From Arenibacter sp. ARW7G5Y1 (lineage in GTDB: Bacteria; Bacteroidota; Bacteroidia; Flavobacteriales; Flavobacteriaceae): DNA of 64,000 nucleotides. The notes under the pieces are model-generated. The model was given only the letters and a program-made list of their open reading frames with translations, was not told the origin of the DNA and ran no database searches. The number at the start of each line of letters is the position of its first letter. Within the stretch, counting starts at the first letter, position 1. Made by a program: the position numbers and the translations under genes. The stretch is taken from positions 1 through 64,000 of the forward strand of contig NZ_QJJZ01000018.1 of assembly GCF_003201775.1 (NCBI RefSeq), written 5' to 3'. Positions 1-64,000 of this stretch are shown one piece after another.

Positions 1-829
1 GATCTTCCAAAACAGTCTGTGATAAAAGGGTATGTCGGTCTTTATTGCCTTTCGAACCCTGTACTCTGATCAACATACGTTTACTGTCTACATCTGCCAT
101 TTTTAGGTTTAACAATTCACTACGGCGTAGACCTGAACTGTACAATAATGCAATGATACACTTATGTTTTATATTATTGGTTCTGCCAATGATAGACAGT
201 ACTTCTTCCTTGGATATAACTGTTGGCAGTTTAGATTCTTTTCTAGGTCGCTCGATCTCATAAAAGCGATTGGGCATACCTAAGACAACCTCATAGTAAA
301 ATTTAATAGCGTTTATACATTGGTTGAGATAGGAATTGGAAACATTCCTATGGACAAGTTTTTGAAGGAATGCCCTTATATCACTTTCGTTTATTGCATT
401 TAGTTCTTTGCCCTTGTAATGATTTATGAACATTTCGAAAAAGGAAACGTAGGTCCGAACAGTACTATTGGCGTACCTTTTAAGTTCCAGTTTCAATAGA
501 TATTCTTCAGGACATAGTCTGTAGTGTGGTATAGGGTTTCTTTTCCTGAACCACTCGACATCTACGGCATAATTATGGGTGTTTATAGGTTTATTCGACA
601 AAAACCTATTATAATTGATCCATACGATTCCTTTGAAAGTATTGAAAATTATACCGAGATTGTTCTTGGTATTGGGGATATAGGCCATATTATGTTCCTT
701 GCTCCATTTTGGATAAGGAAGGCCCCTGACCAGTCCTTGTATGAGCTTATCCGGCAAAAATTTAATGCCGATCATTTTTTCATTCCTGATCATCAAATGG
801 TAAAGCGTTATGGATTTAACCGGATTCAT
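1..829 (-). CDS. Tyrosine recombinase (XerC/D-like), C-terminus off left edge
   Basis: A site-specific tyrosine recombinase that would break and rejoin DNA through a covalent phosphotyrosine link. I translated the minus strand and found an unbroken frame from an ATG at 827-829 down to base 2, at least 276 codons. The first ~105 residues are an extra N-terminal region. Then comes a SAM-like core-binding domain (about residues 115-200), then the start of the catalytic domain with the box I arginine in SSGLRRSELLNL and the strand-turn RVQGSKGNKDRH. The His-x-x-Arg box and the tyrosine lie beyond the window edge, so activity cannot be judged. It is divergent from the zinc-ribbon gene 65 bp away. 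The family is clear; whether it serves a mobile element or the cassette-like array further right is unknown. Confidence 0.85.
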   Translation of the reverse strand, partial: MNPVKSITLYHLMIRNEKMIGIKFLPDKLIQGLVRGLPYPKWSKEHNMAYIPNTKNNLGIIFNTFKGIVWINYNRFLSNKPINTHNYAVDVEWFRKRNPIPHYRLCPEEYLLKLELKRYANSTVRTYVSFFEMFINHYKGKELNAINESDIRAFLQKLVHRNVSNSYLNQCINAIKFYYEVVLGMPNRFYEIERPRKESKLPTVISKEEVLSIIGRTNNIKHKCIIALLYSSGLRRSELLNLKMADVDSKRMLIRVQGSKGNKDRHTLLSQTVLED

Positions 830-862
830 ATAACAAGTTTAGTTAAGAATTCGATTTTAAAC

Positions 863-875
863 GGTATATTATACC
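863..875. promoter_or_regulatory. Palindrome in divergent promoter region
   Basis: A 13-base palindrome, GGTATATTATACC, lies in the 65-bp gap between the recombinase and the zinc-ribbon gene. Its place between two divergent starts suggests an operator or overlapping promoters. No protein can be assigned to it. Confidence 0.3.
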
Positions 876-893
876 TATAATATACGTTTACAA

Positions 894-1277
894 ATGAATA
901 ATGATAGAACGTGTCCCTTATGTGGTATAGTGGTAAAAGGAAGATCTGACAAGATATTTTGTTCTCCAAAATGCAGATCTATAGACCAATATGAACAACG
1001 TCAGGAAACCGAAACTTTTTATATTAGGGTGGATAGGCAATTGAAAATAAACAGAAAACTACTCAAGAAATATAATAGGTCGGGGATTACTATCATAAGA
1101 AAATCTGAATTGATCATTGAGGGATTTGACCCCCAATTTTTCACCCATTATTGGAAGAACCAAAAGGGCGATGTCTACCTTTTTGTTTACGAGTATGGTT
1201 TTTTGAATAAAAGGCATAATGGAAAGGATAAATATATTCTGGTAATCTGGCAGGATTATATGCACTCTTACCAATAA
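894..1277 (+). CDS. Small zinc-ribbon protein
   Basis: A 127-residue protein of unknown function. Its N-terminus holds two Cys pairs, CPLCG at residues 7-11 and CSPKC at about 23-27, typical of a treble-clef or zinc-ribbon knuckle. The rest is a basic, Tyr/Phe-rich domain I do not recognise. The start is the ATG at 894, only 65 bp from the divergent recombinase start, so the two genes share a control region. A zinc knuckle next to a recombinase suggests a DNA-binding accessory or regulatory role; that is inference. An overlapping minus-strand frame is a shadow. Confidence 0.65.
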   Translation: MNNDRTCPLCGIVVKGRSDKIFCSPKCRSIDQYEQRQETETFYIRVDRQLKINRKLLKKYNRSGITIIRKSELIIEGFDPQFFTHYWKNQKGDVYLFVYEYGFLNKRHNGKDKYILVIWQDYMHSYQ

Positions 1278-1406
1278 TCAATATAATTGGGACATTGAAC
1301 ATAATAATGCTTATATAAAAACTGAAATTGTCAGGAGAACGTGGTACCAAATTGATTTTTCGCTTTAATTACCTCAAATTTTAAAGGAAGGGTCAACCAT
1401 AAGTGC

Positions 1407-2615
1407 TTATAGCAGAAGTTCGACAGCTTTATCCAAGACATTGCTTCCTAGCTCCTTTAAGTACACTTGGGTCGTGGTCAAATCTTTATGCCCCAAAGAT
1501 TCGCCGATAACATCCGTCGCAACACCTTTTTGTTTTAAACAATTGGCAAAACTATGTCGGGCTACATAACTGGACAACGATTTTTTTATGCCGCATATGC
1601 CAGCAATTTCCTTTAGGTCCCGGTTATATTTAGCCAAGGTCTTCTTTTTGCGATTAGCGATTTGGGAAGGGGTAAGTCCATCCTTTAAAAGTATGGGGAA
1701 TACATATTTGGTAGGCAACGAATGTTTTTGGTAATAGTTTAAAATTTCACGTACCGGTGGAAGTATGGTTATAACAAACCTACCCTTGGTTTTGTTTCGA
1801 ATGTAAGAAATCGTTTTTGAATCGACATCCTGCCATTTAAGTACCATCATATCGGTATAATTCATTCCCCTCGTATAAAAGCTGAATATAAAATAATTTC
1901 TGGCATCTGCTAGGTGGGGAAATTTGGATATATTGAAGTTGATGATTTTGGATACTTGATCAAAGTCCAAGGCCTTTTTAATACCCTGGCCTTTTAGCTT
2001 TGATATCTTATAGGTTTTGAAAGGATGGTCGATGTCCTTTATGATGTTGCGATCTATGGCCTTATTGTACATAGCTCTCAAAGTGCGTTGCTTAATGCTG
2101 ATTCCTCCATCCGTTCCGCCCCTGGATCTTAGCCATGCCTCATATTTATTCAAAAAGGTATTTGTTATGTCTTGAAACGTTATTTTTCTATGTCCGCAAA
2201 AGTTTTTGACCGATTTCATGGTCTCTTCATACATCGCAGCATTTCCCATTCTTCCTGCGAGTTTCAATTCAGAAACTATTTCTTCCCAAAAAGAAAAAAC
2301 AGCATCGTTTGAAGGATTGCTGTCCACCCGGAAGCGCTGACCAAATTCAGCAAGGTTGAAAGATTCCTTTTCAAATTCAAGATCTGCATAGACCTTTAAT
2401 GCACGTGCTTTTATCTTCAACAGTAGCCTATTGTTTTGGATGTAGTTGGCATTGTTTTTATTAAAACAACCTGATGGGGAATCCCATTCCCTTTCAGAGC
2501 TTTTAAATATGGTGTTGAAATATTTTGTTTTTCTATCTTTAGTGATTCTTAGGCAGACAGGATAAGTGCCATCGGCAAGGCCTTTTTTCCTCAAAACAAT
2601 CTTGATACTGGACAT
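1407..2615 (-). CDS. Tyrosine integrase of a tRNA-targeting element
   Basis: A complete 402-residue integrase of the Bacteroidetes mobile-element type. It has an N-terminal arm-binding domain (about 1-90), a SAM-like core-binding domain (about 100-200) and a C-terminal catalytic domain. Visible catalytic elements are the box I arginine in YTRGMNYTDM (about 245), the box II motif YVARHSFA (about 357), the GHKDLTTTQVY segment with its His, and the tyrosine nucleophile near residue 389. Box II has Tyr where many relatives have the first His, as often seen in this clade. Its start lies ~150 bp from a 3' tRNA fragment, so it most likely belongs to an element extending leftward whose right end is that fragment. 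It looks intact. Confidence 0.9.
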   Translation of the reverse strand: MSSIKIVLRKKGLADGTYPVCLRITKDRKTKYFNTIFKSSEREWDSPSGCFNKNNANYIQNNRLLLKIKARALKVYADLEFEKESFNLAEFGQRFRVDSNPSNDAVFSFWEEIVSELKLAGRMGNAAMYEETMKSVKNFCGHRKITFQDITNTFLNKYEAWLRSRGGTDGGISIKQRTLRAMYNKAIDRNIIKDIDHPFKTYKISKLKGQGIKKALDFDQVSKIINFNISKFPHLADARNYFIFSFYTRGMNYTDMMVLKWQDVDSKTISYIRNKTKGRFVITILPPVREILNYYQKHSLPTKYVFPILLKDGLTPSQIANRKKKTLAKYNRDLKEIAGICGIKKSLSSYVARHSFANCLKQKGVATDVIGESLGHKDLTTTQVYLKELGSNVLDKAVELLL

Positions 2616-2767
2616 AGCATTTAGTTTAATGGGTACAACATAGGTACAACAAATAGGATTTTAGAACCATATTTGATGACGACCGATATAAAACTACAAA
2701 TTATAACTAACTGATAATCAATCTAAATGAAAGTTAAAAGCATTAAATGAAATGCAATTTTAATCGT

Positions 2768-2811
2768 CTTACAAGCAGGGGGTCACTGGTTCGAACCCAG
2801 TAGGGCCCACA
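2768..2811 (+). other. Attachment-site scar: 3' half of a tRNA (Val-like)
   Basis: The bases from the anticodon loop CTTACAA onward look like the 3' half of a tRNA. There is a variable loop, a perfect five-pair T-arm (ACTGG / CCAGT around TTCGAAC) and an acceptor 3' strand. An anticodon UAC would make it tRNA-Val. The 5' half is absent: the bases before the loop do not pair with GCAGG. This is the classic displaced 3' tRNA end left when an element integrates into a tRNA gene. It places the element on the left, with the integrase at 1407-2615 just inside it, and host DNA or an older element on the right. Confidence 0.7.
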
Positions 2812-2822
2812 GTAACAAAGAC

Positions 2823-2853
2823 AAGGCTTCCAAGAAATTGGGGGCCTTTTTTT
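2823..2853 (+). terminator. Terminator after the tRNA fragment
   Basis: A hairpin with arms AAGGCTTCC and GGGGGCCTT (two G-T pairs) is followed by a T run. It sits 12 bp after the tRNA 3' end and probably is the original terminator of the tRNA gene. Confidence 0.6.
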
Positions 2854-3169
2854 ATTCTTTAGTTTTTTAGAAAATGCACACTTTGTGCTCACTTTTTGTT
2901 TTTAACAAAATTTTAGCATATTTTAAGTACAAACGATATCATTTGACCATATTCCGCAATTTTTAAACGCAAAATTATTTTAAACCTTTAACTTGGGCTT
3001 TGTTATATGATAATTGTCAATTAATGCTTCCGATACTATAAGGGACCTTTCTTTAGTTATACAATCGAAAGTAATTTTTTTAGTGGTAGTATACTCTTTT
3101 AGCAGCTTATCCACATCTTCCGTGCTCAAAAACCCATTCTCTCTTAGTTGATCCCCAGTATGTCTCTAT
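2854..3169 (-). pseudogene. Intergenic stretch with a short orphan coding fragment
   Basis: On the minus strand bases 3169-2980 read as about 60 sense codons ending in TAA. The frame includes LRENGFLSTEDVDKLLKEY, then a stretch ending KPKLKV, and opens directly after a stop with no start codon. It reads like the C-terminal end of a real protein. I cannot name the family; a distant resemblance to asparagine-synthase C-termini is too weak to use. The rest of 2854-2980 is AT-rich and shows nothing further. Confidence 0.3.
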
Positions 3170-4050
3170 ATTTATGCGAACTAAAAACCGTCTTTCAACA
3201 TAAATTTTGTATGAATCTTTATTATTGGTTACTCTCATTCTCCCTATCTCTAATGTACATATCTAAATTGAGGAGTATAAAATTCACCCCAGCGTTTGAT
3301 GAGTTTAATGAGAAAGGGAAAAATGTTAAAGAGAAGAGTACTCTAAAAACATATCAATCTGTTATAAATTTTTATGAGGAGTTTTCCGAATTCACTGGAT
3401 ATCCTGTTCGCTTCGATACGATCAATTTTGATTTTTTTGAAAAGTTCAGTGATTATTGCTTTGAAAGAAAGATCACATTAAACAATTATAACGGAAAATT
3501 GATTTCCGTCTTAAAAACCTTCATGAACTAGTCATGTGAGAGAGGTTATCATGACAACTAGAATATAAAAAATTTACGGCTTCAGGTCAAGAAACGGAGG
3601 TTATATACCTTACTATGGAGGAGTTGATGACAACCTTGTTTTAAACATAAAAAACAAAGACTATGGCCCATAAAATTCCATTGAACAATTTAGTATAAGA
3701 GATAATGAAAAAAAACAATTGAACTATTTATGAGCCGCTGCCGATTATATCAGTGTATAATTTAACAAGCATATTAAGGAATGTTGCCGATTTGCAAAAA
3801 TCACAACTCCTACCACGACATCCTGTTTGATAGGTAAAGTAGAATCGACACCACCGAACCGAAATGGAAATTGATAACCAGTCATACTGTCCGAAAGACC
3901 TTTGTTACTAATAGTCTTGTTCTTGGGATGAAGGAAAAGGTAGTAAGGAATATTACTGGCCATATACAAGAAGCAACATTCAGGCAATACGTAAAAATAG
4001 CTGAAGACATTAAAAAACGGAAAATGGATCAAGTCTGGAACAATACATAA
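3148..4050 (+). pseudogene. Decayed tyrosine integrase
   Basis: Pieces of an integrase lie in order but in different frames. From about 3290 to 3531 there is a SAM-like core-binding domain (STLKTYQSVINFYEEF and following). Between 3590 and 3645 comes the hinge (EVIYLTMEELM), then an isolated KIPLNNLV piece near 3670. From 3850 the catalytic C-terminus reads open to TAA at 4050, with SHTVRKTF (His-x-x-Arg box), RNITGH and the FRQYVK tyrosine. The box I arginine region is missing, apparently deleted, and there are at least two frameshifts or stops. The family matches flavobacterial phage-type integrases different from the intact one at 1407-2615. It supports repeated insertion at this tRNA locus. 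Confidence 0.8.
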
Positions 4051-4368
4051 TTCTATCTTAAGTCATTCATATATAGCTTGCTTTTAAAATCGGAATTCGG
4101 AAGAAACTATTTTTGGATAATCAACAATGCTCTTACTCTAACCGAGTGCGGATGAATAAAACTCTAAAAACCAAGGGCTTGTCCCTATCTTAACTCTTTG
4201 CAGATAGTACTGGTATCTCTAATAACTTAATTTTTCTCTCACTCATCCGAAAGTTTTTGACTTTAAAACCAAAACCTCTGGCAGCCTCTGTTTTAGGCTT
4301 CAATTAGCTCTAATGGGAGAAAATAAGTCTGGACCTGTCCTATAGTGAAGTTTGGCCTGCCCGCTTGT
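4051..4368. other. Non-coding stretch between mobile-element remnants
   Basis: No open frame or hairpin of note. The stretch separates the decayed integrase from the IS4-type remnant and is probably eroded mobile DNA. Confidence 0.4.
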
Positions 4369-4728
4369 TCATTTCGCTCCTTCCCCTACCATATTGCAGG
4401 CATAATCGAGGGTAAGGTAAAAATATAGACAAATCCTTATCTTTTCCACGAAATTGGAAAACTCGTGTTCTTTTTTGGTTACTGTCCTCACAACTACTTG
4501 GAGCATAAAATAGGTAATGATAGCAATGTGTATTTGTGATTTTACGGCGTTCTCGCTGGTTCCAAGAAAGGTCACCAACTGGAGGCGAAGTTCTGAAATC
4601 CCTGTTTTCACTACCTTTCTACTCGATAAGACCATGATCTCATCTTTTAGGATATCCTGATCGCTACCGGTTGGTGGGAAAATATACAATAAAAACTTAA
4701 AGAACCACCTCGTATAGGATATCAGCAT
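4369..4728 (-). pseudogene. IS4-type transposase remnant (C-terminal part)
   Basis: The minus-strand frame contains TFLGTSENAVKSQIHIAIITY, which matches the conserved C-terminal segment of IS4-family DDE transposases (FFGTSENAVKTQIWIAI in relatives). The upstream catalytic domain is absent, and residues before LVTFLG do not resemble transposase sequence. About 110 codons remain of a protein that is normally near 380-400. The copy is inactive. I saw no clear terminal inverted repeats. Confidence 0.7.
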
Positions 4729-4873
4729 CCATTATATTCAAACCGGCCACATTAACCCGGCATATCTTTATCTAATTTACCTGAAATTCTTATTTGCCAA
4801 TCCCCACTCGCTTACCAAACGTTCTCTTATTATGCTTCAATTGTTTCCATAATCTCCAAAACTGAGATTTCGT

Positions 4874-7684
4874 TTACTGAACAAATTTAACTCTCCAAAT
4901 TTTAAAACCTCCGTTTCTATCTATTACTTCGTTTTTTTTATTAAAAACAAAGTAAATATCATGATAATCCTTTACAGTGGCCAATTTTGCTCTTAACCCG
5001 ACCATTCCATCATCGGTCAAAACTTGATCAGTAATACCTAGTAACTCACCCTGAATACTATCTATCCGAACCTCTATTTTCCAATCTTCCAAGTCTTTGA
5101 TCCCAGACGCCGTAGGTGGATAAAATAATACTTCTCTTATTCCGGTCAAATCCACATTTTCAAGAGCAAGGGCCGCACCCGATTCTTTTGGAGAGATAGT
5201 TGAATAATCCGGTGAAATACTATGATTGGTCTCAATATTGATATAGTTGTCGAAAGAGACCACCGGTATGTTGGAGTTTCTAAGTACCAACATCTCCGTA
5301 GTCATTAGCTCTGGCGTGGAAATGCCGCCTTTATCGGTATAAGAGGCCCTAATAATGAAATTATCATATAAGCTATCCAAGATTGGAGTTGTTGTAAAAC
5401 TTCCTTTTCCGTCCAATAATGGCTCTGCTTTTTTATCCTTTAAACTCAATATATACTTGGCAATAGTACCTGCATCCTCCTTGGAAATAGCTGGATGTGC
5501 CGGCATAGCCATCTCCTTATCCCAATTTCCCATACCCCCGAACATTATTTTATCGGTCAGATATTCCAGTGCTTCTGGCCTGTTTACATATCTGTCTGCT
5601 ATTTTTTCATACGATGGGCCTATCGCTTTGTTATCAACAAGATGGCAGGACCGACAATCGCTCTTATTGATCAATAAATTAGCAAGGACTGTATGAACCG
5701 GATCTGTTGCCATTGTATTCAACAATATGGGCTCCAATTCTTCCCAATAAAAATTGTTTTGCAAATAATCTATTTGGACATCCACTTCGGAGGAAGATAT
5801 GCCCTGACCAAGGCTACCATCCTCAAGGTCATCGACAACGACCGAATAATTTATGGTGTGTTCAGGAAAAAAGAAACTCCTGTTGTTGCCCTTAAAATTA
5901 AAACTGACTTTCGGAGGTTCATTTCCAGCATAAAGTTCTATCCCCGCCATATCTTCTGCACCCTGGGAATCTATCACGGTTAAGTCTACCTTGTAAATTC
6001 CGGGTTTAGCAAGAATAATTTCAGGATCAGATATCATGATTGTATTCTCGTATCCATTATCAGAATTGATCGTCCACCTATACTCTAGGGAATCATCATC
6101 AAAATCATAGGTCCCCTCAGAGGACAGTTTCACTTTAAAGGGAATTGTTCCGGCCTTTTCCAAAGCAGAAGCTATCGCATGGGGCTTTCTATTCCCTTCA
6201 TTATACTTGATTTTTATCAATCTGGCCTCTTGATTACGCCGATACGGGCCACGGCCATATTCCAAAATATACAGATCACCCTCAGGGCCAAAATCCATAT
6301 CAATGGGCCCCACCAAATTTATTCCAGGGAAAAACTCCTCCATGGATTCAAAATCCCCATTTTCGTCCATTGTAACCACCATTATCCAGCCCCGTGTCCA
6401 ATCGGTTATGAACCATTTTCCTTCGTAATATTCAGGGAAGGCCCGTTGTGAGCTTTGAAAATCGGATTGTCTGTATATGGGTCCTCCCACGGCACTGTTG
6501 CTCCCACTCCCAAGCAAGGGGAAATCAATCGCTTGTGACTGTGGGTACCAAATAAAGGCTGGAGTCGTTGGAGGAAGGTTGGTCAGTCCCGTATTATGTG
6601 GGGAATTATTGATAGGGGAATCCGGGTCGTACTCTTGTAACGATTCACCGCTTTCGTAATCATATTCCCAATAGGCTTTATTATCCGCGGAAAAATATGG
6701 CCATCCATAATTGCCTGATTTTATTGCCCGGTTAAATTCATCGTACGACTTTGGGCCCCTGCCAACGGAATCTTTCATGCCGTGTGGGCCTACTTCGCCC
6801 CAATATAGCCAGCCCGTTTTACTATCTATGCTCAATCGCCATGGATTCCTATTACCCATTGTATAGATTTCAGGACGTGTCCCTTCCGTTCCTTCGGGAA
6901 AAAGATTTCCCTTTGGAATGGAATAGCTGCCGTCCGACTCCGGTTGAATCCTTAGAATCTTCCCTCTAAGATCATTTGTATTTCCGGATGTTCTTTGTGC
7001 ATCGTATAAACTTCTGTCGGTCCGTTCATCTAAAGGAGAATTTCCCGTAGGATCATTTTGAGAATTATCTCCTGTAGAAAGTAATAGATTGCCATCTTTG
7101 TCGAATATCATACCTCCTCCCAAATGGCAACACGATTCCCTTTGGTTGGGAACTTCCAGTAACACTTTTTTAGAATCCAATACTATAGAATTGCCTTTCC
7201 ATTCATATCTGGTTAAGATTGACCTGTGCTTTCCGCCTTCTGGGGAATAATACAAATATATCCATCCATTCATATCGAAATTAGGGTCCAATGCCACACC
7301 TTGCATACCATCTTCACCCCTAGGAGACAATTCCTCTCCTGTTTTACTATAATACCCTTTACTCACCGGGATATCCCCAATAATTCTTACTTGTTTTGTT
7401 TGAGGGTCGAAAACCTTAATTTTGCCCTTGCGCTCTACAAATAATACCCGACCATCCTTGAATACCTTGAATTGCATCGGTTCGTCAAGTTGATCCGCCA
7501 GGACTATTTTTTCAAATCTATTGTTTTCGGGTTTATACAGGGACAAGGTCCTTTCCTGTGGCCCACAAGAAAGCATTAAAGTTGTTGTACAAAGGAGTAT
7601 GAGCCCTCTTGTATGCTTTATAATATAACAATTCATTAAATAAATGTTTTTAATAATTTCATTCTTGGAACCGAAAAATATCAA
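4874..7684 (-). CDS. PQQ-type sugar dehydrogenase lipoprotein with PKD and cytochrome c
   Basis: A large extracytoplasmic oxidoreductase, probably oxidising a sugar or glycoside and passing electrons to its own haem. The likely start is the ATG at 7636 (MNCYIIKHTRG), giving a signal peptide with lipobox LMLSC. In order follow a glucose/sorbosone-dehydrogenase beta-propeller (about residues 55-490, with the CCHLGGG and SGNTNDLRGKILRI segments), a PKD-like Ig domain (about 500-590), a cytochrome c domain with CRSCH near 677 and a Met ligand in EMAMPAHP, and a C-terminal carbohydrate-binding-like region. It follows the DUF1080 gene on the same strand and closes the operon of the STN-type SusC. 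The substrate is not evident. Confidence 0.85.
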   Translation of the reverse strand: MIFFGSKNEIIKNIYLMNCYIIKHTRGLILLCTTTLMLSCGPQERTLSLYKPENNRFEKIVLADQLDEPMQFKVFKDGRVLFVERKGKIKVFDPQTKQVRIIGDIPVSKGYYSKTGEELSPRGEDGMQGVALDPNFDMNGWIYLYYSPEGGKHRSILTRYEWKGNSIVLDSKKVLLEVPNQRESCCHLGGGMIFDKDGNLLLSTGDNSQNDPTGNSPLDERTDRSLYDAQRTSGNTNDLRGKILRIQPESDGSYSIPKGNLFPEGTEGTRPEIYTMGNRNPWRLSIDSKTGWLYWGEVGPHGMKDSVGRGPKSYDEFNRAIKSGNYGWPYFSADNKAYWEYDYESGESLQEYDPDSPINNSPHNTGLTNLPPTTPAFIWYPQSQAIDFPLLGSGSNSAVGGPIYRQSDFQSSQRAFPEYYEGKWFITDWTRGWIMVVTMDENGDFESMEEFFPGINLVGPIDMDFGPEGDLYILEYGRGPYRRNQEARLIKIKYNEGNRKPHAIASALEKAGTIPFKVKLSSEGTYDFDDDSLEYRWTINSDNGYENTIMISDPEIILAKPGIYKVDLTVIDSQGAEDMAGIELYAGNEPPKVSFNFKGNNRSFFFPEHTINYSVVVDDLEDGSLGQGISSSEVDVQIDYLQNNFYWEELEPILLNTMATDPVHTVLANLLINKSDCRSCHLVDNKAIGPSYEKIADRYVNRPEALEYLTDKIMFGGMGNWDKEMAMPAHPAISKEDAGTIAKYILSLKDKKAEPLLDGKGSFTTTPILDSLYDNFIIRASYTDKGGISTPELMTTEMLVLRNSNIPVVSFDNYINIETNHSISPDYSTISPKESGAALALENVDLTGIREVLFYPPTASGIKDLEDWKIEVRIDSIQGELLGITDQVLTDDGMVGLRAKLATVKDYHDIYFVFNKKNEVIDRNGGFKIWRVKFVQ

Positions 7685-7711
7685 GAATGTTGTACCTGAA
7701 GAAGGAACTGC

Positions 7712-8521
7712 CTATTTTAAGGTCTTCAAGCGAAAGTTTTTATACTCTATCTTCATTGGTGGGCCTACATGCACCTGGACACCTAAAAGTCCTTTTTCAC
7801 TTCTATTAATTTGATCGTTATCAGTGACGTCGCTCATCAATTTCCCATTCACATAATGTTTTAGGCGGTTGCCTTTTACGATCAGGTGATAGGCGTTCCA
7901 ATCCCCCTTTTTTAAGTGGGACCTTAGCTCGGAAGATGTCCCTAAAGAACCGACCACTTCGGTGGGGACCCAACGATTCCTTTCAATATGGTCCGAAAGG
8001 GCTTCCGGATTTTTCGTCGGCCGGTTCAGTACGGTCTTTTCGCTCTGGGAGGCAATAGTAGTCCTACGCCGTTCCTCATAATTGCTCCCAGTAATAGTGC
8101 CGGTACCGTTTATATCCGCTTGGTATCCCATTAGGGCGTAAGGTAAGCCATCGATTTCATGGCTCCTGTAATTTATCCCGCTATTACCCGCTCTTGATAC
8201 ACGGTACTCCACTTTTAGCTCGAAATCGTCTACTTCGCCCCCACGCCAGATAATAAAAGAATTGCGGTCCAAGATTGTCTCGGGGGTAACTTCACCCACC
8301 AGTTTACCGTCCTCGACACGCCAGTACACCGGGTCGCCTTCCCAATCGTCCAGCGTTTTCCCATCGAATATTTGTACAAAGCCATCTGTATCATTCTGCA
8401 ATTGGCCGCTTTTACAACCCACAAATGATACAAGAAATACCATGGCAAATAATTGAACCATAACCCTTACAAATACTCTTAATCTAAAACCTATATTTTC
8501 AAAATGATTTTTCGTTTCCAT
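7712..8521 (-). CDS. DUF1080 lipoprotein (3-keto-glycoside hydrolase/lyase family)
   Basis: A 269-residue secreted lipoprotein with signal peptide and lipobox (FVGCKSG). The mature part is one DUF1080 (concanavalin-like) domain, from GFVQIFDGKTLDDWEG to the final strand VHVGPPMKIEYKNFRL. Family members act on 3-keto-glycosides, cleaving or hydrating glycosides first oxidised at C3. The neighbouring dehydrogenase (28 bp downstream) could be the matching oxidase or act on the released sugar; that link is inference. It belongs to the sugar-uptake locus headed by the ECF sigma factor. Confidence 0.85.
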   Translation of the reverse strand: METKNHFENIGFRLRVFVRVMVQLFAMVFLVSFVGCKSGQLQNDTDGFVQIFDGKTLDDWEGDPVYWRVEDGKLVGEVTPETILDRNSFIIWRGGEVDDFELKVEYRVSRAGNSGINYRSHEIDGLPYALMGYQADINGTGTITGSNYEERRRTTIASQSEKTVLNRPTKNPEALSDHIERNRWVPTEVVGSLGTSSELRSHLKKGDWNAYHLIVKGNRLKHYVNGKLMSDVTDNDQINRSEKGLLGVQVHVGPPMKIEYKNFRLKTLK

Positions 8522-8654
8522 AATACTTTTAATTTTAATTATTTAATGTTTTCCGAATATTTCACATTCAAACCTAGAATCCTTAATTTCCATATCTAAA
8601 ACTGATTAAACTTTTTCTTTTTGAATTTTTTCAGTGCTATTACTATAAAGGCTT
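8522..8654. other. Upstream region of the DUF1080 gene
   Basis: An AT-rich stretch that probably contains the promoter of the DUF1080-dehydrogenase pair, since the decayed transposase separates this pair from susD. No TAnnTTTG box stands out. Confidence 0.3.
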
Positions 8655-9116
8655 GATAGTTGAACCCTGTCCAGTTTCAACGGTGGTGTCTAACCTATAG
8701 AGCAATGAGCGGTAACTATCCATCCACGCATTGGTGTGCTCCACGACATCTTTTTCCCTCTAGAGTTCCATATCAAAGTATTCCTCCCGATCTGCATTTC
8801 CATTGCGCTTATTGAAGCATATGTCGGCGTATATATTCTTGGCCACGCACGAACTGCACGAGCTTCAGGCCATCAATCCTTCCAGTTCCCCGAAAAGCGC
8901 CATTCCCAATAATGGCGTAGACAAATTGCCAACCCTGGCTCGCACTCTTAAAATATGCCCTTACCGATAACTGCTTCCATGGCACACCGGTCTTTAGCAT
9001 GTAAAGCCGTATTATAGATATCCACGAGAGGAGCCGAGACTAAAATCCTCCTTTTGTTCTCCGTTAATTGGTGCGATCTCCATTTCTATCATATCTTCGT
9101 CGAGTACCATGTTCAT
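8655..9116 (-). pseudogene. IS5-type transposase remnant
   Basis: Three transposase pieces lie in order on the minus strand: an N-terminal piece from an ATG at 9116, a piece at 9000-8809 (MLKTGVPWKQLSVRAYF, SQGWQFVY) resembling the DUF4096-like domain of IS5 transposases, and a C-terminal piece (VEHTNAWMDSYRSLLYRLDTT) matching the conserved RTNAWMD segment. Frameshifts and stops separate them, and most of the DDE core is missing. The remnant splits the uptake locus between susD and the DUF1080 gene without breaking either. Confidence 0.75.
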
Positions 9117-9264
9117 AGGAGGTTGCATTGGGATTATTTATGCCTTGCAATATACACCTGTCTGTTCTGTTGAGGAGGGTATCCACAGCCCTTTCTTTTG
9201 ATCTAAAAAAAAGGTATAAATCAAGTCACAATTTAAAATGGTGGGGATCTTAATATTCAGGAAC

Positions 9265-10728
9265 TTAGTTGTAGTCCGGGTTCTGCTCCAATATGCCATG
9301 ACTTTTATCTATTTCTTCCAATGGCAATGGCCAGTTATAAAACCGCTCTTCAAAGGTATATATCAGGGCGCCGTCCGATATATTGTTCAATACCTCTTCA
9401 GCAATTCTCCACCTTTTAAGGTCATAATAGCGCAATCCCTCGAACGCTAGTTCAATTCTTCGTTCATTGCGTATAACCTCCCGCATTGAGTCTTTCGTTA
9501 ACCCTGTTGTAATGCCTGGCATACCCACACGTCCACGAATGTCGTTCAAGACATTATAAACAGATTGATCGGGACCGACGAGCTCATTTTGTGCCTCGGC
9601 GTACATCAATAATACATCGGCATATCTCAATAATACCCAATCTTGCTGACTTTGGGTAGAATATCCATAAGGCATAAGGTCCGGACTGAGAAATTTTTTG
9701 AGGCCATATGTTGTTGGCATGTTATTTGAAGGACTATGGATATTACCATTAAAATTTACTTCATTTGTATAAATAGTCTTTTCCAACCTAGAATCTGAGG
9801 GTTCAAAAGCGTCCACCAGATTTTGCAATGGACTTATTACTACCCAATCCCCATACCATTGATCCATGCGGGTAGAATTGTCCGGTGCCAAAAACTTAAT
9901 GGAAAAGATAATCTCAGGATTTCCTTCTTGGGTTGCGTCTCTAAAGACATCTTCAAAATTGGGGCTTAGTTCATAACCTGCGCCCATTATTTCCAATGCT
10001 AGATCCCTTGCCTGCGTCATTATTCCAGCATTGGCTGTTCCCGTATCTCCATAGGCAGCATACAACAACACTCTAAGTTTTAAGGCTTGCGCGGATGTCT
10101 TTACTACATGCCCACCACCGTCGGCATATAATTCAGAAGATAGATTAGCGATCGCGGTATCCAGATCGGCCAATGACTGGGCCAAAACCTCGGCTGCTGG
10201 GGCCTTAGGCTGTACTTGGTTTTCTAGGCCCAGGGCCTCGGTCACGATCGGCACCGAACCGTAATTGGAGTACAGTTGAAAATAATAAAACCCACGCATA
10301 AATAGGGTCTCGGCCTCATATTTTGATCGGGTAGCAGCATCTATTTCATCACCTTCAATATTATTAAGATGACCTAGGAAAATGTTAATACGTGCAATAC
10401 TCTTATAGCTACTACTGTATAGGTCCGAAATATAGCCGCCTGTAGATGGGGAGATGTCGCCCTGTGCAATGGCCTTGTTTCTCCAGTAATTATGTTGTCC
10501 ATACCCATTATCAGTAAGTACATCCCAGTTAGGGGCACCGAAGGAGAACATAGCGTTTTGTAGCTCTCCATAAATGGCAATCAGGCCCATATCAAAATCC
10601 TGTTTGGATTGCCAGAACTGCCCGCTGGATAATTTATCAAGTGGGTCTTTGTCCAATGCATTTTTTTCGCACCCCGTAAAGCTGATACAAATGATGGCTA
10701 TCCATATTGGTAAAAAATATCTTTTCAT
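9265..10728 (-). CDS. SusD/RagB outer-membrane nutrient-binding lipoprotein
   Basis: A surface lipoprotein that caps the SusC channel and binds substrate. It is 487 residues long with signal peptide and lipobox (ISFTGCEKN). The helical TPR-like core contains the usual landmarks: AETLFMRGFYYFQLYSNYG near 130, LRYADVLLMYAEAQNE near 365, and the C-terminal NERRIELAFEGLRYYDLKRW. It starts 10 bp after the SusC stop, so the two are co-transcribed. Substrate cannot be read from sequence; the locus suggests a glycoside. Confidence 0.95.
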   Translation of the reverse strand: MKRYFLPIWIAIICISFTGCEKNALDKDPLDKLSSGQFWQSKQDFDMGLIAIYGELQNAMFSFGAPNWDVLTDNGYGQHNYWRNKAIAQGDISPSTGGYISDLYSSSYKSIARINIFLGHLNNIEGDEIDAATRSKYEAETLFMRGFYYFQLYSNYGSVPIVTEALGLENQVQPKAPAAEVLAQSLADLDTAIANLSSELYADGGGHVVKTSAQALKLRVLLYAAYGDTGTANAGIMTQARDLALEIMGAGYELSPNFEDVFRDATQEGNPEIIFSIKFLAPDNSTRMDQWYGDWVVISPLQNLVDAFEPSDSRLEKTIYTNEVNFNGNIHSPSNNMPTTYGLKKFLSPDLMPYGYSTQSQQDWVLLRYADVLLMYAEAQNELVGPDQSVYNVLNDIRGRVGMPGITTGLTKDSMREVIRNERRIELAFEGLRYYDLKRWRIAEEVLNNISDGALIYTFEERFYNWPLPLEEIDKSHGILEQNPDYN

Positions 10729-10738
10729 GTTTTTATCT

Positions 10739-13700
10739 TTAAAATTGAACGTTAAATCCTAGAGAATATATTTTGTTCTGTGGATAATTTACAAAACGAC
10801 CACTTCCTCCCCTTTCAGGGTCAAGGCCTGGATAGTTCGTAAAGGTCAATAGGTTGTCCCCGGATACATAAATCCTTAATTTTTTAAGCTTTATCCGGTC
10901 CAATAAGAAACTTGGCAAATTATACCCTAATGAAATGTTCTTTAACCTTAGGAACGAAGCGTCCTGAAAAAAATAACTGGAAGTCCTTCTGATCTTATCA
11001 GGAGCATTGAATCCCCAATATATTTTGGGCATGGTCGTAGACGGGTTATCCTCTGTCCATCTATTCCTCCAGTCAGTTGTTGGGGGAGATCCACTATAAA
11101 AGGGCACTGTTCCCCAATTGTCAACATAAACTTTTCTCCCCTCTACACCTTGAAAAAATAAGGAGATATCAAAATCTTTCCAACTGGCATTAAAGTTCAT
11201 AGCATATTCAAAATTAGGGTATTGCCCCTTCATATGCGTACGGTCATCATCGTTTATGATATTGTCCCCGTTCTGATCCTTATATCTAAGGTCACCCGGT
11301 TGGGTATTATCATTAAACTGCTTAGGAGCAGCATCTACCTCGGCCTGTGTCTGAAAAATACCGACCCATTCCAACATATAGAAGGTGTCCCAAGGTCGAC
11401 CTTCTTCCTTGATCGTGTTACCACCGATTTCTCGTTCCCCAAATTCCGTAAGCTCGTTCTTAAAGCGATCAATTGTAAACCCTATGTTATATCTAAATCC
11501 TTCTAGAGCACCCGTGCGGATCTGATTGTTGTACTGTACATCGAGTTCGATCCCCGTATTTTGCATGGTACCGCCATTTATTATAGGTGCATCCAAACCT
11601 ACAAGACCGGTAACCTGAGACTCCCTTAGGATATCCTTAGTCGTTTTTCTATACCAATCAAAGGTGAAGGAAAGGCCATCAAATGCTGTCAGATCCAGAC
11701 CAATATCGGTGATTTTGGTCGTTTCCCAAGTAATATTCTGATTGGACAATGCTGTCTGTGCCGCTCCTGAAGACAGATTGGCATTATCGAACGAATAGTT
11801 TCCGGTGAGGTCAAGAATGTCCTGATAGGGATAGTTGCCAATGTTCTGATTTCCCAACTCTCCGTAAGAACCTCTTATCTTTAGGTTATTTAACCAATGC
11901 ATTGATTCATTTTTCATAAAAGATTCTTCCGACACCCTCCAAGCACCTGAGACGGAAGGGAAAGCTCCCCACCGGTGGTCTTCGTGCAATCTTGAGGTCC
12001 CATCGTATCTCATATTGACTTCCACTAGGTACCTATTCTTGAAATTATAGCCTAGACGACCAAAAAATGATTTCAGGGCCCATTCATAAGTAGATCCGTT
12101 GGTATTTTGTACGGCTGGGCTACCGGCGTCCAGTTCCCTTAGGTTATTGCCGGCAAAATCTCTCCTATACCCATGTAGATATTCTTCTTTATTGGACTCC
12201 TCACTATACCCCACTTGGGCGATTAAGTTGTGCCCATCTACTATCTCATCCTCAAATTTAAGGTAGGTAAAAATATTGGTAAATATGTTTTGACCGTTAT
12301 TTACCTGTAAGCCACGGCCACCAACGTCCAAATCCGTCGCAAATTCCCCGGTACGGTAGTTGTAAAGGGGTACGGATGGCCTCCAATCTTTCCATTTTTC
12401 AAAGTCACCAACAACTGCTGCTTTGGAATACCAATTTATAGATTTGGTCAAATTGATGTCGGCCCAGCCCTGCACATTAACGGAGTAGTCCGTTGTTGTT
12501 CTCAGTACCTCGTTTTCTAATATGGCCAAAGGATTTTTTTGATTGTATTCAAAATCATATGCCTTATAGGTATAACGGCCATCGGGTAGTTTTGGCAAAT
12601 AGGTAGGGGCCTGTGACATGGTAGATAGGAAGGTATCACTAGATCCCTGTCTTGGTCTGGACAGGTCGCCCTTATTAAACGCAATGTTAGCCCCTATCTT
12701 GATGAAATCGTTTATTTGAGATCCTAAATTTAAACGTGCATTGATTTTTTTATAATCAAACCCCTTCATTACACCAGGTTGGTCCACGTACCCCAAAGAG
12801 AGTTTATAGTGGGTCTTGTTGCTGCCACCGCTGATCCCAATATTGTGCGATTGAACAAAAGCCGGATTGAACATAATATCCAACCAATCGGTATTTGGGT
12901 ACCGCACACGGTCCGTGGCGTTCCTGTACAAATCTATTTCAGATTGTGGATAAAGCCCGGTAGTAAGCCCTGTGTTAATTTTTGCCTCGTTCCACAATTC
13001 CATATATTCCGCAGAATTGGTAATGATATCGAATAGTTTTGTAGGGGTGTGTATTGCGGTGTTCATATTATATTCTACGGTAAATGCACCCGGCCTACCG
13101 GATTTTGTTGTAACCAAGATTACCCCGTTTGCACCTCGGGAACCGTATATGGATGCGGATGCAGCATCCTTAAGTACCGAGATATTGTCGATATCGTTGG
13201 GGTCAAGATCACTTAGGCTTCCATCTACCCCATCAATAAGGACCAACGGGTTTGAGCCGGCATTACTAAATGTGCCTTGCCCCCTGATTCGTATGGATAG
13301 GCCTTCGTTCCCCGGTTCCCCGGTATCCTGCACTATTCTTAATCCCGCAACTTGTCCTTGTAACATAGAAGCAGCGTTGGTTACCGGTCTTTTAGTAAGG
13401 GTTTCCCCATCTACGGTCGTAACAGATCCGGTGAGATTGACCTTTTTCTGCGTTCCGAAGCCTACCACTACAACCTCATCAAGGCCTGCAGCACTTTCTT
13501 TCAAGGTAATATTAAGGGTAGATTGACCATTTACTGAGAATTCCTTGATGCCATAACCTACATAAGAAAACACCAGAATGGCATTTTCATTCCGTAATTC
13601 AATTAAAAAATTGCCATCAAAATCGCTCTGGGTCCCATTGGTAGTTCCTTTTTCCACTATACTGGCTCCGGGTAGCGGCTGTCCCTCTTGATCGGTAATT

Positions 13701-14137
13701 GTACCGGATACGACATTTTGTACAATTTCCTCGTTAGAACTATTGTTTTTCTCGAGAATCGGTGTCTTGGGAAGTACGGCCCTGACCTTTAACACGATCT
13801 GCTTTTTACTCAGCACGTAATAAATGGGGGTACCATTGAACAAATGGTCTAGTACTTGATCTAAAGGCTTATCCACCATCTTTACCGATACTAATTTTTC
13901 CTCGTCTATCTTATCGGTATCGTAGAGAAATTTAAAATCGGTCAGGGATTCTATCGTTTCGAGGACCTTTTTTAGTTCAACCTTCTCAAGGTTAATTGTT
14001 ACTTTGGTTTTTTGGGAGTATTCATTAGCCTGAACGGAGAGGATAGAAACCATCAGTAAAACTAGAGAGAGCCTCATTGCCAAGTTTAGCTGAAACGAAA
14101 AGGCCGTCAATAGAGCCTTCTTATTAATTTTTTCCAT
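10739..14137 (-). CDS. SusC/RagA TonB-dependent receptor with STN signalling domain
   Basis: An outer-membrane TonB-dependent transporter of 1132 residues. After the signal peptide come an STN (secretin/TonB N-terminal) domain at about 45-120, a carboxypeptidase-like regulatory domain at about 140-220, the plug with LIDGVDGSL and SIYGSRGANGVILVTTK (about 240-350), and a 22-strand barrel ending in a C-terminal Phe. The STN domain is the part that contacts FecR-type anti-sigma factors, and the genes just upstream encode exactly a FecR and an ECF sigma. It is therefore probably both the importer and the sensor that induces its own operon. Confidence 0.95.
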   Translation of the reverse strand: MEKINKKALLTAFSFQLNLAMRLSLVLLMVSILSVQANEYSQKTKVTINLEKVELKKVLETIESLTDFKFLYDTDKIDEEKLVSVKMVDKPLDQVLDHLFNGTPIYYVLSKKQIVLKVRAVLPKTPILEKNNSSNEEIVQNVVSGTITDQEGQPLPGASIVEKGTTNGTQSDFDGNFLIELRNENAILVFSYVGYGIKEFSVNGQSTLNITLKESAAGLDEVVVVGFGTQKKVNLTGSVTTVDGETLTKRPVTNAASMLQGQVAGLRIVQDTGEPGNEGLSIRIRGQGTFSNAGSNPLVLIDGVDGSLSDLDPNDIDNISVLKDAASASIYGSRGANGVILVTTKSGRPGAFTVEYNMNTAIHTPTKLFDIITNSAEYMELWNEAKINTGLTTGLYPQSEIDLYRNATDRVRYPNTDWLDIMFNPAFVQSHNIGISGGSNKTHYKLSLGYVDQPGVMKGFDYKKINARLNLGSQINDFIKIGANIAFNKGDLSRPRQGSSDTFLSTMSQAPTYLPKLPDGRYTYKAYDFEYNQKNPLAILENEVLRTTTDYSVNVQGWADINLTKSINWYSKAAVVGDFEKWKDWRPSVPLYNYRTGEFATDLDVGGRGLQVNNGQNIFTNIFTYLKFEDEIVDGHNLIAQVGYSEESNKEEYLHGYRRDFAGNNLRELDAGSPAVQNTNGSTYEWALKSFFGRLGYNFKNRYLVEVNMRYDGTSRLHEDHRWGAFPSVSGAWRVSEESFMKNESMHWLNNLKIRGSYGELGNQNIGNYPYQDILDLTGNYSFDNANLSSGAAQTALSNQNITWETTKITDIGLDLTAFDGLSFTFDWYRKTTKDILRESQVTGLVGLDAPIINGGTMQNTGIELDVQYNNQIRTGALEGFRYNIGFTIDRFKNELTEFGEREIGGNTIKEEGRPWDTFYMLEWVGIFQTQAEVDAAPKQFNDNTQPGDLRYKDQNGDNIINDDDRTHMKGQYPNFEYAMNFNASWKDFDISLFFQGVEGRKVYVDNWGTVPFYSGSPPTTDWRNRWTEDNPSTTMPKIYWGFNAPDKIRRTSSYFFQDASFLRLKNISLGYNLPSFLLDRIKLKKLRIYVSGDNLLTFTNYPGLDPERGGSGRFVNYPQNKIYSLGFNVQF

Positions 14138-14269
14138 ATTTTTGTAAAGTTTTTAGTTAACTAGTTCTAGTTGATTATCATGAATCGGGAAATGTTGCAC
14201 CATTTTCCGATTTTTTTGTTTTGATAACAACCAAATTTGTTGGTAAAATAAAATTCGTTATCCGTTTTT

Positions 14270-15463
14270 CTATTCCATAGGCGTTTCGTTTAATTGGTTA
14301 TTGATTTTTGGTGGCATTATAGTGATATGCCCCCCTGCTATTTCATACTCAAAGGGGGTTTCTTCAGCGAACGTTTTCAGCACCTCTTCAATGGTCTCAA
14401 CGTCAAAAGTGGCCGTAAAGGTGCGCTTGTCCAATTCTTTATATTTATTATCAATTACCACCATATATTGTCGCTGTAATTTTTTCAAAATATGGTCGAA
14501 GGGCATTTTCCGGATTACCAATTTTCCGTCCATCCATCCGGTATACACATCCGTATCCACCATTTCATAAGATATCTTTTTATAAAATCGATCCCATTCC
14601 GCTTTATAGCCCGGCTCCAACAGGGCCGATTTTACTTCATCATATACCTCATCAGGACCATAAAGGCTTACCAATCCCTCTACAAGGACCGTATTGATTT
14701 CCTTATCTTCTGGATAGGCCGAAACATTGAACTTGGTACCCAAGACCCTAATATTCATATCCTCGTTAGATACCACAAAAGGGTGCTCCCCATCACTAAA
14801 TACATCAAAAAATGCCTCCCCTTTTAAATAAACCTGTCGGATTTGACCCTCAATAAATTTTACCGGATATTTAAGGGTTGACCCAGCATTGAGATGGACA
14901 AGGGTACCGTCCGATAAGACCAAACTGAATTTTTGACCGTACGGAATGGAAAGCTCATTGTAAACAAGTCCTTCCTTTATGGTGGAATAGGAATAATCCA
15001 ATTGGCTGCCCATTTGTTTGCCAAGAATCCTTCCCTCCGAATTGATAATAGTCTGCAAATCCTCTACAGCAATCTGCCTAACTTCTCCATTTTCCAATTT
15101 TAGTATTATTGCATTCTTATTATTTTCCCGTATTTGGGCGGGCCTATCATACTGCCAATAGCCAAACATCAGTCCAAAAAACAAAACTCCAACTGCAGCA
15201 TACTTTAATATGGACTTTATATTAAATTTGGAATTCATATTATTTTTAGCCAAGCCCGAACGGCCCAAGACCTTTTTCCATGCCAGCATCACATCCAAAT
15301 CAGCAATATGTTCCGGTTCAAGAGCACTCGGATCCATAGCTTTAAGACGCTGGAACAATAATCGATTTTCCTCTGATGCATTGATCCAATCCTCAAAGTA
15401 ACGTTCCTCGCTCTCCGTAAGATCTGCTTTTATCCTTTTAACTATGATCGTTACTATATCCAT
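14270..15463 (-). CDS. FecR-type anti-sigma factor
   Basis: A 397-residue inner-membrane protein that holds the ECF sigma factor and receives the signal from the STN domain of SusC. It has a cytosolic N-terminal helical region (about 1-80), one membrane helix (about 85-105), a periplasmic FecR domain (about 165-265, including DGTLVHLNAGSTLKYP and GEAFFDV), and a C-terminal DUF4974-like domain (from about 320). It lies between the sigma gene and susC on the same strand. The chain reads intact. Confidence 0.93.
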   Translation of the reverse strand: MDIVTIIVKRIKADLTESEERYFEDWINASEENRLLFQRLKAMDPSALEPEHIADLDVMLAWKKVLGRSGLAKNNMNSKFNIKSILKYAAVGVLFFGLMFGYWQYDRPAQIRENNKNAIILKLENGEVRQIAVEDLQTIINSEGRILGKQMGSQLDYSYSTIKEGLVYNELSIPYGQKFSLVLSDGTLVHLNAGSTLKYPVKFIEGQIRQVYLKGEAFFDVFSDGEHPFVVSNEDMNIRVLGTKFNVSAYPEDKEINTVLVEGLVSLYGPDEVYDEVKSALLEPGYKAEWDRFYKKISYEMVDTDVYTGWMDGKLVIRKMPFDHILKKLQRQYMVVIDNKYKELDKRTFTATFDVETIEEVLKTFAEETPFEYEIAGGHITIMPPKINNQLNETPME

Positions 15464-15499
15464 AATCCTATTTTCACCAAAAAGACCCGTTGCAAGGTG

Positions 15500-15519
15500 G
15501 ACTCTTTTATTAAAGAGTC
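15500..15519. promoter_or_regulatory. Hairpin between sigma and anti-sigma genes
   Basis: A perfect 8-bp stem (GACTCTTT / AAAGAGTC, 4-base loop) lies in the 135-bp gap between the sigma stop and the FecR start. The T run on the minus strand precedes the stem, so it is not a classic terminator for these genes; it may temper read-through or stabilise an RNA end. Confidence 0.35.
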
Positions 15520-15598
15520 AAAAAATAGAAAAAGGGTGATGTTAAAATAAAGAAAATCAAAATAAATTTTATTTGGAAGCGATAATTAAGGTAAATAG

Positions 15599-16093
15599 TC
15601 ATAAAACGATCAAAGAGTCCCTTAATACCTTATAGGCCTTTTTCACGTGTGTTTTTACCGTATTCTTTGAAATGCCCAGATGATTGGCGGCATAATCATA
15701 TTTTTGTCCATCTATGACACAAAGTTCAAATACGTTTTTACATTGATGAGGCAATTTGTCCAGGGCCTGTTGCAATTTCTGGCCCAATTGACGGTTTTCG
15801 ATCTCAGTCTCCTCCAAATAGGGAAGAGCTAAAACATCCTTCAGGATAGGTTTCATTTTTATGGAACGCTCCAAGCTTTTAATACTGGCATTTTTCACAG
15901 AAATCCAGATATAGCCCTTAAAGTTTAACATTTCACTAGTATCCTTCCTAGTCAAGATAGCCAAAAAAACATCTTGGACTATATCCTGTGCTTGGTCCAT
16001 ACATGAGACATAGCAATAAGACAACAAGCAAAATTCGCGATAATGTTCCTTGAATATCCTTTCTATTTCTGATTGCCGGGATTTCCTGGTCAT
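15599..16093 (-). CDS. ECF RNA polymerase sigma factor (FecI/RpoE type)
   Basis: A 164-residue extracytoplasmic-function sigma factor. Region 2 spans about residues 10-75 (DQAQDIVQDVFLAI), and region 4 spans about 105-160 with the HTH in YAANHLGISKNTVKTHVKKA. It starts the minus-strand cluster sigma, FecR, SusC, SusD, the usual arrangement for cell-surface signalling in Bacteroidota. When FecR is relieved by substrate binding to SusC it should drive the uptake genes. It likely activates its own neighbours; a matching promoter motif could not be identified by eye. Confidence 0.93.
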   Translation of the reverse strand: MTRKSRQSEIERIFKEHYREFCLLSYCYVSCMDQAQDIVQDVFLAILTRKDTSEMLNFKGYIWISVKNASIKSLERSIKMKPILKDVLALPYLEETEIENRQLGQKLQQALDKLPHQCKNVFELCVIDGQKYDYAANHLGISKNTVKTHVKKAYKVLRDSLIVL

Positions 16094-16660
16094 TGTTTGT
16101 TAGGTTATTTAAACTGTTATCACTTAGATAAATAGAATAATATATTTCCAAGCATGATTTATCCGGTGACTGTGAGGTCAAATTTGCTCGTCAAGTTAAT
16201 AATTATATTTATAAACAAAAAAACATCACCAAAATATGATTTTTAATAGGTATTGGATATAATATAATTTTTACCCTATATACCATCATACTTTTTAAAA
16301 TAGGGTGCCTCGTTCCTTTATATTCCTTTAAAATCTACATTTGCAAACTATCCAAGCAGCGGTGGCATACTTATCATGAAAAGGCCAACTATTCTCTATA
16401 GGGTGGGTATGATAATTTGGGTTAAAGAGTTAATAGATTGACTCTAGTTTAGAGTTGATAATTTGAATTTACGGCCTTTTCGTTGTACATACTGAAATAT
16501 CACAGATACCATTCGTAGTTTGCCTTCTACGGTATACCATGAGGTAAAAGCCCCTTAATTTTATTTCTTTGTCAAAGCGATGTCTATAGCAGTGCATATC
16601 AACAAATAAAATACTAAATTAGAGCAATAAGAGGAGTATAAGCTTTAGTTGCTATATTCA
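16094..16660. other. Long non-coding region with first copy of the cassette repeat
   Basis: The right part holds a diverged copy of the intergenic repeat described at 17319, 20537 and 21311: bases 16488-16581 begin CATACTGAAATATCACAGAT and continue through CTACGGTATACC to a TTTATTTCTTTG end. A TATAGGGTGGG box at ~16400 resembles the TAGGGTAGGG box of the other copies. At 16273-16306 there is an inverted ACCCTAT / ATAGGGT pair. The left end must contain the promoter of the ECF sigma gene. No gene is visible. Confidence 0.5.
16488..16581 (+). repeat. Cassette-spacing repeat, copy 1
   Basis: Aligns by eye with copies at 17319-17412 and 20537-20625 (shared CATACT, AATAYC, CAGATA, ATTCG, then ACGGT and a T-rich CTTT end). 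It lies about 110 bp before the P-loop gene. Confidence 0.5.
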
Positions 16661-16691
16661 ATTGTTGTACCTCATTAAAACCCAAAACTCC

Positions 16692-17171
16692 ATGAAGTCT
16701 TTAATAATCAAAGGAACTAGTAACGAAGGAAAATCAACAACTGTAAGAGAACTTTGTAAAAGTTTGAACCCTGAAGGAATTTGGAAATTGGAAATGGATA
16801 CTAGTTCATATTCCGAAAGTCTATTAGTTGAATCCGAATTATCTAACATATTCAACAATACATTTGTAATACAAATTAATGGACAATTAGTTTTAGTTTG
16901 TGCTGGGGCACCAACAGAACAATCTATAAAAATCACCGTTATTATAGATATTTGTTTAGAGATTGGCTTAAAAATCAAATTCGCCATTGTTTCAATGCGC
17001 TCATCAGAAAGAAAAAAAGGATTTGATACCCCAACAGAACTCGAAAATATAAGTGAATTTTTGAAAATAGAAAGAATACATAAAATTAAAGTGGATAATT
17101 TTATGGAATCACAAGAGTGGAAAAATAGAATTGAAAACTTGAAAAATTATATTTTAAGTGAAATAAAATAG
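16692..17171 (+). CDS. Small P-loop protein, function unknown
   Basis: A protein of about 159 residues when started at the ATG at 16692, which directly precedes the nucleotide-binding loop GTSNEGKST. An upstream TTG start at 16662 is possible but less convincing. Beyond Walker A there is a short acidic strand and no clear Walker B. The size and fold suggest a small kinase-like or dethiobiotin-synthase-like NTPase, but I recognise no family. The gene is very AT-rich compared with the sugar-uptake locus, and the cassette repeat flanks it on both sides. Confidence 0.6.
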   Translation: MKSLIIKGTSNEGKSTTVRELCKSLNPEGIWKLEMDTSSYSESLLVESELSNIFNNTFVIQINGQLVLVCAGAPTEQSIKITVIIDICLEIGLKIKFAIVSMRSSERKKGFDTPTELENISEFLKIERIHKIKVDNFMESQEWKNRIENLKNYILSEIK

Positions 17172-17318
17172 TGAGTAACATCAACAGACCTTTGACAAGC
17201 ACTAATCCATCCTTCCTAATTATCTGTACCTAAAAGTGTATATTTTATTATCATCCATAATGTTGATTTTGGGGTGTATAATTTTGAGTGCCACTTTTCT
17301 GCATCTAACCAGTTTTAA

Positions 17319-17520
17319 CATACTCAAATACCGCAAATAGAATGCGTAGTAGATCCTTTACGGTTTTCCGCAACTTACTTTTCAAGTAAATGTTTTTCTT
17401 TATGGCCATAATAAGGCACGCCCTGGTAACAGAACTCCACAAAAAATAGGGTAGGGTGGTATTGGCATAAAGCCCTTTGATAATTAGCAGTCAACTAAGA
17501 AGGTTTATTAAATTGGACAA
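17319..17520 (+). repeat. Cassette-spacing repeat, copy 2 (both boxes)
   Basis: Box 1 (17319-17412) runs from CATACTCAAATACCGCA to TTTACGGTTTTCCGCAACTT and a TTTTTCTTTATGG end. Box 2 (about 17441-17520) contains AAATAGGGTAGGG and ends AGGTTTATTAAATTGGACA. It fills most of the gap between the P-loop gene and the TraB-like gene; the next start is 68 bp away. Confidence 0.65.
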
Positions 17521-17587
17521 CTATAAGAAAAATAGTAAAAACCAAAATCTATTATTGTACGTAATTTAAAAACTCTACCTATACAAA

Positions 17588-18235
17588 TTGAAAACCAATA
17601 TTTATCTAATTTCAACTGTTCATAGCGAGAAAGGCAATTGCACTTCTAAAAGCCTATTTGAAATACTCCATAAAATTAAACCCGATGTGATTTTTTGCGA
17701 AGCTTCAACAAAAATGTACGAAGAATTCAAAATAGGATTAAATCAATCTTCTCTTGAGTTAAATGCAATTAAGAAATTATGTGAATTTCATTCGTTCTAT
17801 TTTCTTCCTGTTGATACCGACCCACCATTAAGTTCCAACATCAGAAATCAATTTGAAGAAATCAAAACATCATTAAAAAAGGACGAAATATTCACAACGA
17901 TTTGGAGTAAAAAGGAAGAACATACAAAATTGTTCGGCTTTAAATATTTAAACAGCGACGACAACAACAAACTATTTGACAAAATATTAAAAAGAATAAA
18001 TTATGTAATACCTCGATTAAGTAATTCAGAATATAAAATCACGTACAAAAAGTGGTTGCATTTCCATGACAGCCGTGAAAATACAATGTTAGAAAACATT
18101 AACTCCTTCGTTGAAAATAATGAATTAGAAAACGCAGTTTTTCTTTGTGGATCAGCTCACCGAAAGTCAATTACAAATAAAATTAAAGAGAAAAAAAATA
18201 CTCGTCTAAATTGGAACTTTGAATTCCCAAAATAA
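17588..18235 (+). CDS. TraB/ChaN-like protein
   Basis: A 215-residue protein with a TTG start at 17588; no closer ATG exists. The N-terminal strand LISTVHSEKG and following KPDVIFCEAS, together with C-terminal VFLCGSAHRKSI, resemble the His- and Glu-bearing motifs of the TraB/GumN and EreA-ChaN superfamily, proposed metal-dependent hydrolases. The match is motif-level only. It stands alone between two repeat copies, and the downstream copy starts 6 bp after the stop. Confidence 0.6.
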   Translation: MKTNIYLISTVHSEKGNCTSKSLFEILHKIKPDVIFCEASTKMYEEFKIGLNQSSLELNAIKKLCEFHSFYFLPVDTDPPLSSNIRNQFEEIKTSLKKDEIFTTIWSKKEEHTKLFGFKYLNSDDNNKLFDKILKRINYVIPRLSNSEYKITYKKWLHFHDSRENTMLENINSFVENNELENAVFLCGSAHRKSITNKIKEKKNTRLNWNFEFPK

Positions 18236-18240
18236 TAAAA

Positions 18241-18405
18241 TTACGGCTTCCCGCAAACCACTTTGCCGATAATTGTTTTTCTTTATGAATATAGAATTGG
18301 ACAAGTCAGTTTAATCAAGGCCTAGAAGAATTGGGTAGAGGAGGTAAGGGCAATAGGCCCACCCTACATTATAAATGGCCAACAAAAAAGATTTACTAAA
18401 TTGGG
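18241..18405 (+). repeat. Cassette-spacing repeat, copy 3
   Basis: Starts TTACGGCTTCCCGCAA, followed by AATTGTTTTTCTTTATG, matching the second half of box 1. Box 2 is represented by GGGTAG, an inserted CCCACCCTA piece, and AAAAAGATTTACTAAATTGG at 18385-18404. It separates the TraB-like gene from the Crp gene. Confidence 0.6.
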
Positions 18406-18474
18406 CCTATAAAAGGAATATAGTTAATAACAATATCCAATTGTTGAAGGCATTATCTAAAAACCTATATAATC

Positions 18475-19050
18475 GTGAAAAGCGAAATACTAAAATACCT
18501 TTCAAAATATACTAAAGTCACTAATGAGTTAGAAAGCGCAATTATAAAAAGTACTTTTATTGAAAGTTTTAAAAAAGGAACCATCCTACTTAATGCAGGA
18601 GATATTTCAAATGAGTGTTACTTCTTATTAAAAGGTTGTATAAGAAGTTATATTATTGAAAATGGTGAAGAAAAAACTATTGAATTTTATACGGAGGAAC
18701 AAGTGGTTACACCATTTAACTATGGAAAATCCACACCATCAAACTATTATTTAGAATGTACTGAAAATGTCATAGTCAGTGTAGGTAATCCTAAATTGGA
18801 AAAAGAGACATTTTTACAATACCCACAATTAGAATCTTTATCCAGAGTAATTGCTGAAGTTATAATGGCTAAAAACCAGGACTCCTTTGCCAAATTTAAA
18901 ACATCCAACCCTGAGGAAAGGTACTTGAATATGCTAAAAGAGAGACCTGAATTAATTCAACGAGTTCCTCAACACCAAATCGCTAGTTATTTAGGTATAA
19001 AACCAGAATCATTAAGCAGAATAAGAAAGAGAATAATTAACAAAAAATAA
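18475..19050 (+). CDS. Crp/Fnr-family transcriptional regulator
   Basis: A 191-residue regulator with a cyclic-nucleotide-binding-like beta-roll (about 25-115) and a C-terminal helix-turn-helix (QHQIASYLGIKPESLSRIRKR, about 165-187). The start is a GTG at 18475. The Arg-Ser phosphate-binding cassette of true cAMP receptors is not visible, so it probably senses another ligand, as is common in Bacteroidota. It opens a compact three-gene unit with the DUF4386 and beta-barrel genes and may regulate them. Confidence 0.85.
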   Translation: MKSEILKYLSKYTKVTNELESAIIKSTFIESFKKGTILLNAGDISNECYFLLKGCIRSYIIENGEEKTIEFYTEEQVVTPFNYGKSTPSNYYLECTENVIVSVGNPKLEKETFLQYPQLESLSRVIAEVIMAKNQDSFAKFKTSNPEERYLNMLKERPELIQRVPQHQIASYLGIKPESLSRIRKRIINKK

Positions 19051-19104
19051 TTTCTTAACTATAGTCAATGAATTGAATATTATATCCATCTACTTTTGCT
19101 GTAT

Positions 19105-19779
19105 ATGGTAAATAAGCAATTTTCAAAAATAGCAGGATGTCTGATTTTTATTGGTGTAGCAACTGGTGTTTTAAGTATTATTCCTTCTGTTGAAAGTGAA
19201 AAATATCTTGAAATTGTTTATCAAAATAAAACTAAAGTTTTAATTGGAGCACTTTTTCAATTTCTTCTAATTCCCATCTATATAGGTTACTCTTTAATAT
19301 TATATTATCTATTAAGACAGTATAACAGCATTCTTTCGATCGGGTTTATTGGATTTCGATTTATGGCTGGAGTATTTCAGTTAATAGGAATAATATTATT
19401 ACCGACATTTATCCTTTTGAGTGAAAAATACTCGACTGGAATAGATTCCAATTTAATATTTTATGAAACAGCCGGTGAAATATTGAGAATCTCTAGAGAT
19501 TTAATTAATCATTTAGGTGTGATTATAGCCACGGGATTAGGAAATTTACTTTTATACAGTATACTTTATAAAGAAAAAAACATTCCTATCTGGCTATCAA
19601 TATGGGGAATAACAGGAAATGTATTAATAATGTTAGCTGGCATTTTAATTTTATTCCAACTGATTGAAGTCATTTCAACTGAATATGTAATTATAGCAAC
19701 TCCTATTTTATTACAAGAAATAATTTTGGCTATTTGGCTTATAAAAAATGGGTTGAAGCATACAAAAATGTCATATTGA
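19105..19779 (+). CDS. DUF4386 membrane protein
   Basis: A multi-pass inner-membrane protein of 225 residues (ATG at 19105). About six hydrophobic helices are visible, and the pattern SKIAGCLIFIGVATGVL at the N-terminus and LISRDLINHLGV-type central motif fit DUF4386. Function of the family is unknown. It starts 54 bp after the Crp gene and probably shares its transcript. Confidence 0.8.
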   Translation: MVNKQFSKIAGCLIFIGVATGVLSIIPSVESEKYLEIVYQNKTKVLIGALFQFLLIPIYIGYSLILYYLLRQYNSILSIGFIGFRFMAGVFQLIGIILLPTFILLSEKYSTGIDSNLIFYETAGEILRISRDLINHLGVIIATGLGNLLLYSILYKEKNIPIWLSIWGITGNVLIMLAGILILFQLIEVISTEYVIIATPILLQEIILAIWLIKNGLKHTKMSY

Positions 19780-19845
19780 GTTTAGTCTTAATACTAATAA
19801 ATATTTGTTATAAACCTTTAGAGAAGTAATTTAATTCTACATTTT

Positions 19846-20394
19846 ATGAAAAAATCCTTTTTAATTATAGCTATGCTATTTTCAATTCTTGCGGTCAATG
19901 GACAAAATCAAAGCGAAACAGTTTCTAGATTATTCGAAAATAATAACGAACTGAAAATTAATGTCTATTTCACAGGACTTGGATTATTTGAGGGAACTTA
20001 TGAAAGAAATTTAAACAGTAAATCATCATTAGGAATAACTGGATTGTATGCTTTTAGCCAAAAATACGATGAGGATGTAAATTTTCAAATATCTCCTTTT
20101 TATAGGAGATACTTTGGTAGAAAATATGCTTCAGGTTTTTTTACGGAAGGATTTGGAACACTAGGTTCAACTGATGGCAAGCAATTAACTGATATAAATG
20201 GAAACTTAACTTTAAACGAAGGTCCTGATGTTATTGATGTATCCCTCGGTTTAAGTGTTGGATACAAATGGGTTGCCAAAAGCGGAATTACTTTTGAGGC
20301 TTTATTTGGAATGGGAGGAAATTTATTTAATGCTGATAAAACAGACCATAACATTATTAATCGTCGCGCGATAAGTATAGGTTACCGATTTTAG
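19846..20394 (+). CDS. Small outer-membrane beta-barrel protein
   Basis: A 182-residue secreted protein: a clear signal peptide (MKKSFLIIAMLFSILAVNGQ) followed by amphipathic strands ending in Phe, the outer-membrane barrel signature (ISIGYRF). Likely an 8-strand porin-like or DUF3575-type barrel. It is the last of the Crp/DUF4386/barrel trio, 66 bp after DUF4386. No specific role can be given. Confidence 0.8.
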   Translation: MKKSFLIIAMLFSILAVNGQNQSETVSRLFENNNELKINVYFTGLGLFEGTYERNLNSKSSLGITGLYAFSQKYDEDVNFQISPFYRRYFGRKYASGFFTEGFGTLGSTDGKQLTDINGNLTLNEGPDVIDVSLGLSVGYKWVAKSGITFEALFGMGGNLFNADKTDHNIINRRAISIGYRF

Positions 20395-20735
20395 ACTGAG
20401 TAAAAACCTTTTACATCAGCCAGTCCTATTAAAAAAAAACTGGTCCTGTTCCCTAAAAGGTTAATATTTTTTTTACTTTACAACCCCTAAAGTCGATTTA
20501 GATCTGAAGAATTGTTCAGCCTCTGATCCCGTTGCACATACTCGAATACCACAGATAGTATTCGCAATATGCCCTTGAGGTTCCCCGCAACTTCCAATTC
20601 CAGCAATTAATTTTCTTTATTTGCAATTTTACGACATTAGCTGACAAATCAAATGTCATGAATAAATCAGATTATAACCGTTATCCATAATCAATTTAAA
20701 ATTTAATTTTAGGGTTGAATAATAGTATATGTGAT
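20395..20735 (+). repeat. Cassette-spacing repeat, copy 4, in long gap
   Basis: Box 1 spans 20537-20625: CATACTCGAATACCACAGAT, then ATTCGCAATATGCCC, GGTTCCCCGCAACTT and TTTTCTTTA. Within it CGAATAC (20543-20549) and GTATTCG (20558-20564) form a perfect 7-bp hairpin with loop CACAGATA; outside this GTTGC pairs with GCAAC. Box 2 is not recognisable here. An unrelated imperfect repeat of CCTTTTA/CTAAAAGG lies at 20406-20461. Confidence 0.55.
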
Positions 20736-21287
20736 ATGAATAAAATTGCAAAAAAAATAAGCGAAATGCGGAAAAGCAAAAGACTGACTCAGGAAGAATT
20801 AGCTGAACAATCAAATATAAACATAAGAACTATTCAGCGGATTGAAAGTGGTGAAAGTGAACCACGAGGTAAAACTCTAAACCTTATATGCGATGTTTTA
20901 CAGATCGATATTTCGGAATTGATTCCTAATGAGGATTCAATGACAAATAATTTTGGAGCATTAATTATAAATAAATTTTTCCTTTTAGCTTTAAATATGG
21001 TGTTAATGGGAATGATAGGTTATTTAACATTAGATTCAAACGCTAATCTTAACAGCAGATTTGGTGGATTGATGTTAAGTATATTTCTGCCTTACTTTAT
21101 AGTTACTTTGACAAAAAAGATGAATAGTAAAGAGCGCATGTTTAAATTTGGATATATCATCTACTTTGTTTTTATCATAATAAAGCACGGATTCCCAATA
21201 GGATTCGGCACTGGATTGTTTCCTTGTCTTCTGATAAGTCTGTCAGTCTTATATTTTGGGGCGGATTTGATAAAATACTTGGATTAA
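20736..21287 (+). CDS. Membrane-anchored XRE-family regulator
   Basis: A 183-residue protein, started at the ATG at 20736. The first ~65 residues are an XRE helix-turn-helix (ISEMRKSKRLTQEELAEQSN, TIQRIESGESEPRGKTL). The remainder has about four hydrophobic helices, so the DNA-binding head is tethered to the membrane. Such HTH-plus-membrane proteins are known in Bacteroidota, but their signal is unknown. It forms a single-gene unit between repeat copies 4 and 5. Confidence 0.8.
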   Translation: MNKIAKKISEMRKSKRLTQEELAEQSNINIRTIQRIESGESEPRGKTLNLICDVLQIDISELIPNEDSMTNNFGALIINKFFLLALNMVLMGMIGYLTLDSNANLNSRFGGLMLSIFLPYFIVTLTKKMNSKERMFKFGYIIYFVFIIIKHGFPIGFGTGLFPCLLISLSVLYFGADLIKYLD

Positions 21288-21310
21288 AACGTGTTAGTAC
21301 AAACCACCAC

Positions 21311-21475
21311 TTTACGGTTTCCCGCAACTTATTTTGCAAAGAATTATTTTTCTTTAGCTCCATAAAATTAAACTAATCAATGTCATCCAGACCCCACAAA
21401 ATAGGGTAGGGGACAGCAGAGTCATAAACCATCTAATTAATAACTAGCACAACTAAAAAGATTTATTAAATTAGT
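21311..21475 (+). repeat. Cassette-spacing repeat, copy 5
   Basis: Box 1 begins TTTACGGTTTCCCGCAACTT, then TTTTGCAAAGAATTATTTTTCTTTA. Box 2 has AAAATAGGGTAGGGG at ~21397 and AAAAAGATTTATTAAATTAG at 21455-21474. It lies 24 bp after the XRE stop and 106 bp before hsdR, so the restriction operon occupies the same position relative to the repeat as the other cassette genes. Confidence 0.65.
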
Positions 21476-21580
21476 TAATTAATTAAGAGTAAGTGCTGAC
21501 ACTATTAAGTTGTATTTGAATGCTTTGGAATAAAGGAAATAAATTTACCGAAATCCCATAGGTAAGTGAATTAGAATTAG

Positions 21581-23962
21581 ATGAATAAAAAAGACTTATC
21601 AGAATCGGACATTAAAGCAAAGTTTATCACACCTGCGATTCTAAATTCAGGTTGGGATGAGCAAACTCAACTGGGGCGTGAAATATTCTTCACTGACGGT
21701 CGAATTTATGTGAAAGGAAAACTTACCGCTAGAGGAAAGAGAAAGTTTGCCGACTACATCCTTTTTTACAAACCTAATGTTCCAATTGCGATAATTGAAG
21801 CAAAAGACAATAAGCATTCGGTAAGAGGAGGAATTCAACAAGCTCTCGGTTATGGAAATACTTTGGACATTCCTTTTGTCTTCAGCAGTAATGGTGACGG
21901 ATTTTACTTTCACGATAAAACCGTCACAGAAGGAGAAATTGAAAAAGAAATTTCCTTGGAGGAATTTCCAAGTCCGCTAGAATTATGGACCAAATACAAA
22001 AGGTATAAGGGAATTGAATCTCCAGAAATTGAAGAAATAGTTTCGCAAGACTATTTTCAGGATGGTTCAGGGCGTTCCCCGAGATATTACCAACAAAATG
22101 CCGTTAATAGGACCATTGAGGCAGTTGCTAAGAAACAGCAGCGAATCATTTTGGTGATGGCCACTGGAACTGGAAAAACGTATACCGCTTTCCAAATCAT
22201 TTACAGACTTTGGAAAAGTGGAGCAAAAAAAAGGATTTTGTTTTTAGCGGATCGTACAGCTTTAATTGATCAAACCGCCAGAGGTGATTTCAGGCATTTT
22301 AAAGATGCTCTGACTATCATCAAAAAGAAAAAAATTGATACCGCTTACAATGTATATTTAGCTCTTTACCAAGGACTCTCTGACAGCAACGGTGATGATG
22401 CTTACAAACAGTTCAGTCGCGAATTTTTCGACCTGGTAATTATTGACGAGTGCCATAGAGGCAGCGCAAAGGACGATAGTAAGTGGCGGGAAATATTGGA
22501 ATACTTCAATACGGCAACCCATATAGGACTTACAGCAACACCAAAGGAAACAACTGAGGTTTCAAATACCGAATATTTTGGGGAACCCATTTATACCTAC
22601 TCACTTAAGCAAGGAATTGATGATGGTTTCCTAGCTCCTTACAAAGTAGTTAAGGTAACATTGGATATTGATGCGGAAGGTTGGAGACCACCAAGTGGTT
22701 TTTTGGACAAGGACGGAAACCCTGTTGAAGATCGGATTTATAACCGAACAGATTTTGACAAAAACATTGTTGTCGAGGAACGCAGAAAAATTGTAGCAGC
22801 AAAAATCACAGAGTTTTTAAAAGGATATGACCGATTTGCGAAAACTATTGTTTTCTGCATAGACATTGAACATGCCGAAGGCATGCGTAGCGCATTGGCC
22901 AATGCCAATGCTGATTTATTTGCTGAAAACAGCAAATACATCATGCAAATTACGGGCGACAATGAGGAAGGGAAACGGGAGTTGGACAACTTTATCAATC
23001 CAACTGAAACCTATCCCGTTATTGCCACTACGTCAAAGTTAATGACCACAGGTGTTGATGCCCAAACTTGTAAATTGATCGTGTTGGACAGTAACATTGG
23101 TTCAATGACAGAGTTTAAACAGATCATTGGTAGGGGCACAAGAATCAATGAGGAATATGGCAAGACCTATTTTACCATTATGGATTTCAGAAACGTCACC
23201 AATCTTTTTGCCGACCCTGATTTTGATGGGGATCCGGTAATGATAAAAGATGTTGGAGAGGATGAAGACCTTTCAGGAACCGAAGAAGAAACTACCGAAA
23301 CACCAATTATCGATGTCGACGGCGAGGAAGTAGATTTCCCTGAACGTCCTGAATACCCGGAAATTACTGGCGGTGGTGAAATTGTTGAGGGACCCAGAGC
23401 AAAAATAAGGGTAGATGGTGTGCGAGTAAAAATCGTAAACGAAAGAGTTCAGTATTTGGGTACAGATGGTAAGATTATTACGGAATCGTTAAGGGATTAC
23501 ACCAAAAATAGCGTAACCAAGCACTATAAAACCTTGGATGAATTCTTAAACTCTTGGAACAATGCCGAGAAGAAAAAGGCGATTGTCAATGAACTGGAAG
23601 AGCAGGGTGTTTTCTTCGATGCCTTACAAGATGAAGTCGGAGCGGCCTTTGACCCTTTCGATTTAATTTGTCATGTGGCGTTTGAATCAAAACCGCTCAC
23701 AAGAAAAGAAAGAGCGGACAACGTAAAAAAGCGTAACTATTTTACCAAATATGGCGAGCAAGCTCAAAAGGTTTTGCAAAGTCTTTTGGATAAATATGCC
23801 CAAGACGGCTTAATAACCATTGAAAGTACTGAGGTTTTGAAACTTGACCCATTGAATAAATTGGGAACACCTATGGAACTTGTAAATGCCTTTGGGGGCA
23901 AACCACAATACATAAAAGCAATAAAAGAATTGGAAAAAGAACTGTATAAAACAGGAGCATAA
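21581..23962 (+). CDS. hsdR: Type I restriction endonuclease/translocase subunit HsdR
   Basis: The motor and nuclease subunit (793 residues). The N-terminal nuclease domain shows the PD-(D/E)xK pattern ending IAIIEAKD near residue 73. The DEAD-like helicase has Walker A MATGTGKT near 193-200, DECHRG near 291 and GLTATPKE near 313. A second RecA domain ends with QIIGRGTR, followed by an EcoEI-type C-terminal domain. It is the first gene of the operon and its stop overlaps the rhuM start. Putting hsdR first differs from the classic R, M, S layout only in the rhuM insertion. Confidence 0.95.
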   Translation: MNKKDLSESDIKAKFITPAILNSGWDEQTQLGREIFFTDGRIYVKGKLTARGKRKFADYILFYKPNVPIAIIEAKDNKHSVRGGIQQALGYGNTLDIPFVFSSNGDGFYFHDKTVTEGEIEKEISLEEFPSPLELWTKYKRYKGIESPEIEEIVSQDYFQDGSGRSPRYYQQNAVNRTIEAVAKKQQRIILVMATGTGKTYTAFQIIYRLWKSGAKKRILFLADRTALIDQTARGDFRHFKDALTIIKKKKIDTAYNVYLALYQGLSDSNGDDAYKQFSREFFDLVIIDECHRGSAKDDSKWREILEYFNTATHIGLTATPKETTEVSNTEYFGEPIYTYSLKQGIDDGFLAPYKVVKVTLDIDAEGWRPPSGFLDKDGNPVEDRIYNRTDFDKNIVVEERRKIVAAKITEFLKGYDRFAKTIVFCIDIEHAEGMRSALANANADLFAENSKYIMQITGDNEEGKRELDNFINPTETYPVIATTSKLMTTGVDAQTCKLIVLDSNIGSMTEFKQIIGRGTRINEEYGKTYFTIMDFRNVTNLFADPDFDGDPVMIKDVGEDEDLSGTEEETTETPIIDVDGEEVDFPERPEYPEITGGGEIVEGPRAKIRVDGVRVKIVNERVQYLGTDGKIITESLRDYTKNSVTKHYKTLDEFLNSWNNAEKKKAIVNELEEQGVFFDALQDEVGAAFDPFDLICHVAFESKPLTRKERADNVKKRNYFTKYGEQAQKVLQSLLDKYAQDGLITIESTEVLKLDPLNKLGTPMELVNAFGGKPQYIKAIKELEKELYKTGA

Positions 23963-24951
23963 TGGACGGCAATTCTCAATTCCTCATTTATCAAACCGAA
24001 GATGGCCTGACCAAAATCCAGACCCGATTAGAAAACGAAACAGTTTGGTTAACTATCGAGCAGATGGCGGAGCTTTTTCAAAAAGGAAAATCAACCGTTA
24101 ATGAGCATATTCTTAATATTTACAAAGAAGGGGAACTGGATCAAGAGACTTCTATGAGAAAAATCGGGATTTCCGATTTTTCTACCAAACCTACTAATTT
24201 TTACAATCTGGACGTCATTATTTCAGTGGGCTACAGAGTAAAAAGCATTCAAGGGACCAAGTTCAGACAATGGGCAACAGCTCGCTTGCGTGAATACATC
24301 GTAAAAGGCTTTACCATGAACGATGAGCTGCTCAAAGAAGCAGGCGGCGGTAATTACTTTGATGAGTTATTGTCACGTATCAGGGATATACGCTCGTCCG
24401 AGAAAGTCTTTTGGCGAAAGGTGTTGGATATTTATGCTACGAGTATCGACTATGACCCTAAAGCGGATCTATCTCAAACATTTTTCAAAACAGTACAAAA
24501 CAAAATGCATTGGGCAGCTCACGGTCAAACGGCTGCAGAGGTGATTTACCTACGAATAGATGCTTCAAAACCAAATCTTGGACTCACTAATTTCAAAGGT
24601 GAAAAACCAACAAAGAAAGAAACAGAGGTAGCCAAAAATTACTTGGATGAAAAAGAGTTGGATGTACTTAACCGAATGGTAACGGCATATTTGGAATTAG
24701 CAGAACTCCAAGCTCTGAATCGCAAGCCTATGTACATGAAAGATTGGGCTAGCAGACTGGATGATTTTTTAACCATGACAGGAAGCGAAATCTTAACTAA
24801 TGCAGGTAAAATAAGTCACAAAAAAGCTCTGAAAAAAGCTCATGAAGAATATGAGAATTATAAAGAGAAGATGAAAAACGATCTTTCTAAAGTTGAGAAA
24901 GACTTCATTAAACAAATAGATTTGACCAGTAAAAAATTAAAAGGTAAATAA
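23962..24951 (+). CDS. rhuM: RhuM-family protein within the hsd operon
   Basis: A 329-residue RhuM/Fic-like-associated protein. The N-terminal half has the signature WLTIEQMAELFQKGKSTVNEHI, ISVGYRVKS and FRQWATARLREYIVKGF; the C-terminal part from about 290 is a lysine-rich coiled coil. RhuM was first named as a Salmonella virulence-linked gene, and relatives are often found inserted in type I restriction loci. The biochemical role is unknown. It overlaps the hsdR stop and abuts hsdM, so it is translated as part of the same operon. Confidence 0.9.
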   Translation: MDGNSQFLIYQTEDGLTKIQTRLENETVWLTIEQMAELFQKGKSTVNEHILNIYKEGELDQETSMRKIGISDFSTKPTNFYNLDVIISVGYRVKSIQGTKFRQWATARLREYIVKGFTMNDELLKEAGGGNYFDELLSRIRDIRSSEKVFWRKVLDIYATSIDYDPKADLSQTFFKTVQNKMHWAAHGQTAAEVIYLRIDASKPNLGLTNFKGEKPTKKETEVAKNYLDEKELDVLNRMVTAYLELAELQALNRKPMYMKDWASRLDDFLTMTGSEILTNAGKISHKKALKKAHEEYENYKEKMKNDLSKVEKDFIKQIDLTSKKLKGK

Positions 24952-26376
24952 ATGGCAAACGTAGGCGCTGTAATAAACAGTATCAGGAACATAATGAGGC
25001 AGGACAGAGGTATCTCTGGGGATGCGCAAAGATTGGAACAACTCGGATGGATGTTGTTTCTCAAAATAATAGACGACAAGGACCAGGAACTGGAAATTAC
25101 CAAAGACGATTATGTATCCGTAATCCCTGAGAAATTTCAATGGCGGACTTGGGCAACAAATGCCGAAGGAATTACCGGTGATGAACTTTTGGAGTTTATT
25201 GATAGCAATGCACAGGACAACAAAGGTTTGTTTGCCTCACTGCGAGAACTGACAAGCATTGCCAATCCAAAAAGAGCCGCCATAGTTAAAGAGGTATTTG
25301 AAGGCTCCAACAACTACATGAAATCCGGGTATGAAATGCGTAAAGTCATTAATAAACTTAATGAAGTTGACTTTAACAATTCGGAAGACAAACACATATT
25401 TGGTGACATATACGAAAGTATTTTGGTAGAACTGCGTGACGCAGGAAATAAAGGCGAATATTATACGCCAAGAGCTGTAACCCAGTTAATGACCCAAATG
25501 ATCGACCCTAAATTGGGTGAAAAGGTGTTGGATCCTGCTGCGGGTACCGGTGGTTTCTTAACGGCTGCCATAGACCATGTACGGGAAAATTATGTGCATA
25601 CCGTAGAAGACGAACACCAATTGCAAAAAAGCATTACTGGTTGGGAATTTAAGCCCGTTGCCTATGTTCTGGGCTTGACCAATTTAATTCTGCACGAAAT
25701 GGATATTCCGGACTATCATTATATGGATAGTCTAAAAAAGGAATACAACAGCATTGGAGCAAAAGATAAAGTGGACGTTATACTGGCAAATCCGCCTTTT
25801 GGAGCCAGTATTGCCGATGGTGTGGAAACCAACTTTCCGGCCACCTACCGTTGTAAGGAATCTGCCGATTTATTTGTGATTTTAATGTTGCAACTCTTAA
25901 AACCCAAAGGTCGAAGTGCAATAGTTCTTCCTGACAATTCAATTACTGGTGATGGTGTTAAATATAGAATAAGAAAAAAATTAATGTCTGATTGCAATCT
26001 TCATACTATAATAAGACTCCCACAGTCAACATTTTTTCCGGCTACAGTTGGTACTAATCTATTGTTTTTTGAAAAGGGAACACCAACAAAGGGCATTTGG
26101 TATTATAAACATGAACTACCATTTGGACAAAAGAGCTACTCTAAGAAAAAGCCTATTCTTTTTGAAGAATTCCAACCCATTATAGATTGGTGGAATAAAA
26201 GAGAAGAAAACGAACAAGCCTGGAAAGTTAGTATTGACGAGTTAGATTTATTGAATTTAGATATTAAAAATCCAAACAGACAGAAAACTGAATTAATGTA
26301 CGATCGCTCAGAAATTCTAAATGAATTAAAGACATCTCAGATTAGGATTAATGAACTTTTAAATGAATTAAAATAA
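24952..26376 (+). CDS. hsdM: Type I DNA adenine methyltransferase subunit HsdM
   Basis: The modification subunit (474 residues), an N6-adenine methyltransferase. It has an N-terminal helical HsdM domain (about 1-135), the AdoMet motif DPAAGTGGFL at about 194-203, and the catalytic NPPFG motif at about 280-284. It starts directly after the rhuM stop, and its stop codon overlaps the hsdS start. Confidence 0.95.
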   Translation: MANVGAVINSIRNIMRQDRGISGDAQRLEQLGWMLFLKIIDDKDQELEITKDDYVSVIPEKFQWRTWATNAEGITGDELLEFIDSNAQDNKGLFASLRELTSIANPKRAAIVKEVFEGSNNYMKSGYEMRKVINKLNEVDFNNSEDKHIFGDIYESILVELRDAGNKGEYYTPRAVTQLMTQMIDPKLGEKVLDPAAGTGGFLTAAIDHVRENYVHTVEDEHQLQKSITGWEFKPVAYVLGLTNLILHEMDIPDYHYMDSLKKEYNSIGAKDKVDVILANPPFGASIADGVETNFPATYRCKESADLFVILMLQLLKPKGRSAIVLPDNSITGDGVKYRIRKKLMSDCNLHTIIRLPQSTFFPATVGTNLLFFEKGTPTKGIWYYKHELPFGQKSYSKKKPILFEEFQPIIDWWNKREENEQAWKVSIDELDLLNLDIKNPNRQKTELMYDRSEILNELKTSQIRINELLNELK

Positions 26377-27116
26377 TGTCTTTAAGCTTTAAATATATCC
26401 CTTTATCTTTTCAAACTGACCAAGAAGAGATAAAACAGCTAATAATCAACACACTTATTCTAAAGTACTTTTATGTAACATATGGTAAGTTAGAACCTTT
26501 AGATAAGCTTATTGAAGGCACACAGTATGGCTACAATGCTTCTGCACAAGACGAAGGAAGAAACAAATTTCTTAGAATTAGTGACATTAAGAATGGAAAC
26601 GTTAATTGGAATAAGGTGCCTTATTGTAATTGTGAAGATGAGAAAACGTATTTACTAAAATCTAATGACATTTTAATTGCTCGAACTGGCGGCACGACAG
26701 GTAAAAGCTTTATGATTTCAGAACCACCAAAACTTTCTATTTATGCGGGCTATTTGATTCGTATTCGAGCCAATGAAAACAACAATCCTAATTATATCAA
26801 ACTATTCTTAAATAGCTATGCATATTGGTCTCAAATTGTCTCTCTGAATGAAGATAATTTTAGACCGAGAGTAAATGCAAATTCATTAAAATCCTTATTA
26901 GTTCCAATTTGTTCATCTCAGAATCAACTTGATGCAATCAAAATAGCAGGTGGTGAATGTATAGAAGGTTATGATAAATTATATAAGGAGATTATACAAA
27001 TGGAAAAATGTAATGATTTAGAATATGAATATCAAAAAGCTGTTCTCCAAGTTCAAAAATTAAAAGAAGCAATGATACTTAATGCTTTTATGGATAAATC
27101 AGATGATGAAGTATGA
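26376..27116 (+). CDS. hsdS: Half-size specificity subunit HsdS
   Basis: The DNA-recognition subunit, but only 246 residues against the usual 400-450. It contains one target-recognition domain (about 35-185, with NKFLRISDIKNGNV, LKSNDILIARTGGTTGK and NEDNFRPRVNANSLKSL) and one C-terminal coiled-coil spacer (QKAVLQVQKLKEAMILNA). Half subunits of this kind can act as homodimers recognising palindromic bipartite sites. Its stop overlaps the start of the ATPase gene by four bases. There is no second domain or remnant downstream. Confidence 0.88.
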   Translation: MSLSFKYIPLSFQTDQEEIKQLIINTLILKYFYVTYGKLEPLDKLIEGTQYGYNASAQDEGRNKFLRISDIKNGNVNWNKVPYCNCEDEKTYLLKSNDILIARTGGTTGKSFMISEPPKLSIYAGYLIRIRANENNNPNYIKLFLNSYAYWSQIVSLNEDNFRPRVNANSLKSLLVPICSSQNQLDAIKIAGGECIEGYDKLYKEIIQMEKCNDLEYEYQKAVLQVQKLKEAMILNAFMDKSDDEV

Positions 27117-28726
27117 AAATAAAAAGTATACAACTCAAAAACGGATACAAACGTTTTTTTGACTTAACAATTGATTTGGGTGAGAATCCGAAAAGAATTA
27201 TTGCATTAGTCGGTCCTAATGGCTGTGGAAAAAGTAGTGTCTTTGATGGTATGCTTTTTCTAAGTAATGCATATGGTATGAATATAGGTAACAAGGGTTC
27301 TAAAAATCATACCTATCATTCAATGAATCAAACACCAAATTTTAGCTCTAATAATATAATTATTGAATTTACAGATGGAAACTACTATACTGTAAAAGAA
27401 AAAAAAGAGGCGTTAGGGAAAGGAAAAACGATATTTTCTCTAAGAAGCCCATATAGATATAATAGCAACCTCAAGGTTACACAGTCAAGAGCTACTAGTG
27501 AAATAAGACTCAATGGATATGGTGCATCATCATCATCTGACCTTGATGACAAGATGGAAGAAAACTATAGGCGACTAAATATAAAATATAACGATTTTTT
27601 AAATAAACAAGACTGTAAGCCAAGTGAAGCAAAAGCTAAAATTATTGGAGATTTAAATAGTGCTTTAGTTAATTGTTTAGATCTTGAAATAAGTAGCATT
27701 GGAAATATTGAAGCAAATCAAGGAACTCTATATTTCAAAAAGAATGACCATCCCTCAGAATTTGAATTTAATGTATTGTCTTCTGGAGAAAAAGAGGTTG
27801 TAGATATACTTTTAGACCTTTATTTAAGACAAAAAGAATATGATGATTCAATTTTTATTATTGATGAGCCTGAATTACACATCAATACAGCAATCCAAAG
27901 AAAATTACTAATTGAAATCAATAAGCTCATTGGTGATAATTGTCAAATTTGGATTGCAACGCATAGTATTGGATTTTTAAGAGCATTACAAGGTGATTTA
28001 AAGAGTCAATGTGAAATAATTCAATTTGAATCGGAAAAAAAATGGGCATCCGAGATTCAAATTTTAAAACCTATTAAAAAATCTATTACAAATTGGAAAA
28101 ACATATTTGAAACAGCTCTGGATGATTTAACAGGTTTAGTTAGCCCAAAAAGACTGATTTACTGTGAAGGCAAAGATGCTCCTGGAGCAAACGGCTTAGA
28201 AAAAGGGTTTGATGCCAAAGTTTTTAACAATATTTTTGGAGAGAAATATCACGATACTTTATTTATTTCAAGTGGAGGTAACACAGAACTTGACCAACGT
28301 AGTCAAGTAGCATTAGCTTTATTAACTAAAGTCTTTTCAGAAATTGAAATTCTTGTTTTAAAAGATAGAGATATGGCTTCAGGAAAATCTACTGGAGAAA
28401 AAGAACGACTATTATATCTCAAGACTAATCCAGACAACCATAGAGTTCTAAATAGATGGGAAATAGAGAATTATCTTTATGATAAAGAAGTGTTGAAAAA
28501 ATACTGTGCTGAAAATGGACTAGACTTTGATGAAGAAACTTATAACAAAACTGTAACAGATATTAACAATCAAAACCTTAAGGACGTAACTGGAAGGGTT
28601 AAGAATATATGTAATATTGTTGGCAGTATTAACCCAGAAAAATTTAAGCTTTCTTTATCTGAATTAATTACTGAAGATATGATTGTATTTCAGGAATTCG
28701 AAAAGGTTATTTTTAATCGAGAATAA
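27113..28726 (+). CDS. OLD-like AAA ATPase with TOPRIM/DUF4435-type nuclease region
   Basis: A 537-residue protein. The ABC/AAA head has Walker A VGPNGCGKSS (about 33-42), a signature-like LSSGEKEVVDILL and Walker B FIIDEPELH (about 249-257), then WIATHS. The C-terminal region (about 340-480) has RLIYCEGKDA, LFISSGGNTE and ILVLKDRDM, an OLD/TOPRIM or DUF4435-like acidic pattern that could bind metal for nuclease action. It overlaps hsdS by four bases. OLD-family and related ATPases are frequent anti-phage effectors, so this may be a second defence line triggered with the restriction system (inference). Confidence 0.85.
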   Translation: MKIKSIQLKNGYKRFFDLTIDLGENPKRIIALVGPNGCGKSSVFDGMLFLSNAYGMNIGNKGSKNHTYHSMNQTPNFSSNNIIIEFTDGNYYTVKEKKEALGKGKTIFSLRSPYRYNSNLKVTQSRATSEIRLNGYGASSSSDLDDKMEENYRRLNIKYNDFLNKQDCKPSEAKAKIIGDLNSALVNCLDLEISSIGNIEANQGTLYFKKNDHPSEFEFNVLSSGEKEVVDILLDLYLRQKEYDDSIFIIDEPELHINTAIQRKLLIEINKLIGDNCQIWIATHSIGFLRALQGDLKSQCEIIQFESEKKWASEIQILKPIKKSITNWKNIFETALDDLTGLVSPKRLIYCEGKDAPGANGLEKGFDAKVFNNIFGEKYHDTLFISSGGNTELDQRSQVALALLTKVFSEIEILVLKDRDMASGKSTGEKERLLYLKTNPDNHRVLNRWEIENYLYDKEVLKKYCAENGLDFDEETYNKTVTDINNQNLKDVTGRVKNICNIVGSINPEKFKLSLSELITEDMIVFQEFEKVIFNRE

Positions 28727-28931
28727 AAGCCAGTACCTAATAACTAAGCGTTTCATTTGGTCGGTTCGGCCAAACGAAGTCCATGCTTGGATACTTCGGT
28801 TCGTTTTGTGCCACTTTGAAAGATCAAGTAGCAATTTACCTATGGCTAAAAAAAAAGCCACTCAAGTACCAGCATATGTACAGACATAGAAAACTCAAAA
28901 TATAGTTTTGCAGTCAATAAAATAGAAAAGG

Positions 28932-28953
28932 CACAATAGCCATTTGGCTGTGT
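28932..28953 (-). terminator. Terminator of the divergent two-gene unit
   Basis: On the minus strand the stop codon at 28954-28956 is followed at once by a hairpin (ACACAGCCA / TGGCTATTGTG, one bulge) and CCTTTTCTATTTT. The 205 bp between it and the OLD-like stop also hold an imperfect stem CGAAGT-CCA / TGG-ACTTCG near 28768-28795, a possible terminator for the hsd operon. Confidence 0.6.
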
Positions 28954-29481
28954 TTAATCAGTGCTTTTATCTTGAACAGAAAGTACACCTGAAAGTACTA
29001 ACAAACTTCTCCATAAAACAAGAGAAATAATCACAATACCAAATATGCTAAAATAAAAGAACACTTCAATTTTAATATTAGCTGCTAAAAGTTTTAAACT
29101 AAATCCTAAAATGGCTATTACCAATAATTCTTTAACCCCATTTTTTAAATGTCGTATTGTTTCCACGTATAAAGGGGAATTCAAAAAAAGGTTAAATATT
29201 GAAACCTTTTTGTAAGTATCCTCTAGAGTATTTCCTTTTTTCCTTTTTATAGGTTTGGCACTTATTTTAAAACTTACCAAAAGGGTTAAGAAAGTCAGAA
29301 CAAAACCTGCCGAAGTAAAAGCTATATTTGATATGTCAGTAACAATGGAAAGTAAGAGTTCTTCCGTGGGAATAATAACATAGCAAATATAGACCAATAT
29401 AAAGAATGTTGATGTAAACACAACAGCAATCAATAAATCCCAAAATATTGAATAACTAAAATATTTATTAAGCATCCGCAT
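28954..29481 (-). CDS. Four-helix membrane protein, second gene of an unknown pair
   Basis: A 175-residue protein with four predicted membrane helices (about 12-37, 52-72, 113-135 and 137-163) joined by a basic cytosolic loop (AKPIKRKKGN). No family recognised. Its start overlaps the end of the preceding cytosolic gene by 14 bases, so the two are translationally coupled. Small multi-helix membrane proteins paired with a cytosolic partner and next to restriction genes are a common form of membrane-acting defence effector; the Kiwa system has a similar membrane/cytosolic plan, but I see no sequence match. Confidence 0.7.
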   Translation of the reverse strand: MRMLNKYFSYSIFWDLLIAVVFTSTFFILVYICYVIIPTEELLLSIVTDISNIAFTSAGFVLTFLTLLVSFKISAKPIKRKKGNTLEDTYKKVSIFNLFLNSPLYVETIRHLKNGVKELLVIAILGFSLKLLAANIKIEVFFYFSIFGIVIISLVLWRSLLVLSGVLSVQDKSTD

Positions 29482-30448
29482 AATAACTAGCTATAAATAT
29501 ATTCAACTCAGGGTCAATTAATGTATACATTTCCTTATTGGAAAAGTCCTGTAGAGCGCCAATTTTGATTACTATTTCCTCCCTAGTCTTTGAAAGATTA
29601 AATATGTTTTCATCGCCATGAATATCTTCATATCTAACCTCAAAATTTTCAAAATATTTAATATTCCTTGCTTTGCTTTTAAAAACTCTTAGCATTCCTC
29701 TAAACCAATCATTTGCCTCGTAGTTTATATCAATAGGTGCGCTAGAGCCGGGAATTTGAAAATAGGTCTTTAATCGAAGAAATTTTGGTTTGAACTGACT
29801 GGCAATGTTTCCCATGGATGAATAATAAGTCTTTTTTACATCGACATCCATCTTTGCAAGATTAGATGGTTTCAATTTTATATCCATTGAAAGCACATTC
29901 TGTAAACGAGCCAAAGTCTGATCTAAGGTGCTGTTATACAGAATAGTTATTTCTGTGGCTTTAGACAGTTTAAGATTATTGGGGCCTGCAATATTTCTTA
30001 GATAAAACTCCAAATCCTTTAAGCGAGGTCCATTGTGATTATATTCCGCACAAATAATACATGTAGAGCCGCTAAAATCAATAAAAAAATGAGTTTCTTC
30101 AACAATATCCCCATCTAAAGAGCTAAGGGGTAAAAGTTTGAATTTATCAGTAGGCTTAAGTTTAGGTTGTTTCCCCTTTCTCAATAAGGCCATTGAACAA
30201 CGGATTCGTCTCTCTTTAGGTAAAATTCTATGGGTCACCATATAAAGTTCTCTAGGTTCCGCCTTATCTTGGTTTTCATGTCTATCTATCAAAAGACCAT
30301 TGCCATTTCTCCTTTCCGCTCTTAAATATGAAAAAACCTCCTTTAAAATACTTGTTGTATTATGAGTTGTTTCAAAGTCCTTGTAAGGTACGAATTTTAA
30401 TGTGTTTAAATAAAGTCTTAACTCACGAAATTTTTTCCTTCTCGTCAT
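29468..30448 (-). CDS. Cytosolic protein of unknown family, first gene of the pair
   Basis: A 326-residue soluble protein with a very basic N-terminus (MTRRKKFRELRLYL). Noticeable segments are ETHFFIDFSGSTCIICAEYNHNGPRLKDLE near 135-165, and a C-terminal half with alternating strands and helices (FRGMLRVFKSKARNIKY). No nuclease, protease or nucleotide-binding motif could be picked out. The start is the ATG at 30448 with a 349-bp free upstream region. It is coupled to the membrane gene by a 14-base overlap and lies beside the restriction operon on the opposite strand. A sensing or recruiting role for the membrane partner is a guess. Confidence 0.7.
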   Translation of the reverse strand: MTRRKKFRELRLYLNTLKFVPYKDFETTHNTTSILKEVFSYLRAERRNGNGLLIDRHENQDKAEPRELYMVTHRILPKERRIRCSMALLRKGKQPKLKPTDKFKLLPLSSLDGDIVEETHFFIDFSGSTCIICAEYNHNGPRLKDLEFYLRNIAGPNNLKLSKATEITILYNSTLDQTLARLQNVLSMDIKLKPSNLAKMDVDVKKTYYSSMGNIASQFKPKFLRLKTYFQIPGSSAPIDINYEANDWFRGMLRVFKSKARNIKYFENFEVRYEDIHGDENIFNLSKTREEIVIKIGALQDFSNKEMYTLIDPELNIFIASYYADA

Positions 30449-30797
30449 TCTAAAAAAAATGCTTAAATAAAACCTAATGCAATGTACACAATTTCTTACG
30501 TAGGCAAAATATATATTTTCTTTTGCTACTTTATAGAAGTTATGCAGAAGATTGTATTAGAATAATAAAAAGTTGTGACTAAAAGGGAACACTACCATTA
30601 AAATATGTCCCTTTCACTTGTTCCCTTTAATAAAAAAATCCCCGTCAACTTATTGTTCATTTCAAAGGTCTTTCTTTCATATTTTGTGGTTCTACCTATG
30701 TTCGATCAGGGACCACATGATTATGGTAATGCTATATATCCTTTTCCTTAAAGTTACTATTTAAAAGGGAGTGTAGAATTTCTAGCCGTCTTTTCTT
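30449..30797. promoter_or_regulatory. Upstream region of the pair with a 10-bp inverted repeat
   Basis: AAAGGGAACA (30582-30591) and TGTTCCCTTT (30619-30628) form a perfect inverted repeat with a 27-base loop. It may be an operator for the pair or a terminator for the XRE-like gene; a T-rich tail follows it on the minus strand. No gene in the stretch. Confidence 0.35.
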
Positions 30798-31118
30798 TTA
30801 TTTAAAGGGCTGTTTGAAATCTTTAATATCACTGGTTGTGACCGAATCATATATTTTGGCAAAGTCACCTACGGTATATCCCATTGCTTCAATAATTAAA
30901 AATAATGATCCGCAGGCAGGCGTTGTTTTTGATTTTGCATTGAAAATATCTGAAACGGTAGCTTTTCGTAAGAATGAAACCAATGCAATTTTGTTATAGC
31001 TTTTAGCAATTTCTTCCTCATTGTTATTATTAGGTCTAAAATTTTTAGTTTTATCCAATAACCTGTTCAGGCTAATTGCAATCTTAATTTTAATATCGGG
31101 AAATAATTCCTCTTTCAT
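30798..31118 (-). CDS. Small XRE-like helix-turn-helix regulator
   Basis: A 106-residue protein. Residues about 5-35 form a charged helix region, and residues 45-85 (IALVSFLRKATVSDIFNAKS, LIIEAMGYTVGDFAKIY) look like a helix-turn-helix of the XRE type common in flavobacterial islands. It is divergent from the promoter-operator at 31143-31189, which it may bind. It reads toward the two-gene unit and could control it. Confidence 0.65.
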   Translation of the reverse strand: MKEELFPDIKIKIAISLNRLLDKTKNFRPNNNNEEEIAKSYNKIALVSFLRKATVSDIFNAKSKTTPACGSLFLIIEAMGYTVGDFAKIYDSVTTSDIKDFKQPFK

Positions 31119-31142
31119 ATATGCAATTAACTATTTCGTGAA

Positions 31143-31189
31143 AAATATATCGGTACGTTTTGGCGTACCGATATATTTTTTTATATTTG
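31143..31189 (+). promoter_or_regulatory. Promoter with overlapping 15-bp palindrome
   Basis: AAATATATCGGTACG (31143-31157) and its exact complement (31164-31178) flank a TTTTGG loop. On the plus strand TTTG (31159-31162) and TATATTTG (31182-31189) are 19 bp apart, fitting the Bacteroidota -33 TTTG / -7 TAnnTTTG consensus. The palindrome lies across the -33 box, so a bound dimer would block the promoter. The divergent XRE-like gene starts 25 bp to the left and is the natural candidate repressor. Confidence 0.6.
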
Positions 31190-31296
31190 GTTTGTTATCA
31201 TTCATTTATGATAATTATTGAATGAATAATGCGATTCTTCTTTGTTTGAATTAGTCTAGAAGCAGTCGCTTGGATTCCCGGTCTAAAAACTGGTAA

Positions 31297-31581
31297 CTTA
31301 ATGCACGGGATGATAAGCAAGATGCCCATGACCCGGGGCATGGGTTTTCTTATCATAGTGTACCAAACCAGTTCCTGGATCTTAAAGAGGCGTTTAACCC
31401 TCTTTATCTGAGCGTTGGTTTATTCAGAAGTTTTGCAAGCAGTAACCAAAAGGCTAAAAGAGCTATGAAACACATCTTATGTAACTTAAACGGTAAAACA
31501 GCCACTGGGCAGCTTACCATTCTTTTGCAGCATACCGCGTACGACATTCTCTTTACCAAAAAGCCCAAGAACCCAATATAG
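31297..31581 (+). pseudogene. Start-less open frame downstream of the regulated promoter
   Basis: About 94 sense codons run open from just after a stop (31294-31296) to TAG at 31579-31581, with no in-frame start near the beginning. The text (QFLDLKEAFNPLYLSVGLF, GKTATGQLTILLQHTAYDIL) looks like genuine protein but I do not recognise it. Upstream a 10-codon mini-frame starts with ATG at 31221. Either a gene has lost its 5' end by frameshift, or the transcript from the 31.18-kb promoter is a structured RNA: ATGCCC / GGGCAT and GATAAG / CTTATC pair at 31310-31355. Confidence 0.4.
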
Positions 31582-31590
31582 GTTTGCACA

Positions 31591-31618
31591 GAACTGGTTA
31601 AAAAAAGTTAACCAGTTC
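31591..31618 (+). terminator. Strong hairpin ending the 31.2-31.6 kb unit
   Basis: A perfect 11-bp stem GAACTGGTTAA / TTAACCAGTTC with a 6-base loop, ten bases after the TAG of the start-less frame. The following bases are AT-rich rather than a pure T run. Confidence 0.6.
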
Positions 31619-32006
31619 ATTTATTATGGGATTTGTGTTGTGCCCTTTTTTCCGGAACTCGAAAATCCTTTTATCCCATAATCACGATCCACACATTTTT
31701 TGGCATCCGGCCAAATAACGACAAAGCAGCCTAATGTCATTTAAGGTTATCTCTTTGCGCTCACAATGTGCTGTGCTGTGCTATAGCATTGTTGAAAGGC
31801 TAGGGGAGAAGCCATAAAAGTGAGCCAGGTAAGGTACGCCCAATCGGTAACCGCAATCTTGCACACAAAGCAGCAATACCAAACAATAGATCCTTTTTGC
31901 CTATGACATAGAACATATACAAAAAATAGCCTCCCAAACCCTGTTGACGCATACGTTTGGAAGGCCTTAACTAAATAAAACTAAGTTTCATCTAATCTTC
32001 AAAATT
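31619..32006 (+). promoter_or_regulatory. Upstream region of the second SusC gene
   Basis: A 388-bp non-coding leader. A TACGTTTG box (31952-31959) fits TAnnTTTG, but no TTTG stands at the right distance upstream. CTCCCAAAC (31931-31939) and GTTTGGAAG (31955-31963) form a near-perfect stem over that box, so it may be an operator. A TGTGCTGTGCTGTGC short tandem lies near 31769. No gene seen. Confidence 0.35.
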
Positions 32007-35000
32007 ATGAAAAATAATCTTGAGTACAGGGGTATTATACGCCTATGTCTACTATATATCTGCTTTTTAGTTCCCCCACCTTACTTTGCCCATTTCCCCC
32101 ATGGGCATTGTTTTAAGGATTTCACTATCCTGGAATACCAACAACCGTACCAGATTTCAGGTACCGTTACCGATAGCTATGGCCCCATGCCCGGGGTACA
32201 TGTACTTATCAAAGGCACCAACACAGGTACCTTTACGGACAAAGAAGGGGAATATTTCCTTTTGGTCAGCAACAAGGATATCCTGGTCTTTTCCTATCTG
32301 GGTTACCACAGCCGGGAACTGCCCATACTGGGCAGAACCACCTTGGACGTGCAAATGCAGTCCGAGGTCACCGAACTGCAGGAAGTAGAGGTCAATGCCG
32401 GCTACTATACCGTAAAGGAAAGGGAACTCACAGGGAGCATCAGCAGGGTAACGGCCAAGGAAATAGAGCTGCAACCCATTGTAAGTCCGTTGGAGGCCCT
32501 ACAAGGCCGCATGGCGGGGGTGGAAGTGGTACAACAGAATGGGGTTCCGGGCAGTGCGCCCATTGTTCGTATCCGTGGACAGAACAGTCTGCGGAGAGAG
32601 GGAAACTATCCTTTGTATATCATAGATGGGGTACCTATCATCTCCGCTCCAATTTCAGGTGGCAGTAATATGTATTCGGATGGAATAGACCCTTTGAGTA
32701 CCCTTAATTTATCCAATATAAAGAGTATAGAGGTGTTGAAGGATGCCGATGCCACCGCCATCTATGGCTCCCGTGGAGCCAATGGGGTGGTACTGATCAC
32801 TACAAAAAAAGGAAACTATAGGCGAAAGACGGAAATAGAAGCAAGGTGGTATTCCGGTCTGGGACAAGTATCCAATAAAGAGGATCTATTAAGCACCGAA
32901 CAATATTTGGCAATTAGAAAAACGGCATTGCAAAATGATGGCAGGCAATCTGATGAATTTTCAGATTATGACCTATTGTTATGGAACCAGCACCGCTATA
33001 CGGATTGGCAGGAAGTATTGTTTGGCGGAACCTCCCAAATTATGGATTTCAATGTCGCCGCATCCGGTGGCAACGGTACTACCTCCTTTAGGTTGGGAGG
33101 ATCTTACCATAATGAAGGACTGGTATTTCCGGGAGACAATAGCTACCACAAAGTTACTGCAGGGTTAAATCTTGACCATATTTCCGAAAACAATAAATTG
33201 CATATGAATTTTTCCGCCAAATATGGTATTGACCAAAGTGATGTTCCGGCATATGACAACAGCTTTGTCTCAACGGCGCTCACCCTTCCTCCAAATGCGC
33301 CCAAGTTGAAAAATGAAGATGGCAGCCTACATTGGGAGGAATGGGAATATTCGCAATGGGATAATCCCTATGCCGCCATTTTATATAGAAATTCCTCGGA
33401 TGTAGGCCATAATCTAATAGCCAATTTGGGACTGTCCTATCAATTGTTCCATAGCATGACATTTAAGACCTATATGGGATATAACAATTTGACCAGAGAT
33501 TACAAAGCCTCATTTTCCAAGGACCAATATAGCCCTGAAATAAGGGAAGGTCAGAACCATAGTTCAAGGAAAAGACATGCCGATAGAAAATCTTGGATCA
33601 TAGAACCCCAATTTTTATACCGGACCAAAATGGGAAAAGGAACCCTAGACGGTTTGATCGGGGCCACTTTTCAGCAAAACGATAACAAGAACCTAATTGT
33701 TACAGGGGAAGGGTTCGTATCCACTGCCTTAATTGGCGATTTGGCCGCAGCTCAGAGTGTTAATATTATCAACAATGAAATAAAAAGATATAAGTACAAT
33801 GCGGTTTTTGCCCGTTTCGGCTATAACCACGATCAAAGGTATTTCATCAATCTTACAGGACGTCGGGATGGTTCTTCACGTTTTGGACCTAATAAACGCT
33901 TTGCCAATTTTTGGGCCATTGGGGGGGCATGGATATTTTCTGGTGAGAATTTTGTCAAGCAGAACCTTCCCTTTATTAGTTTTGGGAAATTTAGGGGAAG
34001 CTATGGCATAACAGGCAGTGACCAAATAGGGGACTATGGATATATGGACGCCTATGAGGCAACAGCGGGACCAAATGGTATTTACCCCACCCAACTTACC
34101 AATCCAAATTATTCTTGGGAAGAAAACAAAAAATTGGAGACGACACTGGAATTGGGCTTCCTAAATGACCGGATAACCCTGGGGAGCAGTTGGTACCGCA
34201 ATCGTTCCTCCAATCAATTGGTAGGATATCCGCTTCCGTCAATTACGGGCTTTAGTTCCGTGCAGGCCAATTTGCCTGCTACGGTACAGAATACCGGATG
34301 GGAATTTGAACTTGCCACCATGAATATACGTTCCAAAAATTTTCGTTGGCAGACATTTTTAAACCTGACCATTCCAAAAAACAAACTTTTAAGTTTTCCC
34401 GATATTGAACAGACTTCCTATGCCAATATTTATAGAATAGGACATCCATTGAACATCCGATTGCTATACGAATACGAAGGTGTGGATCCGGAGACAGGCC
34501 TATACCGGGTGAACGATGTGAATGAAGATGGGCAGTATGACTTTAATGATGCCATCGTGGTCAAAAAGTTGGGCAGGGAGTATTTTGGGGGATTGACCAA
34601 TAAATTCTCCTACAAGGGCATGGAGCTAAGGTTTTTGTGGGAATTTGTTAAACAATCGGCACTTGAACGGGAGACAAGTCTTCCAGGCTATAAGGCAATG
34701 CAGACAGCCCAATTTTTCCAAGAGTGGCAATATGGGCAGAATAATAATGTTCAGACCGTATCAGAGTCATTTGATGCCGGTACCGCTTATTATAATGCAC
34801 TTTTTAGTGAAAGGTTTTTCACGGATGCATCCTTTTTAAGATTGCGTACGCTCAGCCTAAGTTATGACCTGCCCGCTAAACCTTTAAAGAACATTGGATT
34901 GAATGGCTGTAGCCTCTTTCTGCAGGCCCAAAATCTCTTTACCCTTACGAATTACAACAGCCTTAACATAGAAAATCCCGGGAATGCAACACTTCCCGCG

Positions 35001-35039
35001 CTCAAAACCCTGACCCTTGGGGTGAAAATTAACCTTTAA
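32007..35039 (+). CDS. SusC/RagA TonB-dependent receptor without STN domain
   Basis: An outer-membrane transporter of 1010 residues. It has a signal sequence (about 1-30), a carboxypeptidase-like regulatory domain (YQISGTVTDSYGPMPGVHV, about 47-115), the plug (LYIIDGVPI, AIYGSRGANGVVLITTKKG, about 130-270) and a barrel ending LKTLTLGVKINL. It lacks the STN domain of the first SusC, so it is not expected to signal through a FecR. SusD follows 11 bp later and an M16 peptidase after that, which points to peptide import rather than glycan import (inference). Confidence 0.95.
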   Translation: MKNNLEYRGIIRLCLLYICFLVPPPYFAHFPHGHCFKDFTILEYQQPYQISGTVTDSYGPMPGVHVLIKGTNTGTFTDKEGEYFLLVSNKDILVFSYLGYHSRELPILGRTTLDVQMQSEVTELQEVEVNAGYYTVKERELTGSISRVTAKEIELQPIVSPLEALQGRMAGVEVVQQNGVPGSAPIVRIRGQNSLRREGNYPLYIIDGVPIISAPISGGSNMYSDGIDPLSTLNLSNIKSIEVLKDADATAIYGSRGANGVVLITTKKGNYRRKTEIEARWYSGLGQVSNKEDLLSTEQYLAIRKTALQNDGRQSDEFSDYDLLLWNQHRYTDWQEVLFGGTSQIMDFNVAASGGNGTTSFRLGGSYHNEGLVFPGDNSYHKVTAGLNLDHISENNKLHMNFSAKYGIDQSDVPAYDNSFVSTALTLPPNAPKLKNEDGSLHWEEWEYSQWDNPYAAILYRNSSDVGHNLIANLGLSYQLFHSMTFKTYMGYNNLTRDYKASFSKDQYSPEIREGQNHSSRKRHADRKSWIIEPQFLYRTKMGKGTLDGLIGATFQQNDNKNLIVTGEGFVSTALIGDLAAAQSVNIINNEIKRYKYNAVFARFGYNHDQRYFINLTGRRDGSSRFGPNKRFANFWAIGGAWIFSGENFVKQNLPFISFGKFRGSYGITGSDQIGDYGYMDAYEATAGPNGIYPTQLTNPNYSWEENKKLETTLELGFLNDRITLGSSWYRNRSSNQLVGYPLPSITGFSSVQANLPATVQNTGWEFELATMNIRSKNFRWQTFLNLTIPKNKLLSFPDIEQTSYANIYRIGHPLNIRLLYEYEGVDPETGLYRVNDVNEDGQYDFNDAIVVKKLGREYFGGLTNKFSYKGMELRFLWEFVKQSALERETSLPGYKAMQTAQFFQEWQYGQNNNVQTVSESFDAGTAYYNALFSERFFTDASFLRLRTLSLSYDLPAKPLKNIGLNGCSLFLQAQNLFTLTNYNSLNIENPGNATLPALKTLTLGVKINL

Positions 35040-35050
35040 AAAACAAAAAC

Positions 35051-36466
35051 ATGTTGAACAAAAGATATATAAAACCCATTATACTGTGCCTTGGTTATCT
35101 GTTAACTATTTCCTGTGAAGATTTCGTTGATTTGGAACCGCCAAATTACAAAATGGTTACGGAAACCGTTTTTGAGAATGATGAGACCGCAATGGCGGCA
35201 ATAACCGGCATTTATAACGAACTGTTTTCTTCTGCGAGTTTCTCCAATGGATATATAAGCTCTGTGACCATATTGGCAGGAATGTCTTCTGACATTTTTG
35301 AAACAACCAGTGCTACGGATACAAGATATGGTCCATTTCAACAGAACCAGATTTCACCTAGGGGGACACCTGATGCCAGTGCCAATTATGAGCTATGGTC
35401 AAGTGCCTATAATATCATCTATATGGCCAACAGCGTTTTGGAAGGATTATCAAATTCCGACCAATTATCCGAGGAAACACTTACTATTGCCGAAGGGCAA
35501 GCCAGGTTCATAAGGGCCTTTACCTATTTTTATTTGGTAAACCTGTATGGTGATGTACCATTGGTCCTGACAACGGACTATAGTAAGAACGCCGTGGCCC
35601 CAAAGGATTCGGCAGCAAAAGTGCATGAACAGATATCTACCGACCTAGACTTGGCGATATCCCTTTTGGAGGAAGTGGAGGAGTATGAAAGCTTGGAACG
35701 CACCAATATAAATCGTTTTGTTGTGATGGCTTTAAGGGCAAGAATCTATCTATACCAACAGAATTGGGAGAAAGCAGAAGAGTGGAGCAGCAAGGTTATT
35801 GATCAAGCCTCTATCTATGAAATCTTGCAGGATTTGGACCAAGTGTTCCTAAAGAACAGCAGGGAAGCCATATGGCAAATATCCCCAGTTCCGGTAGGAA
35901 GGCGACAAACTACATATACCAGGGAGGGGTATTTTTTTAGGGGGATAAATAGCTCACGGGTCGTTCTTTCGAATGATTTTGTGGCGACCATAAGTCCGGA
36001 AGATAAAAGGTTGGCACATTGGGTGGGTTATAATTCAAGTAGGGAGTTTTATTTTCCGCAAAAATACAAAGATGGAAGCAGTAGCGGCAATATTACCGAA
36101 TATTCAATGGTATTGCGGCTTGCAGAACAGTATCTGATACGTGCGGAAGCACGTGCCATGCAAGGAAATTTGCCGGGGGCCATATCAGATTTGGACAAAT
36201 TACGTAATCGGGCCAATCTAGAGCTCATCGCCAATACCTTACCCGGAATCTCACAAGAGGATTTACTGGAAGAAATAATGGAAGAACGTACACGGGAACT
36301 GTTTTCCGAATGGGGACATCGCTGGTTGGATCTAAAACGCCTCCAAAAAACAGCTGAGGTATTAAAGCCCATAAAACCACTATGGCAGGATACAGACATT
36401 TTCTACCCGATTCCTGAAGAAGAGCGTGCCAAAAATCCAAATATTGAACAAAATGAAGGTTATTGA
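35051..36466 (+). CDS. SusD/RagB nutrient-binding lipoprotein
   Basis: A 471-residue surface lipoprotein with signal peptide and lipobox (LLTISCEDF). Core landmarks are AEGQARFIRAFTYFYLVNLYG (about 141-161), VLRLAEQYLIRAEARAMQG, and the C-terminal ERTRELFSEWGHRWLDLKR. It partners the SusC encoded 11 bp upstream. The next gene probably starts 70 bp after its stop. Confidence 0.95.
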   Translation: MLNKRYIKPIILCLGYLLTISCEDFVDLEPPNYKMVTETVFENDETAMAAITGIYNELFSSASFSNGYISSVTILAGMSSDIFETTSATDTRYGPFQQNQISPRGTPDASANYELWSSAYNIIYMANSVLEGLSNSDQLSEETLTIAEGQARFIRAFTYFYLVNLYGDVPLVLTTDYSKNAVAPKDSAAKVHEQISTDLDLAISLLEEVEEYESLERTNINRFVVMALRARIYLYQQNWEKAEEWSSKVIDQASIYEILQDLDQVFLKNSREAIWQISPVPVGRRQTTYTREGYFFRGINSSRVVLSNDFVATISPEDKRLAHWVGYNSSREFYFPQKYKDGSSSGNITEYSMVLRLAEQYLIRAEARAMQGNLPGAISDLDKLRNRANLELIANTLPGISQEDLLEEIMEERTRELFSEWGHRWLDLKRLQKTAEVLKPIKPLWQDTDIFYPIPEEERAKNPNIEQNEGY

Positions 36467-36536
36467 GCTTTTGTATAAAGTGTTGGCTGCCAAAGAGACT
36501 TCGGAATCCGTTTTATTATTCAAACAACCACTTAAT

Positions 36537-39428
36537 ATGTATAAGATAACCGAAAAGATAAAGGGATATAAATACGTACTCCAAATATTTCTTTTTGTTG
36601 TAATTTCCTCTATGAACGGACAAGAGGGCAATGTGCTTGATAATGGAGCTCCACTGTCATTGGACCCTTCAATCCGTTATGGGCGTTTAGGGAACGGGTT
36701 CACTTATTATATCAAGCGTGTGGAGAATGGTCCTGAGAAGATAAACATGCGATTTTATGTCAAGGTTGGGAATAACTATCAACGAGATGAAGAATTGGAT
36801 TATGCACATGCCATTGAACACCTGGCTTTTAAATGTGCCAAAGATTTTCCGGTCAACCTATTAAACGACCCTGGACTTTTGAATAGTTTGGGTATGGGCA
36901 AAAGTGATCTTTTTGCACAAACTTGGAATTATTCCACTTGGTATAGGTTTGATATTCCTTCAAATAGTGAAAATGCGTTCAATACGGGCCTTAGGTGGTT
37001 TACAAACATTACGGACCTGGATTTGACCGAGGAAGCTATTTTAAAGGAGAAGGGACCCTTGCTCCAAGAAATTGTTTTTCGTCAAGGCGATAACCTTCAA
37101 AAGTTTTTTGCTAAAACAAAATTGAAATCACTCTTAATCCCTTGTAGTAGTGATTACTCCGATTTTTTTAAACTTAATAAGGAATATACACCCGAGACAC
37201 TTATAGATTTTTATAAAGAATGGTACCAACCAGATCGTATGGCTATAGTTTTGGTGGGAGATATTAAGAACATCGATAAAATTGAAAAGAAGATAATTGA
37301 TAATTTTTCATCCATGAACAGGGTGAAAACACCAAACAAATGGTTGGCCTGTGTTCAAGAATACTTGACGGGGGAGAAACATTTTGTCCACATGGAATTG
37401 GATTCAATAAATTGTGGTGGTAGTAAAGAAGTGGAATTCTTTCTTTACCATAGGAAACCGGAGATAATTGAGAATCTTGAGAACGAGCAGAAAATCAAAG
37501 AAAGGCTGTATTGGAAATTACTTTATAAACTGATCAATCATCGCCTAAATGAGTTAGAGAAAACATATGGCAATCACTTTACTTCTTCGTTTTTTCCTCC
37601 CGGTCCATATTTGCCTGCAATGGAGTTAAGGATTAGGTCAAATGTGAATACGGTTGGGAAAGGATTGAATAAAGTACTTTTAACATTAAGGCAATTAAAA
37701 AAGTTTGGACTTGAACAAAATGAATGGGACGAATTTAGAAATAATTATATCCTACTCATGGACAAGGAAGAAACTGACCGATCAGCCTATTGGTTGGAAC
37801 GCATTCAGGAACACTTTGTTTATGGTGAAGCATTACCGGGGAACAATGCTATTGACCTAAAAAAATGGCTGTCCAAACTAAGTCTCAAAGAGTTTAATGC
37901 GGCGCTTGGCCGCCTTATAAGCGATGATCCGGACGATATTGGGATTGTGGCACCCAAGGGGACCAGGTTTACCGAAAACCAGGTGCGGGGTTGGATACAG
38001 CAGGCCCAGTTTCAGAGCGTAGCGCCATTTATCCGCCAAGAAGTACCAAGGGAATTATTAAGTGAAGACCAGAAATCTACTTTAAAATTTAGGGATTACA
38101 AGGTTATAGGTACTGCTTCTTTTGGGGCCGAAGAGATTGTGTTGGACAATGGAATGAAGGTAATATTGGATACTTTGACAAATAGCAAGGATAGATTTTA
38201 TCTACACGGGTTCAGTCCAAATGGCGCATCGTGCTTTCCTGAAAAGGCTTATTTTTCTGCTATAAACGCCCCCTACATTGTTCAAAATTCCGGAGCAGGG
38301 TCACTTAATAAATTTCAAATCAATAGTTATTTAAAGGAGCATGCCAAAGGATTGTGGATCCGACCTTATATTAATTACAATGAAACGGGTATTAAAGGAA
38401 ACGCTGCCATTGATGATCTGGAAATGATGCTTCAATTGATATATCTATATTTTGTACACCCCAGAGAAGATGAAAATGCGTTTGTGGATTGGAAAATTCA
38501 AGAAGAAAATCGCCACTTGTATCCTACATATGGTATTATCAACCAAGATTTTGTTGTAAGGATTCGGGAGTTCTTAAAGGATCGCTCAAAAGTACCGGAA
38601 GGGACAAGGCGTTTGCATGGCATTCGTCAAACGGATATGAGAGCGGCATATGAAATATACAGAGAACTCCATGGTGACGCCGAAGATTTTACTTTTATTA
38701 TTAGCGGTAGTTTTTCGGTGGAGGAAGTTTTGCCATTATTACAAAAGTATTTGGGCAATCTTCCTGTAAGGTCCAATTCTATTTCGGATAGAACCCGATT
38801 CACCAAAGAGGTGACACTTCCGGCAAGCCCATTATATAAACAATTCAATCCGCATACTATGGGAGCAGGATACAAAATGAAAAATATTTTTTATTACAGA
38901 AAGTATCTGTCCAAAGTGGATAAACCAATGCATTGGAAAGAACTAATAGACATTGAAGTGTTGGGTTATATGTTGAATTCCAGGATATTGGATTTACGGT
39001 TCTCCGTGGATGCCGGTTTATATGATATGACGGCTTTTGGTACGATTAACAAGGAGTCCTCATTTTATGATATAGGAATTTTACTGAATGTTATACCGAG
39101 TGAATTGGAGATGTTGCGAAAGGCCTGCCAATCGTTGGTAAAAGAACTGCGCGATAAAGGAATCGATAGTGAGGTTTTTAAGGATGTAATGCTCAATATT
39201 GTTTATCCAAAATATAGGGTGAATAGACAACATCATCCTGCTAGAAGAGTTGAAAAATTATATGATCATTATCGATTTAACGCAAAATGGGCCAGCCCGG
39301 TTGAAATTGAGGAATATGTAAAATTACTCACGCCAGAGGATATTCGGACATCGGCACGGAAATACCTTAAGGAAGACAATCTTATGGAATTTACATTTGA
39401 GGATGAAAATGGCAATTCCAGAAAATAG
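36537..39428 (+). CDS. Exported M16 (insulinase-type) metallopeptidase
   Basis: A two-lobed M16 zinc peptidase of about 963 residues. I chose the ATG at 36537 because MYKITEKIKGYKYVLQIFLF gives a normal signal sequence; the frame is open back to 36426, inside susD. The inverted zinc motif HAIEH lies at 36807-36821 (residues 91-95), and the third-ligand region LKEKGPLLQEIVF is ~75 residues further on. The second half (from about 540) repeats the fold without the zinc motif, as usual. It should trim peptides in the periplasm after SusCD import. It is not tandem-linked to other peptidases here. Confidence 0.92.
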   Translation: MYKITEKIKGYKYVLQIFLFVVISSMNGQEGNVLDNGAPLSLDPSIRYGRLGNGFTYYIKRVENGPEKINMRFYVKVGNNYQRDEELDYAHAIEHLAFKCAKDFPVNLLNDPGLLNSLGMGKSDLFAQTWNYSTWYRFDIPSNSENAFNTGLRWFTNITDLDLTEEAILKEKGPLLQEIVFRQGDNLQKFFAKTKLKSLLIPCSSDYSDFFKLNKEYTPETLIDFYKEWYQPDRMAIVLVGDIKNIDKIEKKIIDNFSSMNRVKTPNKWLACVQEYLTGEKHFVHMELDSINCGGSKEVEFFLYHRKPEIIENLENEQKIKERLYWKLLYKLINHRLNELEKTYGNHFTSSFFPPGPYLPAMELRIRSNVNTVGKGLNKVLLTLRQLKKFGLEQNEWDEFRNNYILLMDKEETDRSAYWLERIQEHFVYGEALPGNNAIDLKKWLSKLSLKEFNAALGRLISDDPDDIGIVAPKGTRFTENQVRGWIQQAQFQSVAPFIRQEVPRELLSEDQKSTLKFRDYKVIGTASFGAEEIVLDNGMKVILDTLTNSKDRFYLHGFSPNGASCFPEKAYFSAINAPYIVQNSGAGSLNKFQINSYLKEHAKGLWIRPYINYNETGIKGNAAIDDLEMMLQLIYLYFVHPREDENAFVDWKIQEENRHLYPTYGIINQDFVVRIREFLKDRSKVPEGTRRLHGIRQTDMRAAYEIYRELHGDAEDFTFIISGSFSVEEVLPLLQKYLGNLPVRSNSISDRTRFTKEVTLPASPLYKQFNPHTMGAGYKMKNIFYYRKYLSKVDKPMHWKELIDIEVLGYMLNSRILDLRFSVDAGLYDMTAFGTINKESSFYDIGILLNVIPSELEMLRKACQSLVKELRDKGIDSEVFKDVMLNIVYPKYRVNRQHHPARRVEKLYDHYRFNAKWASPVEIEEYVKLLTPEDIRTSARKYLKEDNLMEFTFEDENGNSRK

Positions 39429-39457
39429 TTTCAAGGAATATTTTGTTTGATTAAACT

Positions 39458-39496
39458 AAGTATAACATCGGATTGATCTTATCCGATGTTATACTT
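39458..39496. terminator. Bidirectional terminator between converging units
   Basis: A perfect 16-bp inverted repeat (AAGTATAACATCGGAT and its complement, 7-base loop) sits between the stops of the M16 and DUF6520 genes. Confidence 0.85.
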
Positions 39497-39516
39497 GCTA
39501 AAACTACTCCTCAAAT

Positions 39517-39801
39517 TTAAGGCCTTGGATCATCGATTGTTTGAATCGGGGCATTACTTTTTAATGGTTCATCGGTCTCGGAATCATAAACTATAAACGT
39601 ACCCGACAAATTTTCAATACGTACTTTGCAATCGGAAGTGGATTGCGAATTACAATTGGTATCAACATCATATGGCTGGCCTTCAATAATTACATATCCG
39701 GTAGCGTAAAAATCATCGGCCGTTGCGTTCACAAATGCAAAGGACAGTGTAATGGCAAAAATGAATGCCAACATCGGTAATATCAATTTTAACTTTTTCA
39801 T
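39517..39801 (-). CDS. DUF6520 small secreted protein
   Basis: A 94-residue exported protein with a strong signal peptide (MKKLKLILPMLAFIFAITLS, cleavage near FVNATA) and a short mature domain with two cysteines (NCNSQSTSDCK). It matches the DUF6520 pattern known from flavobacteria; function unknown. It is 127 bp downstream of mauE on the same strand and near SusCD/peptidase genes, a set often found together on Bacteroidota mobile elements. The paired Cys residues and the redox-type MauE neighbour suggest a disulfide (inference). Confidence 0.75.
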   Translation of the reverse strand: MKKLKLILPMLAFIFAITLSFAFVNATADDFYATGYVIIEGQPYDVDTNCNSQSTSDCKVRIENLSGTFIVYDSETDEPLKSNAPIQTIDDPRP

Positions 39802-39928
39802 GATAATATAATTTTAATTAATAATAAGTGCCTACTCTCTTTTACAGGTTTTCGGTCTTCCCCCTGCTCTTGTCGCGCAACAAAATATCTTCATTATTTC
39901 ACTTTTAATGTTTAGATCCCATGGCCAT

Positions 39929-40393
39929 TTATGGATCTTGACGGGCCTTCTTCCAAGGTATCCCTTTATGTTTGCGTGAAAACCATATGGCCAGTAAGGC
40001 CAATAGGAGCAATATCGCATTGAGGACCAAATGCTGTTCCCAGGACAGCAGGGAGATAATGCCCCCACAGGAACAGGGCCTATAGGGAGCAAAAAACACA
40101 ATGGCCACGGTATAGCCGGTAAATAGGAGCATCAGGACTGCTGCCCCATAGAGTGCCATCAATCTGGTTTTTTTCCAAATCAATAGCAGTGAAACGGCCA
40201 GTTCCGACAACGGTATGACCCAAGATGCCAAGGAAGCCATGGCCTTGCCCCCAAGTATGGGCGAGTTCCTGATGTTGTCGTAGAACATATGCCCTTCCAG
40301 GAGTTTGGTCAGTCCGGCATAGGCAAATAGTACTATAAACAGCAAACTGGCCGTTTGTACAATTGTCTCCCTAAATATTTGGTGCCGATTCAT
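39929..40393 (-). CDS. MauE/DoxX-type redox-associated membrane protein
   Basis: A 154-residue inner-membrane protein with four helices (about 12-32, 50-70, 78-100 and 117-138). The motif PCSCGG near 106 between helices three and four is typical of MauE-like proteins, which support disulfide formation or electron transfer. It is divergent from nothing: the AraC gene ends 82 bp upstream on the same strand, and that gap holds the tandem dyad motif described at 40435-40474. A 20-codon frame (MKIFCCATRAGG and on) lies at 39832-39894 between it and DUF6520 but is too short to call. Confidence 0.8.
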   Translation of the reverse strand: MNRHQIFRETIVQTASLLFIVLFAYAGLTKLLEGHMFYDNIRNSPILGGKAMASLASWVIPLSELAVSLLLIWKKTRLMALYGAAVLMLLFTGYTVAIVFFAPYRPCSCGGIISLLSWEQHLVLNAILLLLALLAIWFSRKHKGIPWKKARQDP

Positions 40394-40434
40394 ATCATTT
40401 GTATTGATATGGTAAAGTTCGGGAGTTAAAATTG

Positions 40435-40474
40435 CTTGTAAGGGATAAATGCTTATCCCAGAGGGATTTATGTG
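40435..40474. promoter_or_regulatory. Tandem dyad operator upstream of mauE
   Basis: CTTATCCCAGAGGGATTTATG (40452-40472) with a degenerate copy CTTGTAAGGGATAAATG just left (40435-40451). The core ATCCC-AGA-GGGAT is a perfect dyad. The same motif occurs twice before the oxoamine-synthase gene at 41992-42040. It is 42 bp from the mauE start. Confidence 0.65.
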
Positions 40475-41446
40475 TTATATCTCTCCCAAATCGGCCTTTT
40501 TTCTAAAAATTTTAGGGGAATATCCATACTGCTCGCTGAATGCCCTGCTGAAATGGGGAACGCTTTTGAATCCGACCATCTTGGCAATGGACTTGAAGTT
40601 CAGTTGGGTGTATTGGACCAAGGTCTTGGCCTTGCGCAACCTTTCCTGCACCAGATATTTGAAGACCGTGGTGCCATAAAGCTCCTTGAAACCATATTTC
40701 AGCTTGAACTCATTGGTTCCCAATTGATGGGCCAGGTCCTTTAGGTTGGGAAGGTCCATCTGCAGGTTGTTGAGGATCATTTCCTGCCCTTCCCTTATCT
40801 TGCGGATGTCCTCATAACTCAGTTTGACCTTTGGTCTTGTTACTTTCTTTTGGGAATTTTTGCCATTGGAGTCCGGATTAATGGCCGTTCGGTTCCTTTC
40901 CTTGCCAAAGGTCCTGCCCGTAGTGGTATGGATCACGGTGATCAGGACGTTATGGGAACCGTCCTCTTCGGATTTGATAGAGGTGATATGGCAGCGATTG
41001 GGAATGACCAGATTATCATTGGTCAAAAAATTAAGGGGGATGGCCATATCATAGAAGCTCTTTTTACAAAGGGTCCTCCATTTCTGGACCCAATCGGTTT
41101 TGGAAGCATCCGTCAACAGGTCCGAAAACGGTTTTCGGACAATATTCCCATACAATTTGGAAAGGATGGTACAGGCTTTTTGATTGGCCATTTGGACGAT
41201 TCCGTCACCATCCAGTAAAAAACACATCTGCACCAAATGTTCGGTGGTGCCCTTGGAACTCACATATCCCTGGTGGTAGAAGGATTCCTGGATCTCTTCG
41301 GCCAGCATGTTGAGCACTATGGCCAGGGCCTCCACATTGTCGTTCCTCTCCGAGGTCTCCAAACGGTAAAAGAAATTACCACCGGCCATTTCCAGGAGCA
41401 TTTGTTGGATCTCCTGCATTCTATGTTCTGTTCTTAAAGGGACCAT
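40475..41446 (-). CDS. PAS-AraC transcriptional regulator
   Basis: A 323-residue regulator. Residues about 60-185 look like a PAS sensor (VQMCFLLDGDGIVQMANQKA). The C-terminal ~105 residues are a full AraC/XylS double helix-turn-helix (NLKDLAHQLGTNEFKLKYGFKELYG, FKSIAKMVGFKSVPHFSRAF, YGYSPKIFRKK). It sits between two copies of the tandem dyad motif, one before mauE and one before the oxoamine-synthase gene, and is the likeliest protein to bind them. No known signal. Confidence 0.9.
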   Translation of the reverse strand: MVPLRTEHRMQEIQQMLLEMAGGNFFYRLETSERNDNVEALAIVLNMLAEEIQESFYHQGYVSSKGTTEHLVQMCFLLDGDGIVQMANQKACTILSKLYGNIVRKPFSDLLTDASKTDWVQKWRTLCKKSFYDMAIPLNFLTNDNLVIPNRCHITSIKSEEDGSHNVLITVIHTTTGRTFGKERNRTAINPDSNGKNSQKKVTRPKVKLSYEDIRKIREGQEMILNNLQMDLPNLKDLAHQLGTNEFKLKYGFKELYGTTVFKYLVQERLRKAKTLVQYTQLNFKSIAKMVGFKSVPHFSRAFSEQYGYSPKIFRKKADLGEI

Positions 41447-41492
41447 GTTCGTGTGTTTGTAGAGGAGTAAAAAGGGTTAAATGTTAAAATGT

Positions 41493-41894
41493 TTAAAATA
41501 TCATCGCTCCCAAGCCTAGGCTGAGGAACCTGCTTAAAAAGACCAAGGCCTTGGAAATTTCCCGAAAAGAGGCCGTGGGGATATCGGGATGGTTGGTCAT
41601 AAGGTAGAACCGTGTCATGACATCGGTCACGGGAGGTTCGATAACAAAGGCCAATGCCTTTATCAACTGGGAGCCTTCCAATGCCAGATAGTCCCTGGCA
41701 GCTTTGTCCACCTTACGGAGTTGCCGGATGTCACAGAGAATGGGATAGGCCCGTTCCTCCTGGAACATCAACCGGTCCCTGACGATCCGTTTTGACGCTT
41801 GGAGGTCGATTACGGCCCCCTTTTTATAAATGATCTGTACAATATTGTCCACAAGCATGTACCGCGTGAAATCGTTTTGAAAATACTTTTGCAT
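41493..41894 (-). CDS. STAS/SEC14-like small protein
   Basis: A 133-residue protein with an alternating strand-helix pattern (DNIVQIIYKKGAVIDLQASK, AYPILCDIRQLRKVDKAARDYLA, LIKALAFVIEPPVTDVMTRF) resembling STAS/SEC14-like proteins often found beside AraC regulators in flavobacteria. It ends 46 bp before the AraC gene on the same strand, so both may be one transcript. Such proteins may modulate the regulator by binding a ligand; that is inference. Confidence 0.6.
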   Translation of the reverse strand: MQKYFQNDFTRYMLVDNIVQIIYKKGAVIDLQASKRIVRDRLMFQEERAYPILCDIRQLRKVDKAARDYLALEGSQLIKALAFVIEPPVTDVMTRFYLMTNHPDIPTASFREISKALVFLSRFLSLGLGAMIF

Positions 41895-41991
41895 GGCCTT
41901 TAAAAAAACTGGTAGGTGATTCTAAATTTACATAAATATAATAATTGTGAATTTTAATACCTTCTATATGACCCTTATAAAGGGGGTTTTT

Positions 41992-42040
41992 CTTATCTCA
42001 GAGGGATTAAAACTTATCTGAGAGGGATGAATTTTATGTG
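41992..42040. promoter_or_regulatory. Tandem dyad operator upstream of the oxoamine-synthase gene
   Basis: CTTATCTCAGAGGGATTAAAA (41992-42012) followed with exactly 21-bp period by CTTATCTGAGAGGGATGAATT (42013-42033). The start codon is 54 bp downstream. Two helical turns of spacing suit an AraC dimer. The motif matches the one before mauE. Confidence 0.7.
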
Positions 42041-42093
42041 GAGTAGTATAAAATCCTACAAATGCTATTAAATTTTAGGGAACCAAACACAAA

Positions 42094-44493
42094 ATGACCA
42101 TGGCAAGGATCAAACACAACAATTTTTTGGACACCGTCAACGAGGTGATAACAGATGCCGCGCATCAGGGTATACTACACCTATATGCCGAAGGAGAGAA
42201 TTTTAACGGAAGAACCATTGGTGTCGGAGGACAGGCACTATACCATTTTGGGACCACGGGTTATTTGGGGCTGGAACAGGACGCCAGGTTAAAAGAGGCT
42301 GCAGTTGGTGCCATCCAAAAGTACGGTACCCAGTTTCCCCTGTCCAAATCCTATATATCCCATCCGTTGTACAACGCTCTGGAGGATAGGATCGGGCAAA
42401 TGTACGGACAGACAATTATTATCACCAAGAACAGTACCTTGGGACATCTAGGGGCCATACCTAGCGCCGTGGACGATAGGGATGCCGTTATACTGGACCA
42501 CCAGGTGCACTGGAGCGTTCAGAATGCCTGCAAACTGCTAAGGAACAGAAGTATTCCCGTGGACATGGTCCGACACAATCATCTGGACATGCTAGAGGAC
42601 AAAATAAAATACCATTCCCGAAAGCGGAACCGTATCTGGTACATGGCGGACGGTATATACTCCATGTACGGGGACAGTGCACCACTACATCAACTAATGG
42701 CCCTGTCGGAGAAGTATTCCCAATTGCACTTCTATATCGATGACGTGCACGGCATGAGCTGGGCAGGGAGACATGGTACCGGTTTTGTCATGGATCAGTT
42801 AAAGGAACTTCCTGGCAACATGTTGTTGTTCGGGACCTTGAGCAAGACCTTTGGTGCCAGCGGGGCGGTACTGGTATGTCCGGATAAAAAAATGCACCAT
42901 AGGATAAAGACCTTCGGAGGGCCCTTGACCTTTTCGGCCCAACTGGAACCGGCGTCCGTCGCGGCTGCCTCGGCTTCGGCGGACATTCATCTTTCCCCAG
43001 AGATCTACTGTCTCCAGAACGAACTGAAGGAACGTACCCAGTATTTCAACGGCCTGCTGTCAAGAACGGATCTGCCCTTGGTGGATAGGAACGATTCCCC
43101 AGTGTTCTATATAGGTACGGGAATGCCCAAAACTGGTTACAATTTTGTAAACCGATTGATGGCGGAGGGATTCTATGTCAACCTGGGATTGTTTCCGGCC
43201 GTACCAGTAAAAAATACAGGGGTGCGCATCACTATTTCCAGACATAACCAAAAGGAGGAGATAGCTGCCTTGGTGGAGGCCATGGCCCATTATTATCCAA
43301 AAGCCCTAGAGGAGACCGGGACCGACCTGGGCAGGGTACGCCATGCCTTTGCCATGGCTGTCCCTAAAACCAGACCAAAAGTTGTCCATGGTGATCTCGA
43401 CATCCTATTGGAAAATTCGATAACCAAGGTGGATAAGAAAATATGGAACAATTTAATGGGGGCACAAGGAGCCATGGACTGGGACGGACTGTTGTTTTTG
43501 GAGAACAGTTTTCAGGGGAACGAACTCAAGGAACACAATTGGGAGTTCCGATACTTGATAATTATGGATTGCAATGGGAAGCCCATATTGGCCACGTTCA
43601 TGACCGCAGGGTTGTGGATGGACGATATGTTGGCTAAGGAAACTATATCAAAAACCTTGGAAAAAGCCAGAAAATATGATTCCTATCATTTGACCTCTAG
43701 GACACTGTCCATAGGTTCCCTTTTCACCGAGGGCAATCACCTGTACTTGGACCGGAAGCATCCTTTAGGTGATAGGGCCCTGAACATACTGATGTGGACC
43801 CTGGAAACCTTGGGGCATAAAATGGGGGCCAAAATGACCGTTCTCCGGGATTTTGGACCGGATGAAGAAATGGGGGGATTTTTTAAGGACCAGGGATTTG
43901 TCCGAATCCAAATGCCGGATTCTTGCGTCGTGGACCTTACGGACCATATGGATGTCCAAACCTATATCGCCCGGCTTTCTGTCCGCAACCGTCGTCATTT
44001 CCGAAAGGAGATACAAGCTTTTGAACCGGAATTCCAAGTGGACATCCTCAACACTTGTCCTAAGGAACAATTGCCGCAGCTGATCGAATTGTACCGCAAT
44101 GTACATCGGAACAATCTTGGCCTGAATACCTTTTCCTTTCCGGAACGGGTCTTTAAAAACATGTCCGATAATCCACATTGGGAGTTTATCGTGCTTAGGC
44201 TAAAGAGCGGCCCACCAAAACCCATCGGGGCAATGTTCTGTTACAAAAACCAGGGCAAAACCTACGTCCCGGCCTTTGTGGGATTGGATTACACCTATGT
44301 GACGAGCCATTATACCTATCGTCAATTATTGTACCAGACCATTAAAAGGGCCATCTCCCTAGGTTTTTCCCATATCGATTTTGGATTGACCGCCTCCTTT
44401 GAAAAACGTAAGCTGGGTGCAGTGGTCAGTGAACGGTATGCCTTTGTACAGGCCTCGGACAACTATGTCCTGGAACTTTTGGGCACCATGTAG
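42094..44493 (+). CDS. Alpha-oxoamine synthase fused to a GNAT acyltransferase
   Basis: A 799-residue bifunctional enzyme. The N-terminal ~405 residues are a PLP-dependent alpha-oxoamine synthase (relatives: BioF, Kbl, serine palmitoyltransferase, CqsA), which condenses an amino acid with an acyl-CoA. Seen are DDVHG at 216-220 and the PLP lysine in LSKTFGASG (Lys about 251). Residues ~430-799 are a BioF2/FemAB-like GNAT fold (SVRNRRHFRKEI, HYTYRQLLYQTIKRAI, HIDFGLTA) that could acylate the aminoketone. It is preceded by the tandem operator and followed 24 bp later by rteC. The product could be a lipid or a signal molecule. Confidence 0.85.
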   Translation: MTMARIKHNNFLDTVNEVITDAAHQGILHLYAEGENFNGRTIGVGGQALYHFGTTGYLGLEQDARLKEAAVGAIQKYGTQFPLSKSYISHPLYNALEDRIGQMYGQTIIITKNSTLGHLGAIPSAVDDRDAVILDHQVHWSVQNACKLLRNRSIPVDMVRHNHLDMLEDKIKYHSRKRNRIWYMADGIYSMYGDSAPLHQLMALSEKYSQLHFYIDDVHGMSWAGRHGTGFVMDQLKELPGNMLLFGTLSKTFGASGAVLVCPDKKMHHRIKTFGGPLTFSAQLEPASVAAASASADIHLSPEIYCLQNELKERTQYFNGLLSRTDLPLVDRNDSPVFYIGTGMPKTGYNFVNRLMAEGFYVNLGLFPAVPVKNTGVRITISRHNQKEEIAALVEAMAHYYPKALEETGTDLGRVRHAFAMAVPKTRPKVVHGDLDILLENSITKVDKKIWNNLMGAQGAMDWDGLLFLENSFQGNELKEHNWEFRYLIIMDCNGKPILATFMTAGLWMDDMLAKETISKTLEKARKYDSYHLTSRTLSIGSLFTEGNHLYLDRKHPLGDRALNILMWTLETLGHKMGAKMTVLRDFGPDEEMGGFFKDQGFVRIQMPDSCVVDLTDHMDVQTYIARLSVRNRRHFRKEIQAFEPEFQVDILNTCPKEQLPQLIELYRNVHRNNLGLNTFSFPERVFKNMSDNPHWEFIVLRLKSGPPKPIGAMFCYKNQGKTYVPAFVGLDYTYVTSHYTYRQLLYQTIKRAISLGFSHIDFGLTASFEKRKLGAVVSERYAFVQASDNYVLELLGTM

Positions 44494-44516
44494 CATGAAG
44501 GTTAAACCTAGAAGGG

Positions 44517-45356
44517 ATGAAGTATCAAAGATTGGTATCGGAATTCAAGACGCAACTCGATAAACTGGAAAATGGAAACGGAGACATTCTCTTTAGGGCT
44601 GAGTCCGGTATTTCCATGGTAGAACGCTACATCAAAAGGCTCCAGGCCCAAATCAGCAAGAAGGCCTTTGCCTCCCAAGTGGAGGAGATCAATTTTTTTA
44701 AGCATATCAAACCCCAATTCTTCAGCAAGCTCATCTATTATGGCCGGTTGTTCAACATCGAGAGCAGGCGGCCGCGGGGAAGCAATGCCGCACAGGTGAA
44801 ATACCTGAAAAACCAGATCGAAAAGCTGCAGATCTTCTTTAACGACAATCTGGAATTCTATAACTATTACCGCCGTGGGGCCATATCCCTGGACGAACAG
44901 TATTTTGTACGTGGCAACATGGACCTGCGGCTGCCCCTGGAATCCTTTCACTTTATGATCGACGACCAGTTCTCCACCTGTCAGGACGGTACGGTGGCTA
45001 CCATTATGGCCTATGACATGCTCATTGTTTACCTGCAAAGGGAGATCGATACGCTGACTATCAACATGGACGACTTAAAAGACAAACCTATGGAACGACC
45101 TTCAAAACTTTTTTGGACAGGTAGCAAGACGGACCTGATAGAGCTCCTCTATGCCCTTCACTCCACTAAATGCATCAATAGCGGTACTGCGGACATCAAG
45201 GAACTGGCGGCCCATTTCGAACACTTCTACAATGTGGACCTTGGCAACTACTACCACACCTTTATCGAGATCAGGTCCAGGAAGACCGGTAGGACCAAGT
45301 TTTTGGACAGGCTCATCGAGATGTTGCAACAAAGGATGGAGGGTCTGGACGACTGA
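44517..45356 (+). CDS. rteC: RteC-type regulator of element excision
   Basis: A 279-residue RteC protein. The N-terminal half is helical (FKTQLDKLE, RYIKRLQAQ), and the C-terminal half has the conserved FWTGSKTDLIELLYALHSTKCIN and FYNVDLGNYYHTFIEIRSRK segments forming a winged helix. In CTnDOT, RteC activates excision genes of the conjugative transposon. It follows the oxoamine-synthase gene by 24 bp, so both share a transcript, and a strong terminator comes right after it. RteA/RteB homologues are absent from the window. Confidence 0.9.
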   Translation: MKYQRLVSEFKTQLDKLENGNGDILFRAESGISMVERYIKRLQAQISKKAFASQVEEINFFKHIKPQFFSKLIYYGRLFNIESRRPRGSNAAQVKYLKNQIEKLQIFFNDNLEFYNYYRRGAISLDEQYFVRGNMDLRLPLESFHFMIDDQFSTCQDGTVATIMAYDMLIVYLQREIDTLTINMDDLKDKPMERPSKLFWTGSKTDLIELLYALHSTKCINSGTADIKELAAHFEHFYNVDLGNYYHTFIEIRSRKTGRTKFLDRLIEMLQQRMEGLDD

Positions 45357-45359
45357 CCC

Positions 45360-45395
45360 AAAATCCCCCACCTTGGGATAGAGGTGGGGGATTTT
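45360..45395 (+). terminator. Terminator after rteC
   Basis: A perfect 14-bp stem, AAAATCCCCCACCT and its complement, with an 8-base loop, three bases after the rteC stop. A segment further on, CCCACCTCTATC at 45506-45517, is complementary to GATAGAGGTGGG in the right arm and could form a competing pairing. Confidence 0.8.
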
Positions 45396-45692
45396 GGTTT
45401 TATCGATTTCAATATAGAATTTGATTGTTTTTTAATGGTAGTGAGAAGAGCATGCTATGCCAAATCGTTATAAAAACTGCCAAAAAATATTTCAAAAAAA
45501 TATCTCCCACCTCTATCATAGCTATGGAATTTTAACCAAAATGCCTCTGCAATTTTGTAGGACGAAAATCAAATCAAGGATCCACGAACACTAAAGGACA
45601 AAATAGTAAAGTTTGTGGACTAAACCTGGTCAGGGGCCGTCAAATTAGTTGACAGCAATGCGATGGCCCCTTTCCATAAAAAACCGTCTACA
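45396..45692. other. Control region before the excisionase-like gene
   Basis: About 300 bp without a gene. It holds the arm complement at 45506-45517 and a short GGCCGTC... GATGGCC pair near 45637-45669. In CTnDOT the RteC-binding site lies in the equivalent position upstream of excision genes, so this is where to look for it. Confidence 0.35.
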
Positions 45693-45980
45693 ATGGCAGC
45701 AACGATCATTACCACAGAAGATTTATTGGAATTTAAACAGGAACTTCTCGAAGAGATCCGGGAAATGTTCAATGAAAATCGGGCCCAGATCATAAAAAAG
45801 GAGTGGCTAAAAAGTACCCAGGTCATGGATATGCTCAATATCAGCCCGGGGACCTTGCAGAAATTTAGGCACAACGGCACCCTGTCCTATACCAAAATAG
45901 GAGGGCTCATTTTTTACGAGGCCGATCAAATCGAGAAGATTCTTTTGGATAACCTGGTCACCAATTCAAAAGGCAAGTAA
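45693..45980 (+). CDS. Helix-turn-helix protein (excisionase/HTH_17-like)
   Basis: A 95-residue protein (ATG at 45693; a longer start at 45663 is possible). The N-terminal half is a charged helix (DLLEFKQELLEEIREMFNE). The C-terminal half is a MerR-like winged helix, KSTQVMDMLNISPGTLQKFRHNGTLSYTKIGG. Such proteins act as excisionases or replication accessory factors on Bacteroidota conjugative elements. Its stop overlaps the start of the next gene. Confidence 0.8.
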   Translation: MAATIITTEDLLEFKQELLEEIREMFNENRAQIIKKEWLKSTQVMDMLNISPGTLQKFRHNGTLSYTKIGGLIFYEADQIEKILLDNLVTNSKGK

Positions 45981-46654
45981 TGAACTATATAAAGCACCTT
46001 AATGGGGTATTTCGGCAATTCTCTAAAGATTCAAGGCTCAATCCCTCACATGTGAGCCTCTACATGGCACTGTTCCAATGTTGGAACCAGAACAGGTTTC
46101 CCGAGAGTTTTCAAGTGGATCGGGAGGAGACCATGACCCATGCCAAAATAGGATCCAGGACCACCTACCACCGTTGCCTGAACAATTTGAACGATTGGGG
46201 CTACATCTCCTATCTGCCCTCCCACAGCCGGTTCAAGGGAAGCCGTATTATGATGCCCATTTTTGGGACAACTGCTGGACAACTCCTGGACAACCCCGAA
46301 ACTAGTGTTGGACCAGCGGTGGTACCATATATAAACATTAACAAACATAATAAAACATTAAATAAACTCTCTAGAGAGAGCAAGCCAAAAAATGAACATG
46401 ATGTTGTTGAGTTTTTTAAACTGAACAAGTGGCCGCTTAGCGAGGGGGTAAAATTTTACAATCACTATCAGGGGGTAGGATGGAAGGTAGGTGGAAAGTG
46501 CATGATAGAGGACTGGATGGCCACGGCGAGAAATTGGATGCTCCGGGCCAGGGAATTGAAAAAGGAAAGTGCTCTTGTTGGAAGGTCCAACAAAAAGCTG
46601 ACTGCAGATTATCTGGATATCGAAACAAATAAAAATTATGGGGAACCCTTGTGA
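45980..46654 (+). CDS. DnaD-like/replication-associated protein
   Basis: A 224-residue protein with an N-terminal winged-helix-like segment (LNPSHVSLYMALFQCWNQNRFPE, KIGSRTTYHRCLNNLNDWGYI) and a C-terminal DnaD-like piece (VEFFKLNKWPLSEGVKFYNHYQGVGWKVG, IEDWMATARNW). This layout is typical of mobile-element proteins that load a helicase, and the next gene is a DnaC-like ATPase overlapping its end by 17 bases. Direct role in element replication is inference. Confidence 0.75.
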   Translation: MNYIKHLNGVFRQFSKDSRLNPSHVSLYMALFQCWNQNRFPESFQVDREETMTHAKIGSRTTYHRCLNNLNDWGYISYLPSHSRFKGSRIMMPIFGTTAGQLLDNPETSVGPAVVPYININKHNKTLNKLSRESKPKNEHDVVEFFKLNKWPLSEGVKFYNHYQGVGWKVGGKCMIEDWMATARNWMLRARELKKESALVGRSNKKLTADYLDIETNKNYGEPL

Positions 46655-47321
46655 TAAAATGCAAAATCTACGGCCACATATTTTGGTGGAAGGAGGCATT
46701 GAATACTGCCTGGGAAATTTTGACGGAAAACGTATCGATTACGACTTTTCCAAAGTGCTCCTCTATCTGGAAGCCAAGGGTCGGTCCCTCTTCGGGGAAG
46801 GTTTTAAGGTCCGCGCAGAGGACAGGGGTACTTTCCTAAAGCTTTGCAGCTATATGGTCAAGGATTTCGAGAGTTGTCGGCAAATGGAAATGGATACGGC
46901 CAAAGGTATATTGTTGACAGGGCCGGTGGGTTGTGGCAAAACGAGCATGATGAAGTTGATTCGGCACCTTGTCCCCCATAAAAGGACCTACGATATAATT
47001 CCTGCCCGGAATATCACCTTTGCCTTTAACCACATTGGATACAAGATCATAGAGGATTACGGGAACGGCCGGTCCTACTGTTTTGACGATCTGGGGGTGG
47101 AACCCATGGGCAGATACTATGGGGACGATTGCAATGTCATGGGGGAGGTATTGGTCTCCCGCCATGAACTCTACCAGCAATCCAAGATCCCTACCCACAT
47201 AACCACCAATCTCAATGCCGAGGAATTGGAGGAGCGATACGGAAAACGCGTCCGTAGCCGTATGCGCCAAATGTTCAATCTGATCTCATTTGACAAGCAC
47301 ACCAAGGATAAACGAATCTAA
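46638..47321 (+). CDS. DnaC/IstB-like ATPase
   Basis: A 227-residue AAA+ ATPase. Walker A is GPVGCGKTS (about 95-103), Walker B is YCFDDLGVE (about 150-158), sensor 1 is THITTNL (about 187-193), and an arginine-rich tail follows (YGKRVRSRMRQMF). It resembles helicase loaders, here with a short N-terminal region. Overlap with the upstream DnaD-like gene supports a loader pair for element replication or transfer. Confidence 0.85.
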   Translation: MGNPCDKMQNLRPHILVEGGIEYCLGNFDGKRIDYDFSKVLLYLEAKGRSLFGEGFKVRAEDRGTFLKLCSYMVKDFESCRQMEMDTAKGILLTGPVGCGKTSMMKLIRHLVPHKRTYDIIPARNITFAFNHIGYKIIEDYGNGRSYCFDDLGVEPMGRYYGDDCNVMGEVLVSRHELYQQSKIPTHITTNLNAEELEERYGKRVRSRMRQMFNLISFDKHTKDKRI

Positions 47322-47332
47322 AATCGACCAAT

Positions 47333-48445
47333 ATGAAAATCGCAACCTTCAACATCGAAAATGTATATCATCGGGACAAAAGCCTTATGCGGCCCAAGCT
47401 GAAGAAATGTGTTTCCGATTGGGTATCGGAACTCGACAACCTAATGCACAGAATCCAAAAAAATACAAATGATATTGACCGTATCAGGGAACTCACTTTT
47501 TTGTTGGGGTTTGACAAGACCGACAATCGGCCCTATGGGGTACTGCGAAAAAGACAAGGGGAACTCTTTCTGAAACCACATGGATCTGCACATGAGCCCA
47601 AAGCCTCCCGATTGACTGATTGGAATGGATGGGTGGCCCTGCAGACCGTGGCCATTCCCTTTAATGCGACCCTCAACAAGGCCAGGCTCATTGCAGATAC
47701 GGATGCGGATGTCCTTGTCCTCCAAGAAGTCGAGGATAGGGCCTCATTGATGGATTTTAACCATGGACTCTTAAGGGAGTTCAATGTGGAACCCTACGAA
47801 CAGGTCCTACATTTGGAGGGTAACGATGGCCGTGGACGGGGGATGGCGATCATGGCGAAAAACGGTTACCGATTGGATACCTTAAAAAGCCATGGTTTGG
47901 AACGGACCCAGGACCAAGAACCTATATTTGAAGTCGATTGTCTGGAGTATACCATTACTACCCCGGAAGGCCGATCGGTTCATATCATTTCCGCACAGTT
48001 TTCATTGGACAAGGACACCAAAAGAAAAGTTCAGGTACAGAAGGTAGCCGATATCTATGATCTAATGAAAGACTCGGGAAAGGAATTGGTCCTGTTATGC
48101 GGGACCTTGAACGATGTGTCCTATAGCGATTGCCTGAGCCCCCTACTTCGTGAGACCGATCTATCGGATGTGTCCAGACATCCTAGTTGCAGAGTGGAAA
48201 AGGATTTAGGTAGGGCTAGTGGATATTTTAGATTGGGTGCCTATCGCATGGGAGTGAATATTAGGCAAAAGGATTATATGCTTCTTTCCCCGGAAATGAA
48301 GGGGAAGCTTGCTTCTTGCGGGCTTGACCGTAAAGGGATGTGGCCTGATGGCAATTCGGGATGGGAAACCTACCCAAACTTGAAAAGTAGGATCCATGCG
48401 GCCAGTTCACATCCTTTGATCTGGGGAGAGTTCAAGAATATTTGA
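47333..48445 (+). CDS. Endonuclease/exonuclease/phosphatase-fold protein with lost catalytic residues
   Basis: A 370-residue member of the EEP fold. FNIENVY at the N-terminus and DVLVLQEVED near 126 (with the metal-binding Glu) fit. The usual GDFND motif reads GTLND (about 257-261) and the final SDHP reads SSHP (near 362), so two acidic catalytic positions are replaced, and the central NHFKS region reads SAQFS. It is therefore probably not an active nuclease or phosphatase, unless metal ligands come from elsewhere. It starts 11 bp after the ATPase gene and reads with the element's replication genes. Confidence 0.75.
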   Translation: MKIATFNIENVYHRDKSLMRPKLKKCVSDWVSELDNLMHRIQKNTNDIDRIRELTFLLGFDKTDNRPYGVLRKRQGELFLKPHGSAHEPKASRLTDWNGWVALQTVAIPFNATLNKARLIADTDADVLVLQEVEDRASLMDFNHGLLREFNVEPYEQVLHLEGNDGRGRGMAIMAKNGYRLDTLKSHGLERTQDQEPIFEVDCLEYTITTPEGRSVHIISAQFSLDKDTKRKVQVQKVADIYDLMKDSGKELVLLCGTLNDVSYSDCLSPLLRETDLSDVSRHPSCRVEKDLGRASGYFRLGAYRMGVNIRQKDYMLLSPEMKGKLASCGLDRKGMWPDGNSGWETYPNLKSRIHAASSHPLIWGEFKNI

Positions 48446-48917
48446 ACAAAGCGGATGGCTTTTGATCCCAGAGTTTACCTAGTTCAAGGTATTGGTGCCT
48501 GCCACCCTCAGCACATTGCCACTACATTCCATTTCGGGCAATAAGCCTCAGGGGGGTCTTGGACACGAGCAAGGGTTTTACGGTCCATCCTGCACACCTT
48601 CGGCTCCGCTACCCATAAAACCCTTGCTCAAGTCCGCCTGGCCGACTGCCAGATTGGATTCCATTTATGCATTTTGTGCCGTTACAAAGGCGATGGAATT
48701 CTTTCATGGGCAGTTTTCGAACTACCGTCATTCGAACCCTCGGACCTTTTTTGGATGGCGAAAAAACAACATTCCCCCTTGTCCGACGGCATAAACCAGT
48801 CACACCCATGGCGCGATCTTATTTATACGTCTTTCCAAGTTCGAATGTTGTGTTGGGTTTTGCATCAAAAAAGGTAACGTGAGAGCTCTATGGGAAGTAA
48901 GTCAAAAACAGCAAATC
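48446..48917. other. Non-coding region with a long imperfect palindrome
   Basis: No gene supported. Main structure is the 48561-48635 inverted repeat. The rest (48640-48890) has two TTCGAA-type pieces at about 48718 and 48732 and low-complexity T/A, nothing assignable. Confidence 0.4.
48561..48635. repeat. Long inverted repeat (possible ssDNA origin or structured RNA)
   Basis: GGAC-ac-GAGCAAGGGTTTTA (48561-48580) pairs with TAAAACCCTTGCTC-aa-GTCC (48616-48635): 18 pairs interrupted by one 2-base mismatch, loop of 35 bases containing a GGCTCCGCTACC segment. It lies between the EEP-fold gene and ssb in the element backbone. A stem this long suits a single-strand replication origin, a transfer-related site or a stable RNA. 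Confidence 0.55.
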
Positions 48918-49049
48918 ATGAAATCGAATCCAAAACCTAAAAATGAAACGGCACAAAAGTATCAAAAAGGCCTGCCTAACGCAGGCAAGGAAAACGTTCG
49001 AGATATAATAAGTAAATCATTTAAATCCATTATTAACCGTCCACTGTGA
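48918..49049 (+). CDS. Possible small basic protein upstream of ssb
   Basis: A 43-codon frame, MKSNPKPKNETAQKYQKG then PNAGKENVRDIISKSFKSII, ending TGA at 49047. Lysine-rich with a helical tail. It ends 24 bp before ssb in the same direction, and the hairpin 49039-49056 overlaps its stop. Composition looks coding, but conservation cannot be tested here. Confidence 0.4.
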   Translation: MKSNPKPKNETAQKYQKGLPNAGKENVRDIISKSFKSIINRPL

Positions 49050-49056
49050 GGTGGAC
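49039..49056 (+). terminator. Hairpin overlapping the small-ORF stop
   Basis: A perfect 6-bp stem GTCCAC / GTGGAC, 6-base loop, followed by ATAATCTTTTT, 17 bp before the ssb start. It could attenuate read-through into ssb or hide its leader. Confidence 0.4.
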
Positions 49057-49072
49057 ATAATCTTTTTCAATT

Positions 49073-49411
49073 ATGAGCAAATTCAGAAACCATGTACAGT
49101 TGATCGGGAACATCGGGGACGACCCGACGATTACGAATCTTGAAAGTGGCAAAAAAGTGGCCAAATTTCAATTGGCGACCAATGAGCGCTACAAAAACGC
49201 CAATGGGGAGAAAGTCCAGAATACGGACTGGCATACCATTGTGGCCTGGGGCAAAACCGCTGAAATCGTTGAGAAGTATGCCATTAAGGGCAAAGAAGTT
49301 GGGGTCTCAGGGAAATTGAAGACCCGAAACTATGAAACCAAAGAGGGTAGCACGCGCTATGTGACCGAAGTGGTCGTGGATGAAATCCTGTTGCTTGGAA
49401 GCAGTTCCTAA
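49073..49411 (+). CDS. ssb: Single-stranded DNA-binding protein
   Basis: A 112-residue SSB consisting of one OB fold (RNHVQLIGNIGDDPTI, KVAKFQLATNERYKN, DWHTIVAWGKTAEIVEKY, YVTEVVVDEILLL). The usual acidic C-terminal tail is absent; it ends LLGSSS. It coats single-stranded DNA made during transfer or replication of the element. A short form like this is common on plasmids and conjugative elements. Confidence 0.95.
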   Translation: MSKFRNHVQLIGNIGDDPTITNLESGKKVAKFQLATNERYKNANGEKVQNTDWHTIVAWGKTAEIVEKYAIKGKEVGVSGKLKTRNYETKEGSTRYVTEVVVDEILLLGSSS

Positions 49412-49443
49412 ATGGATATCATTTCAGGATGCAGTAGATAAAC

Positions 49444-49475
49444 AAAGGGGGCGTTCCCGAAATTAAACGCCCCCT
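49444..49475 (+). terminator. Hairpin after ssb
   Basis: AAGGGGGCGTT / AACGCCCCCTT, 11-bp perfect stem, 10-base loop, 33 bp after the ssb stop. No T run follows. Confidence 0.6.
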
Positions 49476-49496
49476 TATAGATTAATACTAACTCAT

Positions 49497-49877
49497 ATGA
49501 ACTTCAAAACTAGACAAATAAAGGAACGGATACAACATTTTAACGGTTCGTTAGTACTTTATCAAATCCCAATTATCGGGACTAAATTTACGGAAGGCAT
49601 AAAGTACCTTACCGAGGCCGGAGAGTGTTATTGGTTGGTGACGGATACTTCCGTTATCGCCAAAAGTTTGATGGGCAAAAGTCGATTCATTAGCATCGAT
49701 TTTAAAAAATTTACCCAAGAGGAAATGACCATTATGGGATATGAGGCCAAAATTGATTACATTGATGGCAATGGGCTGATCTTTGAGACCCAAAAATATC
49801 ATTTGACCGACTTCCCCTTGGACGAGATCAGATTGTTCTTTGTGGACGACACCCTGATGCTCCCTAGTGAATATTAA
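49497..49877 (+). CDS. DUF6876 protein
   Basis: A 126-residue protein matching the DUF6876 pattern (YLTEAGECYWLVTDTSVIAKSL and LDEIRLFFVDDTLMLPSEY). Function unknown; homologues are typical passengers of Bacteroidota conjugative elements and plasmids. A terminator follows it, and ssb lies just upstream. Confidence 0.75.
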   Translation: MNFKTRQIKERIQHFNGSLVLYQIPIIGTKFTEGIKYLTEAGECYWLVTDTSVIAKSLMGKSRFISIDFKKFTQEEMTIMGYEAKIDYIDGNGLIFETQKYHLTDFPLDEIRLFFVDDTLMLPSEY

Positions 49878-49888
49878 ATTGAATGAAG

Positions 49889-49917
49889 GGCGGACCGATG
49901 CTGGTACCGCCTTTTTT
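49889..49917 (+). terminator. Terminator after the DUF6876 gene
   Basis: GGCGG-ACC / GGT-A-CCGCC stem with one bulge and TTTTTT, 12 bp after the stop. Confidence 0.8.
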
Positions 49918-50057
49918 ATTAGTTGCTTTTTCATTATCCCGATCATTTTTCCAAATCCATTGGAAATTCCTCAAAATTTGACTTTAAAATCTCTTAAAAT
50001 TTTTTATCACTTACCAGTTTGTTGCCCATCAGACTACATTGGGCTTTAAGACGGAAA

Positions 50058-50240
50058 TTTTTCGCCGGCGCGAAAAAAGGAATAGCAAGAGGGTAACGCG
50101 CTGAAGCGACGTTACAACATGTCTTTCTTTGAAATGCCTTTGTTTATAGGCCTTTGCCGAGTTTGTTTTTTTAGGTGCAAAATGCTATTGGGTCAAATCC
50201 GGCCATAGACCCCCAAAACATTAACAAAATATGACCCAAT
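50058..50240. other. Candidate origin of transfer (oriT)
   Basis: A non-coding stretch directly upstream of the mobilisation genes contains three inverted repeats: TTTTTCGC / GCGAAAAA at 50058-50077, GTAACGCGC / GCG-a-CGTTAC at 50093-50115, and ATTGGGTCA / TGACCCAAT at 50187-50240. In related Bacteroides elements oriT lies just upstream of the btgA/bfmA-type gene, which is the position here (50256). The nick site cannot be fixed by eye. Confidence 0.55.
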
Positions 50241-50255
50241 GCTGATTTTTAAAGG

Positions 50256-50810
50256 ATGGACCATTTTTATACGATACGATTTAGAAGGAATACCGCCCAG
50301 CGGTTCAAACGCTTTTCGAAGAAAGTTGCCACTTCCTATTCGGAGGCGATGGACATGATCATCGATTTTTTTGAGTGGCACGGTTTTCTGCCTTCGGACA
50401 AATTTGAAAAGAGTGTTGGCAAGGAAGTCCTAAAGAATAGAAAAAGGACGGAAGCAGCAATTGCAATTATCCGGGAAATTGAAAAGAGCCAGACCAAGCC
50501 TACTACCGCCATGCTGGAACTTTTGTTCGAACACTCGCCCCAAAAGAGACAGGGACAGCCCCCTTTGCTTATTGATGGAAAGGGTCCCGACCCTGAAAGG
50601 GATAGGTTCTTTAAAAAGGTGGAGGAGGCCATTGCCATGGAAAAGGATTTCACGAATCTTAAACGGGATTTTGGAGAATTAAGAACCGATTTTTTAAACG
50701 TATTGAACAGGGTGGAATTGGTGAAGATTAACTTCGGAAAGCCAAGATTACAATTGGATATGGCCCCAGAGGATTTCCAAAAACTGAAGATCAGAATAGA
50801 AAAGCAATAG
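50256..50810 (+). CDS. Mobilisation accessory protein (BfmA/BtgA family)
   Basis: A 184-residue relaxosome protein. The N-terminal part (IRFRRNTAQRFKRFSKKVATSYSEAMDMII) looks like a ribbon-helix-helix or arm-type DNA-binding fold. A charged helix and coil follow to the end. Partners of this type bind oriT and help the relaxase. Its stop is 4 bp before the relaxase start. Confidence 0.8.
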   Translation: MDHFYTIRFRRNTAQRFKRFSKKVATSYSEAMDMIIDFFEWHGFLPSDKFEKSVGKEVLKNRKRTEAAIAIIREIEKSQTKPTTAMLELLFEHSPQKRQGQPPLLIDGKGPDPERDRFFKKVEEAIAMEKDFTNLKRDFGELRTDFLNVLNRVELVKINFGKPRLQLDMAPEDFQKLKIRIEKQ

Positions 50811-50814
50811 GACC

Positions 50815-51840
50815 ATGTATATCAGTATCACCAAACAACATCTGGATACCACATTTTCGCAAAGCTGCTCGGATTTTGTGGCCTATCTGGAAAAAGAGAA
50901 CGAAGGAAAACAGCCCGAACTGCAGGAACATTTTTTTGATCAGCACAACGACCGGATCGCCCCCGAAAAGGTCATCAAAGAAATTGATGGGAACACTGCC
51001 AAATTGAAAAAGCGGGAACCCAAATTCTTTGCCCTGACCATCAACCCCAGTCAGCGGGAATTGAAGCATATAAACAATGATCCAAATCTTTTAAAACAAT
51101 ATGTTCGCGAGGTCATGAAGGATTACGCGGCTTCCTTCCATCGTGATATCCCGGTGTCCGTGGACAGTATCAAATACTATGCGAAGTTAGAATATGAACG
51201 CATCTTTAAAGGATTTGACAGGGAGGTGAAAGAGAACCAGGAATACAGGGCCAAGATCGTAAAATTGGAAAATGAAATCCGTAAGGTGGAACGTGGGGAG
51301 GGTTCCGGAAATGTAAAGATGATGAGGAAGGAAATTGCTAGGCTCCATACCCAAATCCCACACCGCATTGATGGACAGGTGGTGGCACAAGGGATGAAAA
51401 AGCCAGGATTGCAGACCCATATCCATATTATCGTGAGTAGAAAGGATGTTACCAATAGATATAGTCTTTCCCCTGGCAGCAAATACAGGGAGTCCGAATC
51501 GACCCTGAATGGGAGGACGGTAAAGCGGGGATTCAATCGGGACCAATTTTATGAAAAGGCAGAAAAAAGGTTCGATACCCTATTTAAATACCAACGAAAC
51601 TACGTGGAATCCTATAGTGCGCGTAAGGCCTTTGTCCAGGATCCCAAAATTTATTTTGCACATCTACTGGGATTGCCTACCAACGAAAGGAGCGCGGCCC
51701 TTAAACTAATGGGTGCCGCCGGGGTGCATGTTCCCATACTAAATATTCCCGCGAACAAGGTGGAGGCTGCCCTGCAGGCGATTAAACAATTTAAGAAGGC
51801 CATCGATATTGCCAGATCTTCCAGTTCCATCGGTATTTAG
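50815..51840 (+). CDS. MobB-type relaxase
   Basis: A 341-residue relaxase of the BtgB/BfmB group. It contains the metal-binding His cluster in THIHIIVSRKD (about 200-210) and a tyrosine-rich N-terminal stretch. It would nick oriT and stay attached to the transferred strand. It lies between the accessory gene (4 bp) and the coupling protein gene (41 bp). Confidence 0.88.
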   Translation: MYISITKQHLDTTFSQSCSDFVAYLEKENEGKQPELQEHFFDQHNDRIAPEKVIKEIDGNTAKLKKREPKFFALTINPSQRELKHINNDPNLLKQYVREVMKDYAASFHRDIPVSVDSIKYYAKLEYERIFKGFDREVKENQEYRAKIVKLENEIRKVERGEGSGNVKMMRKEIARLHTQIPHRIDGQVVAQGMKKPGLQTHIHIIVSRKDVTNRYSLSPGSKYRESESTLNGRTVKRGFNRDQFYEKAEKRFDTLFKYQRNYVESYSARKAFVQDPKIYFAHLLGLPTNERSAALKLMGAAGVHVPILNIPANKVEAALQAIKQFKKAIDIARSSSSIGI

Positions 51841-51881
51841 GAATTCCAGAAAGTGATAGTGGTTCATATCAGTAATCCAAA

Positions 51882-53477
51882 TTGAAAGTTATGGTACTTA
51901 TTACATTAGGAATCTATGGGTTGGCGATGGCAGTGTTTTATCTGTCCTATGCGCACTATAAGTACGCCTTTGTCCAAAATGTCCTGCTCTTGATACTGTT
52001 GGGTGCAGTGCTCCACTTCCTGCTCGGTCGGCAGGTTTTTGCCATTGTCTTGTTGTGGTGGCTATTACCTTTTCAATTAATCAATCTTGGACTTTTTATA
52101 GGCTTCTATTATCACTTCGATATTAACCGAGAACCTGAAAAGTTTGGGGTCAGGTTCCCCTTGTTGAACGGTAATCTGGTGTTGAAAAACATTAGACGTG
52201 GGGTTTCGATCATCGGTTCGGCCGGAAGTGGAAAAACGGAAAGCGTGGTCTATAGTTTTCTAAGGCATTTTGGCCAACATCAGTTTTCCGGGGTTATCCA
52301 TGACTACAAGGATTTTGAACTTACGGAAATGGCCTATCCTCTTTTTGGCAAGGCCGATATTCCTTTTCATATTATCTCCTTTGATAATATCCATACCCGG
52401 GTGAATCCCATTGCGCCCAGGTACATGACGGACGAAGAAAGTGTGAATGAGGTTTCCAGAGTGCTTTTGGAAAACCTTTTGGAGCAACGGGAATCCATAG
52501 CTATGGGATCTTCCAAATTCTTTAACGATGCCGTGGAAGGGCTGTTGGGCGGGTTGATCTGGAAACTGAAAACGGACCATAAGGAGTATTGTACCCTGCC
52601 ACATCTTATTGCTACCTATCAGTATCTGGATACCCCGAGCCTGATACAATTTCTGAGTTCCGACTATACCTCCAAGGCCATGGCGGATGCCTTTATTTCC
52701 GGAAAGGATTCCGAACGCCAGACCGCCGGGGTGATGGGGACCCTGGCCAACGCCCTTAAAAAAATCAGTACCCAACGTATCTTTATGGCACTTTCGGCCG
52801 ATGAAGTGCCCTTGGACATCAATAACCCTGAACATCCATCCGTGGTTTCAATTGTGAACAATCCCAAATTTGAAACCGCCTATTCCCCTGTAATTGCCAC
52901 TATAATACATACCATTTCGAAACAAATGGGAATTCGGGGCCGACACCCGTCCTTTTTTCTTATGGAAGAGGCACCTACCATTCGCTTGCTCAATATGCAC
53001 CGCATTCCAGCGACCTTAAGAAGTTATGATATTGCCACCATATACGTGCTCCAGGACAAGGTCCAGAACGATATAATGTACGGTGATAAGGCCAGCAGGG
53101 CCATTTTGAGCAACCTGTCCTATCAGTTCTTTGGCAAGGCCAATGATCCCGATACGGCCCGATATTACGAACGCTTTTTTGAAATTGTAAAACGACCTAC
53201 CAAAAGTGTGAGCAAGGGGGAGAATACCCTGAATTTTGATACCCGTATTACTAAAGGGGAGCGGGAGGTAAGCAAGATCCGGGCGGAAGAATTCTTTAGG
53301 CTTAAGGAGGGAGAATTTATTGCCTTTGCGGATGGCAAGGATAAAAAAGTACGCTTTCCAAAGCCCGATATTGTCAAATGTCTACCAGACCCTAAATTCC
53401 GAATCGGGGATGGCGCTATAAAAGCAAACTTCGAGCAGATCCATTTGGACGTTAGGAAATTTTTGACTTTAAAATAG
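51882..53477 (+). CDS. Type IV coupling protein (VirD4/TraG-like)
   Basis: A 531-residue coupling ATPase, or 528 from the ATG at 51891 (51882 is a TTG). Two or three N-terminal membrane helices (about 5-80) come before Walker A GSAGSGKTE (about 110) and Walker B FFLMEEAPTI (about 365). A typical C-terminal motif, LSNLSYQFFGKANDPDTARYYERFF, is present. It would hand the relaxase-DNA complex to the secretion channel encoded by the tra operon. Confidence 0.92.
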   Translation: MKVMVLITLGIYGLAMAVFYLSYAHYKYAFVQNVLLLILLGAVLHFLLGRQVFAIVLLWWLLPFQLINLGLFIGFYYHFDINREPEKFGVRFPLLNGNLVLKNIRRGVSIIGSAGSGKTESVVYSFLRHFGQHQFSGVIHDYKDFELTEMAYPLFGKADIPFHIISFDNIHTRVNPIAPRYMTDEESVNEVSRVLLENLLEQRESIAMGSSKFFNDAVEGLLGGLIWKLKTDHKEYCTLPHLIATYQYLDTPSLIQFLSSDYTSKAMADAFISGKDSERQTAGVMGTLANALKKISTQRIFMALSADEVPLDINNPEHPSVVSIVNNPKFETAYSPVIATIIHTISKQMGIRGRHPSFFLMEEAPTIRLLNMHRIPATLRSYDIATIYVLQDKVQNDIMYGDKASRAILSNLSYQFFGKANDPDTARYYERFFEIVKRPTKSVSKGENTLNFDTRITKGEREVSKIRAEEFFRLKEGEFIAFADGKDKKVRFPKPDIVKCLPDPKFRIGDGAIKANFEQIHLDVRKFLTLK

Positions 53478-53658
53478 AAACTGCAGTTTCTTGATGACAA
53501 ATTGTAGTAAAGATAAAATGGGAGGCAGGACATTCTGGACAAAATGACTATAATATTTACTAATGCCAATGAGATCTTTAAATTTTCAACCTGTAATCGT
53601 GGTAGGGCTATAAAATTTATTAAAAATTGGAACGTTATTTGATTATAGTATACTGAGC

Positions 53659-53716
53659 TATAAGTTGTTAATGTACTAGCGATATTATAAGTTGTCAACA
53701 AAATTTAATACATTTG
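53659..53716 (+). promoter_or_regulatory. Toxin-antitoxin promoter with 27-bp-spaced direct repeats
   Basis: TATAAGTTGTTAA (53659-53671) and TATAAGTTGTCAA (53686-53698) lie one 27-bp step apart. TACATTTG (53709-53716) fits the -7 TAnnTTTG box and ends only four bases before the ATG at 53721, implying a leaderless or nearly leaderless message. The direct repeats are likely operator sites for autoregulation. Confidence 0.5.
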
Positions 53717-53720
53717 TATT

Positions 53721-54059
53721 ATGATAAGCCTCTTTAAAATATTAAAAGGTAATAAGTCAATAGGGCATAATCTTTCTGACATTTTTCCTCGTGAAATGTT
53801 TTGGGATATGAACATGGATGATTTGTCCTTGGAAAAGGATAGTGATTTTATTATCCAGAGGGTTTTATCTAGGAGCATGCACAACTCTGAGTATTTGGGG
53901 AAATTGGAAAAACTTTATTCCAATAGCGAAATTTGTGCGATTGCTTTACAAAGTTCAGAGATTCGAGGTAATGAGGATATTGAATTTATTGCCGAACGAT
54001 ATCAATTAAAACCTGAACAGTTCAAAAAATACATTTCCAACTTATCTTTGTATGCATAA
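53721..54059 (+). CDS. DUF6922-like antitoxin partner
   Basis: A 112-residue protein with the pattern LSDIFPREMFWDMNMDDLSLEKDSDFIIQRVLSRS, typical of DUF6922 proteins that precede AbiEii-type toxins in flavobacteria. It overlaps the nucleotidyltransferase start by 8 bases. No HTH is obvious in the sequence, but the antitoxin usually binds its own promoter. Confidence 0.75.
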   Translation: MISLFKILKGNKSIGHNLSDIFPREMFWDMNMDDLSLEKDSDFIIQRVLSRSMHNSEYLGKLEKLYSNSEICAIALQSSEIRGNEDIEFIAERYQLKPEQFKKYISNLSLYA

Positions 54060-54858
54060 AACAGGAGTTTCTGAATTGCTTTATGGAGTAATTCAAAAAC
54101 TTATGAATCATGAATTATTTGATAAATTCCTGCTTGGTGGAGGGACCAACTTGGCCATAAAGTACAATCATAGGGTCTCAACGGACATTGATTTGTTTTC
54201 AACAGAAATAGTAGGCACCAACCATCTCTCTGAGATTTGTCATTTCTTGGAAAATGAATTTGGCAAAGAAAACACCATCATAAACAAAAAAAATTTTGGA
54301 TCTGAACAGCTATCGCATTTGGAAATCTTCTTGAAAAAAGAAGTTATCAAGATTGATATCATCCAAAATCTGAAATTACTGCACGAACCATGTGTTATTG
54401 ATGGAATAAGACTCATAAGCGATCATGACATAGGAGCACTTAAACTTTTGGCAGCTGCTGACAGAGGCAATCAAAAGGATTTTTATGACCTTTACCTTTT
54501 AACCGAAAAAAACTCATTGGGTTTTTACTACGGTATGCTAAGGAAAAGACAGGATACTTTTAATAAGATAGAGGATAGAACCATTTTTGATATCCAAAAT
54601 GGTAGGCCACTTGAAGATTTGAAAAAGGATGCCACATGTCTTGGCGATTTCTCAAAAGCTGGCGATAGGAGTAATTCAGGTAATAGGGTAATACTCACGG
54701 AAGAATCGACCATAAAATTTGATTGGCCCGTTTTAAGGGATAAATGGTTGAAAAAGGTTCAGGAATTTGCCCAAGAGGAAGGACTACAATTCAGACGCAC
54801 CGATTCAAAAAGAAAGCCCAAAAGCTTTTTTGGTAAGTTTCGATTTTCAAGAGGTTAA
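54052..54858 (+). CDS. AbiEii/AbiGii-type nucleotidyltransferase toxin
   Basis: A 268-residue member of the AbiEii/DUF1814 family, which modifies tRNA or other targets by nucleotidyl transfer. The key GGTNLAIKYNHR then STDIDLFS motif is at about residues 28-49, a second Asp lies in IKIDII (about 103), and DIGALKLLAAADRGNQKDFYDLYLL at about 125-149 is the C-terminal signature. With the 8-base overlapped DUF6922 gene it makes a type IV toxin-antitoxin module that may stabilise the element or block phage. It sits between the coupling protein and the tra operon. Confidence 0.9.
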   Translation: MHKTGVSELLYGVIQKLMNHELFDKFLLGGGTNLAIKYNHRVSTDIDLFSTEIVGTNHLSEICHFLENEFGKENTIINKKNFGSEQLSHLEIFLKKEVIKIDIIQNLKLLHEPCVIDGIRLISDHDIGALKLLAAADRGNQKDFYDLYLLTEKNSLGFYYGMLRKRQDTFNKIEDRTIFDIQNGRPLEDLKKDATCLGDFSKAGDRSNSGNRVILTEESTIKFDWPVLRDKWLKKVQEFAQEEGLQFRRTDSKRKPKSFFGKFRFSRG

Positions 54859-55058
54859 TTCAGAGGTTTGGTTTCAAATTAACAAATTCCTTTTAAAATC
54901 ATTAATTTGACACTCTTTGTACGGTAAGGATTTACTGAAAATCAATAGTTTATATAAAATAGAATTTTAGCCCAAAGCCACGGTTGGACGAAAGTCTCCT
55001 TTCACTTAACTGTAACCTCATTGGGAGTTTGGTTTTATTACATTTAAATTCAGGTAGA

Positions 55059-55880
55059 TTATCTCAATTTCAAAATTAGATCCCTATCCCCATTCAACTC
55101 TTCTAGTTTCACCAATAGGCTCTCGCGTGCTCCCAGAGTAAATTTGGTATACACACTTACAAACTGTACTGACCGGTCTCTGAGAACCACTTTTGGTATT
55201 TGAAACTTATAGACAGGGAAGAGGTGCGTTTCCTGATAGGAGGACTTACGCTTATTATTGCCGTTCACTTTGTATAGGTCCAGAGAATTGATCTCGAAAT
55301 CTATTTGGGAACCGTTCTCAATTTCAAAGACCACGTAGACCTCATTGAGATAATAGATACTTTTTGTCATGCGGACCGTGACGCCATCCTTATATTTTAT
55401 TTGGTCAAAAGGCCTGGGATTTCGAAGCAATTGGGCGCAGAGTTTTGGATAGTCCAAAGTCTTATCATTGATAGGGACAGTATCCGAGTCAGCCATGCAC
55501 AAATTTCCCTTGGAGTCCATGGAGGGACCGGTCCTTTCATGACCAATTCTGTCGGAGATATCAATGAAATAGTTCAGCTTTTCAAGCTTTTGGGAATACC
55601 ATAGCAAAAAGGAATATACACTACCATTCTGGGTTACTACCAATAGATTGCTTTCTTCCCCTAGTGTGGCCTGTAGCAACCCAAGGTTCTGTGCCCTTTC
55701 CCTATTGAAGCTGAAGGCGTAATTGGAAGAACCGGTAATTCCCTGCCGGATGGGATCGGGAAAGAACATGGAAACGGTCATTTGTTCGTTGGCAAATATG
55801 GTGTCGGTAACTTTTACATTTTGCGCCTCCACAGAGGCCATAAAGATCAACAGACCTAAAAAGGTTATGGATTTTTTCAT
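55059..55880 (-). CDS. traN: Conjugation protein TraN (VirB9-like)
   Basis: A 273-residue secreted protein with signal peptide (MKKSITFLGLLIFMASVEA) and a TraN/DUF4138 fold (beta-rich, FADPIRQGITGSSNYAF-type start region, YKFQIPKVVLRDRSVQF at about 215-231). It is the outer-membrane-ring component of the mating channel. It is the last gene of the minus-strand tra operon, 12 bp after traM. Confidence 0.9.
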   Translation of the reverse strand: MKKSITFLGLLIFMASVEAQNVKVTDTIFANEQMTVSMFFPDPIRQGITGSSNYAFSFNRERAQNLGLLQATLGEESNLLVVTQNGSVYSFLLWYSQKLEKLNYFIDISDRIGHERTGPSMDSKGNLCMADSDTVPINDKTLDYPKLCAQLLRNPRPFDQIKYKDGVTVRMTKSIYYLNEVYVVFEIENGSQIDFEINSLDLYKVNGNNKRKSSYQETHLFPVYKFQIPKVVLRDRSVQFVSVYTKFTLGARESLLVKLEELNGDRDLILKLR

Positions 55881-55892
55881 TGGTGTATGGAT

Positions 55893-56825
55893 TTATGGCC
55901 CCTCGGGAGCCTTTAAAATGAGTTTGTAATTGTTGAGCACGGCCACTTTAGTCTTTCTGTGGCCCCGTTGAAAGACTTTTTTGATACCGCTTACCTGTGG
56001 AACCCCGGCGATATTGATATCGTCCAGGACATCATCGACCACCTCGTTGGCCACTTCCCCCCTTATACTGTTCTCCACATAAATGCCCTCCAGTCCATCC
56101 TGGAGGTCGAAAGCTTTCATCTTCACAGGAATATGGTCTATATTGTCAATCTTGAGGAGTGTCCTGTTCGGCTTAAAATTGACGATGCCGTAGACCAAGG
56201 TATTTTTGGGAATCATTGTGTTGCCCAATTGGATTTCTTGAAGTAGTCGCATTTGCAAACGGCTGTTGGCCCTTACCACTTGATTGCCGTCCACCTCTAC
56301 CAAAACATTTGGCGGATCGGGAGCATAGGATAATGGATCGGATTTAGGGTCGGCAGCAAAAAAGAGTTGGTGCTCCAATGCCCGTTCCTTGGTAGTAAGG
56401 GATTCTACAACTTCCTTTACGATAGTATCCTTGGCCATGGGCTCAGCTGCCTTATTTTTTTGTGTTTCCACCTTCCGATACCTGCTTTGCGAATAATCGA
56501 TCCGGCCTTGGCTGTAGATGCTGTCCACGATACGCTGTTTATCCCTATCCATAAAATCGGGATCATATACTCCAGTAGAATCCAGCAACCTTTCATCGTA
56601 AACACTAGGTGCATTTTTGACCCGTTCTTCGGGGATATTGTCCACGGCTTCCAGTTTGGAACGGTACTCGCTTTGTTGCTCCTCCAATTTGGGCACCTCG
56701 GTCTGTTTCAAGGGTTTCTCCGATTCATCCCCGTTGTCCATGACCATCATGGTATATCCCCCGATGAACAGAACAATGACGAGTATGACCGAACCAAATA
56801 CGATCTTGTTCCTTTCAATTTTCAT
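55893..56825 (-). CDS. traM: Conjugation protein TraM (VirB10-like)
   Basis: A 310-residue protein with one N-terminal membrane helix (about 9-26), a proline- and charge-rich linker, and a C-terminal domain (from about 180) with the TraM pattern GDGNQVVRAN, LRLLQEIQLGNTMIPKNTLVYG, and KTKVAVLNNYKLIL. It spans the periplasm to connect both membranes. It overlaps traK by 11 bases. Confidence 0.9.
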   Translation of the reverse strand: MKIERNKIVFGSVILVIVLFIGGYTMMVMDNGDESEKPLKQTEVPKLEEQQSEYRSKLEAVDNIPEERVKNAPSVYDERLLDSTGVYDPDFMDRDKQRIVDSIYSQGRIDYSQSRYRKVETQKNKAAEPMAKDTIVKEVVESLTTKERALEHQLFFAADPKSDPLSYAPDPPNVLVEVDGNQVVRANSRLQMRLLQEIQLGNTMIPKNTLVYGIVNFKPNRTLLKIDNIDHIPVKMKAFDLQDGLEGIYVENSIRGEVANEVVDDVLDDINIAGVPQVSGIKKVFQRGHRKTKVAVLNNYKLILKAPEGP

Positions 56826-57429
56826 CCTGTACTTTTTTTAAGGAGTTTTCGAAATAATTGGTGATCAATAGTCCATGGGTGTTTTTGGGAAAGTTGCGGT
56901 CCACATGGATCAAATTGCCCGTGGTCACCAATTCGTAGGTGTCCGTTACCTTGCCCCGATTGATCTCGAAGCGGGTAGTGGTACGAAAGGTATAGGGTTC
57001 TTGGGAAATCTCTATCTCGGATTCTATCTGGATGACCTTTTGCACCAGGGAGTACTGCAATAACCTGTTGTATACCCCATCCGATTTTTTCTGCCTGTAA
57101 AGGGCGTCCACGGAACTGTTGCCCAACCATAGGGCCTTCTCCAAGTTCTTTTGATAATTGCTCGGATCTATATTGTAGAAATAAGTGTGGAACAGTTCCA
57201 AATGGGACAAGACTTCTACGCCCAGATTTTCTTTTTGGGAAACCAATTTCAAGGGTATTACGTTCCCATCGGTATTTACCATAAAGGCCCTGTCGACCGT
57301 TTCCCGGTGCAGTTTTAAAACGGACAATATGGCTACGACACAGGTCACCGTCATGCCAATGACCAATGACCATACGATGAACCGGTTTTGGTCAAGTACC
57401 TTGTAGATATTTTTATAAGGTGTTTTCAT
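56815..57429 (-). CDS. traK: Conjugation protein TraK (VirB8-like)
   Basis: A 204-residue inner-membrane protein with one membrane helix (about 15-40) and a periplasmic VirB8-like domain (FHTYFYNIDPSNYQKNLEKALWLG at about 78-101; RTTTRFEINRGKVTDTY at about 150-166). It is a scaffold of the secretion channel. It lies 29 bp after traJ and overlaps traM. A traL gene, often placed between traK and traM, is not present. Confidence 0.92.
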   Translation of the reverse strand: MKTPYKNIYKVLDQNRFIVWSLVIGMTVTCVVAILSVLKLHRETVDRAFMVNTDGNVIPLKLVSQKENLGVEVLSHLELFHTYFYNIDPSNYQKNLEKALWLGNSSVDALYRQKKSDGVYNRLLQYSLVQKVIQIESEIEISQEPYTFRTTTRFEINRGKVTDTYELVTTGNLIHVDRNFPKNTHGLLITNYFENSLKKVQDEN

Positions 57430-57458
57430 TTTTGGTATTAGTAGTTTTTAACGGTAAT

Positions 57459-58301
57459 CTAAAGACCGCTGAACAGTTTCAGCGTAAACGAGATGGCCCG
57501 GCGGTACAGTTTGAATTTCAGGAACACGATAAATCCTATGGATCCCAATTGTATCAAGGGCGCGAAGAATTGGCTGCCCCAGTCCGTTCCGAAAAGGTCG
57601 GACCAAAAGTTGGTGTTCACCTCGGTATATAGAAGGTTGATAAAGACATTGACCAGAAAAAAGGCCGGCACCAGCATATAGACCCCTGCATAGAGCTTAA
57701 AAAAGTTATAGGCCATGGACCTGAACTTTTCAAACACGGCCAGGCTGATTACCAATGGAAAAAAGGCCTGCATGATCCCTAACAGAAAGAAACGTTCCGC
57801 CAAGAACAAGGGATAGATGAACAGGTCCATCAACCATAGGAACAGGCCGATAATGAAAGCCAATATCTTTAGGCCGAACAAGGGGGTGACCAAAGCCTCG
57901 TATAATAGGGCCATGGCCTTTTTGGCCGCTTCGATGGCCCCTACATCCTGCTCGATGTCGATTTCCTGCATCTGCAAGGGAAGTAGGGCAGGGGCCGTGT
58001 CCCTATATTGGGACTCTATGGCCACCAAAATAGCGTCGAAGACCCCCAAAACCTGAGTGGAAAAAATGACCAGAATGACAACCGCAAAATTCTTGGCCAG
58101 TTCCCCAGGGGTCAGTCCCCAGGTGTACCCTTCGTTATTGGCCACACCTTCATTGTACTTTTTTAGGATATTGATCAGAAAGAACAATACGGCAAGGGTC
58201 TTCATGCCCGTAATGGTGTACTGTGAAAAATCACTGTTCTTAATGGCTTGAAAAACAGTGTCCACGTATTCCAGTCCTATGTTTAAGGCTATCCCTGACA
58301 T
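57459..58301 (-). CDS. traJ: Conjugation protein TraJ (VirB6-like)
   Basis: A 280-residue polytopic inner-membrane protein with about six helices, typical of TraJ/VirB6 (LTPGELAKNFAVVILVIF; YPLFLAERFFLLGIMQAFFPLVIS; FKLYAGVYMLVPAFFLVN). It forms part of the channel base. It starts 3 bp after the traI stop. Confidence 0.88.
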   Translation of the reverse strand: MSGIALNIGLEYVDTVFQAIKNSDFSQYTITGMKTLAVLFFLINILKKYNEGVANNEGYTWGLTPGELAKNFAVVILVIFSTQVLGVFDAILVAIESQYRDTAPALLPLQMQEIDIEQDVGAIEAAKKAMALLYEALVTPLFGLKILAFIIGLFLWLMDLFIYPLFLAERFFLLGIMQAFFPLVISLAVFEKFRSMAYNFFKLYAGVYMLVPAFFLVNVFINLLYTEVNTNFWSDLFGTDWGSQFFAPLIQLGSIGFIVFLKFKLYRRAISFTLKLFSGL

Positions 58302-58304
58302 GTA

Positions 58305-58886
58305 TCAATAATTGGCCTTCCTACCGTTGATAACGGCCTGCATTTCCCTAAAGGCGATGATTTCCCTGTAGCGCCGTGTCTTGGACTCTATTTCGGCCAC
58401 CATTTCCTTGGATTGCAGTTCCTTTTTCTTGAGGATCGCAGCACGTTCCGCATCGGTCATTCTGAGGTTGTCACTGGATAGCACTTCTTCTATATAATCC
58501 ATGCCGGACAATGAGTTTTCGATGATGTCGTTGAATGAATCCGAGATTCGGGCAACTTCATCCGGTCTGATATAGGGAGAGCTGAATATTTCCCTGAGGT
58601 CGTCCTGTACGATATCGAACAGGCGTTGGTTGCTATTGGCCAGTTCCTTTACGGCCTTTAGCTGTTTGATGACATCGTTGACCTTGTTCACGTTCTCTTT
58701 CTGTTCCTTCAGAAATTTGACCGTCTTCAACAATTGTGAGGTCTGTTTGCCCGATTCCACCAAGGATTTCATAAAGGAGATGAAGTTGGTGTTGTCATAT
58801 ACCGGCATACCCTGGCAGGTAGCTCCTGCAGGCAATAAAAGGGCAAAAGCCAGTGCAATCGCCATTGTTCTGATTTTCTTTTTCAT
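58305..58886 (-). CDS. traI: Conjugation protein TraI (DUF4141/VirB5-like)
   Basis: A 193-residue secreted protein: signal peptide (MKKKIRTMAIALAFALLLP) followed by a helical domain (GKQTSQLLKTVKFLKEQKENVNKVNDVIKQLK) similar to the TraI/DUF4141 and VirB5 fold. In the mating channel it is expected at the pilus tip or periplasm. It begins 4 bp after the traG stop and ends 3 bp before traJ. Confidence 0.75.
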   Translation of the reverse strand: MKKKIRTMAIALAFALLLPAGATCQGMPVYDNTNFISFMKSLVESGKQTSQLLKTVKFLKEQKENVNKVNDVIKQLKAVKELANSNQRLFDIVQDDLREIFSSPYIRPDEVARISDSFNDIIENSLSGMDYIEEVLSSDNLRMTDAERAAILKKKELQSKEMVAEIESKTRRYREIIAFREMQAVINGRKANY

Positions 58887-58890
58887 AGTG

Positions 58891-61296
58891 TTATTTTTTT
58901 TGTGTTATAAATTCAGTTATTGCTTTCTCCATATTCCGGGTCTTATTATAAATAGCCATTATGGCCTCGTTTTCTTCGCCATCGGTTAGATAGGCAGCAT
59001 AGACTTCAGGGGGTACCTCCAACCTGAAAATGTTGCTTTCCTTGCCTATCTTGATGAACATTTCAGTGTACTTCCGTGGTCCTGAAAGATTGTTCTTGAT
59101 GGATTTCAATTGGTTCAGATCGTGGTTGGACAGGTTCAGCCTGTTCTTTAGTTCCCCATATCCTTTTTCGTTGTTCAGGCTATAGATGACTTGGGTGTTT
59201 TCCATTATACTGGCCGAAGTGGAATTGTTGGGCAATTGGTTGATGGATTGCAGGATGATCCCAATGGCCCCGTTCTGTTTGCGGATGGCCTGATAGTAGA
59301 ATTCCACGCTTTCCAGTACGTTTTCGAATTTGAGCTGTTTGGCAAACTCGTCGAAAAGGATAATTCCCTTTTCCGCTCGGTTTTTCCAAATGGTGCGTTG
59401 GATGGCGGACTTGATCAGTTTCAACATTACTGAAAGGATTTCCTTATTGTCCTTTACCTCGTCAAGCTCAAAAACGATCAAGCGTTTATCCTCGATCTTG
59501 AAGGTCTGGTCCTCGCTGACCTCGAAGAGGAAACTGTAAAGGCCATTGCCGACATATTCGGACATGATATGGAGAAAGCCGGGGATGTTGAAGTAATCGG
59601 CCTGTATCTTAAGTTCGTCCAACAAACTCTTTTGATTTTCCTCTATGAAACGATAGAAAGAATCCAGCGAATGGTTCTCCCTGACCATCTGATAATAATA
59701 TAGGAGTATCTTTTTAATGGAGACGGACTGCGCCTTGGTGGCCTTCAGCTCCGATGCCAATAGTTCAAAAAGGAATACCGAAAGATCCTCCAAGCGTTCT
59801 GGCCCCACATCGTCGGGATTTGATATAAAAAATGGATTGATGCCCAGGTTCTTTCCGCTCTCATATCTCAGTACGGTGTATTGTTCGGGATAAAGCTTTG
59901 CGAACTTGGTGTAGGACCCTCCAAGGTCGATGATGACCAGCCGGACGCCCGCCTCGAAGTATTGGCGCAGGATATTGTTGGCCAGGAAGGACTTGCCCTC
60001 GCCCGTTGGGGCGAAAATGGCAAAATTCCGTGCTTTGATCCTCTTTTTCCTTTCATCCCAGACATCCTTTAGGACAGGGATATTATGTTCCCGGTCGTTG
60101 AAAATGATTCCTGTAGCATCCGATTTGTAGTTGCTATTGTTGATATACAGGCACAGGGCATGTTTTAGGTCGGTCACATAAAGGTCCCCGTCAGAAAAAT
60201 TGGGGGAGAAACAGAAATAACTATTGAGGATATAATTTTTGCGTTCCTCCCCCCTGGGGTAGTAGGGGACCATATCGAGCTCCTTGAATTCGGTCCTTAT
60301 TTTCGAACCTATTTTTGCTAGGCTCTTGGCTTCGGGATGCCAATAGATGACATTGAGATGGCCCCGGATGATGCGAGAGCTATCATCGTTATTGATCTGG
60401 TCAAGGATATGTTGGATTTTTGCAAGTGTTACCTTGTTCTGGGAGCCGAAATTGGAACTTTTTTTCAGTTCTTCGACCTTCTTGTCCAACAGTTTGCGCC
60501 ATTTGTGCTTATCGTCCAGGTAGATAATCTGGTTTACGATATGGTTTTCGTTCAACCCAAGCCCCAGTCCATCGACAAACCCTTGATGGAACACAAAATC
60601 GTCCGAGGTAAACCGTTCATTGGTCTTGCTGCTCTGGACATTCTCCCCAAAGCATAGCTCACTGTTGATGACCAAAACATCAAATAGGTTCTGACCGATG
60701 GTAATCTTGGACCGGTCCAAAATTATGTCCGTATCAAAACCCTCGTTGAATCCATTGAAGTAGTTGTCGGTCAAGGATAGGATCTCCCTTTCGTTCAAGG
60801 GGGAAAACTGCATTTTTCGACTGTTGTTTATAAAGGAAACGGAATCGTTTACAGAGTCCATAAAACTTTTGATCCGATCGTCCATTTCCTGGGGAATCCC
60901 TTGTGGCACTTTAAGGAACGGGTTTACATATTTTGCGTTGTTCAATGCTTTGTTTTTGGTAAGGATAAAAAACAGAAAACACCTATGTTCTATGTACTCC
61001 CGACCTTTGAAATACTCATGGGTGGCCTTGGCCAGAAAGGTGGTATTGGGAAGGTTTTCAGAAGAGTATTGCTTCTTAAGGTAAACATCCTGTTTGTGGA
61101 TCACACATCCGATGGGCAAGTATTTGATGGCCTGGAACCAGTTACCATGGATGTCCTCAAAATCCTTCTCGGAAAGGGAATGGATTTCCGGCAAGGAACC
61201 CTCATAACACAGGATGACATTGCCATTATTGGCAAAGACAATATTGTCTCGTATATCCGCAATAGGATGGAGTGCCGATAGATTAATCTTGCCCAT
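58891..61296 (-). CDS. traG: Conjugation ATPase TraG (VirB4-like)
   Basis: An 801-residue motor ATPase of the type IV secretion system. The N-terminal half is the VirB4 substrate domain; Walker A is APTGEGKSF near residue 432, Walker B lies in IILFDEFAKQL near 648, and a conserved SINQLPNNS near 686 and NLSGPRKYTEMFIKIG near 737 follow. It powers channel assembly and transfer. It overlaps the end of traF by 14 bases. Confidence 0.95.
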   Translation of the reverse strand: MGKINLSALHPIADIRDNIVFANNGNVILCYEGSLPEIHSLSEKDFEDIHGNWFQAIKYLPIGCVIHKQDVYLKKQYSSENLPNTTFLAKATHEYFKGREYIEHRCFLFFILTKNKALNNAKYVNPFLKVPQGIPQEMDDRIKSFMDSVNDSVSFINNSRKMQFSPLNEREILSLTDNYFNGFNEGFDTDIILDRSKITIGQNLFDVLVINSELCFGENVQSSKTNERFTSDDFVFHQGFVDGLGLGLNENHIVNQIIYLDDKHKWRKLLDKKVEELKKSSNFGSQNKVTLAKIQHILDQINNDDSSRIIRGHLNVIYWHPEAKSLAKIGSKIRTEFKELDMVPYYPRGEERKNYILNSYFCFSPNFSDGDLYVTDLKHALCLYINNSNYKSDATGIIFNDREHNIPVLKDVWDERKKRIKARNFAIFAPTGEGKSFLANNILRQYFEAGVRLVIIDLGGSYTKFAKLYPEQYTVLRYESGKNLGINPFFISNPDDVGPERLEDLSVFLFELLASELKATKAQSVSIKKILLYYYQMVRENHSLDSFYRFIEENQKSLLDELKIQADYFNIPGFLHIMSEYVGNGLYSFLFEVSEDQTFKIEDKRLIVFELDEVKDNKEILSVMLKLIKSAIQRTIWKNRAEKGIILFDEFAKQLKFENVLESVEFYYQAIRKQNGAIGIILQSINQLPNNSTSASIMENTQVIYSLNNEKGYGELKNRLNLSNHDLNQLKSIKNNLSGPRKYTEMFIKIGKESNIFRLEVPPEVYAAYLTDGEENEAIMAIYNKTRNMEKAITEFITQKK

Positions 61297-61567
61297 AAGT
61301 AAGTAATGACGATTTCTTATTACTGATGATTTTTGGGAATATCTTCCAAATGGTAAAGGGCTGTGGGTTGTTTGTAATCCTGATCAAGGCTATATAAAGA
61401 GCAGCATTGAATACCATTACACCCATGATCATTGCGAGACTGAACGAGAAAATAATGACCATTAGAGAGCCGACCACGCAGATCATTTGCAGGGCAAAAA
61501 ACGAAATGGACAGGCCGAAAATCACGGCCTGTTTTCTAATGTTGCGATATACCTCGAACCTTTTCAT
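61283..61567 (-). CDS. traF: Conjugation protein TraF (VirB3-like, DUF4133)
   Basis: A 94-residue membrane protein with two helices (about 12-35 and 40-62), matching DUF4133/TraF (MKRFEVYRNIRKQAVIFGL, ALYIALIRITNN). It sits between traE and traG and overlaps both. Confidence 0.9.
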   Translation of the reverse strand: MKRFEVYRNIRKQAVIFGLSISFFALQMICVVGSLMVIIFSFSLAMIMGVMVFNAALYIALIRITNNPQPFTIWKIFPKIISNKKSSLLTYGQD

Positions 61568-61854
61568 TAGACGACAATTCCAATTAGGTAGGTAAAGATG
61601 CCGACCACGGCCCCTGCGATAAGAACGAATACCAAAACCCTGGTAATACCCTTTTTAAGATCTGAATTCTCTCCGAAGAAATGGCCGGCATTGAACAGGA
61701 AGCCAATAAGGAAGATGACCCCCAGGATAATGGGGAAGATGGTCCTTATGGTATCCGAAACATCGTTCACGGAATCTTCTATTCCCCCGATTTGAGCATA
61801 GGTTGACGCGGTCGTCATAAGTAATAGGAAAAGAGTTTTAAGTGGTTTGTTCAT
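61567..61854 (-). CDS. traE: Conjugation protein TraE (pilin-like, DUF4134)
   Basis: A 95-residue secreted or membrane pilin-like protein of the DUF4134 family with a signal peptide and two hydrophobic segments (IRTIFPIILGVIFLIGFLF; VLVFVLIAGAVVGIF). It is the first gene of the tra operon here; TraA-D, which precede it in Bacteroides elements, are not in view. Confidence 0.9.
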   Translation of the reverse strand: MNKPLKTLFLLLMTTASTYAQIGGIEDSVNDVSDTIRTIFPIILGVIFLIGFLFNAGHFFGENSDLKKGITRVLVFVLIAGAVVGIFTYLIGIVV

Positions 61855-62057
61855 GACTGTACGTTTTTTAATGCCTTCCCAATAATGCTGGAAAGACCGA
61901 TTGATGAATTATTCGTTATAGAATTTCTAAAGGATGGGGCAAATCGATTGGAATCGAATAAATTTTAACAGTCGAAAGCGTTAAAATTTCATGGTTTGGA
62001 AACGATTTAGGGGAAACGATGAAAATTGTGCAACACGCACTTTAAAATTCAGGCAGT
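61855..62057. promoter_or_regulatory. Divergent control region: tra operon and amidase
   Basis: About 200 bp between traE (minus) and the amidase (plus) must hold both promoters. AATCGATTGGAATCGAATAA shows a short ATCGA/TCGAT-type pair near 61944. No clear TAnnTTTG box. Confidence 0.35.
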
Positions 62058-62717
62058 ATGAAACGTTTTTGGATAGTTTGTCTTTGGATGGGATTTGCCT
62101 TGTTTTGTATTCCCATACAATCCCAAGAGACTAAAAGACCAATGGTCGTCCTTGATCCCGGACATGGGGGAGTGGATACCGGAGCGATTGGAGTTAATGG
62201 AATAAAGGAAAAAGATATTGTTTTGGAAGTTGCGAAGGAAGCCATCCAATTGAACAAAGAATTGTTTAGAAACACCCTAAATATCTATTTGACCAGATAT
62301 AAAGATACTTTGATTTCTTTGAGTGATAGGACCAGTTTGGTGAAAGCTCTACAACCTGATGTTTTTATTTCTATTCATTGCAATCAAGCAAAGAGGAAGA
62401 CGGCCCAAGGTATTGAGGTCTATGTGCAGCAACCAAATTCTAATACTGATTTTGATCTACAGTCCAAATCAGAAAACTTGTCGGATGCAATCTTGTCTGA
62501 ATTCGATATGGCTTTGGGGTTTAAAATTGGGGGTATGAAATACGCCAATTTTCAGGTGTTAAGGGATACCCAATACGTTTGTCCTGGCGTGTTGTTGGAG
62601 GTGGGGTTTTTGTCCAATTGGGAGGAGGCGGAGCATAGTAGGAAGAAGGAGGGTGTTGTGGGGTTTGCTATGGCGGTGCTACAGGTTTTATACCAGAATT
62701 TTAAATTACAGGGATAA
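62058..62717 (+). CDS. N-acetylmuramoyl-L-alanine amidase (Amidase_3)
   Basis: A 219-residue exported peptidoglycan amidase. The zinc ligands fit DPGHGGVDTGAIG (about 34-46), the downstream Glu in KEKDIVLEVAKE (about 52), and SIHCNQA (about 111-117). The C-terminal LLEVGFLSNWEEA (about 180-192) is also typical. On conjugative elements such enzymes open the cell wall for the mating channel, and its position divergent from traE fits that role. A chromosomal cell-wall enzyme remains possible. It ends 3 bp from the converging sigma gene. Confidence 0.9.
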   Translation: MKRFWIVCLWMGFALFCIPIQSQETKRPMVVLDPGHGGVDTGAIGVNGIKEKDIVLEVAKEAIQLNKELFRNTLNIYLTRYKDTLISLSDRTSLVKALQPDVFISIHCNQAKRKTAQGIEVYVQQPNSNTDFDLQSKSENLSDAILSEFDMALGFKIGGMKYANFQVLRDTQYVCPGVLLEVGFLSNWEEAEHSRKKEGVVGFAMAVLQVLYQNFKLQG

Positions 62718-62719
62718 AT

Positions 62720-63319
62720 TTAAAGATGGTTTTTTTTAGGACTCAACTTCAGTAATAGGAATAAAATAGTACTGATCTTGTCCTTTAATGTTTCTCGTAC
62801 TATACGGATAGCTTTTCCAATTTGTTTTTCGACGGTATTTACGGAAACATTTTGAAATTCGGCAATTTCAATATATGTGAGTCCTTCCTTTTTATTTAAT
62901 AAAAAAGTTTCTTTACATTTGGGGGGCAGGTGTTCTATTGTTTTCATCACCATGGCAACGAGCCTTTCGGATTTGTCAAAATCTTCTTCCTCCAGAACGG
63001 AATCCAAACCTTCGATATACTTTTTTTCCAAGGCGGTAATGGCAATATCCTTTCTATATTGATCAATAAATTCATTGTAGACGGATTTAAAGAGATAGCC
63101 TTTAATAGAAATATTCTGATTTAATTTTTCTCGTTGTTGCCACATTCTAACAATAACATTTTGTACAATATCTTCCGATCTGTAATCATCCCTGGCCAAG
63201 TTTTTCGCATAATCACATAGTTTTATATAGTAATGGTCCACCAGATAACTGTATGCTGCGGTATTGCCTTTTTTAAGGTGTTTAATAAGTTTTTTTTGAT
63301 CGGAATATATGTTTTCCAT
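62720..63319 (-). CDS. ECF RNA polymerase sigma factor
   Basis: A 199-residue ECF sigma factor. Region 2 (DYRSEDIVQNVIVRMWQQRE, about 45-64) and region 4 (EGLTYIEIAEFQNVSVNTVEKQIGKAIRIV, about 145-175) are clear, with a hydrophobic C-terminal tail (FLLLKLSPKK). It is divergent from a FecR-type gene 200 bp away, unlike the same-strand order of the locus at 14-16 kb. Confidence 0.9.
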   Translation of the reverse strand: MENIYSDQKKLIKHLKKGNTAAYSYLVDHYYIKLCDYAKNLARDDYRSEDIVQNVIVRMWQQREKLNQNISIKGYLFKSVYNEFIDQYRKDIAITALEKKYIEGLDSVLEEEDFDKSERLVAMVMKTIEHLPPKCKETFLLNKKEGLTYIEIAEFQNVSVNTVEKQIGKAIRIVRETLKDKISTILFLLLKLSPKKNHL

Positions 63320-63384
63320 AGTTGAAACCAGATTAAATAGTAAGCAAATGTAATTTTTTCCGCCAATTTAAAGGTGGCTTGTCA

Positions 63385-63508
63385 ATTTTAGCTTCGTTAT
63401 AAGGGTAATATTGCCATTACATTTTAGAAAGATTATATGTCCGATTGACTTATTTATAAAATATTTTATGAATAAATGGTGGTATAAGAATTTTGGCTTC
63501 GTTATAGG
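63385..63508 (+). repeat. Direct repeat in the sigma/FecR divergent region
   Basis: ATTTTAGCTTCGTTATAAGG (63385-63404) and ATTTTGGCTTCGTTATAGG (63490-63508) differ in two bases and one gap, 105 bp apart. The right copy is 11 bp before the FecR start, the left copy 66 bp from the sigma start. They may be promoter or operator sites for the sigma factor. Confidence 0.5.
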
Positions 63509-63518
63509 TATATATATT

Positions 63519-64000
63519 ATGAAAAACATGAATAAGGATATTGAGGATTTGATCATCAAATTCCTCTCAAAAGAGGCTGATCTTGATGAACTCAGGATAT
63601 TGGAGATATGGATCGGAAATCCGAAAAATGAAATCTTGTTTATGAACTTGTCAAGGCCAATGCCTATATCAATATGACCAATGGCATATATGACGAAGAA
63701 AGGGCAAAGGCAAGTATATTAAGGCGGATAAAAAAAGAGAGAAGTATTTTCAGGGACAGATCGAAAATGGCAAAATCATTAAAATACGCTGCCGTCGCTG
63801 CAATGGCTGCCGTTGTATTGACCACTACCTTATTCTTTAAGGACGTTTTGACCACTACCCCATTAAAATCAGACCCTGTACATGTGAACAGTAATATAAA
63901 ACCGGGTACTGATAGGGCCACGCTAATACTTGAGGATGGGACCTCCGTAGTGTTGGAAAAGGGGTCTTCCTTTCAAAAACAAAACATAAACAGCAATGGA
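63519..64000 (+). pseudogene. FecR-type anti-sigma factor, frameshifted, runs off right edge
   Basis: The start MKNMNKDIEDLIIKFLSKEA opens at 63519 and runs to NPKNE at about 63632. Beyond that the coding continues in the next frame (NLVYELVKANAYINMTNGIYDEERAK, membrane helix near 63790, then the start of the FecR domain TLILEDGTSVVLEKGSSF). Adding one A in the run at 63631-63633 restores one continuous protein. The frame as given stops at 63677. So this is either a real one-base deletion or a homopolymer sequencing error. The gene continues beyond 64000. Confidence 0.75.

Follow-up and report, generated by a model that had tools for sequence, protein, structure and literature searches.

Gene content of the window and its repeats

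The window, which is the whole stretch of 64,000 nucleotides that was analysed from Arenibacter sp. ARW7G5Y1, contains a truncated recombinase gene, a run of cassette-like genes interspersed with copies of a repeat, and a restriction operon:

2..829, minus strand: N-terminal part (276 residues) of an integron-type tyrosine recombinase, truncated at the start of the contig
16489..16648, plus strand: repeat copy 1, diverged, found as two pieces; right end ATTCAATTGTTGTAC
16692..17171, plus strand: cassette gene 1, no Pfam match
17320..17552, plus strand: repeat copy 2, left module present; right end ..TCTATTA|TTGTAC
17588..18235, plus strand: cassette gene 2, no Pfam match; relative in another neighbourhood in Arenibacter genome G016
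18238..18446, plus strand: repeat copy 3, core present and left module absent
18475..19050, plus strand: Crp/Fnr-like regulator (cNMP_binding), gene 1 of a three-gene unit
19102..19779, plus strand: DUF4386 protein, gene 2 of the unit
19846..20394, plus strand: DUF3575 protein, gene 3 of the unit
20538..20646, plus strand: repeat copy 4, left half only (from the profile search)
20676..20690, plus strand: boundary CCGTTATCC with GTT at 20680, replacing the right end of copy 4 before the HTH gene
20736..21287, plus strand: cassette gene, HTH_3 regulator with a membrane part; relatives in Arenibacter genomes G005 and G016
21309..21513, plus strand: repeat copy 5, core present and left module absent; right end diverged
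21581..28726, plus strand: type I restriction operon (hsdR, RhuM, hsdM, hsdS) and an AAA_21 gene; possible cargo

As originally predicted, the repeat copies are separated by single genes or by one three-gene unit, all on the plus strand, and the run is AT-rich, with a GC content of 0.303 compared to 0.397 for the window. The hsd operon is possibly also a cargo of this array. The prediction that five gaps carry diverged copies of one repeat holds, but the full core is present in only three of these copies (17320-17543, 18238-18446, and 21309-21513), copy 4 being a half and copy 1 being found in two pieces. Likewise, the repeat that had been described by two boxes is real, but its best conserved part across genomes, viz. 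the palindrome and CAATTGTTG that form its right end, lies outside of the boxes that were quoted. This right end consists of a palindrome followed by GTTR, and the unit of the next gene begins there.

The window repeat is real and the likeness of its copies is far beyond chance. A profile built from the five window copies alone, when used to search 275,851 bases of the same genome (in stretches picked by a 16-base piece of the repeat found earlier), identified nine further copies outside the window with E values from 8.8e-40 to 6.8e-11, and also two short copies (E values of 2.2e-4 and 7.9e-4). The profile matches span most of its 224 positions. Rfam scans of the window and of two other loci (L197 and L199) gave two tRNA matches and nothing else. 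IS200/IS605-type ends were considered and dropped.

The statement that the boxes are unlike attC is right for the window copies, and the right end of the repeat is similar to the family's attI-like site (see below). The covariance model that we have constructed for attC-like sites (referred to as R1) found no match in the window at E values up to 0.5, nor up to 1, and the window copies contain no exact complement of a cassette tag. The proposal to fold the repeat on both strands gave a negative outcome: copy 3, the only copy folded as single-stranded DNA, had z-scores of -0.51 (minus strand) and -0.45 (plus strand), which are no better than those of shuffled sequences and hence provide no support for a folded site at this copy.

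Integrase-headed arrays in Flavobacteriaceae

In Flavobacteriaceae, the genes of a family of tyrosine recombinases (referred to below as integrases) are also followed immediately by the layout of palindrome and GTTR, and then by arrays of attC-like cassettes. The attI-like site consists of a palindrome of about 22 nt, about 6 nt and GTTR, immediately behind the integrase gene. A palindrome and GTTR behind the integrase stop codon were scored in 35 of 43 loci, with a mean arm of 10.1 bp compared to 4.2 bp in shuffled sequences; this scoring misplaced one locus (L187) and left out eight, of which L223 ends in the gene, L224 has a broken gene and the others failed the pattern. Chains of cassettes starting at the attI-like site were found in 26 of the 43 loci, with up to 23 consecutive cassettes, where the walk began at a wrong position for some loci (e.g., L195, L211, and L216) and single links by a short box may be due to chance. 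In 24 of 26 loci, the start tag of the cassette recurs as its exact 9-nt complement, as compared to 42 of 638 swapped tags. Among the tagged right-end sites, 14 of 42 have an exact tag complement, and in some the repeat itself then follows, at 306 and 378 nt.

The attC-like sites (72 extracted, 38 aligned) have paired R and L boxes at the cassette ends. In these sites YAAC and GTTR are kept and complementary, and the further bases of the tag depart from RRY. The sites were selected by L''/L' pairing and the inner helix, which played no part in this selection, has changed on both sides in six of its seven pairs. In searches with R1 within the Bacteroidota genomes, matches were found in 223 of 249 genomes of the family, including 211 of the 237 that gave no training site. 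The numbers of R1 sites per genome were capped at 13 scored sites and are lower bounds; in some genomes, the density of attC-like sites reaches 20 or more per 20 kb. In 18 of 19 integrase loci, the R1 sites and the integrase are on the same strand. The arrays at a second group of 14 integrase loci (L250-L263) are a biased finding, as these loci were chosen mostly for R1 matches on the same contig.

The integrases of this clade are without the extra domain (patch) that defines integron integrases. The corresponding region comprises 26 residues, as compared to 69 in IntI4, and the stretch from K to LRH is 74-75 residues long in 59 of the 61 members (67 in one, with one gene broken), whereas that in IntI1 is 116. 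In the integrase tree, the placement of IntI1 has a support of 0.28. The XerC/D-like recombinase that had been noted 16 kb upstream of the window array is real and falls in the clade that heads cassette arrays elsewhere, showing 56% identity to integrase P0001 over the part present, but its gene is cut and reads off the contig, away from the array. Because of its opposite direction, any array that it heads would be another one, located together with its attI-like site beyond the contig start. A second cut copy of this recombinase is present on contig 25.

Related genes in other genomes

A relative of cassette gene 2, which is 79.5% identical, is present in a different neighbourhood in Arenibacter G016. 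The two sequences become alike exactly at |TTGTAC, the integron crossover point, and this is the single pair with such a clean break. The flank preceding the gene is the repeat in the window and an unrelated sequence in G016. The possibility that the G016 flank is a canonical attC was rejected, as it merely ends like attC and R1 misses it. Relatives of the HTH gene, which the gene clustering had missed, were found by tblastn in G005 and G016; they are 93.5-94.6% identical and each of them is followed by the repeat. In G005, the HTH relative and the repeat lie on the array strand 17 kb behind an integrase, and contig 11 of this genome unites the integrase, the attI-like site, nine R1 sites, the HTH gene and the repeat. 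In the window's own genome, attC-like sites detected by the covariance model stand among the repeat copies outside the window, interleaved with them on the same strand.

The genes flanking the window array have relatives (E values up to 1e-40) in few genomes of the genus, the sigma factor in 3 of 18 and the right flank in 2 of 18, the own genome included. For relatives of the Crp gene, a tag was found at only one of 11 loci tested, viz. that from Crocinitomix (L055). As all three genes of the unit occur in order without tags in Wocania, Wenyingzhuangia, and Cyclobacterium, a spread of this unit by cassettes is a candidate only.

Proposed explanation and alternatives

These observations suggest that the run in the window is very likely a cassette array, now decayed, that belongs to an integron-type system found in Flavobacteriaceae and having an unusual integrase. 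The original comparison with an integron fits with the cassette tags, the attC-like folds, the attI-like site behind the integrase and the presence of genes in different neighbourhoods. At the level of sequence, the layout, the tags, the pairing changes on both sides, the strand agreement, the integrase linkage and one gene-pair break at the crossover are all seen. In the model that we propose, a patch-less tyrosine recombinase related to integron integrases would act upon the attI-like site behind its own gene and also upon the attC-like sites at the cassette ends. Each cassette would start with a tag, GTTRnnnnn, the exact complement of which would head its own attC, so that an excised circle would rebuild a matched site. 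The Arenibacter repeat would form an array boundary, its right end copying the attI layout, with the next cassette beginning at G|TTR. The system would thus be a variant of the integron with attI-like boundary repeats in Arenibacter, in which recombination, its catalysis by the clade integrase and the use of a folded single strand of attC are inferred from the sequences. The repeats were presumably once active, and the copies in the window are probably largely inactive now; the window array looks decayed, as R1 matches and exact tag complements are missing from it and copy 3 shows no significant fold. More broadly, Flavobacteriaceae and part of the other Bacteroidota probably carry a largely unrecognised integron system with patch-less integrases, whose sites occur in some nine out of ten family genomes.

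The repeats could alternatively be regions of homology, the genes between them being exchanged by ordinary homologous recombination without any site-specific enzyme. Copies of about 200 nt that are up to 89% identical to the majority sequence would be suitable for this, and the absence of exact tag complements from the window copies agrees with it; but gene 2 lies behind an unrelated flank in G016, with the likeness beginning at |TTGTAC, and the tag complements and the link to the integrase would be left unexplained, which makes this explanation improbable. It is highly unlikely that the repeat represents a small, non-autonomous transposable element that has been dispersed between genes. Some copies do have palindromes close to both ends and copies are present at several places in one genome, but an element of this kind (MITE) is expected in both orientations, independent of the direction of genes. 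The copies instead form one-strand clusters (each of the nine stretches that contain at least two copies has them all on one strand), the nearest downstream gene is on the same strand for 33 of 39 copies and on the opposite strand for one (none within 300 nt for the other five), and the right end of the repeat is also found behind integrase genes.

Genes start about 0-160 nt past the right end of the repeat, and a promoter inside it is possible, so that the repeat could be viewed as a 5' leader or a promoter that has been duplicated in front of genes. As a full account, in which the repeat has no role in recombination, this is very doubtful, since it fails to explain the tag complements, the interleaved attC-like sites on the same strand and the integrase linkage; a leader or promoter function may be an added role of the repeat. 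Least probable of all is that these are ordinary integrons, with a canonical IntI containing the extra domain located elsewhere and running the arrays, and the patch-less recombinases being unrelated neighbours. The general plan of the attC-like sites does resemble that of known attC, but the patch-less genes immediately precede the array's attI-like site, and none of 120 family genomes exceeded the cut-off of the integron-integrase model TIGR02249, where 14 control genomes likewise gave no match.

Returning to the decayed-array view, several observations count against it. The repeat is frequently joined to the end of a gene at its left edge, and the likeness of the HTH units reaches about 70 nt to the left of GTT. 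The same holds for the lack of R1 matches and exact tag complements in the window copies, for the insignificant folding of copy 3, for the G016 flank of gene 2 that R1 misses, and for the absence from the integrases of a domain that published work describes as necessary.

Significance and comparison with known systems

Among the natural devices by which genes are collected and shuffled, integrons are the best known. In the part of one survey considered here, the Bacteroidetes had at first lone integrases only and later one complete integron, in Salinibacter (PMC9024848), and a profile of the patch is described in PMC8352920. If the arrays described here are working integrons, then a major marine and soil family holds a large cassette pool, and patch-based surveys would not recognise its arrays as complete integrons. 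The patch would then be dispensable for recombination of attC cassettes, and the role of the patch would become directly testable in the Flavobacteriaceae system, where attC-like sites lie beside a patch-less integrase. Arenibacter would, in addition, spread attI-like boundary sites through its arrays, perhaps bringing a promoter along.

In an account of the integron-like subgroup of tyrosine recombinases, the insertion is termed essential for integron function, and the portion of this account drawn upon here names no patch-less member with cassette arrays (PMC8138268); the present clade differs in being patch-less and yet heading such arrays. As in the sedentary chromosomal integrons of Treponema, to the extent that these are covered by the part of PMC3607928 used here, the integrase gene is oriented toward the site and its cassettes, and the arrays of single-gene cassettes with attC are long and co-oriented. 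Unlike them, the integrases lack the extra domain of IntI, the tag is GTTR with about five free bases rather than a strict GTTRRRY, and the attI-like site has a long palindrome. The window array and other arrays of the same genome, which have no adjacent integrase, are similar to the attC clusters without integrases (CALIN) as outlined in PMC9024848, but the boundaries in the window are attI-like repeats and not attC matched by R1. A further likeness, judged from part of PMC12901181, is to the Delta-attI-type gene cassettes of mobile integrons, where sites derived from attI also serve as boundaries inside arrays; those involve class 1 and 2 attI and patch-bearing IntI, whereas the boundary in Arenibacter is a repeat of about 200 nt. 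The cassettes are in a single orientation as in integrons, and the window contains one three-gene unit.

Copies of the boundary repeat

The original prediction placed diverged copies of one two-box repeat in five gaps of a single run. Copies were found in five gaps, from 16489 to 21513 and throughout on the plus strand, and their likeness is far beyond chance; only three carry the full core of about 200 nt, one consists of the left half and one is diverged. In stretches of the same genome picked beforehand by a 16-base match to the repeat, a profile of the five window copies recovered nine more copies (E 8.8e-40 to 6.8e-11) and two additional short ones (E 2.2e-4 and 7.9e-4). By contig, the nine split into five on contig 2, three on contig 12 and one on contig 1, and both short copies are on contig 12. 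The GC content of the repeat-linked run is 0.303 vs 0.397 for the window.

A majority-sequence query matched 16 of 60 genomes, the own one counted (13 of 18 in the genus vs 3 of 42 others), and many of the cross-genome matches span the right end only. A profile search gave 44 copies in 15 Arenibacter stretches, and none of the nine stretches holding two or more copies mixed strands. Among the 39 copies reaching the right end, the next gene downstream was on the same strand in 33 and on the opposite strand in one, with no gene within 300 nt in five. The short right-end matches elsewhere span AAAGATTTAnTAAATTAG, a palindrome (e.g. TATAGTTAATAACTATA) and then CCAATTGTTG. In locus L133, this sequence comes immediately after the stop of P0001, a complete tyrosine recombinase of 374 aa (our reference integrase), and in L131 and L132 it follows the end of a shortened one; its first box overlaps the last codons of the recombinase. 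Two further ORFs were noted by eye, one resembling the terminal part of a group II intron maturase, beside a repeat copy (L011:205-816, minus strand, with a masked run inside) and one serine recombinase-like, ending 22 bases ahead of a right-end site (L138:6126-6743).

The integrase family and its attI-like site

At E up to 1e-60, 107 of 249 Flavobacteriaceae genomes contain relatives of P0001, including 46 matches below 1e-130 in 41 genomes; within the genus, integrases of the P0001 clade were detected in 12 of 18 genomes (E below 1e-95). The site behind the gene was studied in 39 of the 46 strong-match loci and one weaker locus, and the addition of L131-L133 brought these 40 to 43. On the 3' side of the integrase stop there is a palindrome of about 22 nt, highly variable in sequence, followed after about 6 nt by GTTR. 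In the 35 of 43 loci that were scored, the palindrome arm averaged 10.1 bp vs 4.2 in shuffles; for 30 of the 35, fewer than 5% of shuffles equalled it. The own genome contains these recombinase or recombinase-like genes:

Window, 2-829, minus strand: integron-type integrase of the P0001 clade, cut by the contig start
Contig 25, 2-829, minus strand: second integrase copy, 85% identical; the contig start cuts the same codon
Window, 1407-2615, minus strand: second tyrosine recombinase-like ORF (402 aa, by eye), beside the cut integrase

The cut of both integrase copies at the same codon probably reflects a collapsed assembly repeat. Draft contigs in L188, L190, L208, L209 and L223 break off no more than about 200 bases past the integrase stop or within the gene, and such contig ends are expected if repeated arrays break assemblies.

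Cassettes and attC-like sites

In 24 of the 26 loci of sufficient length, the 9-base tag that follows the palindrome (GTTRnnnnn) had an exact reverse complement no more than 6 kb away, vs 42 of 638 for tags exchanged among loci; the figures were 26/26 vs 95/626 for 8-base tags and 18/26 vs 13/644 for 10-base tags. A site-to-site walk yielded one or more cassettes in 26 of the 43 loci, with chains of 23 consecutive cassettes in L199 and 17 in L197, each from a single-contig genome. A tRNA match (L199:83-149) lies near the integrase heading the 23-cassette chain.

From these arrays 72 attC-like sites were extracted and 38 aligned. As the sites were selected by an exact L''/L' match, this pairing proves nothing alone. 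The inner helix, which was not a selection criterion, shows changes on both sides in 6 of 7 pairs, and over all pairs in 11 of 17. Unequal unpaired stretches are a feature of attC sites, and those between the R and L boxes here span 3 vs 6 columns. Near-identical attC-like sites recur across several genera and are also present in the own genome.

Relationship to integrons

The alignment of P0001 with IntI4 falls into two pieces around 26 vs 69 residues. P0001 scored 227 against NF040815 (tyrosine recombinase/integron integrase), passing the cut-off of 220, and 201 bits against TIGR02249, for which the cut-off is 265. No match above the latter cut-off was obtained in 120 family genomes, a search lacking a positive control since the 14 control genomes also gave none; the best TIGR02249 stretches in family genomes run no further than model position 169-198 of 315. 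The distance from the catalytic lysine to LRH is 74-75 residues in 59 of 61 members and 67 in one, the remaining gene being broken, compared with 116 in IntI1, 81 in a Methylomonas integrase, and 80 and 82 in two Xer-like proteins encoded by the own genome. The extra domain has been described as exclusive to integron integrases and as required in them (PMC9668308; PMC8352920) and has been used to select them (PMC2426708), and in an integron-like subgroup it is described as not fully conserved, yet essential (PMC8138268). As judged from sequence, the system resembles an integron in its sites, but its integrases are without the extra domain that defines IntI; it is filed here as a variant of the integron.

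Integrons have been reported in Bacteroidota (PMC8618304; PMC9668308) and in the Bacteroidetes/Chlorobi group (PMC2426708); PMC9024848 gives as earlier finds only In0, plus one complete integron, in Salinibacter, and IntegronFinder 2.0 is stated to have returned no integrons for a Tenacibaculum genome (PMC10013915). In the accessible portions of the open literature, no paper was recognised that describes attC arrays or patch-less integrases in Flavobacteriaceae; an earlier description is possible, as most subscription papers and all preprints lie outside this literature.

Links between the window genes and the cassette system

In another Arenibacter genome (G005), contig 11 contains, throughout on the plus strand, an integrase (1150-2277, 74% identical to P0001), an attI-like site, nine sites matching R1, our covariance model of attC-like sites (weakly in two cases, E 0.0034 and 0.011), an HTH gene relative (93.5% identical to that of the window), the repeat (19343-19522) and two more R1 sites. 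In three genomes the repeat joins the HTH gene at the identical place, with three different genes behind it. For window gene 2, a 79.5% identical relative is present in Arenibacter genome G016; their left flanks are unrelated and similarity begins at (A/C)|TTGTAC, which corresponds to the integron crossover position. The G016 flank ahead of this relative gave no R1 match and has an attC-like end, CCTAACC. The Crp-like gene of the three-gene unit lies, in Crocinitomix (L055:1945-2517), in a tag-matched cassette behind a palindromic attI-like site.

A tag could be read in 42 of 51 right-end sites, and an exact 9-nt complement was present downstream in 14 of the 42. In L147 and L013 the complement lies 306 and 378 nt ahead of where the next repeat ends; in these loci the repeat stands where an attC would be expected. 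In the window itself no R1 sites were detected, the right ends (readable tag in three of four) had no exact complement, and copy 3 folded no better than shuffles. Our reading of the window array is that of a putative decayed side array. Directly behind its last repeat copy is an operon that may be cargo:

21581-28726: type I restriction (hsd) operon, with a RhuM gene within and an AAA_21 gene at the end

Distribution of R1 sites

R1 matches at E up to 0.01 were present in 223 of 249 Flavobacteriaceae genomes (211 of 237 without the 12 genomes that supplied training sites) and, at E up to 0.001, in 93 of 247 Bacteroidota genomes; in the latter search one Flavobacteriaceae genus (g147) had at least nine genomes without a match and five with matches. 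The own genome has 24 matches at E up to 1, 19 of them at up to 0.001, on contigs 1, 2, 12, 22, 26, 28, 31 and 35, with a single strand per contig; on contig 2 they are interspersed among the repeat copies and share their strand. The 15 R1 matches (E up to 1) in nine further Arenibacter stretches all share the strand of the repeat. The density of R1 sites per 20 kb reached 21 in L250, 21 in L252 and 23 in L259. R1 matches were on the integrase strand in 18 of 19 integrase loci, the exception being L261; these comprise five Arenibacter loci and 14 from a second group with 35-48% identity to P0001, the latter mostly picked for R1 matches on the contig. The L261 integrase (15583-16374) is the sole one of the 19 that points away from the attC array, as in classical integrons.
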